Positions 1-64,000 of a stretch of 64,000 nt of DNA are shown piece after piece. The notes under the pieces were generated by a model that did no database searches, had not been told where the DNA came from, and saw only the letters and a list, made by a program, of their open reading frames with translations. The position numbers and the translations under genes are program-made. The first letter of the stretch is position 1. Each line of letters starts with the position of its first letter. The stretch comes from Pseudomonadota bacterium (GTDB lineage Bacteria > Pseudomonadota > Gammaproteobacteria > Burkholderiales > Burkholderiaceae_C): positions 186,001 to 250,000 of the forward strand of contig JAIUOW010000001.1 in the NCBI GenBank assembly GCA_020161775.1, given 5' to 3'.

Positions 1-157
1 GGTCATAGATCTGCAGCATGTAAAGCGACGGAACCAAACCGAGGATGTTCATCACGAAGGAGAAAATGCCAACCGTGATGAAGGCGCCCTTGTAAGCTCG
101 GAAGGCTTCGCCCAGCTCGGAGTGCAGGCGCGACTTGACGGGGTTTTGGAGGGCCAT
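1..157 (-). CDS. Type I secretion permease/ATPase, N-terminal fragment
   Basis: Only the first 52 codons lie in the window; the gene continues past the left edge. The start is the ATG at 157. The peptide ends in a hydrophobic stretch closing with PSLYMLQIYD, the signature of the first membrane helix of PrtD/RsaD-type ABC exporters (usually LYMLQVYDRVL). Such proteins form the inner-membrane part of a type I secretion system that moves unfolded RTX proteins straight out of the cell. The two nearby RTX/DUF4214 proteins at 339 and 7064 lack signal peptides and are natural substrates. The gene is divergent from the protease at 339, with 181 bp between starts that hold no other gene. The family call is firm; the substrate link is inferred. 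Confidence 0.8.
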   Translation of the reverse strand, partial: MALQNPVKSRLHSELGEAFRAYKGAFITVGIFSFVMNILGLVPSLYMLQIYD

Positions 158-338
158 GGGCTTTGTGACAGGCAAAGCCTGCGATTTTACTTGTGAGTTG
201 GCGCCTATCTGGGGCTGGCGCTGGCTGATTCAAGCGCAGCTTTGCGGGCCAAACCTGCCTGGAACCTGACTTCCGGCACGTTGACACAGGGCCTTCGGGG
301 CGCAGAATCTGCTTTTTCGCCCGACGCCAAAGCGTTAC

Positions 339-2279
339 ATGTACGAAATTACCGCGCGCACCACCGCCCCTTACAAAAGCATCTGTTACATCACCTGCAC
401 CTGGTCTGACGGCTTGGTAACGCGTGGGTCAGGCGTCATCGTCGGGCTCAACGACGTGTTGACCGCTGCACACGTGGTGTTTGACACCGAACGCGGCGGC
501 TATGCCACGAGCATTACCGTCAGCCCTGCAGCGGATGTCGAACAGCACCGCATCGTTTCCAACCCCTACGGCAGCTTCAGCGACGTGGGCGTCATCAACA
601 CACGCACCGCCAACTGGGACCCCAACGGCGACGGCCTGCTGTACGACTCGGAATCCCAGTACGACATGGCCCTGCTGGGCATGCGCAGCGCCATTGGCAG
701 CGTCACTGGCTGGCTGGCCGCGTCAAGCGTGGCCGCTGATTTTTATGGCGTGATGGCGGGCTACCCCGCGCGCGGCACCGGCCTGATGGCCGAAGACATC
801 TTTGCCGACGCATCCAGCCAGTACGGTGTGTATGACATCCGCTCCGGCCTGGGCTCGGGTGCGTCGGGCGGGCCGCTGCTGCGCACGGACGCCAGCGGCA
901 CCTATGTTGCCGGTGTGCTGTCCAGCGGCAACACCTCCAACACGGTATCCACCTACGCCGGCCTGTTTGGCCCCGGCAACTGGGACTGGTTCACCAGCAC
1001 GCTGGCCGCCAACGACAGCGTGATGAGCAACACACCCACCCAGCCCGGATCGCCATCAGCCGATGACTACCCCGCAAGCGCCGCCACCACCGGCGTGCTG
1101 GTGGCGGGCGTGGCCACCAGCGGCCTGCTGGAAACCGTGACCGATGCCGACTGGTTCCGCATCAACGTGTCCGCCGGCAACTACCGGTTTGAAGCGCGCG
1201 GCAGCAGCACCAACGACGGCTCGCTGCCCGACCCGGTGATCAACCTGTACAACGCCAGCGGCGTGCTGCTGCGCACCGATGATGACTCCGGCACGGGGCT
1301 GAACGCATCGCTGACCTACACCTTCTCCAGCGCCGGCACCTACTACGTCGGCGTGACCTCGCCCGGCGACGGCTTCGGCACCTCTGGCTCCTACAAGGTA
1401 CAGGCCTTTGCGCTGACGCCAGGTGCGGCGGCGCCCGTCAGCTTCACCGGCACCACCGGGGACGACACACTGACCGGCGCTTCTGCCAACGAAACCTTTA
1501 CCGGCCTGCAGGGCAATGACGTCATCAACGGCCTGGGCGGCACTGACACCGCCAGCTACAGCGGCAACCGCTCGGGCTACCGGCTGTTCAACACCGGCAC
1601 CAGCGTGACCGTGACCGATACCGCGCCGGCGCGCGACGGCATCGACAGCCTGCTGAACATCGAACGGGTGGCCTTTGCCGACATGACCGTCAACCTGGAA
1701 ATCGGCGCGAAGGCACGCGCCATTGCCACGGGCCAGCTCAAGGTGCTGGAAGAACTGTACGTGGCGTTCTTCAACCGCGTACCGGATGCCGATGGCCTGG
1801 CCTACTGGATCGACCAGACCCGCGCCGGCCAGACCCTGGGCAGCATTGCCGAATCGTTCTACAGCGCGGCGCTGCTGTACCCCACGCAGACCGGCTACAC
1901 GGCCACGATGACGCATGCCGATTTCGTGAACGTGATCTACCGCAACGTGCTGGGCCGCACGGGCGGCGCCGATGCCGAAGGCCTGGCCTACTGGACGACG
2001 GCCCTGAGCTCAGGCGCCCAAAGCCGCGGCGGCCTGGTGACCACCATCCTGGCAACCGCCCATACCTTCAAGGGCGATGCCACCTATGGCTACGTGGCCG
2101 ACCTGCTGGACAACAAGGCCGCCGTGGCGCACACCTTTGCCGTTGAAAAAGGCCTGAGCTACAACTCGCCGGAGGCCTCCATCAGCAACGGCATGGCGAT
2201 TGCGGGCGCCGTCACTGCCACCAGCACGGCGGCTGCCATCACGTTGATCGGGGTGACGGACGGCTTTGTCGTCGGCTGA
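339..2279 (+). CDS. Secreted trypsin-like protease with PPC, RTX-like and DUF4214 domains
   Basis: 646 residues. Residues 1-225 form a trypsin-like serine protease: His45 in TAAHVV, Asp109 in QYDMALL and Ser176 in GSGASGGPL make the catalytic triad. Residues about 245-360 resemble a bacterial pre-peptidase C-terminal (PPC) domain. Residues 371-410 carry Gly/Asp-rich RTX-like repeats such as GNDVINGLGG. Residues about 465-575 are a DUF4214 region with two copies of a pattern ending DGLAYW or EGLAYW. There is no N-terminal signal peptide, which fits type I secretion by the exporter that starts at 157. No clear Shine-Dalgarno precedes the ATG at 339, so the exact start is less certain. The order protease, PPC, RTX, DUF4214 is unusual and suggests a surface-tethered or released protease. 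Confidence 0.8.
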   Translation: MYEITARTTAPYKSICYITCTWSDGLVTRGSGVIVGLNDVLTAAHVVFDTERGGYATSITVSPAADVEQHRIVSNPYGSFSDVGVINTRTANWDPNGDGLLYDSESQYDMALLGMRSAIGSVTGWLAASSVAADFYGVMAGYPARGTGLMAEDIFADASSQYGVYDIRSGLGSGASGGPLLRTDASGTYVAGVLSSGNTSNTVSTYAGLFGPGNWDWFTSTLAANDSVMSNTPTQPGSPSADDYPASAATTGVLVAGVATSGLLETVTDADWFRINVSAGNYRFEARGSSTNDGSLPDPVINLYNASGVLLRTDDDSGTGLNASLTYTFSSAGTYYVGVTSPGDGFGTSGSYKVQAFALTPGAAAPVSFTGTTGDDTLTGASANETFTGLQGNDVINGLGGTDTASYSGNRSGYRLFNTGTSVTVTDTAPARDGIDSLLNIERVAFADMTVNLEIGAKARAIATGQLKVLEELYVAFFNRVPDADGLAYWIDQTRAGQTLGSIAESFYSAALLYPTQTGYTATMTHADFVNVIYRNVLGRTGGADAEGLAYWTTALSSGAQSRGGLVTTILATAHTFKGDATYGYVADLLDNKAAVAHTFAVEKGLSYNSPEASISNGMAIAGAVTATSTAAAITLIGVTDGFVVG

Positions 2280-2305
2280 TCAAGCCAGCAGGCCGGCTCA
2301 TGCCG

Positions 2306-3847
2306 TCAGGCAATCATGAGCGCCTTGAGAATGGGCAACTGCACCGACTGGAACTCCTGCGCCTGACGGTGGAGTTCCTGCAGGTTTTCTTCTGCGGTGG
2401 CCAGCGTTTTGCCTTCCTTGACGAGGTACTGCCCCAGCAGGCTGAATTGTTGCCATGCGAATTGCGCCCACTCCTGCGGCGTCTGCAGCCCCTGGGAACG
2501 CGCCAGCAGGAATATCTGGATGCTCCGTGAAACGGCAACGCCGCCGGTCAGGGGGCTGGCCAGGTTGTTGATGCCGCCCGCGCGCGCCTGGCTGCACAGG
2601 TAGGCATTCAGGCGGTCGGTTTGTGGCTTGGCCTGCAGGGCAAGCTTGTCATCCTGGCAAAGCTGCAGCGCCGCCGTCCCCAGCAGGACGGTGATGGCCT
2701 CGCGCGCGACAGCGAAGCTGATGGACTGCGGAGCCAGGGCCTGCGCAATCTCGCCGATCGTGCGCGGCACGTGATCGGACAACAGCTTCAGGACAGGCTC
2801 ATAGATGTCCTGGCGAAGCTGCACCTCACCAGAGGCTCCGTTGATCTTCAGCGACACCCCGGCCGCGCCCTGCACCAGCACCACACGCTGCGCGCGGATG
2901 GCGTCGTTCTGTTCGATGGGGCTCAGGCGGCGCGCGCCCTTGACCCAGTAATCACGGCGGAACTGCTGGTTGATGCAGAAATCGCGCACCGTTTCCCGGA
3001 AAGTCCCGGGCGGAATTTCGTTCACGAGCTTCAGCTGGTCCTGAGGCAGGTTGAGGCCATCTACATGGTCCAGCAGGTACGCGGAACACGCATACGACAG
3101 CTTGGCCGGCGCAAGCCACTCGGCCATCTGCGCGAAATGCATCGGATCCCAGTCGCGGTTGAAGTACTCATGCGCCAGGTACGACTTGTCCAGCGCCTTC
3201 AGGCGATCCAGGCGTTCACGCATGCCAGGGTTGGTCCGCAGGTACGCGGGGTTCATGTCCATCAGCCGGCTCGCAAAATCCAGCGAATCGCCAATGCGCC
3301 CCAGGATGCCCTGCCCTTCGGTGCCCATGGTCGCGGCATGGCTGGTCAGCAGGTGGCGCAGGGGCATGACGGCGCTCCAGCCGGGCTGGGTGTTGTAGCT
3401 CACGTACAGCACACCGCCCACCTTGAGCTTGCGGCGCACGAAGTCCACGATGATGGCCCGGTTCTCGTTGGACACCCAGCTCCAGATCCCGTGCAGGCCA
3501 ATGCTGTCGAACTGCGGCAGATCATCGCGCACGCAGAACTCTGCAAATGCCTCGTCATAAAAACTGGCCTTGGCCCCGCTGGCCTGCGCCAGCTTGATCG
3601 CGTGCGCTGCCTGCGCCGGAATGAAGTCCGTGCCCCACCAATGCACGTTGGACGCCGCGGCGTGGAACGCCGCGCTCACGCCCTGCCCGAAACCCAGCTC
3701 GCACGCCGCGCCGCCCTCAGGCGGCAGGGGTGGCGGCACCAGCCCCGCGTTCAGAAAGGCCCACTGCGCGCGAAGCGGATTCAGTTCGGGGTAATAGCCG
3801 TAGGTGTAGCCAATGTCGGCCACATAGCCGTCGGTCCAGTCTTTCAT
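2306..3847 (-). CDS. SAM-dependent methyltransferase with regulatory domain, copy 1
   Basis: 513 residues. The N-terminal half is a class I SAM methyltransferase; CELGFGQG at residues 49-56 is motif I for SAM binding. The middle (FRETVRDFCINQQFRRDYW) matches the methyltransferase regulatory domain family (PF10119 type). It is the last gene of a three-gene minus-strand run: OGT-like enzyme (5503-6954), copy 2 (3919-5460), then this gene, with 42 and 71 bp gaps. It is a close paralogue of its neighbour; by eye most of the first 300 residues match, while the C-terminal 150 differ more. The substrate is not known. The setting suggests modification of a surface protein or its glycan. Confidence 0.78.
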   Translation of the reverse strand: MKDWTDGYVADIGYTYGYYPELNPLRAQWAFLNAGLVPPPLPPEGGAACELGFGQGVSAAFHAAASNVHWWGTDFIPAQAAHAIKLAQASGAKASFYDEAFAEFCVRDDLPQFDSIGLHGIWSWVSNENRAIIVDFVRRKLKVGGVLYVSYNTQPGWSAVMPLRHLLTSHAATMGTEGQGILGRIGDSLDFASRLMDMNPAYLRTNPGMRERLDRLKALDKSYLAHEYFNRDWDPMHFAQMAEWLAPAKLSYACSAYLLDHVDGLNLPQDQLKLVNEIPPGTFRETVRDFCINQQFRRDYWVKGARRLSPIEQNDAIRAQRVVLVQGAAGVSLKINGASGEVQLRQDIYEPVLKLLSDHVPRTIGEIAQALAPQSISFAVAREAITVLLGTAALQLCQDDKLALQAKPQTDRLNAYLCSQARAGGINNLASPLTGGVAVSRSIQIFLLARSQGLQTPQEWAQFAWQQFSLLGQYLVKEGKTLATAEENLQELHRQAQEFQSVQLPILKALMIA

Positions 3848-3918
3848 GATCCAGCAATGTCCGGTGATGAAGGTAACAAGGGGCGCGCGGGGATTATCGC
3901 CCGCCCCACCGCGGCACC

Positions 3919-5460
3919 TCAGGCGATCTTCAAGGCCTTGAGGATGGGCAGGCGCGCAGACATGAAGTCCTGCGCCTGGAGTTCAAGCTCCGTCAGGTTC
4001 TCCTGCGCGGACATCAAGGTGACGCCGTGTTTCGTCAGCCGCTGCCCCATCTGGCTGAGCTGGGACCAGGCGTATTGCGCCCATTCGCCGGGCGTTCGCA
4101 GGCCGCTGTTGCGGGCCAGCATGAAAAGCTGCTGGCGCCGGTTGACGGCGTGGCCGCCCACCAACGGGCTGGCCAGATAGCTGATGCCGCCCGTACGGGC
4201 CTGGTCGCACAGGAAAGCATTGAGCCGATCCGTGCGCGGCTTGGCGCTGGACGCCGCTGCATCGCTCTGGCAGAGCTGGACGACACCCATGCCGATCATC
4301 ACGGTGATCGCCTCGCGAACCGCGGCAAAACCCACCGGCCCCCCGGACACACCCGCCAGCACCTCTTCCACGGTGCGTGGCACGTGGTCCGCCAGCAACG
4401 CAACCAGCGGCTTGTAGATGTCGGGCCGCAGCGAGATTTCGCCCGATGCCCCGTTCACCTTCAACGAGATGGCCGCCGCCGGCACGACCATGACAACGCG
4501 CTGCGCGAGGATCGCCTCATGTTGCTCGATCGGGTTGAGCTGGCGTGCGCCTTTGATCCAGTAGTCGCGGCGGAACTGCTGGTTGACGCAGAAGTCGCGC
4601 ACCGTTTCACGGAAGGTGCCACGCGGAATGTCGTTGACGAACTTGAGCTGGTCCGCGGGCAGGTTCAGGCCATCGATGTTGTCCAGCATGAGGGCCGAGC
4701 AGGCATAGGACAGCTTGGCTGGCGCCAGCCGCTCCACCATCTGCGCAAAGTGCATCGGCTCCCATTCCCGGTTGAAATACTCATGCGCCAGGTAGGTTTT
4801 GTCCAGCGTCGCGAGCCGCTCCAGGCGGTCGCGTACCGCGGGGTTGGCCCGCAGATAACCCGGGTTCACATCCATCAGCCTGTTGGCGAATTTCACGGCT
4901 TCGTCAATCCGCGCTATGACGCCCTGCCCTCGGGTCCCCATGGCGGCGGCATGGCTGGTCAGCAAGTGCCTCAGGGGCATGCCGCTGCTCCAGCCCGGCT
5001 GCGTGTTGTAGCTCACGTACAGCACGCCGCCCGGCTTGAGCTTGCGGCGCAGGAAGTCAACAATCGTGTTGCGGTTCTCTTCTGAAACCCAGCTCCAGAT
5101 GCCGTGCATGCCAATGCTGTCGAACTGGGGCAGGTCGTCGCGCTTGCAGAATTCCGAGAAAGCCTGGTCATACAGATGCGCTTCGGTACCGCTGGCACGC
5201 ACCATGTCCATGGCGTAGGCGGCCTGCTCGGGCATGAAATCGGTGCCCCACCATTGAACATTGGAGCCGGCCGCATGAACGGCCACGCTGACACCCTGGC
5301 CAAAACCCAGCTCACAGGCCGCGCCGCCCGTGGCGGGCCATGCCGGCGGCGCAATGCCGGCGTTCAGCAGCAACCATTGCGCGCGCAGCGGATTGAACTC
5401 AGGAAAGTAGCCATACGTGTAGCTGATGTCAGCGTTGTAGCCTTCAGACCATTCATTCAT
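3919..5460 (-). CDS. SAM-dependent methyltransferase with regulatory domain, copy 2
   Basis: 513 residues, exactly the length of the adjacent paralogue at 2306. It has the same SAM motif I (CELGFGQG), the same GIWSWVSEENR block and the same regulatory-domain core (FRETVRDFCVNQQFRRDYW). The ATG at 5460 opens with MNEWSEGYNADISYTYGYFPE, closely matching the opening of copy 1. The pair arose by tandem duplication and then diverged mainly in the C-terminal third, so the copies may have separate targets or form a heteromer. It lies 42 bp after the OGT-like gene and is probably co-transcribed with it. The substrate is unknown. Confidence 0.78.
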   Translation of the reverse strand: MNEWSEGYNADISYTYGYFPEFNPLRAQWLLLNAGIAPPAWPATGGAACELGFGQGVSVAVHAAGSNVQWWGTDFMPEQAAYAMDMVRASGTEAHLYDQAFSEFCKRDDLPQFDSIGMHGIWSWVSEENRNTIVDFLRRKLKPGGVLYVSYNTQPGWSSGMPLRHLLTSHAAAMGTRGQGVIARIDEAVKFANRLMDVNPGYLRANPAVRDRLERLATLDKTYLAHEYFNREWEPMHFAQMVERLAPAKLSYACSALMLDNIDGLNLPADQLKFVNDIPRGTFRETVRDFCVNQQFRRDYWIKGARQLNPIEQHEAILAQRVVMVVPAAAISLKVNGASGEISLRPDIYKPLVALLADHVPRTVEEVLAGVSGGPVGFAAVREAITVMIGMGVVQLCQSDAAASSAKPRTDRLNAFLCDQARTGGISYLASPLVGGHAVNRRQQLFMLARNSGLRTPGEWAQYAWSQLSQMGQRLTKHGVTLMSAQENLTELELQAQDFMSARLPILKALKIA

Positions 5461-5502
5461 TTCTGTGCATTCTGGAAAGTTGATTTGCGACGGGGCGGTG
5501 AA

Positions 5503-6954
5503 TTATCGTCTGCCCGCCAGCCCGCAAACCGCCTGCGCCCAGTCACGCGCAAATGCGCCCGCGTCCATCAAGGGGCTTTCGGCCAGGGTGCCGCGCAACG
5601 AGCTGCGTATCGCCGCCAACCCCGTGGGGTCACCCGCCAGGGCAGCGGCTTTGCGCACATAGTCGTCCAGGTCTGCAGCCACCCATTCCTGCAGCCAGCG
5701 CGGATGGTTCAGGCTGGCCACAAAGCCCAGCGTTTGCCGCGACACGGGGCGGTCGCCCGGCAAGGTCACCACGGGCAGCCCCATCCACAAGGCCTCGCAA
5801 GAGGTATGGCCGCCCGAGAACGGAAAAGGATCGAGCGCGATATCCATGTCGCTGTACTGCGCCAGCAGATCACGGTGAAATGACGCCGGTCGCAATTCCA
5901 GGCGCTCGGGCTCAATTCCCCGGCGCACGAATTCATGCTGCACCTGCGTGCAAAGTTGGGGGTCCGCAAAACTCGCCCACTTGAGCAGCAAGCGGCTGCG
6001 CGGCACGGCCCGCAAGATCGCTGCCCAGGTGTCGAAAACCACCGGGTTGTACTTGGCGGAGTTGTTGAAGGAGCCGAAGGTCACAAAGCCCCGCCGCAGC
6101 GCCGGGGGCGGCGCGACGTCAGGTGCAAACGGCGCGCTCTGATAGCAAAAGCGGCTGCCTGGCAGACGCACCACCCGCTCACTGAAAAACGCCTCCTGCC
6201 CGTCAGGCACATGCCAGCGGTCCATCAGCACGGCGTCCATGGCGGCCAGACCGGTTGTGGCGAAGTAACCCAGCCAACTGATCTGCAACGGGGCGACCCG
6301 CCGGGCCAGGATCGGCAAACCGTTGCCGGCGGTGTGGCCCGCCAGGTCCACCATCACGTCCAGCGCATGCCGGCGCAACCACGCCACGGCACGGGCGGTG
6401 TCCATCCCGCGGATGTCGTGCCATTCCGCGAGGGCACGCAGTTCCCCCGTGGTCATGTCCTCGCGCCCGCCCAGGCAAAACAGCACTGGCTCCACCACAC
6501 CGCGGTCCAGCGCCTTCAGCAAGGGCAGCAGGAAAAGGCCCACGGGGTGGTCGCACAGGTCAGGCGACATGAAGCCAACCCGCAAAGGTGCATGCGGCGG
6601 CCGGGCGGGGGCGGCCAGGGGCTGCGCGTCGCCCATCAGGGCAGCGATCTGCAGGGCCTGCGCCTTCAATGCTTGGGGCGACAAGCCATCCTGGTATTGC
6701 AGGCTGACCAGGTAATTGGAGGCAATGCGCCATTGCAGCGGTGGTGAGGTCGCTGCGATCAGTTCCCGGTACAGCTGCATCGCCCGGGCTGGCTGGCCGA
6801 GCAGCTGCAGGGCATGGGCCAGGTTGTTTTTCGCCGCTGGGTGGGCTGGGGCTACGTTCAGGACTGACTCAAAGCAGGCTGCAGCGTCCGTGACAAGTCC
6901 CCGCCCCAGCAGCTCGGCGCCCCGCGCAACAGTCTCGTCGTGATCCAGCATCAT
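5503..6954 (-). CDS. TPR protein with SPINDLY/O-GlcNAc-transferase-like glycosyltransferase domain
   Basis: 483 residues from the first ATG of an ATG-ATG pair at 6954; the frame stays open to a TTG at 6984, but that lies inside the upstream terminator. Residues 1-100 hold a short TPR region (HPAAKNNLAHALQLLGQPARA). The rest is a family 41 glycosyltransferase of the bacterial OGT/SPINDLY type: RVGFMSPDLCDHPVG, the block QISWLGYFATTG, FGSFNNSAKYNP, and the donor-binding region LDPFPFSGGHTSCEALWMGLPVVT. Such enzymes transfer a sugar to Ser/Thr of proteins in the cytoplasm. The gene directly follows the Thr-rich S-layer-like gene and leads two methyltransferase genes, so the S-layer-like protein is a plausible acceptor; this is inferred. 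Confidence 0.8.
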   Translation of the reverse strand: MMLDHDETVARGAELLGRGLVTDAAACFESVLNVAPAHPAAKNNLAHALQLLGQPARAMQLYRELIAATSPPLQWRIASNYLVSLQYQDGLSPQALKAQALQIAALMGDAQPLAAPARPPHAPLRVGFMSPDLCDHPVGLFLLPLLKALDRGVVEPVLFCLGGREDMTTGELRALAEWHDIRGMDTARAVAWLRRHALDVMVDLAGHTAGNGLPILARRVAPLQISWLGYFATTGLAAMDAVLMDRWHVPDGQEAFFSERVVRLPGSRFCYQSAPFAPDVAPPPALRRGFVTFGSFNNSAKYNPVVFDTWAAILRAVPRSRLLLKWASFADPQLCTQVQHEFVRRGIEPERLELRPASFHRDLLAQYSDMDIALDPFPFSGGHTSCEALWMGLPVVTLPGDRPVSRQTLGFVASLNHPRWLQEWVAADLDDYVRKAAALAGDPTGLAAIRSSLRGTLAESPLMDAGAFARDWAQAVCGLAGRR

Positions 6955-6982
6955 TCGTGCAATCCGGCAAAAGAATCCGGCC

Positions 6983-7016
6983 AAAGAAAAAAGCCCTGCC
7001 GGTTGCCCGGCAGGGC
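6983..7016 (-). terminator. Rho-independent terminator after the S-layer-like gene
   Basis: A perfect 10-bp stem (GCCCTGCCGG at 6993-7002 with its complement at 7007-7016) encloses a 4-base loop. Read on the minus strand it is followed by TTTTTTCTTT. It lies 48 bp after the stop of the gene at 7064-9379 and should separate that highly expressed transcript from the OGT/methyltransferase operon downstream. Confidence 0.88.
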
Positions 7017-7063
7017 CTTGATCATCGCATCAAGGCCTTGCGGCCTTGAACCGGATGAATCGC

Positions 7064-9379
7064 TTAGGCGACCACGTCAGCAGCGAACGTCGGGGCGGTA
7101 GCCACGCCGGTCAGCTTGATGAACACGTCGTCAGCTGCAGCACCGGTGCCAGCACCAGAGGTTTCGAACAGCACGTAGGTGTCGCCACCGAACACGGCGA
7201 AGGAAACACCCAGGTTGGTCGTGTTGGCGGCAGCCATGGCGTTGGCGATGGCGGTGGCGCTGGAGCCAGCGGCCAGAGCGGACACAGCGGTTTGCACAGC
7301 ACCTTGCTGGAGAGAAACGGTGTCGTTCACGCCGGCGAATTGCAGCTTGTCCGTGCCCACGACGAAGTCGGTGATCACGTCGGCTTGGCCAAAGGTGCCG
7401 CCCGAAGCGTTGGCACCAGCGGTAGCCGTGAAGCTGAACGTGTCGGCACCAGCGCCGCCGGTCAGGGTGTCAGCACCCTTGCCGCCGTTCAGGGTGTCAG
7501 CAGCGGTACCGCCGATGACGATGTCGCCAGACGTGGTGATGTTCGAGCCCGTCAGCGTCAGCTTGCCAGTGGCAGCGGAACCGTCGATCTTCGAACCCAC
7601 AGCCGTACCAGCAGCCAGAGCCAGGGTCAGGTCAGCGCCGCCCTTCAGGTTGAACACGCTGTTGTCGCTGTTCACCAGGGTGGTCACCGTGTTGGCGGCG
7701 GTACCGTTGGAGGTCAGCGAAACGCTCGTGATGCCCGTGGTGGTCAGCGAAGCGACCGTCAGGCCAGCGGAGGTTGCACCACCGATGACGATGTTGGTGT
7801 CGGTCACGCCCACGTTCGTGCCCAGCACCAGGGTGGCGCCGGTCGCGGTGACGGTGGTCGTGCTGGCGGTGGCCATGCTGTTGATGGTGGCGGTCACTGC
7901 GGCGTCAACCGAGAACGACTTGATGGTCGTCAGCGTGCTGGCGTCCAGCGTGATGGTGGCGTTCAGGCCCAGGGTTTCGAAGTTCACAGCCTGGTTGATA
8001 CGGGCCGTTTCCGTGGCCGTCAGTGCCGTGTCCTTGATGCCCAGCTTGTCGGTGCCGGCGCCGCCGTCCAGCTGTGCGCCGGAGATCAGGGTGCCCAGGG
8101 CGTTGTCCGCGAACGTCACGGTGTCGTTGCCGGCGCCGCCGGTGAACTTGAACGCACCAGCAACCGTGCCAGCGGAGGTGTCCAGCGTCAGGGCGCCGGT
8201 GGCGGTGCTGGCGTTGACCGTGGTCACAGCAGCAGCCATGGCAGCGCTTTCAACAGCCGTCAGGTTCTTGTCGCCAGCGAAGTTGATCGTGGTAACAGCA
8301 GCAGCCGTCGTGTTGGCCAGGTTCACGTTGCTGTTGGCGCCGGTGGCTTCCAGGTTCAGCGTGGTGATGCCGGTGCCGGTCACGTCGATGGTGGTTTCGT
8401 TACCAGCCTTGTCGCGGGTGATGCCGTTCAGCGTGATCTTCTGGGCGGTTTGCGTGCCCGAAGCAGCCTTGGCGATGGTGGTCGTCGTGGCAGCGGTGGA
8501 CGTCTTGTTGGCCAGCACGATGTCCTGGCCAGCCAGGGTGTACGTGGCGGCGGTGTTGGCAGAAGCTGCGTCGATCGACAGCGTGGTCGTGCCGGTGGCA
8601 GCGGTGTAAGCCGTCATGGCGCCACCGTTGATGTACACGGTCTCGATGCCGCTCAGCGTGGGCTGGCCCGTGGCCGTGCCACCCGTTGCCAGGAAGATCT
8701 TCAGCGTGTCGGTGCCCGAGCCGCCATTGATCGTGTCAGCCACGGACAGCTGGGCGGTACCGCCCGTGTTGTCGGCGGTGATCGTGTCGTTGCCGTTCGT
8801 GCCCACGATGTTGTCCACGCCAGTGGTCAGCACGTAGTTCTGGCCCTGGTTCACACCGCCAACGGTACCGTTGTCGATGTTGGTCTTGGCCGTGGTCACG
8901 GTGGAGGCGGCGTTGGTCACGCCGGACAGGACGGCGGTAGCGCCAGCCACCGTGCCGTTCTTTTCGCCGTAGTACTGGGCAACGGAGACCTTGTTGTTGA
9001 ACAGGTCCTTGCTGACCACGCCAGCAGCGTCGGTGCCGCTGTAGTTGGCAACAACGTTGATCATTTCAGCGATGACGGAGCCAGGGGTGGCGCCAGCAGC
9101 GTTCAGCTTGCCGGTCCAGAAGGCCAGGCCATCAGCGTCAGCGGTACGGCCCAGAACGTTCGTGTAGAAAGCGGAGATGATTTCCGTGTTCGTCAGGAAG
9201 CTGGGGAAGTAGGTACGGGCCGGGGTGGTCGCGTACATGGTGTTGGCGAGTTGGGCCATCGTTTGACCCTGGTCGCGCAGTTGCACCCAGAAGCCCAGGC
9301 CGTCACCGTCGGGCGCGCGGCCAAACAGGGCGACGTACAGCTGGGAAACTTCGGTACGCATTGCGGTGGTAATTGCCAT
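7064..9379 (-). CDS. S-layer-like RTX protein with N-terminal DUF4214 domain, type I secreted
   Basis: 771 residues, dominated by Thr, Ala, Gly, Val, Asn and Asp; I find no Cys and no His. Residues about 8-115 are a DUF4214 region (LYVALFGRAPDGDGLGFW, then FYTNVLGRTADADGLAFW). The middle is a long series of Thr-rich beta-type segments. RTX calcium-binding repeats sit at about 623-650 (GGKGADTLTGGAGADTF), followed by ADVITDFVVGTDKLQF at 666-681, as in serralysin-type secretion domains. There is no signal peptide, so a C-terminal type I signal is expected. The ATG at 9379 has an AGGAGAG ribosome site at 9386-9392. A TATACT promoter, a CRP-type site and a strong terminator frame it as a single, highly expressed unit. 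Most likely an S-layer or major surface protein; a giant adhesin is the alternative. Confidence 0.82.
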   Translation of the reverse strand: MAITTAMRTEVSQLYVALFGRAPDGDGLGFWVQLRDQGQTMAQLANTMYATTPARTYFPSFLTNTEIISAFYTNVLGRTADADGLAFWTGKLNAAGATPGSVIAEMINVVANYSGTDAAGVVSKDLFNNKVSVAQYYGEKNGTVAGATAVLSGVTNAASTVTTAKTNIDNGTVGGVNQGQNYVLTTGVDNIVGTNGNDTITADNTGGTAQLSVADTINGGSGTDTLKIFLATGGTATGQPTLSGIETVYINGGAMTAYTAATGTTTLSIDAASANTAATYTLAGQDIVLANKTSTAATTTTIAKAASGTQTAQKITLNGITRDKAGNETTIDVTGTGITTLNLEATGANSNVNLANTTAAAVTTINFAGDKNLTAVESAAMAAAVTTVNASTATGALTLDTSAGTVAGAFKFTGGAGNDTVTFADNALGTLISGAQLDGGAGTDKLGIKDTALTATETARINQAVNFETLGLNATITLDASTLTTIKSFSVDAAVTATINSMATASTTTVTATGATLVLGTNVGVTDTNIVIGGATSAGLTVASLTTTGITSVSLTSNGTAANTVTTLVNSDNSVFNLKGGADLTLALAAGTAVGSKIDGSAATGKLTLTGSNITTSGDIVIGGTAADTLNGGKGADTLTGGAGADTFSFTATAGANASGGTFGQADVITDFVVGTDKLQFAGVNDTVSLQQGAVQTAVSALAAGSSATAIANAMAAANTTNLGVSFAVFGGDTYVLFETSGAGTGAAADDVFIKLTGVATAPTFAADVVA

Positions 9380-9452
9380 TGAAAGCTCTCCTAGAAAAAA
9401 TGAAAAACTGTCTGTGATATCAAAGACGGCTAATAACTTTCAGCCGAAGTGG

Positions 9453-9458
9453 AGTATA
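9453..9458 (-). promoter_or_regulatory. Predicted -10 box of the S-layer-like gene
   Basis: Minus strand reads TATACT here, one base from the sigma-70 consensus. The implied start of transcription is near 9446, giving a leader of about 67 bases. No good -35 box is visible upstream; instead the CRP-type palindrome at 9476-9497 is centred about 40-42 bp upstream of the implied start, the class II activator position. Confidence 0.6.
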
Positions 9459-9475
9459 GGGGGAACGGGTATGGG

Positions 9476-9497
9476 TTTTGTGATCCACATCACAAAA
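9476..9497. promoter_or_regulatory. CRP-type operator upstream of the S-layer-like gene
   Basis: The site contains TGTGA-N6-TCACA flanked by TTT and AAA, so both half-sites match the E. coli CRP consensus and the palindrome extends to 9 bp per arm. Its centre (9486/9487) lies about 41 bp upstream of the start predicted from the TATACT box. FNR-type sites would read TTGAT-N4-ATCAA, so CRP is the better fit. The likely ligand is the CRP-family protein encoded at 26997. Confidence 0.75.
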
Positions 9498-9593
9498 TCG
9501 AACGGGAATGTGAGCCAGATACAAACGTTGTTGATTTGCAACGACACTTTTGACGCACGCGCGGCACCTTAAGCCTTATCCATTAACGACGGC

Positions 9594-10952
9594 TCACCAG
9601 GTTTTCTGGATGGATGCCTGGATGATCCGTCCGCTCAGGCGAAACAGCTCGAGGTTGGAGCGTTGCCTGAAACCCTGCATGGCCAGCGTTGCCTGCCAGC
9701 CGGCGTCCAGGCCCGCCACAGGCGCCAGCGGCACTGTATAGGAGAGGCTGGCCGTGCTGCGCTGCACCTCGCGCCGGGCGTCGTTCGCCAGCAGCGGGCT
9801 GTAGCCCTGTGTATCGTGCGCCCTTGCCCACTGGGCCTGGGCCTCCAGCCGGTGGTTGCCGGCGCTGCCCTGCCAGCTCCAGGCATGGGTCAGTGTCAGT
9901 TCAGTGTGGCGCGTGTTGCCGCCGGGCCGCCCGGTGCTGGACAGGAACGGGCTGCGGGCGGTTTCCTGGCCCACGCGCAACAGCGCATTCCAGCGGCCGC
10001 CGCGGGCCGGGTAAAGGCCGGGGCAGCTTGCGCTGGCACCCACCCACAGCGTGCGGCTGTTCAGGTTATTGGCCACCGGGAATGTCCGCCAGTCAGATTC
10101 CACCGTGGCCTGCGGGTTACAGCTGGCACCCGCCCATACATGCGTGCCGCTCAGCACCACGCTGTTGAGCAAGGCGCTGCCACCCAGCTTGAGGTGCTGC
10201 GCCGCCAGCCCCGCGCGCCAAGGACCGGGCAGCAGCCCGCCCAGCCCGCCGCCGGGCAAAGGCCGGGTGGTCGCCCAGCCCACGGCGGCCTGCAGGTCCA
10301 GGGTGTCAAAGTCGCTGGCCTGGGCATTGCGCCGCGCTTTCACGCTGCCGGCCAGTTCCAGCTGGCCCTGCGGCTGGTCGCGTAACCCGCTGGCCGACAC
10401 GCTGGCCACGGCAAACCGGTCTGTCTGGGGCCGCAGCGTGGGGGACACCGGCAGCAGCACACCGCCCCCAGGCAAAGTGAGTGTCAGGTCATTCAGCGCC
10501 AGGCCGGCGTTGGCGTTGCTGTCATGTCCACCGCCCGCCTGCACCGTCGTGCGCCACGCCCATCCCCTGGAGGCCGCAGCCACCGCAGCCTGGCCGGCGG
10601 CAATGCGCCCGCGCAATCCAGCAACCGCCTGGGCAATGGGCTCGGGCAGCGTGAACCGCTGCTCCAGGATGGTCAGGAATTCCTCTGCCTGAGCAATATC
10701 GCCTGCGGCATAGGTGGCCAGGGCCAGGTCCACCCAGGCGCCCGCGAAGTCAGGGTCCAGCTCGACGGCTCGCGCCAGGGCCTGGCGGGCTTGCTCGAAC
10801 TGGCGGTCAGTGAGCGCCTGCACACCCTGCTGGTAATAGTCCCGGGCTTGCGGGTTCTGTGCGGCGGCTGGCAGCGCGGCGCTGGCTGCCAGCAGGATCA
10901 GAACACGTGTGAAAAGCCTGGGGGACGCGTCAGCGAACCCAGCGAACCGCAC
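9594..10952 (-). CDS. TPR protein with C-terminal outer-membrane barrel (SLAM/DUF560-like)
   Basis: 452 residues from a GTG at 10952 that overlaps the end of the fecR gene by 23 bp, suggesting translational coupling. Residues about 12-32 are a signal peptide ending in AAAQ. Residues 35-120 form TPR-like helices (YYQQGVQALTDRQFEQARQAL). From about 135, after VQAGGGHDSNANAG, the protein turns to alternating beta strands and ends in the aromatic residue Trp, as outer-membrane barrels do. This layout matches surface lipoprotein assembly modifier (SLAM) relatives. Paired TPR-barrel and FecR genes recur in Burkholderiales; the cargo is unknown. The ATP-independent export role is known for true SLAMs and only inferred here. 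Confidence 0.65.
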   Translation of the reverse strand: MRFAGFADASPRLFTRVLILLAASAALPAAAQNPQARDYYQQGVQALTDRQFEQARQALARAVELDPDFAGAWVDLALATYAAGDIAQAEEFLTILEQRFTLPEPIAQAVAGLRGRIAAGQAAVAAASRGWAWRTTVQAGGGHDSNANAGLALNDLTLTLPGGGVLLPVSPTLRPQTDRFAVASVSASGLRDQPQGQLELAGSVKARRNAQASDFDTLDLQAAVGWATTRPLPGGGLGGLLPGPWRAGLAAQHLKLGGSALLNSVVLSGTHVWAGASCNPQATVESDWRTFPVANNLNSRTLWVGASASCPGLYPARGGRWNALLRVGQETARSPFLSSTGRPGGNTRHTELTLTHAWSWQGSAGNHRLEAQAQWARAHDTQGYSPLLANDARREVQRSTASLSYTVPLAPVAGLDAGWQATLAMQGFRQRSNLELFRLSGRIIQASIQKTW

Positions 10953-12273
10953 CCAGCAGGCCCCCGTTGGTCAGGGTTTTCTCAAACAGGTAGGCGGCCT
11001 CGGTGCCGCCGCTGGCCACAGCGCCGTTCAGCACCATATTGGAGCGGCTGGGGTCGGCAATGAGCAGGCCCTGGTACTGCACCCGGCCCTGGGCGCCCAG
11101 TTGCTCGGTGCCGCCGCCATGCTGCACCGACAGCGCGGTGCTGAATGCACGCTGGTTGAAGTCAATGCTGAAGTTGCCGCCCAGCACCTGCGCCGGGCTG
11201 GCCACGCCATGGGCCAGCGTGTAGGCCTCGGCACCCGCCATCTGGAAGCTGAAATTGCCTTGCGCCGGCAGGGTGACAGGCCCGGCGGCCGGGCGCAGCA
11301 GGCCGAAAACATTGTTGCCGACGACGATCTCACGCTCCGGGCCGAGCAATTCCGACATGCCGGGTGAGCCGGGCCCCGTGGCGTAGGTCGCCCAGCGGCC
11401 CCACACCAGTTCAGCGGGCTTGGGCGGCTCCACCGGCACGGCACCCGCCACCAGGCGGTCGGCCGTGACCTGGCTGGCCGCGTCCTTGGGGTTGGTGGAG
11501 ACCAGCTTGACGTCGCCCTTGCTTTCGGCGCGCGGCTCGTCCGGCTTGCCGGCCGGGTTTTGTGCGCCATTGCCCTGCGGGTCCTGTTCGGGGCGCACCA
11601 GCACCGGCACGCGGTTGCGGCTGCTGACTTCCAGGTAGGCGTGCGACACCGCTGCCGTCAGTTCACGGGTGGCGCCGGTGGCACAGGGGCCCAGCGTGCC
11701 GGCAGAACAGCCTTCGCCCAGGGGCGTGACGGCCACCGCGCCGCGGCTGACCGAGACGCGGGTGGCGTCGTCGGTGGAGCGAACGGTGTAGTCCGTGCCG
11801 CGCAGGCCGATGGCGGCCATGGGCGTGTTGAAGCGGTAGTTCTGGCGGGCGGCCTCACCGCCCTTGCCAGACACAGTACGGGCGTTGCCGTTGTCCAGCT
11901 GCAGCTTGATGCGGCTGGCCTGCGGGCGGGCGGCGTCGTATTCGTACAGCTCGACGGCCAGGCGCGATTCAGGGCGCACCGCGACGAAGGCGTTGTCGAT
12001 CATGCGCAGGTGCACATAGGCGCCGGTGCCAGTGACCACGCGGTCGCCCTGCTGAAGCGCGGCGCCCACCTGCACGGGGCGCTGGCTGCCGCTGGCGGTG
12101 AGCAGCTGCGCAGGACCAGACACAAACACGACCTGCCCGACCGACGGAACCCCCTGGGCATGCGCCGCCAGCGCCATGGCCAGCCCCGCCACCAGAGGGA
12201 GGGACCAGGCAACCAGTTTCAGTGCACGGTTGCGGGCAGGTAAGCGATTGATCGTTGCAGGTTGATGTGTCAT
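10930..12273 (-). CDS. FecR-domain periplasmic/surface protein
   Basis: 447 residues from the ATG at 12273, preceded by a GGAG ribosome site; an in-frame GTG further upstream is less likely. A signal peptide or signal anchor (LVAWSLPLVAGLAMALAAHA) precedes a FecR domain whose core reads NGNARTVSGKGG then FNTPMAAIGLRGTDY. Unlike classical FecR proteins it is much longer, lacks an N-terminal cytoplasmic regulator segment and has no sigma factor or TonB receptor gene nearby. It is therefore probably not a signalling FecR but an exported protein working with the adjacent TPR-barrel protein. A CRP-type site lies 70-85 bp upstream of its start. Confidence 0.72.
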   Translation of the reverse strand: MTHQPATINRLPARNRALKLVAWSLPLVAGLAMALAAHAQGVPSVGQVVFVSGPAQLLTASGSQRPVQVGAALQQGDRVVTGTGAYVHLRMIDNAFVAVRPESRLAVELYEYDAARPQASRIKLQLDNGNARTVSGKGGEAARQNYRFNTPMAAIGLRGTDYTVRSTDDATRVSVSRGAVAVTPLGEGCSAGTLGPCATGATRELTAAVSHAYLEVSSRNRVPVLVRPEQDPQGNGAQNPAGKPDEPRAESKGDVKLVSTNPKDAASQVTADRLVAGAVPVEPPKPAELVWGRWATYATGPGSPGMSELLGPEREIVVGNNVFGLLRPAAGPVTLPAQGNFSFQMAGAEAYTLAHGVASPAQVLGGNFSIDFNQRAFSTALSVQHGGGTEQLGAQGRVQYQGLLIADPSRSNMVLNGAVASGGTEAAYLFEKTLTNGGLLGAVRWVR

Positions 12274-12341
12274 GGGCTGCTCCGGGCCAGGGGGGCGCGC
12301 CTGCACCCGCTTGAATTGTCACTGCCCGTGATCTGGAAAAT

Positions 12342-12357
12342 TGTGACGCACGTCACA
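12342..12357. promoter_or_regulatory. CRP-type operator upstream of the fecR-domain gene
   Basis: TGTGA at 12342-12346, six bases, then TCACA at 12353-12357: both half-sites match the CRP consensus. The site lies in the 87-bp gap between the acyltransferase stop (12361) and the fecR start (12273). On the minus strand GACAAT at 12320-12315 lies at about the same distance from the site centre as the TATACT box does from the site at 9476, so class II activation of fecR is possible, with a weaker -10. Confidence 0.6.
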
Positions 12358-12360
12358 GAT

Positions 12361-13335
12361 TCAAGCTGCGGGCTTGCGCAGGTGCCGCCGCCAGGCCAGG
12401 ACCGGTTTTTCCACCAGCCGCTGCGTGATGTAAGAGAGCACCAGGCTGCACAGGAGCAGCACGAGCCATTGTAGGGGGGTGTGCCCAGGCTGCGGGAACA
12501 AAAGCCAGATCAGCAGGAAATGGTTGAGGAACACGCCATAAGACAGGTCCCCCGCCAGGTCGTCCCAGGCCCCCAGGCGCCGCGTGGCCAGCCAGTGCAC
12601 TGCGGGAATGGCAATCGCCCAGCCCAGGATGACCTCCTGGTGATAAGGCTGGGCGTGCAGCCCGCGCTGGCGCAGGTAGCCATACAGCACCAGCGCCGCC
12701 AGCGGCGCGCCCCAGGCCAGCCAGCGGGCACGGGCGGGCTGGTTGCGGTGCCAGTGGAACATCAGCATGCCCACGCCAAACACCCACAGGATGCCCGGCA
12801 GCAGCCGGTAGCCGTACCAGTCGGTATGGATGACGCCGTGCAGGGCCAGGGCATGGACAACCAGCGACGCGCCCCCCAGCGCCAGCCCGACGCGCGGCCA
12901 CAGCAGCATGGCCGGCGCCAGCAGGTAGAACTGAAGCTCCGCGCCCAGGGACCAGCCCGGCGGCACGAGTGCGTAGGCGTCCGAGCCGTTGAACATGTAG
13001 AAATTGAGCGGCACGATCAGCAGGTTGTTGGCAATGTCCTGCCAGGTGGGCGCGTGCCGGAGGAACAGCGTCGGGGTCTGCGTCCACAGGTGCCAGGCGA
13101 GCGCAGCCCCCGCATACACCAGGTACTGCGGGTACAGGCGCAGCAACCGGTCCAGGTAAAAGTAAGGCATGCGCGCGGGCTTGTCGTAGTGCCGGTGCAC
13201 CAGGCCCGCCATGACGTACCCCGAAATGAGGTAGAAGCCCACCACGGCCGTTACGCCGGGGTTGAGCTGGAACACGCGCAGGTCAGCATGGCTGAGCACC
13301 ACGGCCATGGCCAGCAGCAAACGCATCATGCCCAT
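12361..13335 (-). CDS. Acyltransferase family 3 membrane protein (OafA/YrhL-like)
   Basis: 324 residues from the ATG at 13335, with GGAAAGG upstream. About ten hydrophobic segments cover the protein. Family features visible are SHADLRVF near the N-terminus, YFYLDRLLRLYPQY with the conserved Arg, and PGWSLGAELQFYLL, which is typical of the acetyltransferase 3 family. These enzymes O-acetylate sugars of O-antigens and exopolysaccharides. It is the last gene of the nine-gene wzm-wzt operon, 16 bp after the DUF6311 gene, so its substrate is probably the polysaccharide made by this locus. It is shorter than OafA, lacking the C-terminal SGNH domain. Confidence 0.8.
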   Translation of the reverse strand: MGMMRLLLAMAVVLSHADLRVFQLNPGVTAVVGFYLISGYVMAGLVHRHYDKPARMPYFYLDRLLRLYPQYLVYAGAALAWHLWTQTPTLFLRHAPTWQDIANNLLIVPLNFYMFNGSDAYALVPPGWSLGAELQFYLLAPAMLLWPRVGLALGGASLVVHALALHGVIHTDWYGYRLLPGILWVFGVGMLMFHWHRNQPARARWLAWGAPLAALVLYGYLRQRGLHAQPYHQEVILGWAIAIPAVHWLATRRLGAWDDLAGDLSYGVFLNHFLLIWLLFPQPGHTPLQWLVLLLCSLVLSYITQRLVEKPVLAWRRHLRKPAA

Positions 13336-13351
13336 GGCGCACCCTTTCCTG

Positions 13352-15025
13352 TCATGCAGGCTGGCATGGGCCTGGCAGCACCAGGTCATACCCCTCCACC
13401 GCCAGGCGCCGCGCGCCAGCGGGCAGCGCCTGGATGGCGCCAGCCAGCTCGGGCCACACCACGTACACCGTGTCGTTGCGCCAGCCGGTACCGGCCAGCA
13501 GCGCATCCACCTGCGCGCGCCGCTGGCGCGCTGCATCCGGCGACGGACGCGCCACTGGCGCGGGCACCACCTGTGCGCCCGCCATGCCGGCCGCCAGCGC
13601 CGGGGCGATCCAGTGGCTGCCCAGCTCACCCGTGGCCACCAGCTCCAGCCGGGGGCAACGCTTCAGGGCCTGCGGCCACACGGGCGCGGCCACGGCAGCC
13701 ACGGCACCCTCAGGTCCGTCGCGGAAGCGGTGACGCAATTCGGACAGCTTGGCTGACAGGTCCACCGCCTGCACCAGCACGCAGGCCGCCAACAGCCAGC
13801 CCCCCGCCGGCAGCCTGACCGCGCGGCTGATCACTACCGCCATGAGCAGGTAAGTGGCCGGCCAGACAAAGCGGCCACTGGCGCGAAACACGCCCAGCGC
13901 GCTGGCCACGCCTTCGCTGAGCGGAATATCCAGCAGGATGTTTGCGCCCACACTGGGCCGGGCCGACAGCGCCAGCAGGGCCAGCGCGGCGCAGGCGCCC
14001 GCCAGGCTGATCCAGCGCGCCCGCGGGATGGCAGGCGCTGGCTGCGCACGCCCCTGCCTGCGCATGGGCATAGGCACCAGGGCCAGCAACACCAGCAGCA
14101 CCACGCCGGCGCCCAGATAGGCAAAGCCTTCGTACTGGCCCGCCGTGGCCTGGGCTTGCGCCGGCATCAGCACGGACCATTCACGCCCGCGCGTCGCGTC
14201 ACGCCCGTGCTGCGCCAGGAAGGCATGCCAGTCCATCGGATCCACCCAGGTCAGCAGGTTGGCGGAAAAGAACCCGTGGCCGCCGGACGACACCTGCGAG
14301 CCGCCCCCGATGAAGTACCCCGCGGCCCAGGCCAGCGCGCCGCACAGCACCCCCGAAGCCAGGGCCTGCGCCGCCAGCCGCCACGGCGCGAGCTCGCGCA
14401 GCGCCAGCGCAGCCAGCGCGGCGCCGGCGCCCAGCACCGCCGTCATCAGCGCCAGGTAGGGATGGACCAGCACGCTGAACGCGCCCAGGGTGAGCCATGG
14501 CGCCCAGCGCCAGGGCACCAGCGCCAGCTGCAACCCTGCGAGGATCAGGAAGTGCGCCATGAGCGCCTCGTGCCCATAGACGCGCAGCAGCAGGGCCGGC
14601 GCCAGCACGAACAACAGGGCACCCGCGCACAGCGGCCAGCCCGCCACGCCCAGCGTGCGCAGCAGCCGGGCTCCGAACCAGGCCGCACCCACGTGGCACA
14701 GCAGCATCCACACGCCGAAGTACTGCTGGCCCGCGGCCATGCCCATCAGCTTGGCGGCCAGGGCGGCAACGGGAATCGCATCCACGAACACCACCGAGGT
14801 GGGGGCCTGACCGAAGCCGTGGATCGCCCCCGGCGGCCAGCGCCAGGGCTCGGCCAGGAAATACGCGCTGCCCACGTAATGCTGCGCCGGGTCCCCGTGC
14901 AGCAGCCAGGCGTGCGACGAGGGGTTCAGCACATTCGGGCCATACAGCCACACCGCGATGAGCGCGGCGGCCAACGCCAGCGCCACCCACGGCGCCAGGT
15001 CCGCGAGCGCGCGCTTGTGCCTCAT
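13352..15025 (-). CDS. DUF6311-type polytopic membrane protein, candidate periplasmic glycosyltransferase
   Basis: 557 residues from the ATG at 15025, which overlaps the stop of the upstream gene by ATGA. About ten to twelve hydrophobic helices fill residues 10-440, followed by a soluble C-terminal part of about 130 residues. The N-terminal loop HGDPAQHYVGSAYFLAEPWRWPPG with its Asp and the later SANLLTWVDPMDW match the DUF6311 family as I remember it, a group resembling GT-C lipid-linked-sugar transferases. It follows a GtrB-like polyprenyl-phosphate transferase and an SMR-type flippase, so the three could attach a side sugar to the polymer in the periplasm. Family assignment is moderate; the role is inferred from context. 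Confidence 0.6.
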   Translation of the reverse strand: MRHKRALADLAPWVALALAAALIAVWLYGPNVLNPSSHAWLLHGDPAQHYVGSAYFLAEPWRWPPGAIHGFGQAPTSVVFVDAIPVAALAAKLMGMAAGQQYFGVWMLLCHVGAAWFGARLLRTLGVAGWPLCAGALLFVLAPALLLRVYGHEALMAHFLILAGLQLALVPWRWAPWLTLGAFSVLVHPYLALMTAVLGAGAALAALALRELAPWRLAAQALASGVLCGALAWAAGYFIGGGSQVSSGGHGFFSANLLTWVDPMDWHAFLAQHGRDATRGREWSVLMPAQAQATAGQYEGFAYLGAGVVLLVLLALVPMPMRRQGRAQPAPAIPRARWISLAGACAALALLALSARPSVGANILLDIPLSEGVASALGVFRASGRFVWPATYLLMAVVISRAVRLPAGGWLLAACVLVQAVDLSAKLSELRHRFRDGPEGAVAAVAAPVWPQALKRCPRLELVATGELGSHWIAPALAAGMAGAQVVPAPVARPSPDAARQRRAQVDALLAGTGWRNDTVYVVWPELAGAIQALPAGARRLAVEGYDLVLPGPCQPA

Positions 15026-15369
15026 GCGCTGCGGGCCAGCAGGGCGATGCCCAGCACCACGCACACCATGCCGGCGATACGGCTGGCCCCCAGCGTTTCA
15101 CCCAGGAATGCCACCGAAAACAGGCTGATCAGCACAAAGATGGCACCGGCCATGAGCGGTGAAATCAGGGACAGCGGAAAGCGCGCAAACACCAGCGCGG
15201 TCAGGCCGAAGCTCAGGCCGTACAGCGCCACCGCCACCAGCAGCGGCACCGACAGCCACGACTGCAGGTTCAGCGCGTCGGTGACGGCCGCGCGCTTGAT
15301 GAGGATCTGTGCCGCGCCATTGCACAGCACCGCGGCGGCCACCAGCGCCCAGGTCATCAGCGTGCTCAT
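15022..15369 (-). CDS. Small EmrE/ArnE-like membrane protein, candidate lipid-sugar flippase
   Basis: 115 residues with four hydrophobic helices, the size and layout of small multidrug resistance/EamA-type proteins. Conserved-looking features are LCNGAAQILIKRA in helix 1 and PLMAGAIFVLISLFSVAFLGE in helix 3. In ArnE/ArnF such proteins flip undecaprenyl-phosphate-aminoarabinose. Here ATGA overlaps link it to a GtrB/ArnC-like transferase upstream and to a DUF6311 protein downstream, which favours transport of a lipid-linked sugar over drug efflux. The expected GtrA flippase of such systems is absent, so this protein may replace it. Confidence 0.65.
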   Translation of the reverse strand: MSTLMTWALVAAAVLCNGAAQILIKRAAVTDALNLQSWLSVPLLVAVALYGLSFGLTALVFARFPLSLISPLMAGAIFVLISLFSVAFLGETLGASRIAGMVCVVLGIALLARSA

Positions 15370-16319
15370 GCGATGTCCTCGGGCCGTATGACGTAGTGCG
15401 GCCGCTGCTTGAGCTCGTCATAGATGCGCGCCACGTAGTTGCCGATGATGCCCAGCGCCAGCAGGATCAGGCTGCCAAAGATCACCTGCAAAAGAATGAC
15501 CGTGCTGAAACCCGTCAGGGCCTGGCCCTGCAGCTTGTCCAGCAGCGCCTTGGCCGCCAGCGCAAAGCCCACCACCAGGCCAACGGCGCCCAGGCCCGTG
15601 ACCAGCCCCAGCGGCGCCGACGAGAAGGCCGTGAGGTTGCGCCATGCATAGCGCGCCAGCGCCCACAGGCTCCAGCGCGTCTGGCCGCCCGCCCGCTCGG
15701 CCACATCAAAGCCCACGCGGACAGCCGGGTAACCCAGCCAGCGGACGATGCCGCGGAAAAAGCGCGCGCGCTCGTCCAGCCGCAGCACCGCCAGCGCCAC
15801 GTCGCGGTCCAGCAGCTTGAAGTCGGTGTCCTGGTCCAGCGCCATGCCCGACAGCCGGGTGAACGTGCCATAAAACGCGCGCGCCGCCAGGCGCCGCAGG
15901 GCGCTTTCGTCGCCGCGCAGCTGTTTGACGGCCTCCACCACCGCGGCGCCGCCACGCCAGTGCTCCAGCATGGTGCCGATCAGCTGCGGCGGGTGTTGCA
16001 GGTCGGCATCGATCACCACCATCACGCGCGCCTGCAGCGGCCCACAGGCCTGCTGCAGCCCGGCATGAATGGCGGCTTCCTTGCCGAAATTGCGGGTGAA
16101 GCTGATGAAGCCGATGGCGTCGTCCTGGGCCTTGAGCCGGGCCAGCGAAGCCCTTGTGCCATCGGACGAACCGTCGTCCACGGCCAGCAGGCGCACTGGC
16201 AGGTCCAGCCCCGCGCTGCGCACGGCTGCGCGCGCGGCGTGCAGGATCTGCGGCAAAGACTCGCCGATGAGCGCGGCCTCGTTGTACACGGGCACCACCA
16301 GCACCAGCGGCCCGGTCAT
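15366..16319 (-). CDS. GtrB/ArnC/DPM1-like polyprenyl-phosphate glycosyltransferase
   Basis: 317 residues. A GT-A family 2 domain spans about 1-220: VVPVYNEA, DDGSSDGT, and the metal-binding DADLQHPP. Two membrane helices (about 225-250 and 265-295) end the protein, the usual architecture of GtrB and ArnC, which load a sugar from a nucleotide donor onto undecaprenyl phosphate at the cytoplasmic face. ATGA overlaps on both sides tie it tightly to the neighbouring GT4 gene and the SMR-type gene. The sugar cannot be read from the sequence. Confidence 0.8.
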   Translation of the reverse strand: MTGPLVLVVPVYNEAALIGESLPQILHAARAAVRSAGLDLPVRLLAVDDGSSDGTRASLARLKAQDDAIGFISFTRNFGKEAAIHAGLQQACGPLQARVMVVIDADLQHPPQLIGTMLEHWRGGAAVVEAVKQLRGDESALRRLAARAFYGTFTRLSGMALDQDTDFKLLDRDVALAVLRLDERARFFRGIVRWLGYPAVRVGFDVAERAGGQTRWSLWALARYAWRNLTAFSSAPLGLVTGLGAVGLVVGFALAAKALLDKLQGQALTGFSTVILLQVIFGSLILLALGIIGNYVARIYDELKQRPHYVIRPEDIA

Positions 16320-17713
16320 GGCTGCCCCCGCCCTGCGGCCAGCGCCACCTGGTGGATCTGCCGCGCGGTGTCCGCCCAGGACGGGGCGCGGAACTCGCGG
16401 CGGATGCGCTCGTTGCGTGCTTCAACCTCTTCAGGGTGTGCCATGTAGTGGCCCAAGCGGTCAACCCACGCCGGCAAGTCCCAGGGGTCCAGGTATTCGG
16501 CATGGGGGCCGCCCGCCTCGGGCAGCGATGCGGCGCTGGATGCGAGGCAGAACTTGCCGCGGGCCAGGCTTTCCACCAGCGGCAGGCCCCAACCCTCGTA
16601 CAGCGACGGAAACACGGTGAAGGCGGCATGGCGGTACAGCCAGTCCAGCTCGGCGTCGCTCACGTGGTTGAGCAGCACGATGTCGCTTTGGGTACGCGGG
16701 TCCAGCCGCATGTCGTTGAGCAGGTCCGTCACGCCCCAGCCCTGCATGCCCACGAACACCAGGCGGTGCGGCACCACGCCCTGGTCACGCAGGCGTGTCC
16801 AGGCGCGGTAGAGGATTTCATGGTTCTTGCGCCGCTCGATGGTGGACACGAACAGCACGAACGGGCGCTCCCCTTCTCCCACGGCCAGCCCAGCCGGCGC
16901 CCGCGCCGGCTCGCCCGACGCGTGGACTTCCGAGCCCAGGTGGATCACATGCATCGGCGGCACCGGGGCGCCCAGGCGTGACAGCACGGCCTCGCAATCC
17001 TTGCGCGTGTGGTGCGAGATGCACAGCACTTCATCGGCGCACCAGGCCATGTCCACCAGATAGGCGCCAAACCCGCCTGGCGGCAGCACCACCAGTTGCG
17101 GAAACAGCGCAGGGATCACGTCGTAGCAGATCAGCGTGGTGCGCAGGCCGTGGCGCTGCTTGAGCTGGTAGAGAACCTTCTGGTCCAGGTAATCCCAGTC
17201 CAGCCCCAGCGACACCAGGCGGTCGCCCGGCCCGAACGGCGCGGGCGTGGCCACCGGGCGATCCGGCGCAACCCGCGTGCGCGCCATCCATGAGCGCAGC
17301 CGCGCACGCGCGACCAGCACATGGTGCAACACGCGGTACGCCGTGTCGCGCAGGCGCGGCACCCAGGGCGCGGGCAACAGCGGGATGGCCTTGCGCAGCA
17401 GGTTCTTGACGCGGGTTTTCCACGCGGCCCGCTGGTAGGCGGCGGGTGGTTGGGCGGCCGCGGGCGGCGCCAGCTTGGCCTGCACGCGCTCGCGGGCGGC
17501 CTCCACGAAGGTGTTGGCCGCGCGATCCCATTCGCAAAAGCGTACGGCCAGGCCGTCTGTTTCGGCATGCTGCAACAGCCAGCGGCAGTATTCCTGCTCG
17601 ACCCGGATGATGCCCACCGGCGGGCGGGTCCAGTTGAGCAGCGTGGACACATGCACCCAGATCGCGGGACGATGGGCGGGCAGCGGTGCGGGCTGGGCGT
17701 GGGGCTCGGTCAT
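16316..17713 (-). CDS. GT4-family glycosyltransferase
   Basis: 465 residues. GT-B fold: the N-terminal part opens with PAIWVHVSTLLNWTRPPVGI, and the C-terminal donor domain carries PFVLFVSTIERRKNHEIL and the E-x7-E motif in YEGWGLPLVESLARG. An Arg-rich linker (about 100-150) separates the two halves. It probably adds a residue to the polysaccharide from a GDP- or UDP-sugar in the cytoplasm. It overlaps both neighbours by ATGA within the wzm-wzt operon. Opening patterns of this kind occur in mannosyl- and rhamnosyltransferases; the linkage is not predictable by eye. Confidence 0.8.
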   Translation of the reverse strand: MTEPHAQPAPLPAHRPAIWVHVSTLLNWTRPPVGIIRVEQEYCRWLLQHAETDGLAVRFCEWDRAANTFVEAARERVQAKLAPPAAAQPPAAYQRAAWKTRVKNLLRKAIPLLPAPWVPRLRDTAYRVLHHVLVARARLRSWMARTRVAPDRPVATPAPFGPGDRLVSLGLDWDYLDQKVLYQLKQRHGLRTTLICYDVIPALFPQLVVLPPGGFGAYLVDMAWCADEVLCISHHTRKDCEAVLSRLGAPVPPMHVIHLGSEVHASGEPARAPAGLAVGEGERPFVLFVSTIERRKNHEILYRAWTRLRDQGVVPHRLVFVGMQGWGVTDLLNDMRLDPRTQSDIVLLNHVSDAELDWLYRHAAFTVFPSLYEGWGLPLVESLARGKFCLASSAASLPEAGGPHAEYLDPWDLPAWVDRLGHYMAHPEEVEARNERIRREFRAPSWADTARQIHQVALAAGRGQP

Positions 17714-18924
17714 GACTTGCGGGAGTGGGCCTCAATGGCGTCGCACAGCGCCGCCAGCGTGTGGGACCAGGTCAGCGTGGCACGCCGCGCAAGCGATGCC
17801 GCGTCCGCGCCCGGCTGGGGTTGCAGGAGGCTGGTGGCGACGGCCTGGGCAAACGGGATGCCTGGCTGCGTCACCACCACGCCCGGCAGGTCCGCCATGG
17901 CTTCAAAGCCACGCATGGCGTGCGGCGTGGCCACCACATGGCGGCCCGAATGCAGCGCCTCGGCCGTCTTGAGGTTGGAGCCGCCGCCAGAGGTCATGGG
18001 CAACACGAAGGTGTGTGCCAGGTCGCGCAGCGCCGACAGCTGCGCATCCGAGAGCACGCCGGCCGGATGGATGCGCCGCGCGTTCAGCGGCCCCCAATGG
18101 GCATACCAGGCGGACGACAGGATGTGCTCGGTCACGCTGCCGGCCAGCACGACTTTCTGCACGGGCGACAGCGCGGCCATGCATTCGCCGAAGGATTCGC
18201 AAAAGCCCGACACGTTGGGCGGGTGGGCACTGGCCACATACAGCGCGAAGGGCTCGGGGCCCAGCACTTGCCGCCAGTGGTCGCGATCCGTCGGCGTACT
18301 GGTCCAGGCGCTCACGCCGTTGGGCGCCAGCACGATGGGTGCCTGCGTCCAGCCCAGCGTGTGCGCGCGGTCCTGCTGCGTCACCGTGGCCACCAGGTCG
18401 GCTTGCGCCGCGCTTTGCTGCTCCAGGGCCAGGATGCCGTCCAGCAGGGGCTGGCCGTCGCGCACCTTGTACTGCGCAAAGATGGCCTGCTTGAGGTGGG
18501 TTTCGATGTTCTGCGAGCCGTAGACCAGCCGGAATGCGCCCACCGCGCCACGTTCGCGCAGGCGCTGCACCACGGGCAGCAGCCAGGGCTGCTCCAGGTG
18601 GATCCAGTCCACCGGGCCGGCGAATCGCTCCAGCGCCGCCAGCCGCGCTTCGTCCTGCGCCACGGCCTCGCCCGAGGCCAGGTCTTCAATCAGCGGCGCC
18701 GCATGGCCCTTCCATGACTGCAGGCCGGCGGGCGGCAGCGGCACATCCGCCGCGCCCAGCGGATGGTCGGTATAGAACGGGTTGGCCGGGAAAAAGCTGG
18801 CCTGGCGCACCTCAAAGCCCCGGCCCCGGTAAGCCTGCACGATGTTGGACAGGCGGAGTTGCCCGCCATGGCGCGGGTTCACCACGGGGTACGAGCCCAG
18901 GACGAGGATGCGCTGCGCCGTCAT
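17710..18924 (-). CDS. GT4-like glycosyltransferase
   Basis: 404 residues, starting MTAQRILVLGSYPVVNPRHGGQLRLSNI, with the glycine-rich acceptor-side loop of GT-B enzymes. The donor domain shows FALYVASAHPPNVSGFCE and VLPMTSGGGSNLKTAEALHSGRHVVATPHAMRGFE, with the conserved Glu in the TAEAL block. It is probably one of the chain-building transferases of the locus. Its ATG at 18924 lies 7 bp after the methyltransferase stop, and its stop overlaps the next transferase gene. Confidence 0.75.
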   Translation of the reverse strand: MTAQRILVLGSYPVVNPRHGGQLRLSNIVQAYRGRGFEVRQASFFPANPFYTDHPLGAADVPLPPAGLQSWKGHAAPLIEDLASGEAVAQDEARLAALERFAGPVDWIHLEQPWLLPVVQRLRERGAVGAFRLVYGSQNIETHLKQAIFAQYKVRDGQPLLDGILALEQQSAAQADLVATVTQQDRAHTLGWTQAPIVLAPNGVSAWTSTPTDRDHWRQVLGPEPFALYVASAHPPNVSGFCESFGECMAALSPVQKVVLAGSVTEHILSSAWYAHWGPLNARRIHPAGVLSDAQLSALRDLAHTFVLPMTSGGGSNLKTAEALHSGRHVVATPHAMRGFEAMADLPGVVVTQPGIPFAQAVATSLLQPQPGADAASLARRATLTWSHTLAALCDAIEAHSRKS

Positions 18925-18931
18925 GCGTGCG

Positions 18932-19930
18932 TCAACCCGGCTTGCGCGCCACCACGGCGTAGTCGCGCCCCTGCATCATCAGACCGCGCAGCGTGGGGTC
19001 GGCAATGGCCTGGCCATCCAGGTCCGGCGGGCTCAGGCGCAAGGTGGTCTCATGCCGCAGGCCCGCATGCACGGCCATGAATTCCAGCAGGCCCGGCGGC
19101 AGCGGGCGCTGGTGGGTCGGGTCCAGCCAGAAGCTCTGCGTGGCGACCAGCAGGTTTTCGGGGTTGGGCGTCTCCAGGATCAGCAGGCCGCCGGGCTTGA
19201 GCACGCGCCGCGCTTCGTCCACCAGCTGCAGCAGCACGCCCAGCGGCAGGTGCTCCACCACATGGAACGAGGTGATGGCGGCCAGGCTGTCGTCGGCCTG
19301 CTGGTGCAGCCACGCCAGGGCGTCCGCATGCACGGCGTTCAGGCCACGGGCCTGCAGCTCGCCCACCAGGACGGAGTTCAGGTCCACCCCGACGCCGTCG
19401 CGGCCCCATTCCCTGAGCAGGCCCAGCCACTCGCCCCGGCCGCAGCCGATGTCGGCCACCGGGCCCGCGGGCGCGCCGGCAATCCACGGCTGGTAGGGCA
19501 GCTGCCGCGCGCGGATTTCATCGAGCGTGCCGCGAAACTGCTGTTCCAGCGCGGGGTAGAAGGCTTCTTCCAGCGCGGACTGCGCCACCGCAACGGGCGC
19601 GGCCTGCGGGCCGGGCGCACTGACACTGACGCTGCCCGCCGCATGGGCCAGCGCCGAAATCCGGTTGCGCAGCCACTGGCTTTCGCGCGCGATGTCCGCG
19701 GCCAGCGAGTTGCGCACGAATTGCAGGTCCGCGTCGGCCGCGCGGGACAGCGTGACGCTGGTCAGCTCGCCGAGCTGGCGCTGCCAGTCTTCCAGGTGGC
19801 GCTGCTGGTCGTTCAGGCGGGCTTCCAGCTGGTCCAGCCGCTGGCGGGCCTGCAACTCACGCCGCGAGCCATGCCGCAGGAAATCCGCGATTTCGCGCAG
19901 TTTGCCCAGTACCCGTTTGACAAGCGCCAT
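18932..19930 (-). CDS. Coiled-coil SAM methyltransferase, candidate chain-terminating enzyme
   Basis: 332 residues from the ATG at 19930, whose first base is shared with the wzt stop codon (TGATG) and which has GGAGG upstream. Residues about 20-110 are a charged coiled coil (LDQLEARLNDQQRHLEDW). Residues from about 165 are a class I methyltransferase: VADIGCGRGEW for SAM binding, and FHVVEHLP, then LKPGGLLILETPNPEN. A methyltransferase with a coiled coil beside a Wzt of the two-domain type resembles the WbdD logic, in which methylation of the non-reducing end stops chain growth and marks the polymer for export. WbdD also has a kinase domain that is absent here. Confidence 0.72.
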   Translation of the reverse strand: MALVKRVLGKLREIADFLRHGSRRELQARQRLDQLEARLNDQQRHLEDWQRQLGELTSVTLSRAADADLQFVRNSLAADIARESQWLRNRISALAHAAGSVSVSAPGPQAAPVAVAQSALEEAFYPALEQQFRGTLDEIRARQLPYQPWIAGAPAGPVADIGCGRGEWLGLLREWGRDGVGVDLNSVLVGELQARGLNAVHADALAWLHQQADDSLAAITSFHVVEHLPLGVLLQLVDEARRVLKPGGLLILETPNPENLLVATQSFWLDPTHQRPLPPGLLEFMAVHAGLRHETTLRLSPPDLDGQAIADPTLRGLMMQGRDYAVVARKPG

Positions 19931-21156
19931 CACACCGCCTCCTTGACCGCACGGCAGCTCACGCTGGCCTGCATCGACACCGGCCCGATCGACAGCGCGC
20001 CACCAGATGGCAGCACCTGGAACGTGATGCAGCGGTCCCACCAGTCGTAGTTGCCGGCCTGGTGTGCTGCCCCTGCATGGGCAGCCACGGTCAGGCTGTA
20101 GTGGCCCGGCCCCAGGTGAAAGCCGCCCAGGTCCCACGCCACCTCCAGGCGGCCGGGCTGCGCGGACGGCAGCTCGATGCCCTGATGGTGGGTGTTGGTG
20201 CCGTAGATGTCGTTGCCCAAACGGTCCTTGATGAGGATGCCCAGCGTCAGGTCGGGCACGGGCTGGCGCACATCAATGTCCATCACCAGCTGGGCTGGCG
20301 TTTCAGTGATCAGCGCGCGGCGCGGCTGGCCCTCCTGGCGGAACTCCACGGACGCCACGCGCACCTCGCCCGAGCCGCTGCGCCGCCCCTGCCCGCCATG
20401 CGACAGGTCTTCGTGGTGGCGGCTCAGCTCGGGCGCCAGCAGCATGTTGTAGGTCTCCAGCACCAGGGCCGACGGGCCGTCTTCAATCAGGCGGCCGTCA
20501 TGGATCAGCAGTGCCCTGGGGCACAGCGAGCGCACCGATGACGGGTCATGCGACACGAACAGCACGGCCGCGCCGCCGTCGCGCATGGCACGGATGCGTT
20601 CGTAGCACTTGTGCTGGAAGTACGCGTCACCCACCGCCAGCGCCTCGTCCACGATCAGCAGGTCAGGCTGCACGGCGGTGGCCACGCTGAACGCCAGGCG
20701 CATCTGCATGCCCGACGAATAGGTGTGCACCGGCTCATCGAAATAGGAGCCGATTTCGGCGAAGGCCTCGATCTCGGGCATCAGCGCGCGCACGCGCTCC
20801 TCGGGCAGCCCCTGCAGCAAGGCCAGCTGGCGCGCGTTTTCGCGGCCGGTAAATTCCGCGTGCAGGCCCACCCCCAGCTCCAGGATGGCCGACACCATGC
20901 CACGCCGGTGGATGGCGCCCGCGCTGGGCTGTTGCACGCCCGTCAGCAGCTTGAGCAGCGTGCTTTTGCCCGCGCCGTTGCGCCCCACCACGCCCACGGC
21001 CTCACCGGGCGCCACATCGAACGACAGGTCCCTGAAAACCCAGTGGGGTTCGTGCATGGCCCGGCCCGACAGCAACTCCCACAGCTGCGCCCAGCGGCTG
21101 GGGTAGCGCCTGAAGAACTTGCCAACGCCACGGGCGGAAAGTACCGGGTCTGCCAT
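19930..21156 (-). CDS. wzt: Polysaccharide ABC transporter ATP-binding protein with C-terminal binding domain
   Basis: 408 residues. Walker A is GRNGAGKST at 58-66, the signature motif YSSGMQMRLAF follows at about 145, and Walker B is LLIVDEALAVGD. The C-terminal extension from about 260 (SGEVRVASVEF to the end) matches Wzt carbohydrate-binding domains, which recognise the capped end of an O-antigen chain. It partners Wzm at 21160, 3 bp upstream, and exports the finished lipid-linked polymer across the inner membrane. The extension predicts that export needs a terminal modification, consistent with the methyltransferase encoded directly after it. Confidence 0.88.
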   Translation of the reverse strand: MADPVLSARGVGKFFRRYPSRWAQLWELLSGRAMHEPHWVFRDLSFDVAPGEAVGVVGRNGAGKSTLLKLLTGVQQPSAGAIHRRGMVSAILELGVGLHAEFTGRENARQLALLQGLPEERVRALMPEIEAFAEIGSYFDEPVHTYSSGMQMRLAFSVATAVQPDLLIVDEALAVGDAYFQHKCYERIRAMRDGGAAVLFVSHDPSSVRSLCPRALLIHDGRLIEDGPSALVLETYNMLLAPELSRHHEDLSHGGQGRRSGSGEVRVASVEFRQEGQPRRALITETPAQLVMDIDVRQPVPDLTLGILIKDRLGNDIYGTNTHHQGIELPSAQPGRLEVAWDLGGFHLGPGHYSLTVAAHAGAAHQAGNYDWWDRCITFQVLPSGGALSIGPVSMQASVSCRAVKEAV

Positions 21157-21159
21157 GGT

Positions 21160-21972
21160 TCAGATCTCGTCCCGGATCAGGCTCAGGTTGCGCGTCATGA
21201 GCCGCAGCGAGCCCAGCAGCGTCAGCAGCCCCACGCCGGCCACCACCGCGATGCCGGCCCAGTTGATTGGCACATCCGCCAGCAGCGCGGCCGACTGGTA
21301 GCCCTGCACCAGCGGCGTGATGATGTTCCATTGCAGGAACGACTGGAACACCGGCGGCAGCGCCGTGATGGGGTAAACAATGGGCGTCATCCAGAACCAC
21401 ACCTGCAGCAGCAGCGGGATCATCAGGCCCACGTCGCGAAAGAACACCTGCAGCACCGCCAGGCCCAGCCCCAGGCCAATGGCCAGCAGCGCCTGGGTGG
21501 CGATCAGGGGAACGAACAGCAATGCGCGCCAGCCGGGCCACTGGTCCACCGCCGCCAGCAACACGGCAAACAGGCCCATCTGGATCACCAGGCCAAAACT
21601 GGTAACCAGCAAGTCCACCGCCAGCAGCGCGTACCAGGGCACGGCGGTTTTCTTGATGAGGGATGCGTAGTTGGCAAACAGGCCGACGATGCGCGACAGC
21701 AGTTCCGAAAACCACTGCCAGGTGAGCATGCCCGCGCACAGGTAGATGCTGTAGGTGTACGGGCCATGGTCTGGCAGCCCCGCGCCGCGCATGAGCTTGC
21801 TGAAGACGAGGGTGTAGATGGCAATCAGCACCAGCGGGGGCAACAGCAGCCAGAGCCAGCCGAACAGGGAACGGGCGTAACGCGCGCGCAACTCGCGAAC
21901 CACGGATGCGACGATGAAGCCCCGCCAGGTCCAGATTTGCGCGCCGCTTCGGATGAGCGAGGAAGAAGACAT
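21160..21972 (-). CDS. wzm: Polysaccharide ABC transporter permease
   Basis: 270 residues from the ATG at 21972. Six membrane helices and the ABC-2 signature blocks are visible: VRELRARYARSLFGWLW after the N-terminus, then FRDVGLMIPLLLQVWFWMTPIVYP. It forms the channel for the O-antigen or capsule chain with Wzt. It is the first gene of the nine-gene minus-strand operon running to 12361. A 70-bp gap to the divergent cyclase start at 22043 must hold promoters for both. Confidence 0.88.
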   Translation of the reverse strand: MSSSSLIRSGAQIWTWRGFIVASVVRELRARYARSLFGWLWLLLPPLVLIAIYTLVFSKLMRGAGLPDHGPYTYSIYLCAGMLTWQWFSELLSRIVGLFANYASLIKKTAVPWYALLAVDLLVTSFGLVIQMGLFAVLLAAVDQWPGWRALLFVPLIATQALLAIGLGLGLAVLQVFFRDVGLMIPLLLQVWFWMTPIVYPITALPPVFQSFLQWNIITPLVQGYQSAALLADVPINWAGIAVVAGVGLLTLLGSLRLMTRNLSLIRDEI

Positions 21973-22042
21973 GTGGGACGGGGCGCGATGAAGAACCGCG
22001 TGGCAGTATAACCGCCGAGTCCGCGTACCATCGGCTGTGCCA

Positions 22043-23911
22043 ATGACCCCAGCAGACCCCGCCACACCCCAAGCCCCCACGGCCAGCACGCCACTGCTGG
22101 TGCGCCGGGCCGCATGGGCGGTACTGGCGGCGGCGCTGGCGGGCGCGCTGCTGGGCCTGTGGCCCGGCCTGCAACTGGCCGAGGAGCGAAGCCGCGATGC
22201 GTTGACGGGGCTGGTGGTGTCCGAACGACCCACGCCGGGCGTGGCCGTGGTGGACATCAGCGAGGAGTCCCTGCGGGCCATCGGCGTGTGGCCCTGGAGC
22301 CGCGACCGCCTGGCCGACCTGGTGGAAGAGCTGCTGGGCCCGCTGGGTGCCAGGGCCGTGGCGCTGGACATGGTGCTGCCCGAACGCGCCGACAAAGCCG
22401 GTGATGCACGGCTGGCGTCCATTGCCCGGCACGGACCGCTGGCACTGGCGCAAGTGCTGGACTTCACCGCGCGCAGCACGCCCATCGTGGTGGGCACGGC
22501 CGCGGGCGGGCGCAGCACGCCGCTGGCAGGCGCCACGCCAGCACAGGCCAGCGGCCACGTGGCCAACCATGCCGGCCTGGCGGGGGCGCGCTGCGTGGGT
22601 CACATCGGCGTGCAGCCCGACGCCGACGGCGTACTGCGGCGCATCTACCTGCAGGCCCAGGCCGCGGGCCGGACCTATGCCACGCTGTCACTGGCCCTGC
22701 TGGACTGCACCGACCCCCAGCTTGCCGCGCAGGCGCTGCAGGCGCTGGGCGCCGCGCCCGATGGCCAATGGCGCATTCCGTTTCGCCGCGGTGTGGGTAC
22801 CTTCCTCACGGTGTCCGCGGAGTCCGTGCTGCGTGGCCAGGTGGACGCGGCGCTGCTGCGCGGGCGCCATGTGCTGATCGGCTCATCGGCGGTGGGCTTG
22901 AGCGACTACGTGGCCACGCCGCTGCAGCCCGTGACCGCGGGCGTTCTGGTTCACGCCCAGGTCATGGCCGAGTTGCTGGAGGCTACCGGGCGCCACCCAG
23001 CGTACGCCGCGGGCGGCTGGCTCACGCTGGCCGCGGCGGTACTGGGCGTGGCGGCGCTGGGGGCTGCCCTGGCGCTGCGGGTGCGTTTCGGCGTCATGGC
23101 ACTGGCACTGCTGCTGCCGGCCTGGCTGGCGCTTTGCGCCTGGGCGTTCTCGCAGGGCCTGCGCCTGCTGGTCCTGCCGCCGGTGGGCGCGCTGATCGCC
23201 TACGGGCTCACCTGGCTGGCGCTGGATTTCGCGCATGCGCGCGCGGTTTCGCGCCGGGCCATGCGCACGCTGTCCCATTACATTGCAGCGCCCGTGCTGC
23301 GCCTGCTGGTGCGCCAGGGGCTGCAGGAAACCCTGGTTCCCGCGCGCCGCGACATCACCGTGCTGGTGGCGGACATGGCGGGCTACACGCGCCTGACGGC
23401 CGAGTCCAGCCTGGAGCAAAGCGCGCGCCTGACCACCGAATTCCTGGAAGCCATCACGGCCCCCGTGCTGGCCAGCGGCGCCACGCTGGACCGCTATACG
23501 GGTGACGGGCTGATCGCCTTCTGGGGCGCGCCGCTGCTGCGGGCAGACCATGCCCAGGGCGCGGCTGACGCGGCGGTTCGGATGTTTGACGCCCTGCGGC
23601 AGTTCAACGCCGCGCGTGCCGCCCGTGGCGAAGCACCGGTGACCATGCGCGTGGGCATCGAAAGCGGCGAGGCGCTGGTAGGCGACCTGGGCAGCTCGGC
23701 GCGCAGTGTCTACACTGCCGTGGGCACCTGCATCAACCTGGCCTCGCGCCTGCAGGAGCTGGCGCGCGACCGCGGCGAGTCCATCATCATCGGCCCGCAG
23801 GCGGCGCAACAGATCACCATGCCACTGCGGCCGCTGGGCCCGGCCAGCGTGCGCGGCCTTCCCGAACCCATCAACCTCTATTCCATCGACCTTCATGCGG
23901 ATCGCATTTAA
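22043..23911 (+). CDS. CHASE2-domain class III nucleotide cyclase
   Basis: 622 residues from the ATG at 22043; a GTG two codons upstream is an alternative. One helix near residue 25-45, a periplasmic CHASE2 sensor domain (about 50-320, with TPGVAVVDISEESLRAIGVWPWSR), three further helices (about 325-400), then a cytoplasmic class III cyclase. Metal-binding Asp444 (VADMAGYT) and Asp488 (YTGDG) are present, as are Asn565 and Arg569 for the transition state. The two residues that usually choose adenine differ: Lys is Arg484 and Asp/Thr is Val556, so the product, or even activity, is uncertain. It overlaps the next glycosyltransferase gene by 17 bp. If it makes cAMP, the CRP-family protein at 26997 is the obvious receptor. 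Confidence 0.82.
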   Translation: MTPADPATPQAPTASTPLLVRRAAWAVLAAALAGALLGLWPGLQLAEERSRDALTGLVVSERPTPGVAVVDISEESLRAIGVWPWSRDRLADLVEELLGPLGARAVALDMVLPERADKAGDARLASIARHGPLALAQVLDFTARSTPIVVGTAAGGRSTPLAGATPAQASGHVANHAGLAGARCVGHIGVQPDADGVLRRIYLQAQAAGRTYATLSLALLDCTDPQLAAQALQALGAAPDGQWRIPFRRGVGTFLTVSAESVLRGQVDAALLRGRHVLIGSSAVGLSDYVATPLQPVTAGVLVHAQVMAELLEATGRHPAYAAGGWLTLAAAVLGVAALGAALALRVRFGVMALALLLPAWLALCAWAFSQGLRLLVLPPVGALIAYGLTWLALDFAHARAVSRRAMRTLSHYIAAPVLRLLVRQGLQETLVPARRDITVLVADMAGYTRLTAESSLEQSARLTTEFLEAITAPVLASGATLDRYTGDGLIAFWGAPLLRADHAQGAADAAVRMFDALRQFNAARAARGEAPVTMRVGIESGEALVGDLGSSARSVYTAVGTCINLASRLQELARDRGESIIIGPQAAQQITMPLRPLGPASVRGLPEPINLYSIDLHADRI

Positions 23912-25034
23912 CGCCACGGCGCTGCTGTCGCCCCTGACCGGTATCGGCCAATACGCCATGGAGCTGGCGCAGCGCCTGGCCGCCAACCCCGAGCACGAGA
24001 CGCATTTCTTCTACGGCACCGGTTTCAGCCGCGAGGCCCGCACCGAGCCGCTGCCGGCCGCGCGCCACCTGTTCCCCTGGGTGCGGCGCCTGGTGCCCAA
24101 CTCCTACGGCATCAGCCGCGCGCTGCAGGGCCGGATGTTCAACAAGGGCGTGCGCACCACCGGCTTTGACCTGTACCACGACCCCAACTACCTGGCTTAT
24201 CCGTTTCGCGGCCCCACGGTCACGACCGTGCATGACCTGTCGTGGATCCGCTTCCCCGAGGCCCACCCGGTGGAGCGCGTACGCGCGATGAACCGCTACT
24301 TCGAGCCCGTCCTGCGCCGCAGCACATTGCTGTTGACCGACTCGGATTTCGTCAAGCGCGAGGTCATGGAAGTGTTCAGCGTGCCCGCCAGCCAGATCAT
24401 CACGGTGCCGCTGGGCGTGAGCCCGCTGTTCCATCCACGCAGCGCCGACCAGACACGTGCAGTGCTGCAGGCCAATGGCCTGGTGCATGGCGAATACGTG
24501 CTGGCCGTGGGGACGCTGGAGCCGCGCAAGAACCTCACCAGCGCACTGCGCGCCCACGCCGCGCTGCCCGAGGCCGTGCAACAGCGCTTTCCGCTGGTGC
24601 TGGCCGGGCTCAAGGGCTGGCACACCGACGCGCTTGAGAAAGAAATGGCGCCGCGCGTGGCGTCCGGGCGCGTGCGCCTGACGGGCTACCTGTCGCGCGA
24701 TGACCTGGCCTGCGTGATCGCCGGCGCCTGCACGCTGGTGTATCCGTCCATCTACGAAGGCTTTGGCTTGCCGCCGCTGGAGGCCATGGCCTGTGGCGTA
24801 CCCACCGTGGTATCCAACCGCGCGTCCTTGCCTGAAGTGGTGGGCGACACCGGGCGCCTGGTGGAGCCCGATGACGTGGACGCCCTGCGCGAAGCAATGC
24901 TGGAAATGGCCACGGCGCCCGACGTGCGCGACCGGCTTGGCGCCGCCGCGCTGGCGCGTTCGCGCCGCTTCACCTGGGACGCCTGCATGGACCAGACCAT
25001 GGCGGCTTACAAGGCCGCCGTGGCCAGGGGCTGA
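23895..25034 (+). CDS. GT4-family glycosyltransferase
   Basis: 379 residues from the ATG at 23895, inside the last 17 bp of the cyclase gene, so the two are translationally coupled. GT-B features are MRIAFNATALLSPLTGIGQY, DLYHDPNYLAYP, VLAVGTLEPRKNL and the E-x7-E motif in YEGFGLPPLEAMACG. These patterns are common in mannosyl- and rhamnosyltransferases of ABC-exported O-antigens. The stop is directly adjacent to that of gmd on the other strand. Confidence 0.82.
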   Translation: MRIAFNATALLSPLTGIGQYAMELAQRLAANPEHETHFFYGTGFSREARTEPLPAARHLFPWVRRLVPNSYGISRALQGRMFNKGVRTTGFDLYHDPNYLAYPFRGPTVTTVHDLSWIRFPEAHPVERVRAMNRYFEPVLRRSTLLLTDSDFVKREVMEVFSVPASQIITVPLGVSPLFHPRSADQTRAVLQANGLVHGEYVLAVGTLEPRKNLTSALRAHAALPEAVQQRFPLVLAGLKGWHTDALEKEMAPRVASGRVRLTGYLSRDDLACVIAGACTLVYPSIYEGFGLPPLEAMACGVPTVVSNRASLPEVVGDTGRLVEPDDVDALREAMLEMATAPDVRDRLGAAALARSRRFTWDACMDQTMAAYKAAVARG

Positions 25035-26926
<1,892 letters not shown>

Positions 26927-26996
26927 GAGTTGCCCATGATGCGTTTGGACCGGGGAGTTTAACAATGTCGCCTGAAGCGCCGGGCTGCACGCCCGC

Positions 26997-27719
26997 ATGA
27001 AAACACTGCCCGACGCCGCCACGGCGCAGGCCGCGCTGACGCGCCTGCCCCTGCTGGCCGGGGTTGATCCGTCCACCATCGCTCGCACTGCCGCCGCGGT
27101 CACCTGGCGTGACGTGCGCAAGCGGGAATCCGTGCTGTTCAAGGGTTCGCCAGGCGACCATCTGCTGTTTCTGGTCAGCGGCCGCCTGCAGGTGCTGGAC
27201 GTCACCGAAAGCGGGCGCGAGATCGGCCTGAACCTGCTGGAGGCCGGCGACTATTTCGGCGAAATCGCCATCATTGACGACGAACCCCGCTCCGCGTCCG
27301 TAGTGGCCCTTGAAAATTCGCTGGTCGCGTTGCTGCCCAAGCCCCAGACGCTGGAGCTGTTCCACCAGAACCCGCTGGTGGCCGAGCGGGTGCTGCGGGG
27401 CCTGGCCCGCAAGCTGCGCAACGCGTCTGTTTACCAGACCATCCTGTGCCTGCCCAATGCGTCGCAGCGGGTGTTCGCGCTGATGCAGCGCCTGTGCCGC
27501 GTGGCGCCAGGCGGGCTGGTGGTCATTGAGCACCCGCCCAAGCAGCAGGAGCTGGCCATCATGGCCAACACCAGCCGCGAAACGGTGTCACGCGCGCTCA
27601 AGGTATTGCTGGACAGCGGCGTGGTCGAAAAAGACAACAACCGCTTCATCGTGCGCGACTTCGCCGCCCTGGAGCGGCTGGCCCTGCACGACGCCATGCC
27701 GCCCGCGGCCCGGCGCTGA
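26997..27719 (+). CDS. CRP-family transcriptional regulator
   Basis: 240 residues. The N-terminal cyclic-nucleotide-binding domain has the phosphate-binding cassette with Gly88-Glu89 (YFGEIAI) and Arg98-Ser99 (EPRSASV), as in cAMP-binding CRP. The C-terminal helix-turn-helix carries SRETVSRAL with Arg194, Glu195 and Arg199, the residues that read TGTGA in E. coli CRP. No Fe-S cysteines of the FNR type are visible at the N-terminus. Two TGTGA-N6-TCACA sites in this window (9476, 12342) fit its expected specificity. It lies within the polysaccharide locus, divergent from rmd and convergent with manC. Confidence 0.85.
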   Translation: MKTLPDAATAQAALTRLPLLAGVDPSTIARTAAAVTWRDVRKRESVLFKGSPGDHLLFLVSGRLQVLDVTESGREIGLNLLEAGDYFGEIAIIDDEPRSASVVALENSLVALLPKPQTLELFHQNPLVAERVLRGLARKLRNASVYQTILCLPNASQRVFALMQRLCRVAPGGLVVIEHPPKQQELAIMANTSRETVSRALKVLLDSGVVEKDNNRFIVRDFAALERLALHDAMPPAARR

Positions 27720-27737
27720 CGCGGGCGGCAGCCCGCG
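27720..27737. terminator. Hairpin between convergent CRP-family and manC genes
   Basis: A perfect 7-bp inverted repeat (CGCGGGC and GCCCGCG, loop GGCA) starts directly after the regulator stop and ends 8 bp before the manC stop. There is no T-run on either strand, so it is at best a weak or factor-assisted terminator serving both directions. Confidence 0.4.
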
Positions 27738-27744
27738 CCCCGGA

Positions 27745-29226
27745 TCAGGTGCCGGCGCGGCCGTAGATGTCGCTGAAGCGAACGATGTCGTCCTCGCCCA
27801 GGTATTCGCCGCTTTGCACCTCGATCATCACCAGGTCGAGCACGCCAGGGTTTTCCATGCGGTGCTTCTTGCCCGCCGGGATATAGGTGGATTCGTTGGT
27901 CATGACCAGGAACTCCCGGTCGTCGCACACCACCTTGGCGGTGCCGGTCACCACGATCCAGTGTTCGCTGCGGTGGTGGTGCATCTGCAGCGACAGCTGC
28001 GCGCCCGGTTTCACTTCGATGCGCTTGATCTTGTAGCCCGCGCCGTCTTCCAGCACCGTGTAGGTGCCCCACGGGCGCACCACGGTGCGGTGCAGCTTGT
28101 AGCTTTCGTGGCCGCGCAGCTTGAGCTGGCTGACCACTTCCTTGACCTGCTGGCTGGCGTCGGCGTCCGCCACCAGCAAGGCGTCCGGCGTGTCGATCAC
28201 CATCACGCCGCGCAGGCCCACGGCGGCGATCATGCGGTCCTCGGCACGAATGAACGAGTCCTGGCAGTCCACCAGCACGGCATCGCCCTGCACGCGGTTG
28301 CCTTCACCATCGGCGGGCACCAGGTTGGCCACCGCGCTCCATGAGCCGATGTCGTCCCAGGAAAACGCCGTGGGCAGCACCACCAGGTTCTTGCTGGGCT
28401 CCATCACGGCGTAGTCCACCGAGATGCTTTCCACCTGCCCGAAGGATTCGGCCGGCAGCTCGGTAAACGGCTGCTTGCCGCTGCCCTCGCCCACCTCGGC
28501 CCAGCAACGCGCAATGCCTTCCGCCAGCGCCGGCCGGTGGGCCGCGAGTTCATCCAGCAGGGTCTGCGCCCGCATGCAGAACATGCCGCTGTTCCACATG
28601 AAATTGCCACTGCCGATGTAGGACTGCGCGGTCTGCAGATCCGGCTTTTCGACAAAACGCTTGACCTCCAGCGCCTGGCTGCCCGAAATGGTCGCGCCGC
28701 CCTCGATATAGCCATAGCCTGTTTCCGGGGCCGTGGGGCGGATGCCGAACGTGACCAGCTTGCCCTGCGAGGCCAGCGCGGCAGCCTGCTGGACGGCCTT
28801 CTGGAACTCCTCGGCCGGGGAAATCAGATGATCCGCAGGCAGCACCAGCATCAGCGCCTGGGGCGAGACGTTGGCCGCAATCCAGTGCGCGGCGGCGGCA
28901 ATGGCGGCGGCCGTGTTGCGGCCCACGGGCTCCAGCAGGTAGCCGGTGGCTTTCTGGGCAGTCGCGTCCAGGGTGCGGGCCACCTCGTCCTTGGAGATGA
29001 AGTAGTAGTCACGGTTGGTGACCAGCAGCATGCGGCGCGCGCTTGCGGCGGTCATGGCACGCTGGACGGTCTTGCCCAGCAGCGTCTGCCCGTCGGGCAG
29101 CTTCATGAAAGGCTTGGGGTGGCCTTCGCGGGAAACCGGCCACAACCGCGTGCCGGCGCCGCCGGAGAGGATGACGGGAACAATCGGGTCGGACGTGACA
29201 GCAGAGGTTGCTACGGTGGCGTTCAA
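27745..29226 (-). CDS. manC: Mannose-1-phosphate guanylyltransferase / mannose-6-phosphate isomerase
   Basis: 493 residues from a TTG at 29226, chosen because AGGAGG (29234-29239) lies at ideal spacing and no ATG fits. The nucleotidyltransferase domain begins with PVILSGGAGTRLWPVSRE and continues with FVEKPD and GSGNFMWNSGMF. The C-terminal cupin domain (PWGTYTVLEDG, then QMHHHRSEHWIVV) is the type II phosphomannose isomerase part. The enzyme makes GDP-mannose, the precursor for Gmd and Rmd. The length and both domains agree with ManC/AlgA/WbpW proteins. Confidence 0.9.
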   Translation of the reverse strand: MNATVATSAVTSDPIVPVILSGGAGTRLWPVSREGHPKPFMKLPDGQTLLGKTVQRAMTAASARRMLLVTNRDYYFISKDEVARTLDATAQKATGYLLEPVGRNTAAAIAAAAHWIAANVSPQALMLVLPADHLISPAEEFQKAVQQAAALASQGKLVTFGIRPTAPETGYGYIEGGATISGSQALEVKRFVEKPDLQTAQSYIGSGNFMWNSGMFCMRAQTLLDELAAHRPALAEGIARCWAEVGEGSGKQPFTELPAESFGQVESISVDYAVMEPSKNLVVLPTAFSWDDIGSWSAVANLVPADGEGNRVQGDAVLVDCQDSFIRAEDRMIAAVGLRGVMVIDTPDALLVADADASQQVKEVVSQLKLRGHESYKLHRTVVRPWGTYTVLEDGAGYKIKRIEVKPGAQLSLQMHHHRSEHWIVVTGTAKVVCDDREFLVMTNESTYIPAGKKHRMENPGVLDLVMIEVQSGEYLGEDDIVRFSDIYGRAGT

Positions 29227-29257
29227 GAGGGTTCCTCCTGGTTTTGTTGTCGGGATT

Positions 29258-30391
29258 CTAAGGAGTGCGGCCCGCGATCCGCTGGCGCAGGACGTCTTCG
29301 TAGACCTGGGCATAGGCATGGGCCATGTGCCGCGCGGTAAACAGCTGGTGATAGCGCTCGCGCGCGGCCACGCCGAACGCGGTGGCCTGGGGCAGGTTGG
29401 CCTGCAGGCGGCACATCGCGTCATGCAGCGCGGCGCCGTCGGCGGGCGGCACGGTCCAGCCGGTCACGCCATCGACGTTGATGTAGCTGGTGCCGGTATC
29501 GATATCGCAGCTGATCATCGGCTTGCCGTGCATCGCCGCCTCGACCAGCGACATGCCGAAGGCTTCCGAGCGCAGGTGCGAGGGGAACACAAAAGCCCTG
29601 CACAGCTGCAGCAATGCATGTTTGTCCTCGTCGTCCACACGGCCCAGCAGCCGCACGTTGGCCAGACCCAGCGCCTGCGCCTGGCGGCCCAGCTCGTCGG
29701 CCTCGGGGCCATCGCCCGCGATCACCACCTGGCCGTCAAAACCACGCGCGGCCTCCAGCAGCACGTGCAGCCCCTTGTAATAGCGAAGCACGCCGACGAA
29801 AAAGAAAAAACCTTCGCCCACCTCGGCACGCCAGCGTGCCAGCGTCTCGGGCCGGGCCGGAGCACAGGTGTCTTCGTCCATGCCGTTGGCAATGATGCGC
29901 GGCGCGCGGGGCAAGGCGCCCAGGACCGGGCTGCTGCGCACATAGCCGGGAGAGGTCGCGACCACGGCATCCACCGAGCGCAGGAAGCGCTGCATCAGCG
30001 GCCGGTACAGCTTGAGCAGCCACTTCTGGCGCACCACGTCCGACTGGTAGGAAACAACCGACGCCCGCATGCCCCCGCCCACCTCGTGCAACAGGTCGGC
30101 GAACGGCCAGGGAAACTGGTAATGCACCACGTCGGCCCAGCGCAGGTGCGCGCGGAATTGCATCAAGGCCTGCAGCGACACCGCGTTGGAGGCCACCTCG
30201 ACGGTAGTGCGCGCCCGGTGAACCTGCGATTCGGGGCGCACGATCACGGCCGGATGCGGGTCCGGGCTGACGGTGAAGATGCGGTTTTCAATGCCCATCC
30301 CCGCCAGGCCCCGGGTCAACTGGAACAGGACCTGCTCGATGCCGCCCAGCGTGTCGGGGTAGTAGGTCTTGTAGACGTGAAGTACTCTCAT
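29258..30391 (-). CDS. GT4-family glycosyltransferase
   Basis: 377 residues. It opens MRVLHVYKTYYPDTLGGIEQV, with the GG-loop of GT-B enzymes; the donor domain has FFFFVGVLRYYKGLHVLLEA, and the E-x7-E motif is SEAFGMSLVEAAMHGKP. This opening recalls the D-rhamnosyl- or mannosyltransferases of A-band-like O-antigens as I remember them; that finer call is tentative. It lies 31 bp upstream of manC on the same strand, so the two are likely co-transcribed. Confidence 0.8.
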   Translation of the reverse strand: MRVLHVYKTYYPDTLGGIEQVLFQLTRGLAGMGIENRIFTVSPDPHPAVIVRPESQVHRARTTVEVASNAVSLQALMQFRAHLRWADVVHYQFPWPFADLLHEVGGGMRASVVSYQSDVVRQKWLLKLYRPLMQRFLRSVDAVVATSPGYVRSSPVLGALPRAPRIIANGMDEDTCAPARPETLARWRAEVGEGFFFFVGVLRYYKGLHVLLEAARGFDGQVVIAGDGPEADELGRQAQALGLANVRLLGRVDDEDKHALLQLCRAFVFPSHLRSEAFGMSLVEAAMHGKPMISCDIDTGTSYINVDGVTGWTVPPADGAALHDAMCRLQANLPQATAFGVAARERYHQLFTARHMAHAYAQVYEDVLRQRIAGRTP

Positions 30392-30424
30392 AGGGGGCGG
30401 CGCCGATTGTAAGCGGCGCCCCCT
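30392..30424. repeat. Inverted repeat between the acyl-CoA reductase stop and a glycosyltransferase start
   Basis: AGGGGGCG at 30392-30399 pairs with CGCCCCCT at 30417-30424, and GGCGCC occurs again inside each arm. It sits directly upstream of the ATG of the glycosyltransferase and 20 bp after the acyl-CoA reductase stop, so it may end the lipid-locus transcript, but there is no T-run. It marks the boundary between the lipid and polysaccharide loci. Confidence 0.4.
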
Positions 30425-30443
30425 GGAGCCCTGTCAGGACTTG

Positions 30444-32432
30444 TCAGAAATGGATACCGCGCATCATCTGCTGCATCGCCACCGCCTCGGCCGAAAGCTG
30501 GGGCTTGGCCGACTTGTCACCCTTGGCCGCCGATGAATCGGGGAACATCCGGAAGCTCGTGTTCATGACGATCTGCATGATGCGCGGGAACAAGGCATGC
30601 AGCACCTGCCCGGCAATGCCCAGGCGCGTGGCAATGCGCACGTTCTTGTAGATGCAGGCGCCAGCCACCATGTCGGCGGCTTCCTCGGGGCTCAGCGTAG
30701 GCACGTTCTTGTAAATGTTGGTCGGCGCGATCATGGGCGTGCGCACCAGCGGCATGTTGATGGTGGTGAAGCTGATGCCCTGGTCGGCGTATTCGCTGGA
30801 TGCGCAACGCGTCCAGGCGTCCAGCGCCGCCTTGGACGCCACATAGGCGGAAAAGCGCGGCGCATTGGTCAGCACACCGATGGAGCTGATGTTGACCACA
30901 TGACCCTTTTTCTTCGCTGTCATGGTGGGCAGCAGGCCCATGGTGATGCGCAGGCAGCCAAAGTAGTTCAGCTGCATCGTGCGCTCGAAGTCATGGAAGC
31001 GGTCGTAGCTGTTTTCAATGGCGCGGCGGATCGAGCGGCCCGCGTTGTTGATGAGGAAGTCCACGCCACCGTGGTTTTCAATCAGCAGCTTCACGAACCG
31101 GTCGCAGTCGGCCATGTCGGCGATGTCGGCGGCGTAGCAGACAAAGCTGTAACCCTTTGCCTTGGCTTCCTTCTGCGCTTCGTCCAGCTTGTCCTGGTCG
31201 CGTCCGCAGATGATGGTGATGGCGCCCGCTTCGGCGAACTTGTGGGCCGAAGCCAGGCCGATGCCTGATGAGCCGCCTGTGACCAGCACGACCTTGCCCT
31301 GCACCGTGCCGCGCAACGTGCGGTCAATGAACAGGTCCGGGTCCAGGTGGCGCTCCCAGTAATCCCACAGCCGCCAGGCGTAGTCGCGCAGGTTGGGGCA
31401 TGCGATGCCCGAGCCCTTGAGCATGGCGTCCAGCTCGCGCCGGTCAAACCGCGTGGGGTAGTTCACGAACGTCAGCATGTCCTCCGGGATGCGCAGGTCG
31501 GCCATGATGGCCTGCTTGACGCGGCGCACCGGCTTGATGGACATCAGCGTCTTTGTCACGCTCTTGGGGATGAAGCCCAGCAGCGCCGCGTTGATGAACA
31601 GGTTCATCTTGGGCGCGTGGCCGGCCTTGCTGAAGATGTCCAGCACGTCGCCCACGCGGTAGCCTTCGCTGTCCACCAGGTGGAAGCATTTCTTGCTGAT
31701 GGCGGGCTTGTGGCTGATGAAATCCAGGCAGTCCACCACAAAGTCCACCGGCACGATGTTCACGCGGCCGCCCTCCAGGCCCACCATGGGCATCCACGGC
31801 GGCAGCAGCTGGCGCGTGCGCTGGATCAGCTTGAAGAAGTAGTACGGGCCGTCGATCTTGTCCATCTCGCCGGTGGTGCTGTCGCCCACGACCATGGCGG
31901 GGCGGTAGACCGTCCATGGCACCTTGGACAATTCCTTGCGCACGATCTTCTCGCTCTCGTGCTTGGTCATGAAGTACGGGTGGTCGTAGTTCTCGGCCTC
32001 GTCGAACATGTCCTCGCGGAACACGCCTTCGTAAAGGCCCGCTGCGGCAATGGACGACACATGATGGAAATGCCCGGCGTCGATGGCTTTGGCCAGGTCC
32101 ACCGTGTTGCGCGTGCCCTCGATGTTCACCGCCACCTGGCTTTCCTCGTCGGCCGACAGGTCGTACACGGCGGCCAGGTGGTAGAAATGGTCGATCTGGC
32201 CCTTGAGCTTCTTGATGTCGTCGCTGGACACGCCGAGCTTTTTGCTGGTCAGGTCACCAAACACCGGCACGGCCTTGGCGGCACTGGCGCCCCAATATTC
32301 GCGCAGGCTGGCAACCTTGCCTTCGCTTTCCTTGCGGATCAGGAAGTGCACCACCGCGCCCTTGCGCTCCAGCAGTTTTTTGACGAGCCTTTTGCCAATG
32401 AAGCCGGTTGCACCGGTGACGAAATACTGCAT
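30444..32432 (-). CDS. Two-domain fatty acyl-CoA reductase (alcohol-forming), FarA type
   Basis: 662 residues with GGAGG ahead of the ATG. Domain 1 (1-370) is an extended SDR: TGATGFIG at 6-13, catalytic Tyr153 and Lys157 in HPYFMTKHESEK, and IVPVDFVVDCLDF. Domain 2 (about 375-600) is a classical SDR: TGGSSGIGLA, INNAGRSIRR, and YVASK in FSAYVASKAALDAW. Order, length and many blocks (IEGTRNTVDLAKA, FHHVSSIAAAGLY, NYPTRFDRREL, NISSIGVLTNAPRFSAY) match the Marinobacter 661-residue reductase that turns acyl-CoA into fatty alcohol. With the wax synthase at 36483 this implies wax ester formation. It is divergent from the phasin gene. Confidence 0.88.
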   Translation of the reverse strand: MQYFVTGATGFIGKRLVKKLLERKGAVVHFLIRKESEGKVASLREYWGASAAKAVPVFGDLTSKKLGVSSDDIKKLKGQIDHFYHLAAVYDLSADEESQVAVNIEGTRNTVDLAKAIDAGHFHHVSSIAAAGLYEGVFREDMFDEAENYDHPYFMTKHESEKIVRKELSKVPWTVYRPAMVVGDSTTGEMDKIDGPYYFFKLIQRTRQLLPPWMPMVGLEGGRVNIVPVDFVVDCLDFISHKPAISKKCFHLVDSEGYRVGDVLDIFSKAGHAPKMNLFINAALLGFIPKSVTKTLMSIKPVRRVKQAIMADLRIPEDMLTFVNYPTRFDRRELDAMLKGSGIACPNLRDYAWRLWDYWERHLDPDLFIDRTLRGTVQGKVVLVTGGSSGIGLASAHKFAEAGAITIICGRDQDKLDEAQKEAKAKGYSFVCYAADIADMADCDRFVKLLIENHGGVDFLINNAGRSIRRAIENSYDRFHDFERTMQLNYFGCLRITMGLLPTMTAKKKGHVVNISSIGVLTNAPRFSAYVASKAALDAWTRCASSEYADQGISFTTINMPLVRTPMIAPTNIYKNVPTLSPEEAADMVAGACIYKNVRIATRLGIAGQVLHALFPRIMQIVMNTSFRMFPDSSAAKGDKSAKPQLSAEAVAMQQMMRGIHF

Positions 32433-32625
32433 GAAGACCTCCGGAATAGATCAGGGATTCTTGCTTAAAGCCCCGAGCACCCGATTCAGCACAAACCCGT
32501 GTGGCGCCTAGGGTTCGCCGCCTATTTAGGAGCCGGCACCTAGCCGGCAGCCCTGCGCTGCGCGTACAGTGCAGGCATGCGCCATGCGAGGCAAGGCGCG
32601 CCCCCCAACCCACATGGAGTCCAGC

Positions 32626-33129
32626 ATGGTCAAGAAAATGCAGAAATCCGCCGCCACTGGCGACAAGTCCGCCGCCCACCTGTCGGGCACCGTCAAGGAA
32701 TCGGCCCAGCAGATCTGGCTGGCCGGTCTGGGCGCCTTCTCCAAAGCCCAGGAAGAAGGCGGCAAGGTCTTCGAGACCCTGGTGAAAGAGGGCCTGAGCA
32801 TCCAGCGCAAGACCCAGGCCGCCGCCGAGGAGAAGATCTCCGAAGCCACCAACAAGATGGCCACCATGGCCACCGACATTTCGTCCAAGGCCTCCGGCCA
32901 GTGGGACAAGCTGGAAAACATCTTTGAAGACCGCGTGTCCAAGGCGCTGAACAAGCTGGGCGTGCCCTCGGCCAAGGACATTGACGTGCTGATCGCCCGC
33001 ATTGACGAGCTCAACCGCAACGTGGCGAGCCTGAGCGCCAAGGCCAAGGCCGCACCTGCCACCAAGCCTGCCACCAAGGCTGCTGCCAAGCCCGCAGCCA
33101 AGCGCACCGCCGCACGCAAGACGGCATGA
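32626..33129 (+). CDS. Phasin-family granule-associated protein with Ala/Lys-rich tail
   Basis: 167 residues from the ATG at 32626 (GGAG ten bases upstream; an in-frame ATG at 32614 is possible). Residues 20-130 are amphipathic helices in the phasin style, including QIWLAGLGAFSKAQEEGGKVFETLVKEG, typical of PhaI/PhaF-type proteins. The last 30 residues repeat Ala-Lys-Pro units, like the DNA-binding tail of PhaF. Phasins coat polyhydroxyalkanoate or lipid inclusions. Its divergence from the fatty acyl-CoA reductase and closeness to the wax synthase suggest it may coat wax or triacylglycerol bodies here. A terminator follows at once, so it is a single-gene unit. Confidence 0.82.
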   Translation: MVKKMQKSAATGDKSAAHLSGTVKESAQQIWLAGLGAFSKAQEEGGKVFETLVKEGLSIQRKTQAAAEEKISEATNKMATMATDISSKASGQWDKLENIFEDRVSKALNKLGVPSAKDIDVLIARIDELNRNVASLSAKAKAAPATKPATKAAAKPAAKRTAARKTA

Positions 33130-33151
33130 CCTGCGGACTGCTTCACGCACA

Positions 33152-33173
33152 GGGCGCTTCGGCGCCCTTTTTT
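33152..33173 (+). terminator. Rho-independent terminator after the phasin gene
   Basis: GGGCGC, loop TTCG, GCGCCC, then six T. A short stable UUCG-type hairpin 22 bp after the phasin stop; it ends this abundant transcript before the patatin gene. Confidence 0.9.
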
Positions 33174-33235
33174 GCGCGCGCATGATTTGCTGCAACGCAA
33201 CATTCCGGATCGCTTCACCCTTCTACACTGGCCCC

Positions 33236-34480
33236 ATGAGTTCATCCCGCAAAAAGCCTGCCCGCATCGCCCTGGCCCTGGCCGGTGGCGGCCCGCTGGG
33301 GGCCATCTACGAGATCGGCGCGCTGTGCGCGCTCGGCGAATCACTGGACGGCATCGACCTGGCGCGGCTGGACCACTACGTGGGCGTGTCGGCCGGCGGC
33401 TTTATCGCCGCGGCGCTGGCCAACGGCATGACGCCGCGCGAACTGTGCGCGTCGTTCATTGAAACCGGCACGCAGGCGTCCGAGGTGTTCGACCCTTCAT
33501 GGCTCATGGTGCCCGCCTATGGCGAATTTGCCCGCCGCGCCATCATGGCGCCGGGCCTTGCGGCGTCCGCCCTGTGGCGGTTTGCACTGGGCGGCAAATC
33601 ACTCACCGGCGCGCTGGAACGCCTGGGCCCCGGCCTGCCCACCGGCATTTTTTCCAGCGACGGCATTGACCGCGAGCTGGCCCGGCTGTTCACGCGCGAA
33701 GGCCGCACCAACGATTTCCGGCAGCTGCGCACCCAGCTCACCCTGGTGGCCACCAACCTGGACAGCGGCGAGGCGGCGCCCTTTGGCCGCCCGGGCTGGG
33801 ACCATGTGCCGATATCGCGCGCGGTACAGGCCAGCGCCGCCCTGCCCGGCCTGTTCCCGCCGGTGGAGATCGGCGACAACTACTACGTGGACGGCGCGCT
33901 CAAGAAAACCATGCACGCCTCCGTGGCCATGGACGGCGGCATCGACCTCATGCTGTGCCTGAACCCGCTGGTGCCCTTCAACGCCACGGCCTCGGGCAGC
34001 GAGCGCGTGATGCGTGGCGGCCTGCCGCCCGAAAAGCGGGGCATCCCGCGCATCGTGGACGGCGGCCTGCCGGCCGTGCTGAGCCAGACCTTCCGGTCCA
34101 TGATCCATTCGCGCATGGAGCTGGGCATGAAGCATTACGAGCGCGCCTATCCCGGCACCGACATCGTGCTGATCGAGCCCGACCACCGCGACCCCGAGCT
34201 GTACCTGGCCAACACCTTCAGCTACGGCCAGCGCCGTTCGCTGGCCGAGCACGCCTACCAGCAAACGCGCGCGCTGCTGCGCTCGCGCCGCACCAGCCTG
34301 TCAGCCAAACTGGCCCGGCATGGCATCAGCCTGCGCGCCGATGTGCTGGATGATCCGCGTCGCCACCTGGTCACGCCGCACGCGGCGCCCACGCGCCTGG
34401 GCCGCGCGATCGCATCGCTGCAGGAAGTCATGGACGACCTGGGCCATGTGGTGGCGCCGGTGGCGCAACAGCCGCGCTGA
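33236..34480 (+). CDS. Patatin-like phospholipase/lipase
   Basis: 414 residues from the ATG at 33236. The catalytic dyad is present: oxyanion loop LAGGGPLGA, nucleophile Ser in GVSAGG, and Asp in YVDGALKK. The C-terminal 100 residues continue with helical, Arg-rich segments. No ribosome site is visible. It is intracellular by sequence (no signal peptide). Between a phasin and a TetR regulator, and near acyl-CoA genes, it likely releases fatty acids from membrane or storage lipids. It leads a plus-strand run of four genes to 36482. Confidence 0.85.
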   Translation: MSSSRKKPARIALALAGGGPLGAIYEIGALCALGESLDGIDLARLDHYVGVSAGGFIAAALANGMTPRELCASFIETGTQASEVFDPSWLMVPAYGEFARRAIMAPGLAASALWRFALGGKSLTGALERLGPGLPTGIFSSDGIDRELARLFTREGRTNDFRQLRTQLTLVATNLDSGEAAPFGRPGWDHVPISRAVQASAALPGLFPPVEIGDNYYVDGALKKTMHASVAMDGGIDLMLCLNPLVPFNATASGSERVMRGGLPPEKRGIPRIVDGGLPAVLSQTFRSMIHSRMELGMKHYERAYPGTDIVLIEPDHRDPELYLANTFSYGQRRSLAEHAYQQTRALLRSRRTSLSAKLARHGISLRADVLDDPRRHLVTPHAAPTRLGRAIASLQEVMDDLGHVVAPVAQQPR

Positions 34481-34509
34481 CGCAAAAGGCAGAACCGGAG
34501 GACACACCC

Positions 34510-35175
34510 ATGGTGAAAAAAGCCCCCCGCCGTACCGCCGAGCGCATCCTGGAGGTCACGCTGGACCTGTTCAACCGGTTTGGCGAACCCAATGTGTCCA
34601 CCACGCTGATCTCGGCCGAGCTGAACATCAGCCCTGGCAACCTGTACTACCACTACCCCGCCAAGGACGAGCTGATCAACAGCCTGTTTGACCGCTACGA
34701 ACGCGCCCTGAGCGAGCTGCTCAACGCGAGCGATGGCGTGCGCGACGTGGAGGACGCGTGGTTCTTCATGCACACGCTGTTCGAGCTGATCTGGCAATAC
34801 CGCTTCCTGTACCGTGACCTGAACGACCTGCTGTCCAAGAACCGGCGGCTGGAAACGCACTTCCAGTGGGTGCTGAAGAACAAGACGCGCTCGGTGCGCG
34901 CGTTGCTGGACGGCATGAGCCGCAGCGGCGCGCTCAGCATCGATTCACGCGAGATCGAAGCCACGGCCACCAGCATGGTGGTGCTGCTGACCTACTGGCT
35001 CAGCTACGAATACGTGCGCGATCCGCGCCGCGCGCTGGAACCCGAAAGCGCCCAGCTGGCGCTGCTGCGCGGTGCCCACCATGTGCTGAACCTGCTGGTG
35101 CCGTACCTGGAGCCCGGCCAGCGCATGCACCTGCTGGGCCTGGTCAGCGCCTACAACAACCCCGCCGAGAACTGA
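34510..35175 (+). CDS. TetR-family transcriptional regulator
   Basis: 221 residues with GGAGG before the ATG. The N-terminal helix-turn-helix reads TAERILEVTLDLFNRFGEPNVSTTLISAELNISPGNLYYHYPAKDELI, the normal TetR pattern. The rest is the helical ligand domain, which resembles regulators of fatty-acid genes only in general terms. It is probably a lipid- or acyl-CoA-responsive repressor of this locus. Possible operators are the palindrome at 38097-38121 and sequences between the reductase and phasin genes. Confidence 0.85.
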   Translation: MVKKAPRRTAERILEVTLDLFNRFGEPNVSTTLISAELNISPGNLYYHYPAKDELINSLFDRYERALSELLNASDGVRDVEDAWFFMHTLFELIWQYRFLYRDLNDLLSKNRRLETHFQWVLKNKTRSVRALLDGMSRSGALSIDSREIEATATSMVVLLTYWLSYEYVRDPRRALEPESAQLALLRGAHHVLNLLVPYLEPGQRMHLLGLVSAYNNPAEN

Positions 35176-35190
35176 GCACCAGGAGACACC

Positions 35191-35964
35191 ATGGCCAAGT
35201 GGAGCGCATTCCCCCATGCCGGTGACTACACCTTTGACGCCGCGGGCGTGCGCCGCCAGTGGGCGCGCCTGCATGCCGGCGATGCCGAGCCCTGCCCCAC
35301 CGACGCAGCCCTCCTGGAAGCCTGGGCGTTGTTTCACAGCGGTGAATTCCAGAAGGCCGCCGAGGCAGGCCTGAAAGCCGGTGACGCAGGCCTGACCGTC
35401 GCCAACAAGGCCACCTGCGTTTACGCCACCTACCTGGAAAACAAGGAAAAGGTGCGCCTGGACCTGTTCATGGAAGTGGCCAGCCGGGCGCAGGAGCAGG
35501 CCACGCGTGACCCGAAGAACGCCAACGCCTGGTACCTGCAGGCCTATGCGCTGGGCCGCTACAGCCAGGGCATCAGCGTGGCCAAGGCGCTGGCGCAGGG
35601 GCTGGGCAACCGGGTGAAGGAATCCCTGGAAAAGGCCATCCAGTTGCAGCCGCGCCATGCCGACGCCCATGTGGCGCTGGGCGCCTTCCATGCCGAGGTG
35701 ATCGACAAGGTGGGCTCGCTGATTGGCGGCATGACCTACGGCGCCAAGAAGGACGTGGGCCTGCGGCTGTTCAAGGAAGCACTGAAACTCAACCCGGGCT
35801 CGCCCATTGCAATGATTGAGTACGCCAACGGCCTGGTCATGCTGGAGGGCGACAAGGGCATGAAGGAAGCCACGCGCCTGTATGAACAGGCCGCGGCCTG
35901 GAAGCCGGCCGACGCCACCGAGCGGCTGGACGTGGAGCTGGCCCGCACGCAGCTGACTGACTGA
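35191..35964 (+). CDS. TPR-like helical protein of unknown function
   Basis: 257 residues with AGGAGA before the ATG and a 15-bp gap to the TetR gene. Residues 40-250 contain degenerate TPR helices (ALFHSGEFQKAAEAG, NANAWYLQAYALGRYSQGISVAKALAQGLG, HADAHVALGAFHAEV). There is no signal peptide, membrane helix or catalytic motif. I do not recognise a specific family. Its place in the lipid locus, co-transcribed with the TetR gene, suggests a scaffold role on inclusions or in regulation. Confidence 0.7.
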   Translation: MAKWSAFPHAGDYTFDAAGVRRQWARLHAGDAEPCPTDAALLEAWALFHSGEFQKAAEAGLKAGDAGLTVANKATCVYATYLENKEKVRLDLFMEVASRAQEQATRDPKNANAWYLQAYALGRYSQGISVAKALAQGLGNRVKESLEKAIQLQPRHADAHVALGAFHAEVIDKVGSLIGGMTYGAKKDVGLRLFKEALKLNPGSPIAMIEYANGLVMLEGDKGMKEATRLYEQAAAWKPADATERLDVELARTQLTD

Positions 35965-36035
35965 CTGGGCCGCTGACGCTTTGTTGCGGTGCGCGCCTAC
36001 AAGCACGTGCGTGCCGGCCGGGCACCATCGGTTGC

Positions 36036-36482
36036 ATGAACAACATCTTTGAAGCCCTGCGTGTCAGCCACGAAACGCAACGCGCCCTGTGCGCACAGAT
36101 GCTGGCCACGGCACCCGATGGCCCGGACCGCCGCCGCCTTTTCACCGAACTCAAGCGCGAGCTGGCCGCCCACGCGACAGCCGAGGAACGCTGCCTGTAT
36201 GTGCCACTGTTTGCGCATGACAGCACGGTCGATGCCTCACGGCACGCCATTGCCGAGCACCACGAGATGGATGAGCTGGTGGAAGACCTTGAGGCCAAGG
36301 AGACCCATGACTCCAGCTGGCTGGCCATTGCAAAAAAACTGTCCGAAAAAGTGCATCACCACCTGAAGGAAGAAGAGACCAAGTTCTTCCAGCTGGCCGG
36401 CAAGGTGCTGACGGACAAGCAGAAAGCGGAACTGGCCAAGGACTACGAGGCCGAGTTTTTGACCCAGCGGGTCAAGGACTGA
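36036..36482 (+). CDS. Hemerythrin HHE-domain protein
   Basis: 148 residues, all helical. Iron ligand positions are visible: His13 in VSHETQR, His46 and Glu50 in AHATAEERCLY, the HHEMDEL block, and HHHLKEEETKFF near residue 110. Such proteins bind a di-iron centre and O2 or sense redox/NO. The stop is directly adjacent to the wax-synthase stop on the other strand. Why it sits in a lipid locus is unclear; related dodecin-sized HHE proteins are widely scattered in Burkholderiales. Confidence 0.85.
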   Translation: MNNIFEALRVSHETQRALCAQMLATAPDGPDRRRLFTELKRELAAHATAEERCLYVPLFAHDSTVDASRHAIAEHHEMDELVEDLEAKETHDSSWLAIAKKLSEKVHHHLKEEETKFFQLAGKVLTDKQKAELAKDYEAEFLTQRVKD

Positions 36483-38003
36483 TTACTCGTCCCAAGGCAG
36501 CATCAACGTCACCAGCGAGAGCTTCGCAAACTCCGGCTCGAACTCGTCAATGATCTTCTGTGGGTCCGGGCACAGCGCCGTGTCGGTGATCACGCCAAAC
36601 TGCACGCCGCCACCGTAGCTCAGGATGGAAACACCCAAGCCGATGTCGCCGGACTGCGGTACCCAGAACATGCTCTGCTCCAGCGTCGAGCCCAGGAATT
36701 TGAGCTTCTCGCGCGGGCCGGGCACGTTGGTCATTACCGCCGTGGTCTTCTTGCCAAACAGGTTGAGCATGGCTTCCTGCGCGGGCTTGATCAGCAGGCC
36801 CGCCACCGCCAGCAGGCCGAACGCCAGCAGCGGCTGGGTGCTGCCCTTGAGCGCCGTCATGCGCCGGCGCACCTCGTACACGCGCTCGATCGGGTTGTCC
36901 ACCCCGATGGGCAGCACCAGCGGCACCAGGCCAAAGCGGTTGCCCAGCTTGTAGGCCTGGTCCAGCGGACGCAGGTTCACGGGGATCATGGCGCGGATTT
37001 CCTGGCCGCTCACGTCGTCGCCCAGTGACTTCAGGTATTCACCGATGGCGCCGGCCACGCAGCTGAGCAGCACGTCGTTGACGGAGCAGTTCAGCGCCTT
37101 GCCCACGGATTTGACTTCGTCCAGCGGGATGGGTTGGCACCAGGCCACGCGTTTGGTGCGCCCGGGCTTGCCCTTCAGGCGCGTCCGGGAATCATCCGGC
37201 ATCAGCGCCAGCGCCGCCGCGTCGCTGATCACCTGGTAGGCCAGGCGCGCCACGTCCAGCGAACCCGACATGCCTTTTTGCGGGTCACGCAGCATGCCCA
37301 GCGACTTGGCCGCGCCGTCACCCGCGGCACCCAGGGCCCGCACGGTGATGTCGGTCAGCGGCTTGATCAGGGTGTCGGCGATCCAGTCCTCGGCGCCGTG
37401 CGGCGCCTCCTTGCGCTTGCGCTCGGGCGGCGGCGCACCGCCGTCCACCAGCGACATGGTCACCGAGATCAGCGCAATGCCGTCGGCGATGCAGTGGTGG
37501 ATGCGCACCATCAGCGCGCTGCCGCCTTCGTAGTCTTCCACCAGCGCAAAGTGCCACAGCGGGCGGCGCGGGTCCAACGGCTGCATGGCCAGCTCGCCCA
37601 TGCGCTTTTGCAGCGCCTGCTGCGCCTGCCCCTTCGCGTGTTTGGGCAGCTTTTCGCGGGTGACGTGGTTGGCGATGTCGAACTTGCGGTCCTCCACCCA
37701 AGTGGCGCCGGCCGCGTCCTCGACCACGCGCTGGCGAAAGCGGTTGTACTTGAGCAGGCGCTCCTGCACCCGCTGGCACAGGTCCTCGTACTTGATGCCC
37801 GGCTTGAGCGTCCACACGCCCACGATCATCATGAGGTTGCTTTCGCTGTCCATGCGCAGCCAGGCGGTGTCCACCTTGGTCATGCGCTCACCGCTCAGGC
37901 CCAGCATGCCGGAGGCGGCGCGCGTGGCGTTTTTCTGTACGGCCTTGGCCGCTTTTCTGGCCGCAGCTTTTGCCGCATCAGGCGCAACGATTCGGGTCAC
38001 CAT
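36483..38003 (-). CDS. Wax ester synthase / diacylglycerol acyltransferase (WS/DGAT)
   Basis: 506 residues with GGAG before the ATG. The catalytic HHxxxDG motif is HHCIADG at 169-175; PLDPRRPLWHF at 142-152 is the second signature, and MTNVPGPREKLKFLGS with the downstream SYGGGVQFGVITD complete the family pattern. It joins fatty alcohol or diacylglycerol to acyl-CoA to make wax esters or triacylglycerol. An extra N-terminal stretch of about 35 residues is Ala/Lys-rich (AAKAAARKAAKAVQ), not typical of the family, and may be a membrane, DNA or granule tether. It is divergent from the acyl-CoA-binding protein gene, with a 157-bp intergenic region. Confidence 0.92.
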   Translation of the reverse strand: MVTRIVAPDAAKAAARKAAKAVQKNATRAASGMLGLSGERMTKVDTAWLRMDSESNLMMIVGVWTLKPGIKYEDLCQRVQERLLKYNRFRQRVVEDAAGATWVEDRKFDIANHVTREKLPKHAKGQAQQALQKRMGELAMQPLDPRRPLWHFALVEDYEGGSALMVRIHHCIADGIALISVTMSLVDGGAPPPERKRKEAPHGAEDWIADTLIKPLTDITVRALGAAGDGAAKSLGMLRDPQKGMSGSLDVARLAYQVISDAAALALMPDDSRTRLKGKPGRTKRVAWCQPIPLDEVKSVGKALNCSVNDVLLSCVAGAIGEYLKSLGDDVSGQEIRAMIPVNLRPLDQAYKLGNRFGLVPLVLPIGVDNPIERVYEVRRRMTALKGSTQPLLAFGLLAVAGLLIKPAQEAMLNLFGKKTTAVMTNVPGPREKLKFLGSTLEQSMFWVPQSGDIGLGVSILSYGGGVQFGVITDTALCPDPQKIIDEFEPEFAKLSLVTLMLPWDE

Positions 38004-38096
38004 GCTGTCTCCATCCAGGGCTGGCGTTGTTTGGCGGGTTTATTCGGGGTCGGCCCCTATTCTGGGGCGTCGGCTCACCGTAAGATACCGCGAAGT

Positions 38097-38121
38097 TACC
38101 CGCAGGCCCGCCCGGCGGGTA
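38097..38121. promoter_or_regulatory. Candidate operator in the WS/DGAT - acyl-CoA-binding protein divergent promoter
   Basis: TACCCGC at 38097-38103 and its exact complement GCGGGTA at 38115-38121 form a 25-bp inverted repeat with 11 central bases. It lies 94 bp upstream of the WS/DGAT start and 39 bp upstream of the acyl-CoA-binding protein start. A second shorter repeat (GCCCC-N6-GGGGC) lies at 38053-38068. One may serve the TetR regulator at 34510; this is inference. Confidence 0.35.
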
Positions 38122-38160
38122 GATGCACTACCCCAACAAACACCCACCCAGGAGCATTTC

Positions 38161-38415
38161 ATGGCCGACCTCAACGCCGCGTTCGAAGCCGCTGTAGCCA
38201 ATTCCAAGAACCTCAGCGAGCGCCCCGACAACGCCACGCTGCTGAAGATCTACGGCCTGTACAAGCAGGCCACCACGGGCGACAACGCCGACAAGAAGCC
38301 GGGCTTTGGCGACATGGTGGGCCGCGCCAAATGGGACGCCTGGAACAGCCTCAAGGGCACGTCCAATGACGATGCCATGCAGCAGTACATCGACCTGATC
38401 GAATCACTGAGCTGA
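38161..38415 (+). CDS. Acyl-CoA-binding protein (ACBP)
   Basis: 84 residues with an AGGAG ribosome site. It has the full ACBP pattern: LLKIYGLYKQATTGD, GRAKWDAWNSLKGTS and AMQQYIDLI, with the Tyr and Lys residues that hold the CoA head group. It carries long-chain acyl-CoA in the cytosol. ACBPs are common in eukaryotes but patchy in bacteria. Its divergent promoter with WS/DGAT suggests it supplies acyl-CoA for storage lipid synthesis. Confidence 0.93.
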   Translation: MADLNAAFEAAVANSKNLSERPDNATLLKIYGLYKQATTGDNADKKPGFGDMVGRAKWDAWNSLKGTSNDDAMQQYIDLIESLS

Positions 38416-38419
38416 TCGC

Positions 38420-39331
38420 TCACTGCACGGGCGCGGGGTGCAGGTCGGTGATGCGGCCGGCCCGCGCCACCTGACCGGGCACGCTGTGCCCGACGATGTC
38501 CGGCATCCTGCGGGCCACGGCCAGCAGGCGGTCCAGATCCATGCCCGTGTCATGGCCCATGGCGTCCAGCATGTGGATGGCGTCCTCTGTGCTGATGTTG
38601 CCGCTGGCGCCGGGCGCATAGGGGCAGCCGCCCAGCCCGCCCAGCGAGCCATCGAAACGGTCCACGCCACCCTGCACGGCGGTCAGCACATTGGCCAGCC
38701 CCATGCCCCGGGTGTTGTGGAAATGCAGCGTCAGCTGCAAGCCGGCAAACCGCCGTTGCGCGGCGTCCACCCACTGCGCCACCTGGGCCGGGTGGGCCAT
38801 GCCGGTCGTGTCGCACAGCGTCAGCCCACGCACGCCCAGCGCGGCAAAGCGCTCGCCCCAGCGCAGTACTTCATCCAGCGCCACCGCTCCCTCCATCGGG
38901 CAGCCGAAACTGCACGACAGCGACACATTCACCGGCGTACGCCCGTCCACCAGGCGGATCACCCCGGTCAGCGCCGCAAAGCTTTTCTCGCGCGGCATGC
39001 GCAGGTTGGCCAGGTTGTGCGTCTCGGACACCGACATCACCAGGTTCAGCTCGTCAGCGCGCGATTCCAGCGCGCGCTCGGCGCCGCGCACATTGGGCAC
39101 CAGCACCGTGTATTCCACCCCCGGTGCGCGGCGGATGCGGCCCATCACCTCCTCGGCATCGCGCAGCATGGGGATGGCCTTGGGGGAAGTGAACGAGGTG
39201 ACCTCGATCTTGGCGTAGCCGCATTCGCTCAACGCGTCCACCAGCACCACCTTGGTGTCGGTGGGGATGAAGGCGGACTCCATCTGGAAGCCGTCGCGCG
39301 TGACAACTTCATTGAAGTAAATGCGCTTCAT
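38420..39331 (-). CDS. mvaB: Hydroxymethylglutaryl-CoA lyase-type enzyme
   Basis: 303 residues from the ATG at 39331, overlapping the CoA-transferase stop by ATGA. DRE-TIM fold motifs include the active-site entry VVTRDGFQMES, the metal ligands HFHNTRG, and the HMG-CoA lyase signature SLGGLGGCPYAPGASGNISTED with its active-site Cys. It cleaves HMG-CoA (or a close relative such as citramalyl-CoA) to acetyl-CoA and acetoacetate. The pairing with a family III CoA-transferase and LysR regulator suggests breakdown of a free branched dicarboxylic acid rather than leucine alone, since no other leucine-pathway genes are near. Confidence 0.88.
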   Translation of the reverse strand: MKRIYFNEVVTRDGFQMESAFIPTDTKVVLVDALSECGYAKIEVTSFTSPKAIPMLRDAEEVMGRIRRAPGVEYTVLVPNVRGAERALESRADELNLVMSVSETHNLANLRMPREKSFAALTGVIRLVDGRTPVNVSLSCSFGCPMEGAVALDEVLRWGERFAALGVRGLTLCDTTGMAHPAQVAQWVDAAQRRFAGLQLTLHFHNTRGMGLANVLTAVQGGVDRFDGSLGGLGGCPYAPGASGNISTEDAIHMLDAMGHDTGMDLDRLLAVARRMPDIVGHSVPGQVARAGRITDLHPAPVQ

Positions 39332-40548
39332 GCGCGAGCCCCCGCGACGATGCCGCGCTCGCGCAGGGCGGCAATCTGCGCGTCGCTCAGGCCCACCTCG
39401 CGCAGCACGGCGTCCGTGTCCTGGCCCAGCGCAGGCGCGTTGCGCCGGTGCACGCCGGGCGTGAGCGACAGCTTGGGCACGATGCCCGGCACGGCCAGGT
39501 CGCTGCCATCGTCCATGCGCACCGTCTGCAGCATGCCGCGCGCCTGGTAGTGCGGGTCGGCGGCAATATCGGCCACGGTGTAGATGCGCCCGGCCGGCAC
39601 GCCCGCCTGGTCCAGCGCGGCCAGTACGTCGTCCACGCTGCGCCCTGCGGCCCAATCGCCAATGGCGGTGTCGATTTCCGCCACACGCGCCACGCGGCCC
39701 GCGTTATCGGCCAACGCCGGGTCCTGTCCCAGGTCGGTGCGGCCGATCACCGCCATCAGCCGGCGGAAGATGCTGTCGCCATTGCCCGCGATCAGCGCGT
39801 AGCCGCCGTCCGCACAGCGGTAGGCGTTGCTGGGCGCAATGCCGGGCAACGCGCTGCCCGCAGGCTCGCGCACGGCACCAAACGCGCTGTATTCGGGCAG
39901 CAGGCTTTCCATGCAGTTGAAGACCGCCTCGTACAGCGCCACGTCAATCACCTGCCCCACACCGGCGCGGTGGCGGTAGTGCAGCGCCATCAGGATGCCG
40001 ATCACGCCGTGCAGCGATGCCAGGGTGTCGCCAATGCTCACGCCCACGCGCACCGGCACCCGGCCGGGTTCGGCCGTGAGGTGGCGCAGGCCGCTCATGG
40101 CTTCAGCCACCACACCGAAGCCCGGACGGTCGCGGTACGGGCCGGTCTGGCCATAGCCGCTGATGCGCAGCATGATCAGGCGCGGGTTCAGCGCCTGCAA
40201 CACATCCGGCCCCAGGCCCCAGCCTTCCATGGCGCCGGGGCGGAAGTTCTCGACCAGCACGTCGGCTTCGGCGGCCAGCTTGCGCACGATGTCCTGTGCA
40301 TCAGGCTCGCGCAGATCAAGCGCGACCGAGCGCTTGTTGCGCGACTGCACCTGCCACCACACCGAGGTGCCGTCCTTCAACAGGCGCCATTTGCGCAAGG
40401 GATCTCCGGCACCCGGCGGCTCGATCTTGACCACCTCCGCGCCGAAGTCGGCCAGCGTCTTGGCGGCAAAGGGACCGGCAATCAGCTGGCCCAGCTCCAG
40501 CACTTTCAGGCCGGCCAGCGGGCCGGCGGCAGGGGTCGTTGTGTCCAT
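39328..40548 (-). CDS. CaiB/BaiF family III CoA-transferase
   Basis: 406 residues from the ATG at 40548. Family features: PLAGLKVLELGQLIAGPFAAKTLADFGAEVVKIEPPGAGDPLR, SRNKRSVALDLREPD, and the catalytic Asp in GVSIGDTLA. It moves CoA between carboxylic acids. Its overlap with the HMG-CoA lyase-type gene suggests it activates the acid that the lyase then splits, comparable to succinyl-CoA:glutarate/HMG CoA-transferases. The acid itself is not identifiable from sequence. Confidence 0.88.
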   Translation of the reverse strand: MDTTTPAAGPLAGLKVLELGQLIAGPFAAKTLADFGAEVVKIEPPGAGDPLRKWRLLKDGTSVWWQVQSRNKRSVALDLREPDAQDIVRKLAAEADVLVENFRPGAMEGWGLGPDVLQALNPRLIMLRISGYGQTGPYRDRPGFGVVAEAMSGLRHLTAEPGRVPVRVGVSIGDTLASLHGVIGILMALHYRHRAGVGQVIDVALYEAVFNCMESLLPEYSAFGAVREPAGSALPGIAPSNAYRCADGGYALIAGNGDSIFRRLMAVIGRTDLGQDPALADNAGRVARVAEIDTAIGDWAAGRSVDDVLAALDQAGVPAGRIYTVADIAADPHYQARGMLQTVRMDDGSDLAVPGIVPKLSLTPGVHRRNAPALGQDTDAVLREVGLSDAQIAALRERGIVAGARA

Positions 40549-40584
40549 GGGCGGCAGTGTGCAACGCACCCGCGCCCGCGTCCA

Positions 40585-41523
40585 TTACCGCTTGGGCGAT
40601 GCACGCTTTGTTTTTTGCGAAGGCTGCGCCAGGAAGCTGCACAGCGCCTGCACCGCAGGGTCGGACGGTGCGGCCACGGTAGCCATCAGCAGGCGGCGCC
40701 GCGCCCAGCCGTCGGCCAGCGGCCGCGTGGCCAGCTTCATGCCGCGCAGCATGGGCTGGCAGGCCGCGCGCGGCAGGATGGCCAGGCCCAGGCCCGACGC
40801 CACCATGTGGCACACCGCGTCAAAGCTGCGCACCTGCATGCGCAGGCGCAGCGGCCGGTTGGCCGCCAGCGCCGCCTCCTGCTGCTTTTGCAGCATGGCC
40901 GCGCCCGCGGTCAGGCTGATCCACTCCTCGTCCAGTGTGTCCACGAACGCCACCGGCGTCTTGCCGCACAGCCGGTGGCCCTGTGGCAGCACCAGCACCA
41001 GCTCGTCGGCGCGAAAGGCCTGGACTTCCAGGCCCGTCGTGTCAGGGCCTTCGACAAAAATACCCACATCCGCGCGGCCCTCGCGCAGCGTGGACGCCAC
41101 CGCGCCCGAGACCTGCTCTTCCACGTCTACCCGCACCTGCGGCCGCAGCACCGCGTACTGCGCCAGCAGCGGCGGCAGGAACTGGTTGATGGCGGCGGTG
41201 CTGGCACAAAGGCGGATGTGGCGCGACAGCCCCTGGCGCAAATCCGCCAGCTCGCCGCCCAGCAGCTCCATGGTCTGCAGCAGCGCCAGGCCGTGCTTCA
41301 TGAACACCTGGCCAGCCGCAGTGGGCGTGAGGCCGCGCGCGTGGCGTTCAAACAGCGGTTCGCCTAAAGCGTCTTCCAGCTCGCGGATGCGCCGGCTGGC
41401 CGCTGCCAGCGCCAGGTGGGCGCCGCGCGCGGCGGCCGTCAGGCTGCCGGTTTGCGCGCAGGCCACCGCCAGGCGGATGGACACGAGGTCAAAGCGCGCA
41501 AGGTTGTAGCTGTGGGCGGCCAT
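40585..41523 (-). CDS. LysR-family transcriptional regulator
   Basis: 312 residues from the ATG at 41523. The winged helix (AVACAQTGSLTAAARGAHLALAAASRRIRELEDALGEPLFERHARGLTPTAAG) is typical LysR, followed by the effector-binding domain. It is encoded on the same strand, 36 bp upstream of the CoA-transferase gene, so it is probably part of the same operon or its autoregulated leader gene, unlike the usual divergent LysR layout. Confidence 0.88.
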   Translation of the reverse strand: MAAHSYNLARFDLVSIRLAVACAQTGSLTAAARGAHLALAAASRRIRELEDALGEPLFERHARGLTPTAAGQVFMKHGLALLQTMELLGGELADLRQGLSRHIRLCASTAAINQFLPPLLAQYAVLRPQVRVDVEEQVSGAVASTLREGRADVGIFVEGPDTTGLEVQAFRADELVLVLPQGHRLCGKTPVAFVDTLDEEWISLTAGAAMLQKQQEAALAANRPLRLRMQVRSFDAVCHMVASGLGLAILPRAACQPMLRGMKLATRPLADGWARRRLLMATVAAPSDPAVQALCSFLAQPSQKTKRASPKR

Positions 41524-41582
41524 GGTGCGTCGTCTGCGAGGGGCAAGGCACTGGAGCGGATGCGGGCGGGGTGCAGACGGGG

Positions 41583-41912
41583 TCAGGCCTTTTTCTTCGG
41601 AGCAGCTTTTTTGGCGGCAGGCTTTTTGGCCAGCAGGGTGTCCAGGTTCTTCACGATCTCGCCTTCGATTTTTTCCTTGAATGCGCCCAGCAGGAAACCC
41701 AGCCGTGCGTCCAGCAGGAACAGATCCTTGGTGACCTTGAGCTCGCCATTGACCCCCGAGCGCGTGAAGGAGACCAGGTCTTCGGTCTTGCCCTCCTCGT
41801 AGGCGCATTCCATGTCGAATTTTTCTTCGGCCATCTCGGCCCATTTGAAGGCAATCTTGCGTGCCTCGGCCAGGCCCAGTGCATGTTCGCGCTTGATGTG
41901 GATATCGGGCAC
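41583..41912 (-). CDS. Polyhydroxyalkanoic acid system protein (PHA_gran_rgn family)
   Basis: 109 residues from a GTG at 41912 with AAGGAG at good spacing. The body (ALGLAEARKIAFKWAEMAEEKFDMEC, then GELKVTKDLFLLDARLGFLLGAFKEKIEGEI) fits the small PHA granule-region family as I remember it. The last 15 residues are Lys/Ala/Pro-rich (KKPAAKKAAPKKKA), like the phasin tail at 33040-33126. Its exact role is unknown; genes of this family occur near PHA or lipid storage genes. Confidence 0.75.
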   Translation of the reverse strand: MPDIHIKREHALGLAEARKIAFKWAEMAEEKFDMECAYEEGKTEDLVSFTRSGVNGELKVTKDLFLLDARLGFLLGAFKEKIEGEIVKNLDTLLAKKPAAKKAAPKKKA

Positions 41913-41924
41913 CGTGTGTCTCCT

Positions 41925-43010
41925 TCAGGGGTTGGATGGGCTGGCGCCAAGCGCCCGGCGTCGTTCGTCGCGAGGCAGGGCGGCCAGCCGCTGCACCGCA
42001 TCATAAAACCGCAGCCAGTCGCGCTGTTCGCGCGCAAACAGCGCCTCAAAGCCGGGCACCAGTTCGTCGTAGGCCGCCTGCGCGCCAAACGACGCATTGT
42101 TGGCCTGGGCCACCCACGGGTCATAGCCGGCAAAGCCGCCCCAGCCGGCCTTCAGCTGGGCATGGCGGGCGCGAAAGTCCTGCATCACCGCGTCTTTTTG
42201 CGCGGCGCGTTGCGCCGGTGGCGTGGCCGGCGCCGCGTACACCGCCGCCAGCTGCTGGCGCGTGGCCAGCGCCAGGGCGCGGAACTGGCCGCGCCGCGCG
42301 TCAAAGGCCGCATATTCGGCGCGCGCTGCATCACTGGCATGGGCTGCCAGCCAGCGCGCGCCGCCCAGCCGCTCCACCGCGGTAGCAAAGGATTCGTTGA
42401 ACATGGTGTCGTCCTTCGCATAGACGACCTGGTGCGCCAGCTCGTGAAAGATCAGGCGCGCCAGCTCGCCCTCGGGGTAGTGCATGAAGGTGTTCAGCAA
42501 CGGGTCGCCACCGGCCCAGTTCATCCAGCCCAGCGTGGAATACGCGGGCACGCCATAGACGCTGGCCTCCAGCCCCAAGGCCGACAGCCGCGCGGCTTCT
42601 GCGCGGGCATCGGCCTCTTTGAAGTACCCCCGGTAGCCCACGCAGCCGGTGACCGGAAAGCACCAGGTGTGCAGCGTGAGCGAATACGGCGGCGCGGCCA
42701 CCACGTTCCACACGGCCGCGCGGCGCTTCAGGTCGGCATAGCGGCGGTAGCTCGGGTTGTCGGGCAGGTGCAGCTCGGTCGCGGCAAAGTCGCGGATGCG
42801 CTGGCTCAGGGCCAGGCGGGCCTTGAGCGTGTCAGGCGTGGCGGTATCAGCCAGCCATTCATTCACCGGGCGCGACGCGTTCATCAGGGCCAGGTGGCCA
42901 CTGGCGGACTGCCAGTAGTAACCCAGGTTGGCGCAGCCGCCCAGGCACAGCGCGGCCAGGCCCACAACGACAGCAACACCGGCAAGGGCCATGAGCGGCT
43001 TGCGCTTCAC
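41925..43010 (-). CDS. Zinc-dependent aminopeptidase-like lipoprotein
   Basis: 361 residues from a GTG at 43010 that overlaps the stop of the upstream gene as GTGA. A lipobox, LGGC, after a hydrophobic N-terminus predicts a lipoprotein. HELAH in LARLIFHELAHQVVY with a downstream Glu in NESFATAVE is a zincin metal site. This matches the putative aminopeptidase family PF10023. Likely an envelope peptidase; the substrate is unknown. The coupling to the molybdopterin enzyme gene has no obvious functional reason. Confidence 0.78.
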   Translation of the reverse strand: MKRKPLMALAGVAVVVGLAALCLGGCANLGYYWQSASGHLALMNASRPVNEWLADTATPDTLKARLALSQRIRDFAATELHLPDNPSYRRYADLKRRAAVWNVVAAPPYSLTLHTWCFPVTGCVGYRGYFKEADARAEAARLSALGLEASVYGVPAYSTLGWMNWAGGDPLLNTFMHYPEGELARLIFHELAHQVVYAKDDTMFNESFATAVERLGGARWLAAHASDAARAEYAAFDARRGQFRALALATRQQLAAVYAAPATPPAQRAAQKDAVMQDFRARHAQLKAGWGGFAGYDPWVAQANNASFGAQAAYDELVPGFEALFAREQRDWLRFYDAVQRLAALPRDERRRALGASPSNP

Positions 43011-45091
43011 GCCGCGGGGACGGCCTGCACCTCGACCAGGCAGTCATAGAACACCGGGCCGCGGCCCAGGTCGGTGAGCTTCTGGCTGGTGAGCTGGTTG
43101 ACGTTGGTGCCGTCCAGGCCGAACTTGCGCCACCAGATGCCCAGGCCGTGCACGACGCCCGGGCGCGCGCGCGCGGACACCTCGGCCTTGCAACGGTATT
43201 CGCCCCGGTCGTTGAAGATCCGCACGACGGCGCCGTTGTCAATGCCGCGCGCGGCAGCGTCCGCCGCATGGATCTCCAGCACGGGCTCGCCTTCGATGCT
43301 GCGCAGGCTGGTCACATTGACGAAACTGGAGTTCAGGAAGTTGCGCGCCGGCGGCGAGATCATGGCCAGCGGGTAGCGCGTGCTGCTACCCGCCGGCTCG
43401 TGGTTGGGCAGGTAGTCGGGCAGGCCGTCCTGACCCTGGCGGGCCAGCCGCTCGCTGAAGAATTCGCATTTTCCCGACGGCGTGGGAAAGCCGCCATCGG
43501 CAAACGGCGCGTCGGGCAGGTCGAGCGTGGCATGGCCGCGCGCCAGCAGCGCGTCAAAGTCCACCCGGGCGCCATAGGCCTGGCGGCAGATGTCTTCGTC
43601 ACTGTCGAACAGGCAGGCGTCCTGCAGCCCCATGTGGCGCGCGAGGTCACGGAAGATCTGCGTGTTGGGCCGCGCCTGGCCCACGGGGGCAATGGCCGGC
43701 CGGTTCAGCAGCACGTCGGTATGGCCATAGGCCATGTGCACGTCCCAGTGTTCCAGCTGGGTGGTGGCGGGCAGGATGTAGTCCGCGTAATCGGCCGTGT
43801 CGGTACGGAAATGCTCCAGCACCACGGTGAACAGGTCGTCGCGCGCAAAGCCCTGCACCACCTTGCCCGATTCGGGCGCCACGGCCACCGGGTTGCTGTT
43901 GTAGACCACCAGCGCCTCGATGCGCGGGCCAAAACCGGCCGAGCTGTCGCGCAGCAAGTCGTCGCCAATCGTGCTCATGTTGATGGTGCGCGGTGTGCGC
44001 CCGCCCAGCAAATCCGGGCGCTGCAAGGCCGCGCGGTCCACGGGGAACATGCCTGAACTGGACAGCAGCATGCCGCCGGCCCGGTGGCGCCACGCGCCGG
44101 TCAAAGCGGGCAGGCTGGCCACCAGCCGCGCAGCGTTGCCGCCGCCCCGCACGCGCTGCATGCCGTAGTTCAACCGGATCGCGGCGGGCTTCGTGGTGCC
44201 GTAATCGCGCGCCAGGGCTTTGATCTGCTCAACCGGCACGCCGCAGATGTCGGCTGCGCGCTCAGGCGGCCATTGCAATGCCCGTTCGCGCAGGGCTTCC
44301 CAGCCCACGGTGTGCCTTGCCAGGTAGTCGTGGTCCACCCAGTCATGGACGATCAGCTCGTGCATCATCGCCAGGGCCAGCGCCGCGTCGGTGCCCGGTC
44401 GCAGCGCGATGTGCTCATGGCATTTGTCGGCGGTTTCGGTGCGCCGCGGGTCGATGCAGACCAGCCGCGCGCCGTTGCGCTTGGCGTCCTGCGCCAGGCG
44501 CCAGAAATGCAGGTTGCTGGCAATGGAGTTGCTGCCCCAGATCAGGATCAGCCTGGCTTCGGCGAAAAACTGCACCTTCATGCCGACCTTGCCACCCAGC
44601 GTCTGGGTCAGGCCTTCGCCGCCGGCCGCCGCGCAGATGGTGCGGTCCAGCAGCGATGCGCCCAGGCGGTGAAAGAACCGCGCCGCGATGCTTTCGCTTT
44701 GCACCAGGCCCATGGTGCCGGCGTAGCTGTAAGGCACGATGGCCTCGGGGTTGCGCTGCGCAATGGCGCCCAGCCGGGCGGCGATGTCGGCAAGCGCCTC
44801 GTCCCAGCTCACCGGCTCGAACCGGCCCGACCCCTTGGGGCCGGCGCGGCGCAGAGGCTGCAGCACGCGCTCGGGATGGTAGGTGCGTTCGGCATAGCGC
44901 GACACCTTGGTGCACAGCACGCCGCCGGTGTGGCTGTGCGCGGGATTTCCCTGTACTTTGACCGCGACGCCGTCCTCCACAGTGGTGACCAGGGAGCAGG
45001 TGTCAGGGCAATCGTGCGGGCAGGCGCCGAGCACCTGCCGTGAAGCTTTCACGAAACTGACGCTAGGGGAGATGCCGATGGTATTACTCAC
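43007..45091 (-). CDS. Single-subunit molybdopterin oxidoreductase with N-terminal 4Fe-4S site
   Basis: 694 residues from a GTG at 45091. The N-terminal cluster motif is ACPHDCPDTCSLV with a fourth Cys in GGVLCTK (C24, C28, C32, C60). Molybdopterin-binding blocks follow (WGSNSIASNLHFW, IDPRRTETADKC, the C-terminal NVTSLRS and GTNVNQLTS). There is no Tat signal, so it is cytoplasmic. It belongs to the COG0243 group resembling Bacillus YoaE, whose substrate I cannot name. No electron-transfer subunit gene is near. A promoter with CTATAG lies so close that the mRNA may have almost no leader. Confidence 0.8.
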   Translation of the reverse strand: MSNTIGISPSVSFVKASRQVLGACPHDCPDTCSLVTTVEDGVAVKVQGNPAHSHTGGVLCTKVSRYAERTYHPERVLQPLRRAGPKGSGRFEPVSWDEALADIAARLGAIAQRNPEAIVPYSYAGTMGLVQSESIAARFFHRLGASLLDRTICAAAGGEGLTQTLGGKVGMKVQFFAEARLILIWGSNSIASNLHFWRLAQDAKRNGARLVCIDPRRTETADKCHEHIALRPGTDAALALAMMHELIVHDWVDHDYLARHTVGWEALRERALQWPPERAADICGVPVEQIKALARDYGTTKPAAIRLNYGMQRVRGGGNAARLVASLPALTGAWRHRAGGMLLSSSGMFPVDRAALQRPDLLGGRTPRTINMSTIGDDLLRDSSAGFGPRIEALVVYNSNPVAVAPESGKVVQGFARDDLFTVVLEHFRTDTADYADYILPATTQLEHWDVHMAYGHTDVLLNRPAIAPVGQARPNTQIFRDLARHMGLQDACLFDSDEDICRQAYGARVDFDALLARGHATLDLPDAPFADGGFPTPSGKCEFFSERLARQGQDGLPDYLPNHEPAGSSTRYPLAMISPPARNFLNSSFVNVTSLRSIEGEPVLEIHAADAAARGIDNGAVVRIFNDRGEYRCKAEVSARARPGVVHGLGIWWRKFGLDGTNVNQLTSQKLTDLGRGPVFYDCLVEVQAVPAA

Positions 45092-45100
45092 GTGGTAACC

Positions 45101-45128
45101 CTATAGTTCGCCGCAAATCCCACTACAA
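45101..45128 (-). promoter_or_regulatory. Candidate sigma-70 promoter of the molybdopterin oxidoreductase gene
   Basis: On the minus strand TTGTAG (45128-45123), a 16-bp spacer and CTATAG (45106-45101). The implied transcription start near 45094 is only a few bases before the GTG start at 45091, so translation may begin with a very short or absent leader. The divergent gene at 45150 has its own ribosome site inside this region. Confidence 0.35.
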
Positions 45129-45149
45129 CTGCGTTGCAGGAGACATGAC

Positions 45150-46286
45150 ATGAAGTTTGCCGGAACCCTTGCCCGGACCGTGATGGTAGCCGCCCTGGCC
45201 CTTGGCGGTGGTGCCCTGCACGCGCAGGACGGCGTCACCAAGACCAGCATCACCATCGGCCAGTCGGTCGCGCTCACAGGCCCCGGCTCCCCGCTGGCCG
45301 TGCCCTTCCACCAGGGCGCCAAGATGTACTTTGACCGCGTCAACGCAGCCGGCGGCATCAATGGCCGCAAGATCGAGCTCATCACGCTGGACGACCGCGG
45401 CAACCCCACCCAAACGGCGGCGCATGCCAAACAGCTGATGGACCAGGGCGTGCTCGCGCTGTTCGGCTTCTATGGTTCGCCGCAGGTGGTAGCGGCCTAC
45501 CCCGTGATCAAGGACACCGACGCCCTGCTGTTCGCCCCCATGGCGGCAGCGGATGAACTGCGCGGTGCGCTGTACCCGAATGTGTATTCGCTGCGGCCCG
45601 GCTATGCCGAAGAGGCCTCTGCCATTGCCAAGCACGCCGAAACGCTGGGCGCGCGCAAGTTCGCCGTGCTGCATGGCACCGACGGTGAATCGCTGGCCGC
45701 GCTGGACGCCGCCGAGCGCACCATGACCAGCGCAGGCGCCAACCTGCTCGCCAAGGCGCCGCTGGCCAGCGGCAGCGTGGCTGGCAGTGTGGACAAGGTC
45801 ATGGCCGCCCGCCCCGAGTCCATGCTGGTGATCAGCGACGCGGCGGGCGCGGGCACGGCCATCCGCGACCTGCGGGCCAAGGGCTTTCGGGGCCCCATCT
45901 ACGGTTTTTCCAACACCGGTGAAGGCCTGCTCGCCGAGCAGTTGGGCCCGGCCGGCGCGGGCGTGGTGGTGGTGCGCGTGGTGCCCAAGAGTGACAACGC
46001 CAAGATGGCCGTTGCGCGCGAACTGCAGGCCGACCTGGCCCAGGCCAAAATGGGCAAACCCAATGTGTACTTGCTGGAGGGCTACATCGCCGCGCGCGTG
46101 TTCACCGAAGCGCTGCGCCGCATCCCGGCCAAGGACGCGCCCAACCGCGCCCGGCTGAAGAAATCCATCGACGCGCTGGACGACCTGTCGGTCGGCGGGT
46201 TTCGCGTTCACTTCACCGAAGAACGCGTGGGCTCCAAGCTGGTGGAGCTGAGCCTGATTGATTCGCAGGGCCGCGTGCGCGAATAG
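45150..46286 (+). CDS. Periplasmic binding protein of the branched-chain amino acid/amide ABC type
   Basis: 378 residues with AGGAGA before the ATG. Signal peptide MKFAGTLARTVMVAALALGGGALHA. The mature part is a Peripla_BP_6 domain: ITIGQSVALTGPGSPLAVPFHQGAKMYFDRVNAAGGINGRKIELITLDDRGNP. It would bind a small molecule for an ABC importer, but no permease or ATPase gene is beside it. Such orphan receptors are numerous in Comamonadaceae. The ligand is unknown. Confidence 0.88.
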   Translation: MKFAGTLARTVMVAALALGGGALHAQDGVTKTSITIGQSVALTGPGSPLAVPFHQGAKMYFDRVNAAGGINGRKIELITLDDRGNPTQTAAHAKQLMDQGVLALFGFYGSPQVVAAYPVIKDTDALLFAPMAAADELRGALYPNVYSLRPGYAEEASAIAKHAETLGARKFAVLHGTDGESLAALDAAERTMTSAGANLLAKAPLASGSVAGSVDKVMAARPESMLVISDAAGAGTAIRDLRAKGFRGPIYGFSNTGEGLLAEQLGPAGAGVVVVRVVPKSDNAKMAVARELQADLAQAKMGKPNVYLLEGYIAARVFTEALRRIPAKDAPNRARLKKSIDALDDLSVGGFRVHFTEERVGSKLVELSLIDSQGRVRE

Positions 46287-46336
46287 TCCGTTGACGCTCA
46301 CCGATACTGTGGGCCTTGCCTTTCAGGAGACCCGAA

Positions 46337-46693
46337 ATGAATGTCCGCCTCGCACTGCACAGCCTGCCCGCCGCACTGGCCATCGCCCTGACCGGCTTGG
46401 CCTTCAACGCCACGGCGCAAAACACCAACCCCACCGGCCCCGGGCCCACCTCGGTCAACAAGGCCGGCGAAGCCTACCCGAATGACCCGAACGCGGCCAA
46501 TCCCAACAAGCCCAAGGCCGAGGTGGTGAAGAAGGCCGAGAAGTCGCAGGCGGCCCAGGCCACCAAGCGCACCACCCAGAAGGCCACGGACGCCGTGAAA
46601 AGCGGCGCTTCCAGGACCGCCGCGGTCATCCGCGACGCGGGCAACAAGCTCAACGAGAAAATTCCGCCGGGCCCGAACGACGCGAAGAAGTAA
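46337..46693 (+). CDS. Small exported Ala/Lys-rich protein of unknown function
   Basis: 118 residues from the ATG at 46337 with AGGAGA upstream. An N-terminal signal peptide ends in ATAQ. The rest is low-complexity, rich in Ala, Lys, Asn and Pro (NPNKPKAEVVKKAEKSQAAQATKRTTQKATDAV), probably disordered or a long charged helix. I do not recognise a family. It lies 50 bp after the binding-protein gene and 6 bp from the convergent argE stop. Confidence 0.7.
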   Translation: MNVRLALHSLPAALAIALTGLAFNATAQNTNPTGPGPTSVNKAGEAYPNDPNAANPNKPKAEVVKKAEKSQAAQATKRTTQKATDAVKSGASRTAAVIRDAGNKLNEKIPPGPNDAKK

Positions 46694-46699
46694 GCGCGC

Positions 46700-47869
46700 T
46701 CAGTCCAGCGCGCGCGTGGCCGCCAGGCCCTGCATGAAAGCCTCGCAGCGCGCGAGCTGCTCCAGGCTCACGAACTCATCCGGCTGGTGCGCCTGGTTGA
46801 TGCTGCCCGGCCCACACACCACGGTGGGAATACCCGACTGCTTGAACAGGCCGGCTTCGGTGCCGAACGCTACCAGCGTGGTGCCTGTTTCCCCGCTCAG
46901 GCGCTGGGCCAGGCGCGTCACCGCGTCACCGGGCGAGCCGAGGAAGCTCGGGATTTCGCAGATCGTCTCGAATGAAAACCCGGCATCGGGGGCCACACGC
47001 TTCATGGCGGGCTCCAGCGCCCGCGCATGTGCCACCACCTCGGCCTGCATGGCCTTCGCGTCGGCGGTGGGCAGATCACGGAATTCATAGCGGAACTCGG
47101 CATCACGCGGCACCACGTTGTCGGCAATGCCGCCATGGAACTGGCCCACGCTGGTGGTGCTGAACGGCACATCAAAGCCGGCGTAGCGCGGCTCTTCCCG
47201 CTCGAAGGCCTCACCCATGTCGCGCACCTTGCCCACCACCCGCGCGGCCATCTCGATCGCGTTCACCGAATGCGGCGTCAGGGACGAATGCGCCTCCTTG
47301 CCGCGCACGCAGCAACGGTAGCGGTACACGCCCTTGTGCGCGATGGCCGGCACCATGCTGGTGGGCTCGCCCACGATGCACGCCAGCGGCGCGATGCCCG
47401 CGTCGCGCATGTCGGCGATCAGGTCACGCACACCGAAGCAGCCCACCTCTTCGTCGTAGCTGAAGGCAAAGTGCACGGCGAACGGCGCGTCACTGGCCAG
47501 GAACTGCGGCGCATGCGCCAACGCCATCGCAATGAAGGATTTCATGTCGGCCGAGCCACGGCCGTACAGCCGGCCGTCCTTCACCGTGGCGCTCAGCGGG
47601 TCCACCGACCAGTCCTGGCCATCCCAGGGCACGGTGTCGGTGTGCCCGGAAAGGATGATGCCCGAGGGCTTGCCCTCACCCAGCGTGGCAAACAGGTTGG
47701 CCTTGGTGCGAGCGGCGTTCCAGGTCAGCCGGCTGGGCACGCCGAGCGCCTGCAATTCATCGCGAATGAAGTGGATCAGTTCGAGGTTGGAGTTCGCGCT
47801 GACGGTGTTCATGCGCACCAAAGTTTGCGCGAGCGCCAAGCCGCGGGGCGAGAGTGAGGTTGAAAGCAT
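46700..47869 (-). CDS. argE: Acetylornithine deacetylase
   Basis: 389 residues from the ATG at 47869. An M20 metallopeptidase with LSGHTDTVPWDGQ, the metal ligand block YGRGSADMKSF, SYDEEVGC, and the dimerisation-domain stretch RGKEAHSSLTPHSVNAIE. It removes the acetyl group from N-acetylornithine in arginine synthesis. ArgE proteins of this length and block order are well known in Burkholderiales; other M20 deacylases cannot be fully excluded. It is divergent from a second M20 gene at 47931. Confidence 0.85.
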   Translation of the reverse strand: MLSTSLSPRGLALAQTLVRMNTVSANSNLELIHFIRDELQALGVPSRLTWNAARTKANLFATLGEGKPSGIILSGHTDTVPWDGQDWSVDPLSATVKDGRLYGRGSADMKSFIAMALAHAPQFLASDAPFAVHFAFSYDEEVGCFGVRDLIADMRDAGIAPLACIVGEPTSMVPAIAHKGVYRYRCCVRGKEAHSSLTPHSVNAIEMAARVVGKVRDMGEAFEREEPRYAGFDVPFSTTSVGQFHGGIADNVVPRDAEFRYEFRDLPTADAKAMQAEVVAHARALEPAMKRVAPDAGFSFETICEIPSFLGSPGDAVTRLAQRLSGETGTTLVAFGTEAGLFKQSGIPTVVCGPGSINQAHQPDEFVSLEQLARCEAFMQGLAATRALD

Positions 47870-47930
47870 TGGCAAATTGTCACGCAAATTCCCTCTGGCG
47901 TCCGTGTGGGGCCATCGCTAGACTCAGGGG

Positions 47931-49127
47931 ATGAAAATCCTCGACTCCATCGTGACGCAGGCTGCTGGCATTGCGGCCATCCGGCGCGACATCCACGCGC
48001 ATCCTGAACTCTGCTTCGAAGAAGTCCGCACCGCCGACGTGATCGCGGGGCAGCTTGAAGCCTGGGGCATCCCCATCCATCGCGGCCTGGGCAAGACCGG
48101 CGTGGTGGGCATCGTGAAGAGCGGCACCTCATCGCGTGCCATCGGGCTGCGTGCCGACATTGACGCGCTGCCCATGCAGGAGTTCAACAGCTTCGCGCAT
48201 GCCAGCAAGCACGCGGGCAAGATGCATGCCTGCGGGCACGACGGCCATGTGGCCATGCTGCTGGCGGCCGCCCAGCACTTCGCGAAACACCGCAACTTCG
48301 ACGGCACGGTCTACCTGATTTTCCAGCCCGCCGAAGAAGGCGGCGGCGGCGCGCGCGAGATGATCAAGGACGGCCTGTTTGACAAGTTTCCCATGGACGC
48401 TGTGTTCGGCATGCACAACTGGCCAGGCCCGCAGGCGGGCCGTTTTGCCGTGAGCCCGGGGCCTGTCATGGCGTCCAGCAACGAGTTCAAGATCACCATC
48501 CGGGGAAAGGGCAGCCACGCCGCGCTGCCGCACAACGGCATTGACCCGGTACCCATTGCATGCCAGATGGTCCAGGCCTTCCAGACCATCATCAGCCGCA
48601 ACATGAAGCCCATTGATGCCGGTGTGATCAGTGTGACGATGATCCACACCGGCGAGGCCACCAACGTCGTGCCGGACAGCTGCGAGCTGCAAGGTACCGT
48701 GCGCACCTTCACCACCGAAGTGCTGGACATGATTGAAAAGCGCATGAAGCAGGTGGCCGAACATGTGTGCGCGGCGCACGATGCGCAATGCGAGTTCGAG
48801 TTCGAGCGCAACTACCCGCCCACCATCAACCACCCGCGTGAAGCCGAATTTGCGCGCAAGGTCATGGTGTCCATCGTGGGTGAAAGCAGCGTGGACGTGC
48901 AGGAGCCCAGCATGGGCGCGGAAGACTTTTCCTACATGCTCCAGGCCAGGCCCGGTGCGTACTGCTTCATCGCCAACGGGGACGGCTCGCACCGCGAGAT
49001 GGGCCACGGCGGCGGGCCCTGCATGCTGCACAACCCCAGCTACGACTTCAACGACGACCTGATCCCGCTGGGAGCCACCTTCTGGGTGCGCCTGGCGGAA
49101 GAATGGCTGGCCGGGGACGCAGCATGA
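47931..49127 (+). CDS. M20 amidohydrolase (hippurate hydrolase/IAA-amino acid hydrolase type)
   Basis: 398 residues. Metal-binding motifs: MHACGHDGHVAM, FQPAEEGGGGAREMI and GMHNWPG, and a terminal His in CMLHNPSYDFND. It hydrolyses N-acyl amino acids. TAGACT at 47919-47924 resembles a -10 box whose start would fall on the A of ATG, so a leaderless mRNA is possible. Its stop overlaps the ATG of the next gene (ATGA), forming an operon with the DUF2817 peptidase. Many paralogues exist in Comamonadaceae, so the substrate is open. Confidence 0.88.
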   Translation: MKILDSIVTQAAGIAAIRRDIHAHPELCFEEVRTADVIAGQLEAWGIPIHRGLGKTGVVGIVKSGTSSRAIGLRADIDALPMQEFNSFAHASKHAGKMHACGHDGHVAMLLAAAQHFAKHRNFDGTVYLIFQPAEEGGGGAREMIKDGLFDKFPMDAVFGMHNWPGPQAGRFAVSPGPVMASSNEFKITIRGKGSHAALPHNGIDPVPIACQMVQAFQTIISRNMKPIDAGVISVTMIHTGEATNVVPDSCELQGTVRTFTTEVLDMIEKRMKQVAEHVCAAHDAQCEFEFERNYPPTINHPREAEFARKVMVSIVGESSVDVQEPSMGAEDFSYMLQARPGAYCFIANGDGSHREMGHGGGPCMLHNPSYDFNDDLIPLGATFWVRLAEEWLAGDAA

Positions 49128-50221
49128 TCGGCGTCACGCAAGCCTTCTCCCCCACCTATGCCCAGGCCCGCACCAGGTTCCTCGAAGCCACAGCCACGGC
49201 CGGCCTGCAGGTCGAATCGCATGTGCACCCTGAAAAGGGCCGCGAAGGCGAGACGCTGGCCATGGATGTCGCCCTGGATGGACCGGCCGACGCAGACAAG
49301 CTGCTGATCCTGACCAGCGCCTGCCATGGCGCGGAAGGCTATTGCGGCACAGGCGTGCAGGTGTTTGCGCTGCATGACGATGAGTGGCGCGCCAAGGCGC
49401 GCGACGCGGGCGTGGCGGTGCTGTACGTGCATGCGCTCAACCCTTACGGCTTCTCGCACATTCGCCGCGCAACGCATGAGAACGTGGACCTGAACCGCAA
49501 CTTCCACGACTTCAGCAAGCCATTGCCCGTGAACGAGGCCTACCGCGAACTGCAGCCCCTGCTGCTGCCCGACCAGTGGCCACCCTCCCCCGCCAACGTG
49601 GCCGCCATTGACGACTACATTGCCAAGCGCGGGCAAGCCGCCTACCAGGCCGCCATCTCGCGCGGACAGCATGAATTCCCGGGCGGGCTGTTCTTCGGCG
49701 GCACGGCGCCAACCTGGAGCAACACCACGCTGCGCCGCGTGCTGCGCCAGCACGGCAGCCGCGCGTCGCGCATCGCCTGGATCGACATCCACACCGGCCT
49801 GGGCCCCAGCGGCGTGGGCGAGCGCATCTACGCCGGCAGCGACGACGATGCCGCGGTGAAACGCGCGCGCTCGTGGTGGGACGGCGGCGGCGCCACGCCG
49901 GTCACGTCCATCTATGACGGCACGTCCACGTCGGCCTTCCTGACGGGGCTGATGTGGACCAGCATCTACCAGGAATGCCCGCAGGCCGAGTACACCGGCA
50001 TTGCGATGGAGTACGGCACGGTGCCGGTGCTGGACGTGATGCAGGCATTGCGCGGCGAGCACTGGCTGCACCAGCACCCGGATGCTCCCCCCGCACTGGC
50101 CGCGCAGATCCGCGCGCAGATGCTGGCGGCTTTCTATACCGACACGGACACCTGGAAGGGCCAGATCATCAGCCAGGCCCGCCAGTCGCTGTTCCAGGCG
50201 GCCGACGGCCTGGCGCGCTGA
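49124..50221 (+). CDS. DUF2817 / M14-like metallopeptidase
   Basis: 365 residues. Zinc-site features of M14 carboxypeptidases are visible: the HxxE pair in SACHGAEGYCG, the later His in WIDIHTGLGPSG, and the substrate-binding run HALNPYGFSHIRRATHENVDLNRNF. The family DUF2817 fits length and order. It is coupled by ATGA to the M20 amidohydrolase, suggesting both act on acylated or amide-linked amino acids. The end of the gene is followed by the 84-bp tandem repeat. Confidence 0.82.
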   Translation: MIGVTQAFSPTYAQARTRFLEATATAGLQVESHVHPEKGREGETLAMDVALDGPADADKLLILTSACHGAEGYCGTGVQVFALHDDEWRAKARDAGVAVLYVHALNPYGFSHIRRATHENVDLNRNFHDFSKPLPVNEAYRELQPLLLPDQWPPSPANVAAIDDYIAKRGQAAYQAAISRGQHEFPGGLFFGGTAPTWSNTTLRRVLRQHGSRASRIAWIDIHTGLGPSGVGERIYAGSDDDAAVKRARSWWDGGGATPVTSIYDGTSTSAFLTGLMWTSIYQECPQAEYTGIAMEYGTVPVLDVMQALRGEHWLHQHPDAPPALAAQIRAQMLAAFYTDTDTWKGQIISQARQSLFQAADGLAR

Positions 50222-50237
50222 AAGCGAGGCGGAGTCA

Positions 50238-50404
50238 GTCGGCGCCGGGCCGCCCCAAGCCGGCTGAGGCCCCCTCGGGGGGCAGCGCAGTACACGCAGT
50301 GACAAGCGTGGGGGCCACTCCGTCGGCGCCGGGCCGCCCCAAGCCGGCTGAAGCCCCCTCGGGGGGCAGCGCAGTACACGCAGTGACAAGCGTGGGGGCC
50401 ACTC
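50238..50404. repeat. Two tandem copies of an 84-bp GC-rich repeat
   Basis: Copy 1 begins at 50238 and copy 2 at 50322, a period of 84 bp, with a single visible mismatch (GCTGAGGCC against GCTGAAGCC). Each copy contains GCCCCCTCGGGGGGC, a near-perfect hairpin. Such repeats are familiar between genes in Comamonadaceae genomes. They lie between the convergent DUF2817 and coaX genes, and the TGA of coaX is made at the last bases of copy 2. They may act as a two-way terminator or mRNA 3-prime stabiliser. I saw no third copy in the window. Confidence 0.9.
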
Positions 50405-51170
50405 AATCTGTCCAGCGGCGCTGGGCAATTTCCAGCAGGCCGTCGAAGATCAGGCTGTCCACCAGCTCGAACTGCACCGACATGCTGGGGGCCATCTTCC
50501 AGCCGGCGCCGCCGGTCATGATGCATGCGGGCTCGGCGCCGCAGTGCGTGCGCACATGCTGGACCATGCGTTCCACCGCGCCGGCAATCGCGTAGGTGCC
50601 GCCGCTGGTCAGCGCGTCGCTGGTGTTGGTCGGAAATTCGCGCACCTCGCCCGTGGGTACGTGCAACCCGGCCGTGCCCGACTCCAGCGCGCGCAGCATG
50701 ATGCCGTGTCCCGGCAGGATCAGCCCGCCCAGGAAGCGGCCCTGCGCGTCAATGGCCTCCACCGTGACGGCCGTGCCCACCATCACCACCACCAGCGGCC
50801 TTGCGGGGCCGCGTGCCAGCACGCGGTGGCGCGCGCCGATCATGGCCACCCAGCGGTCCGAGCCCAGCCGCGTCGGGTGGTCATACCCATTGGTCAGGCC
50901 TGCCTCGGCGGCGCTGGACACCACCCACTGCGGGCTCAGCGCCCAGATCTCCATCTGCTCCTCGACCCGGCGCTTGACGGCGTCGCCCGCCACCACGCAG
51001 CCCAGCATGCGCTGCGGCTCGGGCAGCGTGGCCCATTCGCCCTCGGCCAGCCGGTCGATGTTTTCAAGGAATTCAGCGCCCTGGGCCAGCAGCGTGGCGC
51101 CTGGGCGGGCGTGGTCGTAAAGCGCCCACTTCAAGCGTGTGTTGCCGACGTCAATGGCCAGGAAGCTCAT
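50403..51170 (-). CDS. coaX: Type III pantothenate kinase
   Basis: 255 residues from the ATG at 51170. It performs the first step of CoA synthesis, phosphorylating pantothenate. Motifs: [15 protein letters not shown] (P-loop equivalent), [27 protein letters not shown] and [15 protein letters not shown] with [12 protein letters not shown]. The length matches the family. The stop codon is formed by the edge of the 84-bp repeat, so the last residues (RRWTD) may vary among relatives. It lies 4 bp after the coiled-coil gene at 51175. Confidence 0.92.
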
Positions 51171-51174
51171 GGAC

Positions 51175-52110
51175 TCAGGCCGCCCGGGCCGCCGCGATTT
51201 GCTGCGCCATCTGGTCCAGGGAGGTTGCCGCGGCTTCCTCCAGGCTCGCCAGGCGCGCGCAGCCTGCCAACGCCTGCGCAACGTGCTGCTGCAACTGGCG
51301 GTGAATCTCCTGGGGCGCCTCGACGCTGAGCTCGGGGCTGTCCGATCCGGCCTGGGCTGCCGCCGCCAGACTGCCCATGCGCGTGCTCCAGTTGCGCGAG
51401 GTCGCCGCCAGCGTCTGTGACAGGTGCTGCACCAGCGCGCCACGCGCGCCCAGCAGATCACGGGTCTGGGCAAGCGCCTGCTGGGCGGTGGCGCTCAGGG
51501 CACGCAGCGCCTTGAGCCGCACGACGAGTATTTCGCAGCGCGCGGCATCCTCGCGCACCTTCTGCTGGGCGGACGGATCAGCAGCCGCGGCTGCATGGCG
51601 CTGCTGCAGCTGGCCGCGCATGTCCTGCAGCCACTTGGCACCTTGCTCCACAATCTTGTCCAGTGCACGGTACTCCACGTCCAGGTTGAGCAGGGTACGG
51701 TCGGTAACAGCCGCGCCCGCGCCATGGTTGCGGCCGAATTCTGCAGCGCGCGCTGTGACCGCCTTCAGCCTGGCGTCAATCTGGTCGACCTGCGCGGCGA
51801 ACTCGGCGCCTGCGCTGCGCGCCTTGCCGGTGGTGCGGGCCCACCAGCCACGCGTTTGCAGCAACTTGAAATCAAGCTGTTGCCAGGCTGTGGTGAGCGC
51901 TTCAAGGTCACCTGCCAAGGCACCGGCTGCACGGTCAAGCGCCTGCTGTGCCAGAGCCTGCTGCACGTCCAGCAGGTTCTCCACCTGCAACCGGCCCACG
52001 TCGGCGGCCATGCGGTCCAGCCAGGCCTCGGGCGTGGCAGCCGGCTGCGGCTTGAGCCGCGACAGCTTGCCCGGGGACATCAGGGATGCGGTGCGGTCGT
52101 GTTCGGTCAT
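51175..52110 (-). CDS. Coiled-coil protein of unknown function
   Basis: 311 residues from the ATG at 52110. Nearly all helix, rich in Ala, Gln, Leu and Arg, with heptad-like stretches ([23 protein letters not shown] and [40 protein letters not shown]). No signal peptide or membrane helix. The middle recalls TelA-like toxic-anion-resistance proteins only faintly, and I do not assign that family. It is directly upstream of coaX on the same strand and between it and the quorum-sensing locus. Confidence 0.65.
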
Positions 52111-52168
52111 GGGGATATGCGCTCCTGGCGGTGCAAGCCGCCCGCCAATATAAACCTTCCGGGCATGC

Positions 52169-52837
52169 TCAGATGGCCCCCATCCAGCAGGCGCGCTGGA
52201 TGGCAGCCATCTTGTTGTCCACCTTGAGCTTGTTCATGGCGTTGGCAATGTGGTAGTTGACCGTGCGGTCGCTGCAGCGCAGGCGCGCGGCGCTTTCACG
52301 GGCCGTCATGCCGCCAAAGGCCAGCGCAAGGCATTCACGCTCACGCGGGCTCAGGGTGGAGCGGGCCTGCGCAATCGAGCGCTTGACCAGTGGCCAGATG
52401 TTCAACGCCGACCACACCAGCGAGGCGGCCTCGGCGCGGTCGTTGAGCTCGCGCGGGCTGAACATGAAGCATTCGAATGCACGGCCTGCGGGCAACGAAA
52501 ACTCCACGCGGATGACGGTCTGGTAACCATGGGCCAAGGCCAGCAGCCGCCAGCGGCTGGCGCTCAGGTGATCCGATTTGGCAATGTGCTGCCAGGCCAC
52601 CAGCGGCGCATCGGATTCACGCCAGGGCGCACCGAAGTCCCGGCTTTGTGCCAGTGCCAGCGCGGCATCGGCGATCAGCGGCGGGTGCACGGCCAGGACC
52701 TGCCGGTCCTCGGGCGTGCCGAAGGGATCCGGGCCGAGCACGACCACCGCCTCGACAGAAAACTCGCGCAGCGCGCAAACCCAGTCGCTGAGGATGCCGT
52801 CCAGGCCAACGCTGTCAAAGTTAACAGGCACTCCCAT
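52169..52837 (-). CDS. LuxR-type transcriptional regulator with N-terminal sensor domain
   Basis: 222 residues from the ATG at 52837. The C-terminal GerE/LuxR helix-turn-helix is clear: LSPRERECLALAFGGMTARESAARLRCSDRTVNYHIANAMNKLKV. The N-terminal 150 residues resemble an autoinducer-binding domain in overall spacing (SASRWRLLALAHGYQTVIRVEFSLPAG, then FMFSPRELNDRAEAA) but many usual acyl-homoserine-lactone contacts are not evident. No luxI gene is near, so it is a LuxR solo. It is divergent from the sensor kinase, with a 50-bp gap, and may be the output regulator of that circuit. Confidence 0.82.
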   Translation of the reverse strand: MGVPVNFDSVGLDGILSDWVCALREFSVEAVVVLGPDPFGTPEDRQVLAVHPPLIADAALALAQSRDFGAPWRESDAPLVAWQHIAKSDHLSASRWRLLALAHGYQTVIRVEFSLPAGRAFECFMFSPRELNDRAEAASLVWSALNIWPLVKRSIAQARSTLSPRERECLALAFGGMTARESAARLRCSDRTVNYHIANAMNKLKVDNKMAAIQRACWMGAI

Positions 52838-52887
52838 CAGATCGTCGGTTCCCTTGCTGCACAGGCAGTGACAATATCATCAATACC

Positions 52888-54234
52888 GTGACTAAACGCA
52901 CAACTTCTGCATCACCGAGGGGGACTGATCTGCTGACATGGGCACACCGTACCGTCAGGCGAGTATCCGCAGGCCTGCGCTCGATCCTGACGACAGAGGT
53001 TGTCCAGCCGTTGCTGGAGCCCATCCTGCACCCTTCGCGCTGGCGCATCCGTGCCCTGGGTCTGTCCACGGCGGTGGGGCATCCGCTGTTCTACCTGTTC
53101 TGGGGCAAGCTGCTGCCCCAGCCCTATGAGCCACTCGGCCCGCGGCTGCTGATGTGCGCGCTGGGCCTGTCATTGCTGGTGTTCCGGCCCATCTATGCCA
53201 GCCCGCCCAGCACCGCATCGGCGGCGATGTTCACCGTGATCTTCTGGATCACCCTGCCCTTCTTCTTTTCGTGGATGTTCCTGTGCAACGGCGGCAATGC
53301 GGTGTGGCTGGCCAGCATGAGCGCGATGTTCCTCATTTACTACCACCTGACCGACTGGCGGATTGCCACGCTGGGCTCCCTCACGGGCGGCGTGGCCGCG
53401 TGGCTGGTCTTCAGCGCATTTGGGCCCGTGGTGCCGCCCATGACGGCCGATCAGGTGGCTACCAACGCCATCGTGCTGGCGTTCAGCTGGTACATGGCAC
53501 TGATGCTGGGGCTGTCGTCGTCCAACCTGCGGCGCGAGCAGATCAACTACACGCTGGCCACCATGGGCATCATGGCGCACGAGCTGCGCACGCCACTGGC
53601 CACCATGTCGCTCATCGGCGACGCTGTGCGCAACGAAGCGCGGCCACCCGCCGGCAGCGATCCGGCCAGGCTGGACCTTCTGGGCACGCGGCTGCATACG
53701 CTGGTGCGCAACATGAACCACCAGATCGACACCCAGATCGCCAACGCCCGCATCCTGCGGCTGCCCCGGCACAAGGAAGACATCTCCGCCGCCGAGCTGG
53801 TCCAGGGCGCCTTGCGCGACTACCCTTACCGCAGCACACGCGAGCGCGAAAGCGTGGTGCTGCAGGTACACCGGGACTTCCGCTTCCGCGGTTCGCATGC
53901 CCTGTTCTCGCAGGTCATCGACAACCTGGTGAAGAACGCCCTGCGCTCGCTGGCGGCAGCCACCACGGCCAGCAAGCCAGGTGACCTGCTCATCGAGATC
54001 GGCACGCTGCGCGACCGCGGGCGCATTGTGCTGTCTGACCAGGGCGTGGGCATTGGCCCCGAACTCCAGCAGCGCATCTTCGAGCCCTTTTTCTCCACCG
54101 ACCGTGGCACCGGCCACGGGCTGGGCCTGGCTTTCTGCAAGCGGGTGGTCCACAGCGCGCAGGGCTCCATCCGCGTCAAATCCGAGCCGGCCCGCGGCGC
54201 CATATTCACCATTGAATTGCCCCTTGTGCACTAG
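52888..54234 (+). CDS. Membrane sensor histidine kinase, CqsS/LqsS-like
   Basis: 448 residues. Six hydrophobic helices fill about 55-210, with very short loops, as in CqsS and LqsS, which bind alpha-hydroxyketones in the membrane. The phosphate-accepting His231 is in MAHELRTPLATM; the N-box is QVIDNLVKNALRSL, and the G-boxes are DQGVGIG and GTGHGLGLAFCKRVV. There is no receiver domain, unlike CqsS, so it resembles LqsS/JqsK. A response regulator gene follows after 42 bp and a CqsA-type synthase beyond it on the other strand. This context supports an autoinducer receptor role. Confidence 0.85.
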   Translation: MTKRTTSASPRGTDLLTWAHRTVRRVSAGLRSILTTEVVQPLLEPILHPSRWRIRALGLSTAVGHPLFYLFWGKLLPQPYEPLGPRLLMCALGLSLLVFRPIYASPPSTASAAMFTVIFWITLPFFFSWMFLCNGGNAVWLASMSAMFLIYYHLTDWRIATLGSLTGGVAAWLVFSAFGPVVPPMTADQVATNAIVLAFSWYMALMLGLSSSNLRREQINYTLATMGIMAHELRTPLATMSLIGDAVRNEARPPAGSDPARLDLLGTRLHTLVRNMNHQIDTQIANARILRLPRHKEDISAAELVQGALRDYPYRSTRERESVVLQVHRDFRFRGSHALFSQVIDNLVKNALRSLAAATTASKPGDLLIEIGTLRDRGRIVLSDQGVGIGPELQQRIFEPFFSTDRGTGHGLGLAFCKRVVHSAQGSIRVKSEPARGAIFTIELPLVH

Positions 54235-54276
54235 CAAAATGACACGATCCCCTTTTCGCTCTCGAGGAGTGCGCCC

Positions 54277-55251
54277 ATGAGCTTCGCCCTGTTCCAACGA
54301 CCTGGCACCGTGGTCTTCCTGGACGATGACCCCGACTACCTGGAGATGCTGGCGCTGGTGCTGCCACGCCACTGGCACCTGAAGCTCTTCCTGCGTCCGC
54401 ACGACTGCATCAACTACCTGCAGCAGGAGCCGCCGTTCTGGGAGGCTGACGCCTGGAACCAGCAACAGCTGGTGGAGCACTGGCGCGAGGGCAAGCCACT
54501 GATTCCGCAGCTTCTGGGTTACTGGTCCAAGTACACCGAGCGCTATGCGCTCACGCGCGTGTGCGTGGTGGACTACTCCATGCCCGCCATGGACGGCCTG
54601 CAGACGCTGGGCGAGCTGGTGGATTGGCCCGGCTCACGCGTGCTGCTGACAGGCCAGGCGGACGAGCAGGTCGCGGTCAACGCATTCAACCGCGGCCTGA
54701 TCGACCAGTTCATCGCCAAGCAGACGCCCGACATCTCGCACCGGCTGATCGACGCGGTGGAAAACCTGATGGCCGCGCCCAACCCGCGGCATTCGCAGAT
54801 CTGGCGCGCCACGCTGACACCGCAGCAAAACGCGTTGCTGCGCGTGCCCTCGATCGGGCGCGATCTCACGGACTTCGTGAGCAAGCGCTGGGTGGAGCAC
54901 GTGGTGATCGGTGACCCGTTCGGTGTGCTGGGCATGGATGCCGACGGCCAGGTGTCGTGGTTGCAGCTGGAGCCGGTCAGCGGCCTGGAGGACCTGGCGG
55001 TGCTGGCGCAAGCCGAGGGCCTGGGCGCCGCTGCCGCGGACATCCGCAACGGGCGCAAGCTGGTGGACCTGGAACTGCGCCAGGCCCTGGCCCATGGCGC
55101 CCCGCCCGAGCTGAACCCGGCATTCACCATCGGACGCGAGGAGAACCTGCTGGGCGCACTGTTCCCGGTGCCACCCGAGCTGTGCCCCGACACCGCCAAC
55201 AGCTACGGCCGCTGGCTGGCGCGCCAGGAACACCGCAACGTGCAGGGCTGA
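54277..55251 (+). CDS. Response regulator with interrupted receiver and unknown C-terminal domain (LqsR-like)
   Basis: 324 residues with GAGGAG upstream. The receiver has FLDDDPD at 15-20, the phosphate-accepting Asp99 in VVDYSMPAMDG, Thr125 (LLTGQ) and Lys148 (FIAKQ). About 50 extra residues rich in Trp, Gln and His sit between the first two strands (about 40-90), which is unusual. The C-terminal 150 residues have no helix-turn-helix or enzyme motif I recognise. LqsR/JqsR regulators likewise lack a DNA-binding domain. Probably phosphorylated by the kinase encoded 42 bp upstream. Confidence 0.8.
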   Translation: MSFALFQRPGTVVFLDDDPDYLEMLALVLPRHWHLKLFLRPHDCINYLQQEPPFWEADAWNQQQLVEHWREGKPLIPQLLGYWSKYTERYALTRVCVVDYSMPAMDGLQTLGELVDWPGSRVLLTGQADEQVAVNAFNRGLIDQFIAKQTPDISHRLIDAVENLMAAPNPRHSQIWRATLTPQQNALLRVPSIGRDLTDFVSKRWVEHVVIGDPFGVLGMDADGQVSWLQLEPVSGLEDLAVLAQAEGLGAAAADIRNGRKLVDLELRQALAHGAPPELNPAFTIGREENLLGALFPVPPELCPDTANSYGRWLARQEHRNVQG

Positions 55252-55278
55252 AGCCCAGGGCCTCAGGCCTTCAGGTCT

Positions 55279-56517
55279 TCAAGCCGCCGCGGCACCGCGG
55301 CCGCGCCGGGCGATCGGCCAGTCCCAGGGCCTGGCCAATGGCAGGACGTCATGGGCTGCAGCCTCCACATGGGCCAGTTCGGCCTGCGTCAGTGCCGCGT
55401 TGAGCGTCAGGCGAACCATCGCCCGGTTGCGGCTGGTGGCAGGCGCACAGAACACGGCGCCAAACACACCGCGTGCTTCGAGCTGGTCGCGCAGTGCGAG
55501 CGTGTCGAACTCCGTGCCGGCCTCCAGCGCAATGATCTGTTCGCTGCCCTGGTGGATCGGGTAGCCCATGTCGCTCAGGCTGCGGCGCAGGCGGCGGGTG
55601 CTGGCATGCAGCTGCGCCCGCGCTTCATCGCTGTGGCGTATGACTTCCAGCGTGGCGGCCAGGCCCGCAATTTCATGGGGCAGCAACGCGGAGCTGAAGA
55701 TACCGGGAAAGCTGTGGCACATCAGGTAGTTGCGTAGCTCGGGCGGCGCGGTGAAGAAACCGGCGCGGCCCGCAAACGCCTTGGCCAGGCTGGCGGTAAC
55801 GAAGTGCACCCTGTGGGTCAGGCCCAGCTGGACACACAGCCCCGCGCCGGCCGGGCCATGCGTTCCAAGTGAATGGGACTCATCCACCAGCACCATGCAG
55901 CCATAACGCTCCGCGGCGTCAACGATATCGGCCAGCGGGCACAGCGCGCCGGTCGTGCTGTACACGGAGTCCACCACCACCAGCCCCGGCCCGTGGCGTG
56001 CCGCCATCCGGGCAAAGTGTTCCGGGTCATTGTGGCGAAACGGGTGCACCGGCGCGCCCGATGCGCGCGCGCCCTCCCACAGCGACATGTGGGCCAGCAT
56101 GTCCATGTACACCGGCGTCTGCGGATCGGCCACGACCTGGATCAGCCCGAGATTGGCGGTATAGCCGGACTGGCAGATGTATCCATCGTCCTTGCCGATC
56201 CAGCCGGCAATGGCCGCCTCCAGCTGACCGGCGGGGTGCCCATCCAGGTGGAAGACCCCCGACTGGATCACAAACTCGTGGTCATGCCGAAGCGAATGAA
56301 GCTGGGCCTGCACGATGTCGGGATGGCCGGTGACGGCCAGATAATCGTTGCCGTCCAGCCGCACTGCGTCTGGTCCGGCGGGCCGGCCGTGGGTCACGAA
56401 ACGCCCGCTCCACTCGTGCGTGAAACGCGGGGCAAATTCAGCCAGCCGGCGTTGCAGGTTGGCGCCCAACGGGGGGTTGGCCGCGTGCAGCGCCGCAGCC
56501 TTGTCAAGTACTTCCAT
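55279..56517 (-). CDS. CqsA/LqsA-type alpha-hydroxyketone autoinducer synthase (PLP-dependent)
   Basis: 412 residues from the ATG at 56517 (GAGG upstream); a GTG at 56544 is less likely. An alpha-oxoamine-synthase fold: RLDGNDYLAVTGHPDIVQAQ, VDESHSLGTHGPAGAGL at 211-227 (Asp212 for the PLP ring) and the PLP Lys246 in TASLAKAFAGRAG. The DESHSLGTHG run is the hallmark I associate with CqsA rather than with KBL or BioF (usually DDAHS or DEAHS). CqsA joins acyl-CoA with an amino-acid-derived unit to form an alpha-hydroxyketone signal. A sensor kinase and response regulator gene lie next to it, convergent by 27 bp. Confidence 0.85.
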   Translation of the reverse strand: MEVLDKAAALHAANPPLGANLQRRLAEFAPRFTHEWSGRFVTHGRPAGPDAVRLDGNDYLAVTGHPDIVQAQLHSLRHDHEFVIQSGVFHLDGHPAGQLEAAIAGWIGKDDGYICQSGYTANLGLIQVVADPQTPVYMDMLAHMSLWEGARASGAPVHPFRHNDPEHFARMAARHGPGLVVVDSVYSTTGALCPLADIVDAAERYGCMVLVDESHSLGTHGPAGAGLCVQLGLTHRVHFVTASLAKAFAGRAGFFTAPPELRNYLMCHSFPGIFSSALLPHEIAGLAATLEVIRHSDEARAQLHASTRRLRRSLSDMGYPIHQGSEQIIALEAGTEFDTLALRDQLEARGVFGAVFCAPATSRNRAMVRLTLNAALTQAELAHVEAAAHDVLPLARPWDWPIARRGRGAAAA

Positions 56518-56550
56518 ATGCACCTCGCAAAAAAACAGGTGCACTGATTG

Positions 56551-56568
56551 AAGTTCGAAACAGAACTT
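56551..56568. promoter_or_regulatory. Candidate operator upstream of the autoinducer synthase
   Basis: AAGTTCGAAACAGAACTT: perfect 6-bp arms around six bases, centred about 42 bp before the synthase ATG. It is the clearest palindrome of the 106-bp gap between secA and the synthase. It does not match the CTG-N10-CAG pattern of lux boxes. It may be read by the LuxR-type regulator at 52169 or another repressor. Confidence 0.45.
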
Positions 56569-56580
56569 TACGTCTGCGGA

Positions 56581-56602
56581 CCCCTGTCAAGTTTGACAGG
56601 GG
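56581..56602. repeat. Inverted repeat after secA
   Basis: CCCCTGTCA and its complement TGACAGGGG with a 4-base loop (AGTT), 22 bp after the secA stop. The position fits a terminator for secA, but no T-run follows on the minus strand, so termination may be partial and some synthase expression could come from read-through. Confidence 0.5.
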
Positions 56603-56623
56603 CCTTCACGTCCGCCGGCACGA

Positions 56624-59377
56624 TCAAGCCAGTTTGCCGTGGCAGAGCTTGTACTTTTTACCGCTGCCGCAGGGGCAAGGGTCATTGCGCCCCACGCGCG
56701 GCAGGTTTTCGCCCGCCGCCTGGGAGGCGGCTGCCTGAGCCACCGTTTGCGCCTCGCCCGTTTCGGTAGGCGCCGTGTAGGTCACATTCGTGATGCTTTC
56801 CGCACGGGCTTCCATGGCCTCGGCGGCTTCACCAATCTGCTGGCTGGACTGCACGCGCACGGTCATGAGCACCTTGGTCACGTCGTTCTTGACGGAGTCC
56901 AACAACTGGCCGAACAGCTCGAATGCCTCGCGCTTGTATTCCTGCTTGGGCTGCTTCTGCGCATAACCGCGCAGGTGGATGCCCTGGCGCAGGTAGTCCA
57001 GCGCGCTGAGGTGTTCACGCCAGTGCGTATCAATGCTTTGCAGCAGCACCATGCGCTCGAACTGCGTGAACTGCTCGCCACCGACTTGCGCCACCTTGGC
57101 GTCAAAGGCCGCATTGGCGGCGGCCAGCACCTTCTCGACAATGTCTTCGTCGGTGATGGCGCTGGCGGACTCGACTTCGCGGCCCAGGGGCAGGTCAATT
57201 TGCCACTCGTCGGCCAGGACTTTTTCCAGCGCGGGGATGTCCCACTGGTCTTCGACCGACTCCGGCGGCACGTACTGGCGCGTGAGATCAGTGAAGCAGC
57301 CCTCGCGCAGCGAGGCAATCTGCGCGCTCAGGTCGCCTGCATCGAGGATGTCATTGCGCTGCTGGTAGATCACCTTGCGCTGGTCATTGCTGACATCGTC
57401 GTATTCCAGCAGCTGCTTGCGGATGTCGAAGTTGCGCGCCTCGACCTTGCGTTGCGCGCTTTCAATGCTGCGTGTGACGATGCCGGCCTCGATGGCTTCG
57501 CCATCGGGCATCTTCAGGCGCTCCATGATGGCCTTGACGCGATCACCCGCGAAGATGCGCATCAGCGGGTCGTCCAGGCTCAGGTAAAACCGCGACGAGC
57601 CCGGATCACCCTGGCGGCCCGAGCGGCCACGCAGCTGGTTGTCAATGCGGCGCGATTCGTGCCGCTCGGTCGCGATGATGCGCAGCCCGCCGAGCGCCTT
57701 CACGGCTTCGTGCTCCTGGGTCCATTGCTCGCGCAGCAGGGCAATCTGGGCCTGTTTGGCCGCAGCGTCCATCGACTCGTCGGCTTCGACCGCCTGGATG
57801 CTCTTTTCGATGTTGCCGCCCAGCACGATGTCGGTGCCGCGGCCCGCCATGTTGGTGGCGATGGTGATCATCTTGGCGCGTCCGGCCTGCGCGACGATTT
57901 CAGCTTCGCGGGCATGCTGCTTGGCGTTGAGCACCTGGTGCGGCAGGCCTTCTTTTTCCAGCAGCTGGTCGATGATCTCGGAGTTCTCGATCGACGTCGT
58001 GCCCACCAGCACCGGCTGGCCGCGCTCATGGCATTCGCGGATGTCCTTGATCGCGGCTTCGTACTTCTCGCGCGTGGTCTTGTACACGCGGTCGAGCTGG
58101 TCCTCGCGCCGGCTGGGCCGGTTGGGCGGGATCACCACCGTCTCCAGCCCGTAGATTTCCTGAAATTCGTAGGCTTCGGTATCGGCCGTGCCCGTCATGC
58201 CAGCCAGCTTGGCGTACAGGCGGAAATAGTTCTGGAAGGTGATGGACGCCAGCGTCTGGTTCTCGGCCTGGATGGCCACGCCTTCCTTGGCTTCCACGGC
58301 CTGGTGCAGGCCATCGCTCCAGCGGCGGCCGGACATCAGGCGCCCGGTGAACTCGTCCACGATCACCACCTCGCCGTTTTGCACCACATAGTGCTGGTCG
58401 CGGTGGTAGATGCGGTTGGCCCGCAGCGCGGCGTACAGGTGGTGCATCAGCGAGATGTTCGCCGGGTCATACAGGGAGGCGCCCTCGGCAATCAGGCCCA
58501 GGTTGAACAGGATGCGCTCGGCGTTCTCGTGGCCCTGCTCCGTCAGGAAGACCTGGTGTGACTTTTCATCGATCGTGAAGTCACCCGGCTTGGTGATGCC
58601 CTCGCCGGTACGCGGATCGGCCTCGCCTTCCTGGCGAGTCAAAAGCGGCACCACGCGGTTCATCGCGATGTACATCTCGGTGTGGTCTTCGGCCTGGCCG
58701 CTGATGATCAGCGGCGTGCGGGCTTCGTCGATCAGGATGGAGTCCACCTCGTCAACGATGGCGTAGTTCAGGCCGCGCTGCACGCGGTCGGCCACCTCGT
58801 ACACCATGTTGTCGCGCAGGTAGTCAAAGCCGAATTCGTTGTTGGTGCCGTAGGTGATGTCAGCGCGGTAAGCGGCCTGCTTTTCCTCGCGCGGCATGTT
58901 GGGCAGGTTCACGCCCACGGTCAGGCCCAGGAAGTTGTACAGCCGGCCCATCCACTGCGCGTCGCGGTTGGCCAGGTAATCGTTCACGGTGACGACGTGC
59001 ACGCCCTTGCCCGTCAACGCGTTCAGGTAGACCGGCAGCGTGGCCGTGAGCGTCTTGCCTTCGCCCGTGCGCATTTCCGAAATCTTGCCGTTGTGCAGCG
59101 ACATGCCGCCCAGCAGCTGCACGTCAAAGTGGCGCATCTTCATGACGCGCTTGGAGCCTTCGCGCACCACCGCGAAGGCTTCGGGCAGCACGGCGTCCAG
59201 CGTTTCCCCGTTGGCCACCCGGCGCTTGAACTCCTCCGTCTTGCCGCGCAGCTCGTCGTCGCTGAGCTTTTCCAGCGCGGGCTCCATCGCATTGATGCGC
59301 TCCACCGTCTTGCGGTATTGCCGAAGGAGGCGATCGTTGCGGCTGCCGAAAATTTGGGTCAGGAAGTTGGTGGCCAT
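56624..59377 (-). CDS. secA: Preprotein translocase ATPase SecA
   Basis: 917 residues from the ATG at 59377. It drives proteins through SecYEG. Walker A is MRTGEGKT at 102-109, and [16 protein letters not shown] is Walker [20 protein letters not shown] and [10 protein letters not shown] form the second helicase motif region. The C-terminal zinc site is [13 protein letters not shown] at 901-913, used for SecB and lipid binding. The length is the family norm. A 129-bp gap separates it from the M23 peptidase upstream. Confidence 0.97.
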
Positions 59378-59506
59378 GAAAGCGTTACCGCCCTGCCGAC
59401 CCACCTGGGCCAGCAGGGCAGCGCGATCCTTTGTCGATTCTGGAAGAAATGGGGGCTTGCGCAACCCAATGCAAGGGCACGGGCCGCGAAAGCGCAACCG
59501 GGGATT

Positions 59507-60496
59507 TTACCTGTGCGCGGGTGCCTGCGCGGGGGTTGCAGCGACAGCCTGGGTGGCGGCACCCTGGACGGCGGCCAGCGGCCCCGGCAGGCTCTGGCCG
59601 GCCAGCAGGAACTTCTGCGGGTCCTGCGGCACGCCCTGGACGAGTACTTCAAAGTGCAGATGGGGACCTGTGGAGCGGCCGGTGGTGCCCACTTCGGCAA
59701 CTTTCTGGCCGCGCTTGATCAGGTCGCCCTTCTTGACGAACACGCGCGAAGCATGGGCGTAACGCGTGACCAGGTCGTTGCCATGATCGATTTCGACCAT
59801 GTTGCCGTACTCGCCATGGTATTCCTGCGTCACGACCACGCCGCCAGCCGCTGCCAGGATGGGCGTACCAGGCGCCGAAGGGAAATCCAGCCCCGTATGA
59901 AGCGCCGAACGGCCCGTGAACGGGTCGATACGCCAGCCAAACACAGACCCCAGATTGCCCGACACAACGGGCTGCTGCGTGGGCACCATCATGCGCTTGA
60001 TCTTCTGGTCGAACAGCCGGGACTCCATCACGGTCATCAGGTCGGCACGTTGGTCGGTCAGCTTGTCCAGGTCGGCCAACGTGGCTTGCAGTTCCTCCAT
60101 CGTGAGCGGGCGGCCAGACACCAGCGCCCCGCCGCGCCCGGGAGGTGTGCGGATCTCGACAGGGTTGACGCCGGCCAGGCCCGAGACGCGCTCACCCAGC
60201 GCTTCGAGCTGGACCAGCTTGGCCTGCATCTCGCCCAGCTTGCGGGCCATGGCGTCGAGGTTTTCGCGCATGAAACGGTCGCGTTGCTCGAACTCGTCGC
60301 GCACCATGAGCCGTACCAGCGAGCCAATGACGGGCCAGCCTTCGCGTGCGCCCTTGAGGAACACCCAGTGGTAAAGGCCCGCAGCCATCACCATGAGCAC
60401 CATGGACAGCGTCACGACCGCCAGGGCGAGCCGCGTCCCGCTGAGGTGAATGGCGCGGCTTCTGGCCAGCCACGCATCCGTGATAATGAAATGCAC
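59507..60496 (-). CDS. M23 family metallopeptidase, membrane-anchored
   Basis: 329 residues from a GTG at 60496, with GAGGGG as ribosome site; no ATG fits before the membrane segment. One helix at about 22-45, a coiled coil at 65-165, then the LytM domain: HTGLD with His200 and Asp204, and GPHLHFEV with His279 and His281 as zinc ligands. It probably cuts peptidoglycan cross-links or regulates amidases in the periplasm. The order dciA-M23-secA is common in betaproteobacteria. It is divergent from dciA. Confidence 0.88.
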   Translation of the reverse strand: MHFIITDAWLARSRAIHLSGTRLALAVVTLSMVLMVMAAGLYHWVFLKGAREGWPVIGSLVRLMVRDEFEQRDRFMRENLDAMARKLGEMQAKLVQLEALGERVSGLAGVNPVEIRTPPGRGGALVSGRPLTMEELQATLADLDKLTDQRADLMTVMESRLFDQKIKRMMVPTQQPVVSGNLGSVFGWRIDPFTGRSALHTGLDFPSAPGTPILAAAGGVVVTQEYHGEYGNMVEIDHGNDLVTRYAHASRVFVKKGDLIKRGQKVAEVGTTGRSTGPHLHFEVLVQGVPQDPQKFLLAGQSLPGPLAAVQGAATQAVAATPAQAPAHR

Positions 60497-60523
60497 CGCT
60501 ATCCCCTCAATGCCATTCCGCCC

Positions 60524-60832
60524 ATGAATCGCCGGCTTCACCCGGTCACACTGCAGCAGGCCGCACTGGATTCGCCCACATTGGCAAGGCTGGCGGAACT
60601 GGCGCGCGACTCCAGTGAAAGGCTCAAGGCGGTGGAACTGTTGATTCCTGCCCCATTGCGTCCCGCCATCAGCGCCGGCCCCGTGGACGGAACCGAGTGG
60701 TGCCTGCTGGTGAGCAGCAATGCCGCGGGCGCCAAGCTCAGACAAGTGCTACCCGCACTCATGACCCGCCTGCGCGACCGGGGATGGGAGGTTACCTCAA
60801 TTCGGGTGAAGGTACAAATGCCGCGCAGATGA
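60524..60832 (+). CDS. dciA: DciA-type DnaB helicase loader (DUF721)
   Basis: 102 residues from the ATG at 60524. The opening MNRRLHPVTLQQAALDSPTLARLAELARDSSERL and the later LLVSSNAAGAKLRQVLPALMTRLRDRGWEVTSIRVKV fit the short DUF721/DciA proteins of betaproteobacteria. It helps load the DnaB helicase at replication start in bacteria lacking DnaC. Position beside M23 and secA supports the call. It ends 28 bp before the tRNA on the other strand. Confidence 0.75.
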   Translation: MNRRLHPVTLQQAALDSPTLARLAELARDSSERLKAVELLIPAPLRPAISAGPVDGTEWCLLVSSNAAGAKLRQVLPALMTRLRDRGWEVTSIRVKVQMPRR

Positions 60833-60860
60833 CGCCACAGGAGAGGCGAAGCGGGAAAAA

Positions 60861-60936
60861 TGGTGCCGATTATCGGAATCGAACTGATGACCTACCGCTT
60901 ACAAGGCGGTTGCTCTACCAACTGAGCTAAATCGGC
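60861..60936 (-). tRNA. tRNA-Thr (anticodon TGT)
   Basis: Minus strand gives a 76-base cloverleaf: acceptor GCCGATT with AATCGGC, D-arm GCTC-AGTTGGTA-GAGC, anticodon arm ACCGC-CTTGTAA-GCGGT, variable AGGTC, T-loop TTCGATT, then ACCA. The anticodon is TGT, reading ACA/ACN threonine codons. CCA is genome-encoded. The A-C mismatch in the T stem also occurs in E. coli tRNA-Thr(UGU). Confidence 0.97.
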
Positions 60937-60965
60937 GTGCCGCAATTTTAACGGCTGCGGCGGGG

Positions 60966-61505
60966 TTACTTGATGCGTTTGAGGGCCGGGCGTGGCCCCT
61001 GTGGCGGACGCGGAGGCTCTGGCTGTCCGTCGGTATCTGCGCCTGCGTCGGCCGGGGCCTCCGGTGTGACCAGTTGCACCACGCGTGGTTCGCCGTCGGC
61101 AGCTGCAACGCCCGTGGCAGGCACGGCGGGCACGCTCGCAAGCGGTGAGGGTTTGGCACTTTCCGGTGGTGCACCGGTGGCGGGCGCCGGAACGGGAAAC
61201 GCCATGCCCTGCCCGTTTTCCCGCGCGTAGATGGCAATCACGCGGCTGACCGGCACCATGATTTCGCGCGCCGAGCCAGCAAACCGCGCCTTGAACTCGA
61301 TGAACTCGTTGCCCAGCTTGAGTGAGCTGGTCGCGTCAAAACTGATGTTCAGGACGATTTCACCGTTCTTGACGTATTCGCGCGGCACCTGCACGGACTC
61401 ATCCACCAGCACGGCGACATACGGCGTAAAGCCATTGTCTGTGCACCAGTCGTAAAGCGCCCGTATCAGGTACGGGCGGGTCGATGTGGACTCCAGCGCG
61501 TTCAT
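60966..61505 (-). CDS. sspB: ClpXP protease specificity-enhancing factor SspB
   Basis: 179 residues. Residues 1-105 are the SmpB-tag (ssrA)-binding fold: STRPYLIRALYDWCTDNGFTPYVAVLVD, then VPREYVKNGEIVLNISFDAT and LGNEFIEFKARFAG. Residues 110-170 are a Pro/Ala-rich flexible linker. The last residues (ALKRIK) resemble the ClpX-binding tail of E. coli SspB (ALRVVK). It delivers ssrA-tagged proteins to ClpXP. It lies 18 bp after sspA and is probably co-transcribed. Confidence 0.93.
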   Translation of the reverse strand: MNALESTSTRPYLIRALYDWCTDNGFTPYVAVLVDESVQVPREYVKNGEIVLNISFDATSSLKLGNEFIEFKARFAGSAREIMVPVSRVIAIYARENGQGMAFPVPAPATGAPPESAKPSPLASVPAVPATGVAAADGEPRVVQLVTPEAPADAGADTDGQPEPPRPPQGPRPALKRIK

Positions 61506-61523
61506 GTCAGCAACGGCAATGCC

Positions 61524-62135
61524 TTATTTACGCATGACCTTTTCGGAAGGGGTCAGTGCCTCGATGTACGCGGGACGCGAGAAGATGCGTTCGGCGTACT
61601 TGAGCAGCGGCGCGGCGTTCTTGCTCAGGTCAATGCCGTAGTAGTCCAGGCGCCACAGCAGCGGCGCGATGGCAACGTCCAGCATCGAGAAGTTTTCACC
61701 CAGCATGTATTTGTTCTTGAGGAACACCGGCGCCAGCTGCGTCAGGCGGTCGCGGATATGCGAGCGCGCCTTTTCCAGCGCCTTTTCATTGCTCTTGGCG
61801 GCGCGCGACTCCAGCGTGCTGACGTGCACGAACAGTTCTTTCTCGAAGTTCAGCAGGAACAGGCGCACGCGTGCACGGTCCACCGGGTCGCCCGGCATCA
61901 GCTGGGGATGGGGAAAGCGCTCGTCGATGTACTCGTTGATGATGTTCGACTCGTACAGGATCAGGTCACGCTCGACCAGGATGGGCACCTGGCCGTACGG
62001 ATTCATCACGTTGATGTCTTCGGGCTTGTTGTACAGGTCAACGTCGCGAATCTCGAAGTCCATGCCCTTTTCAAACAGCACGAAGCGGCAACGATGGGAA
62101 AAAGGGCAGGTGGTTCCCGAATACAGCACCATCAT
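61524..62135 (-). CDS. sspA: Stringent starvation protein A
   Basis: 203 residues from the first of two ATG codons, with AAGGAG upstream. A glutathione-S-transferase-like fold: thioredoxin-type N-terminus MVLYSGTTCPFSHRCRFVLFEKG, NPYGQVPILVERDLILYESNIINEYIDERFPHP, and the C-terminal helices MLGENFSMLDVAIAPLLWRL. SspA binds RNA polymerase and alters transcription in stationary phase. A terminator-like hairpin lies in its short leader, 20 bp before the start. Confidence 0.95.
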   Translation of the reverse strand: MMVLYSGTTCPFSHRCRFVLFEKGMDFEIRDVDLYNKPEDINVMNPYGQVPILVERDLILYESNIINEYIDERFPHPQLMPGDPVDRARVRLFLLNFEKELFVHVSTLESRAAKSNEKALEKARSHIRDRLTQLAPVFLKNKYMLGENFSMLDVAIAPLLWRLDYYGIDLSKNAAPLLKYAERIFSRPAYIEALTPSEKVMRK

Positions 62136-62153
62136 GATGAAGGCTCCTTAAAT

Positions 62154-62186
62154 CAAAAAAGAGTGGGTGCAAAAAGCAGCCCACTC
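62154..62186 (-). terminator. Rho-independent terminator/attenuator between petC and sspA
   Basis: On the minus strand GAGTGGGCTGC, a TTTTT loop and GCACCCACTC (one bulge) precede TTTTTTG. The hairpin ends the bc1 transcript but the T-run finishes only about 20 bp before the sspA start and touches its ribosome site region, so the same element may control read-through into sspA. Confidence 0.82.
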
Positions 62187-62230
62187 CACAGGGATGCGCC
62201 TCCGGTCAAAGCCAGGGCGCGCAGTGTCGG

Positions 62231-62989
62231 TTACTTGATGTCTTTCCAGAACGACGCATTGAGTCGCCAGGCAATCACGGTAAACAGACCGAGGAACAGC
62301 AGCACCCACACGCCCACGCGCACGCGCGTGTTCTGGGCAGGCTCGGCCATCCACTGCAGATAGCCCACCAGGTCGCCCATGGCCTGGTCATATTGCAGGG
62401 GCGTCATGGTGCCGGGAGTGATCTGCTTCCAGCCGGTGAGGACCTGGGTGTCGTGACCATGCACCTTGCGAGTTTCGTACTGCGGCTCACGCTCACCCTG
62501 AAGCTCCCACAGCACATGCGGCATGCCAACGTTGGGAAAGGCCAGGTTGTTCCAGCCCGTTGCCTTGCCCGGGTCCCGGTAGTAGGTTCGCAGGTAGGTG
62601 TACAGATAGTCAGCCCCGGTGCCGCCATGGCCCGAGCGCGAACGTGCCACGAGCGTCAGGTCGGGCGGATTGGCGCCGAACCATTCAGCCGCCTGCTTGG
62701 GGTCGATGGCGGCCTTCATCGTGTCGCCCACCTTGGCGGAGCCGAACAGGAGGTTGTCCTTGATCTGCTGCTCAGACAGGCCGATGTCGGTCAGGCGGTT
62801 GTAGCGCATGAACGCGGCCGAGTGGCAGTTCAGGCAGTAGTTGACGAACAGCTTGGCACCGTTTTGCAAGGCGGCCAGGTCGTTGGTGTTCTTGGGCGCC
62901 TTGTCCCAGGCGATGGTGTCGCCACCGGCTGCATGGGCACCGTTGAGGATGCCAAGCGCCGCAATCAACGTGAGGATGAGCTTCTTCAT
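62231..62989 (-). CDS. petC: Cytochrome c1 of the bc1 complex
   Basis: 252 residues from the ATG at 62989 with GGAG upstream. Signal peptide MKKLILTLIAALGILNGAHA. The heme site CLNCH is at 52-56; the likely axial Met is in FPNVGMPHVLWEL. A C-terminal helix (VGVWVLLFLGLFTVIAW) anchors it in the inner membrane with the heme domain in the periplasm. It carries electrons from the Rieske centre to soluble cytochrome c. It is 16 bp after petB. Confidence 0.95.
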   Translation of the reverse strand: MKKLILTLIAALGILNGAHAAGGDTIAWDKAPKNTNDLAALQNGAKLFVNYCLNCHSAAFMRYNRLTDIGLSEQQIKDNLLFGSAKVGDTMKAAIDPKQAAEWFGANPPDLTLVARSRSGHGGTGADYLYTYLRTYYRDPGKATGWNNLAFPNVGMPHVLWELQGEREPQYETRKVHGHDTQVLTGWKQITPGTMTPLQYDQAMGDLVGYLQWMAEPAQNTRVRVGVWVLLFLGLFTVIAWRLNASFWKDIK

Positions 62990-63005
62990 TGTTGTTGTCT
63001 CCAGC

Positions 63006-64000
63006 TTAGTGCGCGGCAAAGGTGATGCGGTCCGGCACCTGCTTGAACTCGCCCAGGCGGCTCCACCACGGCATCAGCAGGAAGAAACCGAAATAGAACA
63101 GCGTGCCGATCTGCGAAATGCGCTCACCCACCGGCGACGGCGGCTGCACGCCCAGGTAGCCCAGCACGAGGAAGTTGACGACAAAAATGCCGTACAGGTA
63201 CTTGTGCCAGTCGGGACGGTAGCGGATCGACTTGACCGGGCTGAAGTCCAGCCACGGCAGGAAGAACAGGATGATGACGGCGCCGCCCATGACGACCACG
63301 CCCCAGAACTTGGCGTCGATGGCCAGCATGACGGCCACGGCCACAGCTGCGGCGCCAATGATCGCGCCCTTGAACAGGGACGGCAACTTGAAGCGCATGA
63401 CCGACAGGGCAGCGGCACCCACCACGCAGAGCACCAGCACGTACATCATCTCGGTGGTGATGGCGCGCAGCATGGAATAGTAGGGCGTGAAGTACCACAC
63501 CGGCGCGATGTGCAGCGGGGTCTTCAGCGGATCGGCCGGAATGAAGTTGTTGTATTCCAGGAAGTAGCCGCCGAACTCGGGTGCGAAGAAGATGATCGCG
63601 GTGAACGCCATCAGGAACACGCTGACACCCAGGATGTCATGCACCGTGTAGTAGGGGTGGAACGGGATGCCGTCCACGGGATGGCCCTTCTCGTCCTTCA
63701 GGGCCTTGGGGCCCTTGATTTCCACGCCATCAGGGTTGTTGGAGCCCACTTCGTGCAGCGCAATGATGTGCGCGGCCACCAGGCCCAGCAGCACCAGCGG
63801 CACGGCAATGACGTGGAAGCTGAAGAAGCGGTTGAGCGTGGCATCGGACACCACGTAGTCGCCCCGGATCAGCAGCGCCAGGTCGGGACCGATGAACGGG
63901 ATAGCCGAGAACAGGTTCACGATCACCTGGGCGCCCCAGTAGGACATCTGGCCCCAGGGCAACAGGTAGCCCATGAAAGCTTCGGCCATGAGGCACAGGA
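63006..64000 (-). CDS. petB: Cytochrome b of the bc1 complex, C-terminal part
   Basis: About 331 codons are present; the start lies beyond the right edge. [22 protein letters not shown] is the region around the Qo-side helix C. Two His, 15 residues apart, in [26 protein letters not shown] are heme ligands. The Qo motif reads PVWYFTPYY instead of PEWY, a variant frequent in beta- and gammaproteobacteria. At least six hydrophobic helices are present. It forms the quinol oxidation site with the Rieske protein, whose gene is expected upstream outside the window. Confidence 0.95.

What the first reader, a model, noticed from the sequence alone, without database searches (positions are those of the whole stretch)
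52169..56517. Complete alpha-hydroxyketone quorum-sensing locus (synthase, six-helix kinase, response regulator, LuxR solo)
The PLP enzyme at 55279 carries DESHSLGTHG, typical of CqsA/LqsA. Beside it are a six-helix histidine kinase without receiver and a response regulator without DNA-binding domain, the same parts list as Legionella Lqs and Janthinobacterium Jqs. The added LuxR-type regulator, divergent from the kinase with only 50 bp between, is not part of those systems as I know them and could be the missing transcriptional output.
Basis: partly seen in the sequence, partly recalled or inferred. Interest (0 to 1): 0.82.

Follow-up and report, generated by a model that had tools for sequence, protein, structure and literature searches.

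The report
Hydroxyketone quorum-sensing locus with LuxR output
A known type of bacterial cell-to-cell signalling locus carries, in this family of bacteria, an extra DNA-binding regulator whose likely binding sites lie in front of the signal-making gene and inside the regulator's own gene, which makes it the probable but so far untested link from the signal to gene expression.

Summary
In detail: four genes at 52169-56517, a CqsA/LqsA-type synthase, a sensor kinase, an LqsR-family response regulator (RR) and a divergent LuxR-type regulator. The first three are a known kind of locus. New here is comparative evidence that the LuxR-type protein belongs to the circuit. (1) It lies beside the locus in 26 of 27 related loci and in 27 of 30 synthase-bearing genomes of the family. 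(2) A lux-box palindrome, CCCCTGTCAAnnTTGACAGGGG, lies upstream of most of these synthase genes, 27-29 bp from TTCAAT. (3) The same palindrome is written into codons 4-9 of luxR, with codon choice far from background (CCT 58 of 59; background 9%). (4) Perfect boxes occur in genomes with this LuxR and in none of 32 sampled genomes without it. (5) Of 35 genomes with this LuxR, 34 have the RR (the exception holds fragments), and in 7 without synthase the two are still neighbours. (6) A hairpin with compensatory changes lies over or next to the synthase start codon. Best reading: kinase and RR control LuxR, which drives the synthase and its own gene. Signal chemistry, DNA binding and RR-LuxR contact are inferred.

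The parts
52169..52837 (-). LuxR-type regulator (222 aa): GerE DNA-binding domain at 161-215; N-terminal domain with no Pfam match
   Evidence: Pfam; model of moderate quality whose best fold matches are QscR, SdiA, RhlR and TraR chains; orthologs in 33 of 299 family genomes at E<=3e-59
52811..52828 (.). predicted lux-box inside luxR codons 4-9 (CCTGTTAACTTTGACAGC on the minus strand)
   Evidence: two mismatches to the box; codon bias over 59 distinct luxR sequences
52888..54234 (+). sensor histidine kinase in the place of LqsS/JqsS (phospho-acceptor His231); GTG start uncertain
   Evidence: Pfam HATPase_c and HisKA; His kept in 30 of 30 related loci with a kinase
54277..55251 (+). LqsR-family response regulator, receiver plus non-DNA-binding output domain
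   Evidence: 6sy9 by sequence and by fold, TM 0.73; D16-D18, D99, T125 and K148 invariant in the 19 aligned sequences
55279..56517 (-). CqsA/LqsA/JqsA-type autoinducer synthase
   Evidence: NF005526 over its cut-off; CqsA 3hqt E=1.9e-104; tree
56518..56544 (-). leader hairpin of the synthase mRNA; in the window's own predicted fold it stops just before the start codon, in most relatives it includes it
   Evidence: fold of the identical locus L091; 9 of 11 pairs with compensatory changes in 20 chosen sequences; arm-exchange control on 42
56547..56552 (-). TTCAAT, conserved; possible transcription start region
   Evidence: 27-29 bp from the box in 43 of 44 distinct upstream regions with box score >=15
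56581..56602 (.). predicted lux-box upstream of the synthase (CCCCTGTCAAACTTGACAGGGG)
   Evidence: one of three perfect matches to CCTGTCA-N4-TGACAGG in the 4.36 Mb genome

Best explanation
This is an alpha-hydroxyketone-type quorum-sensing locus of the Lqs/Jqs kind whose transcriptional output is the adjacent LuxR-type protein. The synthase makes a diffusible hydroxyketone-like signal (inferred). The kinase senses it and sets the phosphorylation of the LqsR-family response regulator (inferred from families and intact residues). The response regulator has no DNA-binding domain and acts through the LuxR-type protein, by contact or by changing its activity (inferred from co-occurrence). LuxR binds a CTG-N10-CAG box (strong comparative evidence, no binding data): at the synthase promoter it probably activates, since the fixed spacing would put the box near -42 if transcription starts at the A of TTCA; in codons 4-9 of luxR it probably represses its own gene; and it controls a small set of further genes that differs between genera. 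The synthase mRNA is also under translational control by a hairpin over or beside its start codon (structure supported by covariation; controlling factor unknown).
For: Synthase identity. LqsR family by sequence and fold. Order synthase > < response regulator, kinase | LuxR > in 26 of 27 loci. Synthase in 30 of 299 family genomes, LuxR in 33, both in 27, on one contig each time. Box score >=15 of 20 in 24 of 27 contig loci and 22 of 30 family-genome loci (the sets share a few upstreams), while none of 1140 letter-shuffled upstreams exceeded 14. Spacing to TTCAAT 28, 27 or 29 bp in 28, 14 and 1 of 44 distinct box-bearing upstreams, one lacking TTCAAT. luxR codons 4, 5, 7, 8, 9: CCT 58/59, GTY 45/45, TTT 51/52, GAC 56/56, AGY 59/59 of the sequences with that amino acid, against 9, 35, 32, 72 and 54% in the rest of these genes; L059 keeps the box although two amino acids changed. 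85 sites at <=1 mismatch in 32 LuxR-bearing genomes, locus sites included (reversed-pattern control 5), at least 41 of them perfect in a cut list; 23, none perfect, in 32 genomes without (control 3). 34 of 35 genomes with this LuxR have the response regulator, and the two are neighbours in the 7 of these without synthase. Leader hairpin.
Against: No binding, expression or signal data. The response regulator occurs without this LuxR in 7 of 41 genomes. One-mismatch boxes also occur in 11 of 32 genomes without it. LuxR-bearing genomes G019, G040, G113 and G206 lack a clear synthase box, and 6 of the 32 LuxR-bearing genomes show no site at <=1 mismatch. One luxR (L050) has lost its internal box. 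The LuxR model is of moderate quality (mean pLDDT 71.5), its fold matches have TM-scores of only about 0.3-0.5, and profile comparison with two AHL receptors aligned only residues 114-222. No conserved -10 or -35 is seen between box and TTCAAT. G278 holds LuxR fragments but no response regulator. The two perfect boxes elsewhere in the genome precede things of unknown function.
Confidence: 0.72

Rival explanations
1. The LuxR-type gene is a hitch-hiking neighbour with its own signal (for example an AHL), and its boxes in the locus serve unrelated cross-talk.
For: LuxR-type solos commonly sense foreign AHLs (recalled); the fold search ranks QscR, TraR and SdiA chains highest; the response regulator can occur without it.
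Against: No Autoind_bind match in Pfam; 34 of 35 genomes with it have the response regulator; boxes in both luxR and synthase promoter with fixed geometry.
Confidence: 0.15
2. The palindromes are terminators or general repeats rather than LuxR operators.
For: In the window the box lies about 20 bp after the secA stop; in G271 a box remains next to secA although the synthase is gone; the box at C6 lies just after an M16 peptidase gene.
Against: A secA match precedes the synthase in only 3 of 27 contig loci (L010 has too little upstream to tell), yet 22 of the other 24 have box score >=15; no T-run; the same sequence is in luxR codons; no perfect copies in 32 LuxR-less genomes.
Confidence: 0.04
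3. The enzyme is not a hydroxyketone synthase but another alpha-oxoamine synthase (BioF, KBL).
For: Same superfamily; it is the only BioF-like hit at E<=1e-30 in the genome.
Against: Below the BioF cut-off (218.7 against 426 bits) and 117 bits over the synthase cut-off; no bioB over its cut-off in the genome; tree apart from BioF and KBL.
Confidence: 0.03

Closest known systems
Legionella Lqs (LqsA, LqsS, LqsR)
   Same: synthase and kinase kinds and the same response-regulator family, matched over its length by fold
   Different: gene order differs, with hdeD between lqsR and lqsS (passages of PMC3376566); LvbR, the transcription factor tied to Lqs, lies elsewhere beside hnox1 (passages of PMC11237717); no LuxR-type neighbour is described in the passages read
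Janthinobacterium Jqs (jqsA, jqsS, jqsR)
   Same: same three kinds of protein; a conserved palindrome upstream of jqsA and other regulated genes (passages of PMC5080296 and PMC3566124)
   Different: their motif is TTGAN6/7TCAA, absent from this window; the passages read name no binder for it. That paper notes several potential luxR solos in some strains, not tied to jqs in the passage read. One locus of another family (L199) carries that motif twice and no LuxR box
Ralstonia PhcX / LqsR family in betaproteobacteria
   Same: same response-regulator family; lqs clusters surveyed across Proteobacteria (section 17 of PMC10653808)
   Different: PhcX sits beside the phc genes; the term LuxR had 0 occurrences in the main text
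LuxR-type receptors QscR, SdiA, RhlR
   Same: domain order and overall fold at moderate confidence; CTG-N10-CAG type box (recalled)
   Different: no Autoind_bind sequence match; no synthase of the LuxI kind among the ORFs beside it (by eye); tied to a response regulator

Membership tests
CqsA/LqsA/JqsA autoinducer synthase | curated equivalog score over cut-off | tested here: met
   545.4 against 428 bits
CqsA/LqsA/JqsA autoinducer synthase | groups with CqsA, apart from KBL and BioF | tested here: met
   100/100 split of 23 from 7 rows; the 7 are 4 BioF, 2 KBL and 1 below every cut-off; two long branches unsure
CqsA/LqsA/JqsA autoinducer synthase | PLP-lysine and DESHSLGTHG region | tested here: met
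   alignment with 3hqt; role of the lysine recalled
CqsA/LqsA/JqsA autoinducer synthase | makes an alpha-hydroxyketone | not testable with these tools
   needs chemistry
CqsS/LqsS/JqsS sensor kinase | six membrane helices | tested here: inconclusive
   hydropathy gives 4 strong and 2 weak segments
CqsS/LqsS/JqsS sensor kinase | His and ATPase domains, no receiver (LqsS/JqsS type) | tested here: met
LqsR response regulators | receiver with phospho-acceptor and LqsR-type output domain, no DNA-binding domain | tested here: met
LuxR-type quorum-sensing regulators | GerE DNA-binding domain | tested here: met
LuxR-type quorum-sensing regulators | binds a lux-box at target genes | tested here: inconclusive
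   boxes present and tied to the gene by comparison; binding itself not testable here
LuxR-type quorum-sensing regulators | autoinducer-binding domain PF03472 | tested here: not met
   no match at E<=1; fold similar at moderate confidence
Jqs promoter motif (JAI-1) | TTGAN6/7TCAA upstream of the synthase | tested here: not met
   none in the window

The most novel reading that the evidence does not exclude
LqsR-family response regulators work as protein partners of LuxR-type transcription factors, a two-component input wired into a LuxR output, much as PqsE supports RhlR. In this family the pair has outlived loss of synthase and kinase, and in two genomes a relative of the response regulator with altered receiver residues sits inside a LuxI/LuxR locus.
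Probability: 0.35. Interest if true: 0.82.

Novelty: new variant of a known kind. Interest (0 to 1): 0.64.

Why it matters
How LqsR/JqsR-type response regulators, which lack a DNA-binding domain, reach promoters is not answered in the passages read. Here a single adjacent DNA-binding protein, two predicted operators in the locus and a short list of further sites make the question testable with a deletion and a gel shift. It would also join two signalling logics usually treated as separate, sensor-kinase hydroxyketone sensing and LuxR/lux-box control, and adds a start-codon hairpin as a second control layer on the synthase.

Tried and rejected
Terminator reading of the palindrome: rejected, since a secA match precedes the synthase in only 3 of 27 loci. 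TTCAAT as a -10 box: considered and dropped, because transcription would then start inside the 5' arm of the hairpin (inference). JAI-1 motif: absent from the window. A structured RNA next to the box at G000:C6:38507 (fold z -3.6): no Rfam match, and alignment of the four genomes that share a box after the M16 peptidase gene showed no conserved RNA beyond the box, so it is left as a weak lead. The 288-aa gene after the box at C4:17530 has no Pfam or NCBIfam match. CsrA control of the leader: ANGGA-like loops overlap the ribosome-binding site, so not separable by eye.

In print: in eight full-text searches I saw no title, abstract start or read passage that describes a LuxR-type member of an lqs/jqs locus. 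One search listed 20 of 33 papers, so 13 were not seen. Passages of six papers and one section of one of them were read; no paper was read whole. Most subscription papers are not held.
Full report
What is there. The synthase passes the curated model for alpha-hydroxyketone-type synthases (545 against 428 bits) and aligns over nearly its whole length with V. cholerae CqsA. In a tree of 30 proteins it falls with CqsA and 21 relatives, one of which (L201) is below the model's cut-off, and apart from 7 others (100/100) that NCBIfam names as 4 BioF, 2 KBL and 1 below every cut-off (cut ends may lower those scores). Two branches, L201 and L235, are long and unsure. The genome has no other BioF-like protein at E<=1e-30 and no bioB over cut-off, so a biotin role is unlikely. 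The response regulator (RR) resembles LqsR 6sy9 by sequence (E 2.6e-18) and as a full-length model (mean pLDDT 90.2, TM 0.73). The kinase has His and ATPase domains and no receiver.

The LuxR-type gene is part of the locus in one family. A scan of genome contigs gave 27 loci; 26 show the same four genes in the same order and orientation, the exception L034 having only a 39% synthase. Among 299 genomes of the family, 30 have the synthase and 33 the LuxR-type gene at E<=3e-59, followed by a gap to 1e-28; 27 have both, each time on one contig a few kb apart. The synthase genomes without it are G009, G093 and G129. Of 399 genomes of the order, 20 have the synthase, 17 of them outside the family. 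The LuxR search of the order found matches at E<=1e-20 in 4 genomes, all of the family, and in the 17 fetched loci, several cut short by contig ends, the only LuxR match was a DNA-binding-domain match in L198. So the LuxR-type gene looks like a family-level addition.

Operators. Upstream of the synthase lies CCCCTGTCAAnnTTGACAGGGG. Scored over 20 fixed positions, 24 of 27 contig loci and 22 of 30 family-genome loci reach 15 or more; the best of 1140 upstreams with shuffled letters reached 14. The two sets overlap (three upstreams are identical). The misses are L017 and L026 (14 each) and L034 among contig loci; among genomes G040 and G113 (14), G206 (13), G019 (9), G162 (contig end) and the three without LuxR. 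Of 44 distinct upstreams scoring 15 or more, TTCAAT follows at 28, 27 or 29 bp in 28, 14 and 1, and one (L080) lacks it. One search aligns 43 such regions, chosen to have TTCAAT, and shows no conserved -10 or -35 between. In 16 other-family loci with upstream sequence, and in the three family loci without LuxR, no CTGTC-N6-GACAG was found within about 330 bp; one (L201) has a loose CTG-N10-CAG.

The same palindrome is in luxR codons 4-9 (CCTGTYAACTTTGACAGY). Over 59 distinct luxR sequences, at least two pairs of which are overlapping copies of one gene (L044/L133, L059/L134), proline 4 is CCT in 58 of 59 (9% in the rest of these genes), valine 5 GTY in 45 of 45 (35%), phenylalanine 7 TTT in 51 of 52 (32%), aspartate 8 GAC in 56 of 56 (72%), and serine 9 AGY in 59 of 59 (54%). 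The bias statistic is 37 to 274 at these codons, against 10.2, 7.9 and 0.3 at codons 10, 12 and 13 outside the box, and 2.6 at codon 6 in its spacer. In L059 two amino acids differ while the palindrome is intact; in L050 it is lost. These genes are related by descent, so the counts are not independent, but DNA kept against codon preference is hard to explain otherwise.

Genome-wide. CCTGTCA-N4-TGACAGG occurs three times without mismatch in the 4.36 Mb genome: the synthase promoter, 73 bp before a 288-aa gene of unknown function, and between an M16 peptidase gene and a hypothetical gene. In 32 LuxR-bearing genomes there are 85 sites at <=1 mismatch, the sites of the locus itself included (reversed-pattern control 5), with at least 41 perfect ones in the cut list; 6 of the 32 have no site. 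In 32 family genomes without it, picked by me in handle order, there are 23 sites, none perfect (control 3). These may be boxes of other LuxR proteins: in G076 one lies beside a LuxR-domain hit. Of 28 loci with a perfect box outside the synthase promoter that I examined, 19 have an ORF start within 150 bp by a crude ORF caller. Recurrent neighbours are ShlB/FhaC two-partner secretion genes (4 genomes), the gap after an M16 peptidase gene and before what I take for rsmD (4; name recalled), NDH-2, phosphonate-binding and cellulase-like genes (2 each).

The RR-LuxR pair. Of 35 family genomes with a LuxR match at E<=1e-20 (the 33, the 30% homologue of G070, and fragments in G278), 34 have the RR, all but G278, whose genome is 76% complete; 7 further genomes have the RR without this LuxR. 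Seven of the 34 have no synthase; in each, LuxR and RR are neighbours (divergent in six, same strand in G070) and no kinase or synthase match lies in the fetched 12-13.5 kb, with receiver residues intact. In G132 and G035, counted above as RR without this LuxR, a relative at about 40% identity lies beside a LuxI gene and an AHL-type LuxR gene; by alignment its receiver residues are changed, in G132 including the phospho-acceptor, in G035 only the first two acidic ones. This suggests that the RR works with LuxR-type proteins, but it is correlation only.

Leader. Between TTCAAT and the start codon relatives form a hairpin. Of 43 leaders found, one of another family (L181) was dropped. In the other 42 the AUG is paired in 36 and a Shine-Dalgarno-like stretch in 35; mean energy is -11.6 kcal/mol against -6.8 (sd 0.44) when 5' and 3' halves are exchanged among loci, 0 of 300 exchanges reaching it; 33 of 42 have z below -2. 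In 20 of the 42, chosen by me for similar length, so leaving out some with weak folds (such as L071, L076, L086, L092), 82.9% of cells pair against 65.9% after shuffling and 35.5-49.1% after sliding; 9 of 11 pairs show changes on both sides. In the window itself the hairpin starts a little further in, and its predicted fold leaves the AUG unpaired (L091).

Mechanism and limits. If transcription starts at the A of TTCA, the box centre is near -42, the classical activating position for LuxR proteins (recalled); no start is mapped. A box inside luxR suggests repression by blockage. The LuxR model (mean pLDDT 71.5) matches QscR, TraR, SdiA and RhlR chains best, with TM-scores of only about 0.3-0.5, and sequence similarity to two AHL receptors was found only in residues 114-222, so any ligand is open.

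Known background. lqs-like clusters in Polaromonas, Burkholderia xenovorans and Ralstonia eutropha were noted in 2012 (passages of PMC3376566), Jqs in 2013 (passages of PMC3566124), a jqs promoter motif in 2016 (passages of PMC5080296), and a broad survey of LqsR/PhcX in 2023 (PMC10653808, passages and section 17). In Legionella CsrA binds the lqsR mRNA (passages of PMC5338858). Eight searches showed me no description of a LuxR-type member (13 papers unlisted). The case is therefore a new variant of a known kind.

Noticed in passing
L216:6251-9190 and L217:5702-8639 (G132, G035): An LqsR-like response regulator beside LuxI and an AHL-type LuxR, with changed receiver residues by alignment: a possible hybrid of two quorum-sensing systems.
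   Followed up: partly
L218-L222 (G242, G175, G253 twice, G070): LqsR-type response regulators at 56-66% identity standing alone, three of the five next to an amidase gene, with no LuxR, kinase or box match in the fetched stretch.
   Followed up: partly
L110:5300-5524 (G000:C6): Perfect lux-box followed by a strongly structured stretch ending in a terminator-like hairpin and T-run; a candidate small RNA, not conserved in sequence among four genomes.
   Followed up: partly
L109:4592-5548 (G000:C4): Perfect lux-box 73 bp before a 288-aa gene with no Pfam or NCBIfam match, the best candidate target outside the locus.
   Followed up: partly
L141, L142, L148, L157: Boxes in front of two-partner secretion transporters (ShlB/FhaC type) in four genomes, suggesting a surface or contact function under this control.
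   Followed up: partly
L199:7171-7231 (G642): Two copies of the Janthinobacterium JAI-1 motif upstream of the synthase in another family that has no LuxR box, so the output may differ there.
   Followed up: no
L212:7793 and L210:8209 (G271, G161): A lux-box remains about 85 bp after the response-regulator gene although synthase and kinase are gone, probably a remnant.
   Followed up: no
G278:C30:1486-1862: Two neighbouring LuxR fragments in a 76%-complete genome with neither synthase nor response regulator found, perhaps a decaying copy.
   Followed up: no
window 51175-52110: Weak TelA-like protein (below the Pfam cut-off) downstream of luxR; relation to the locus unknown.
   Followed up: no
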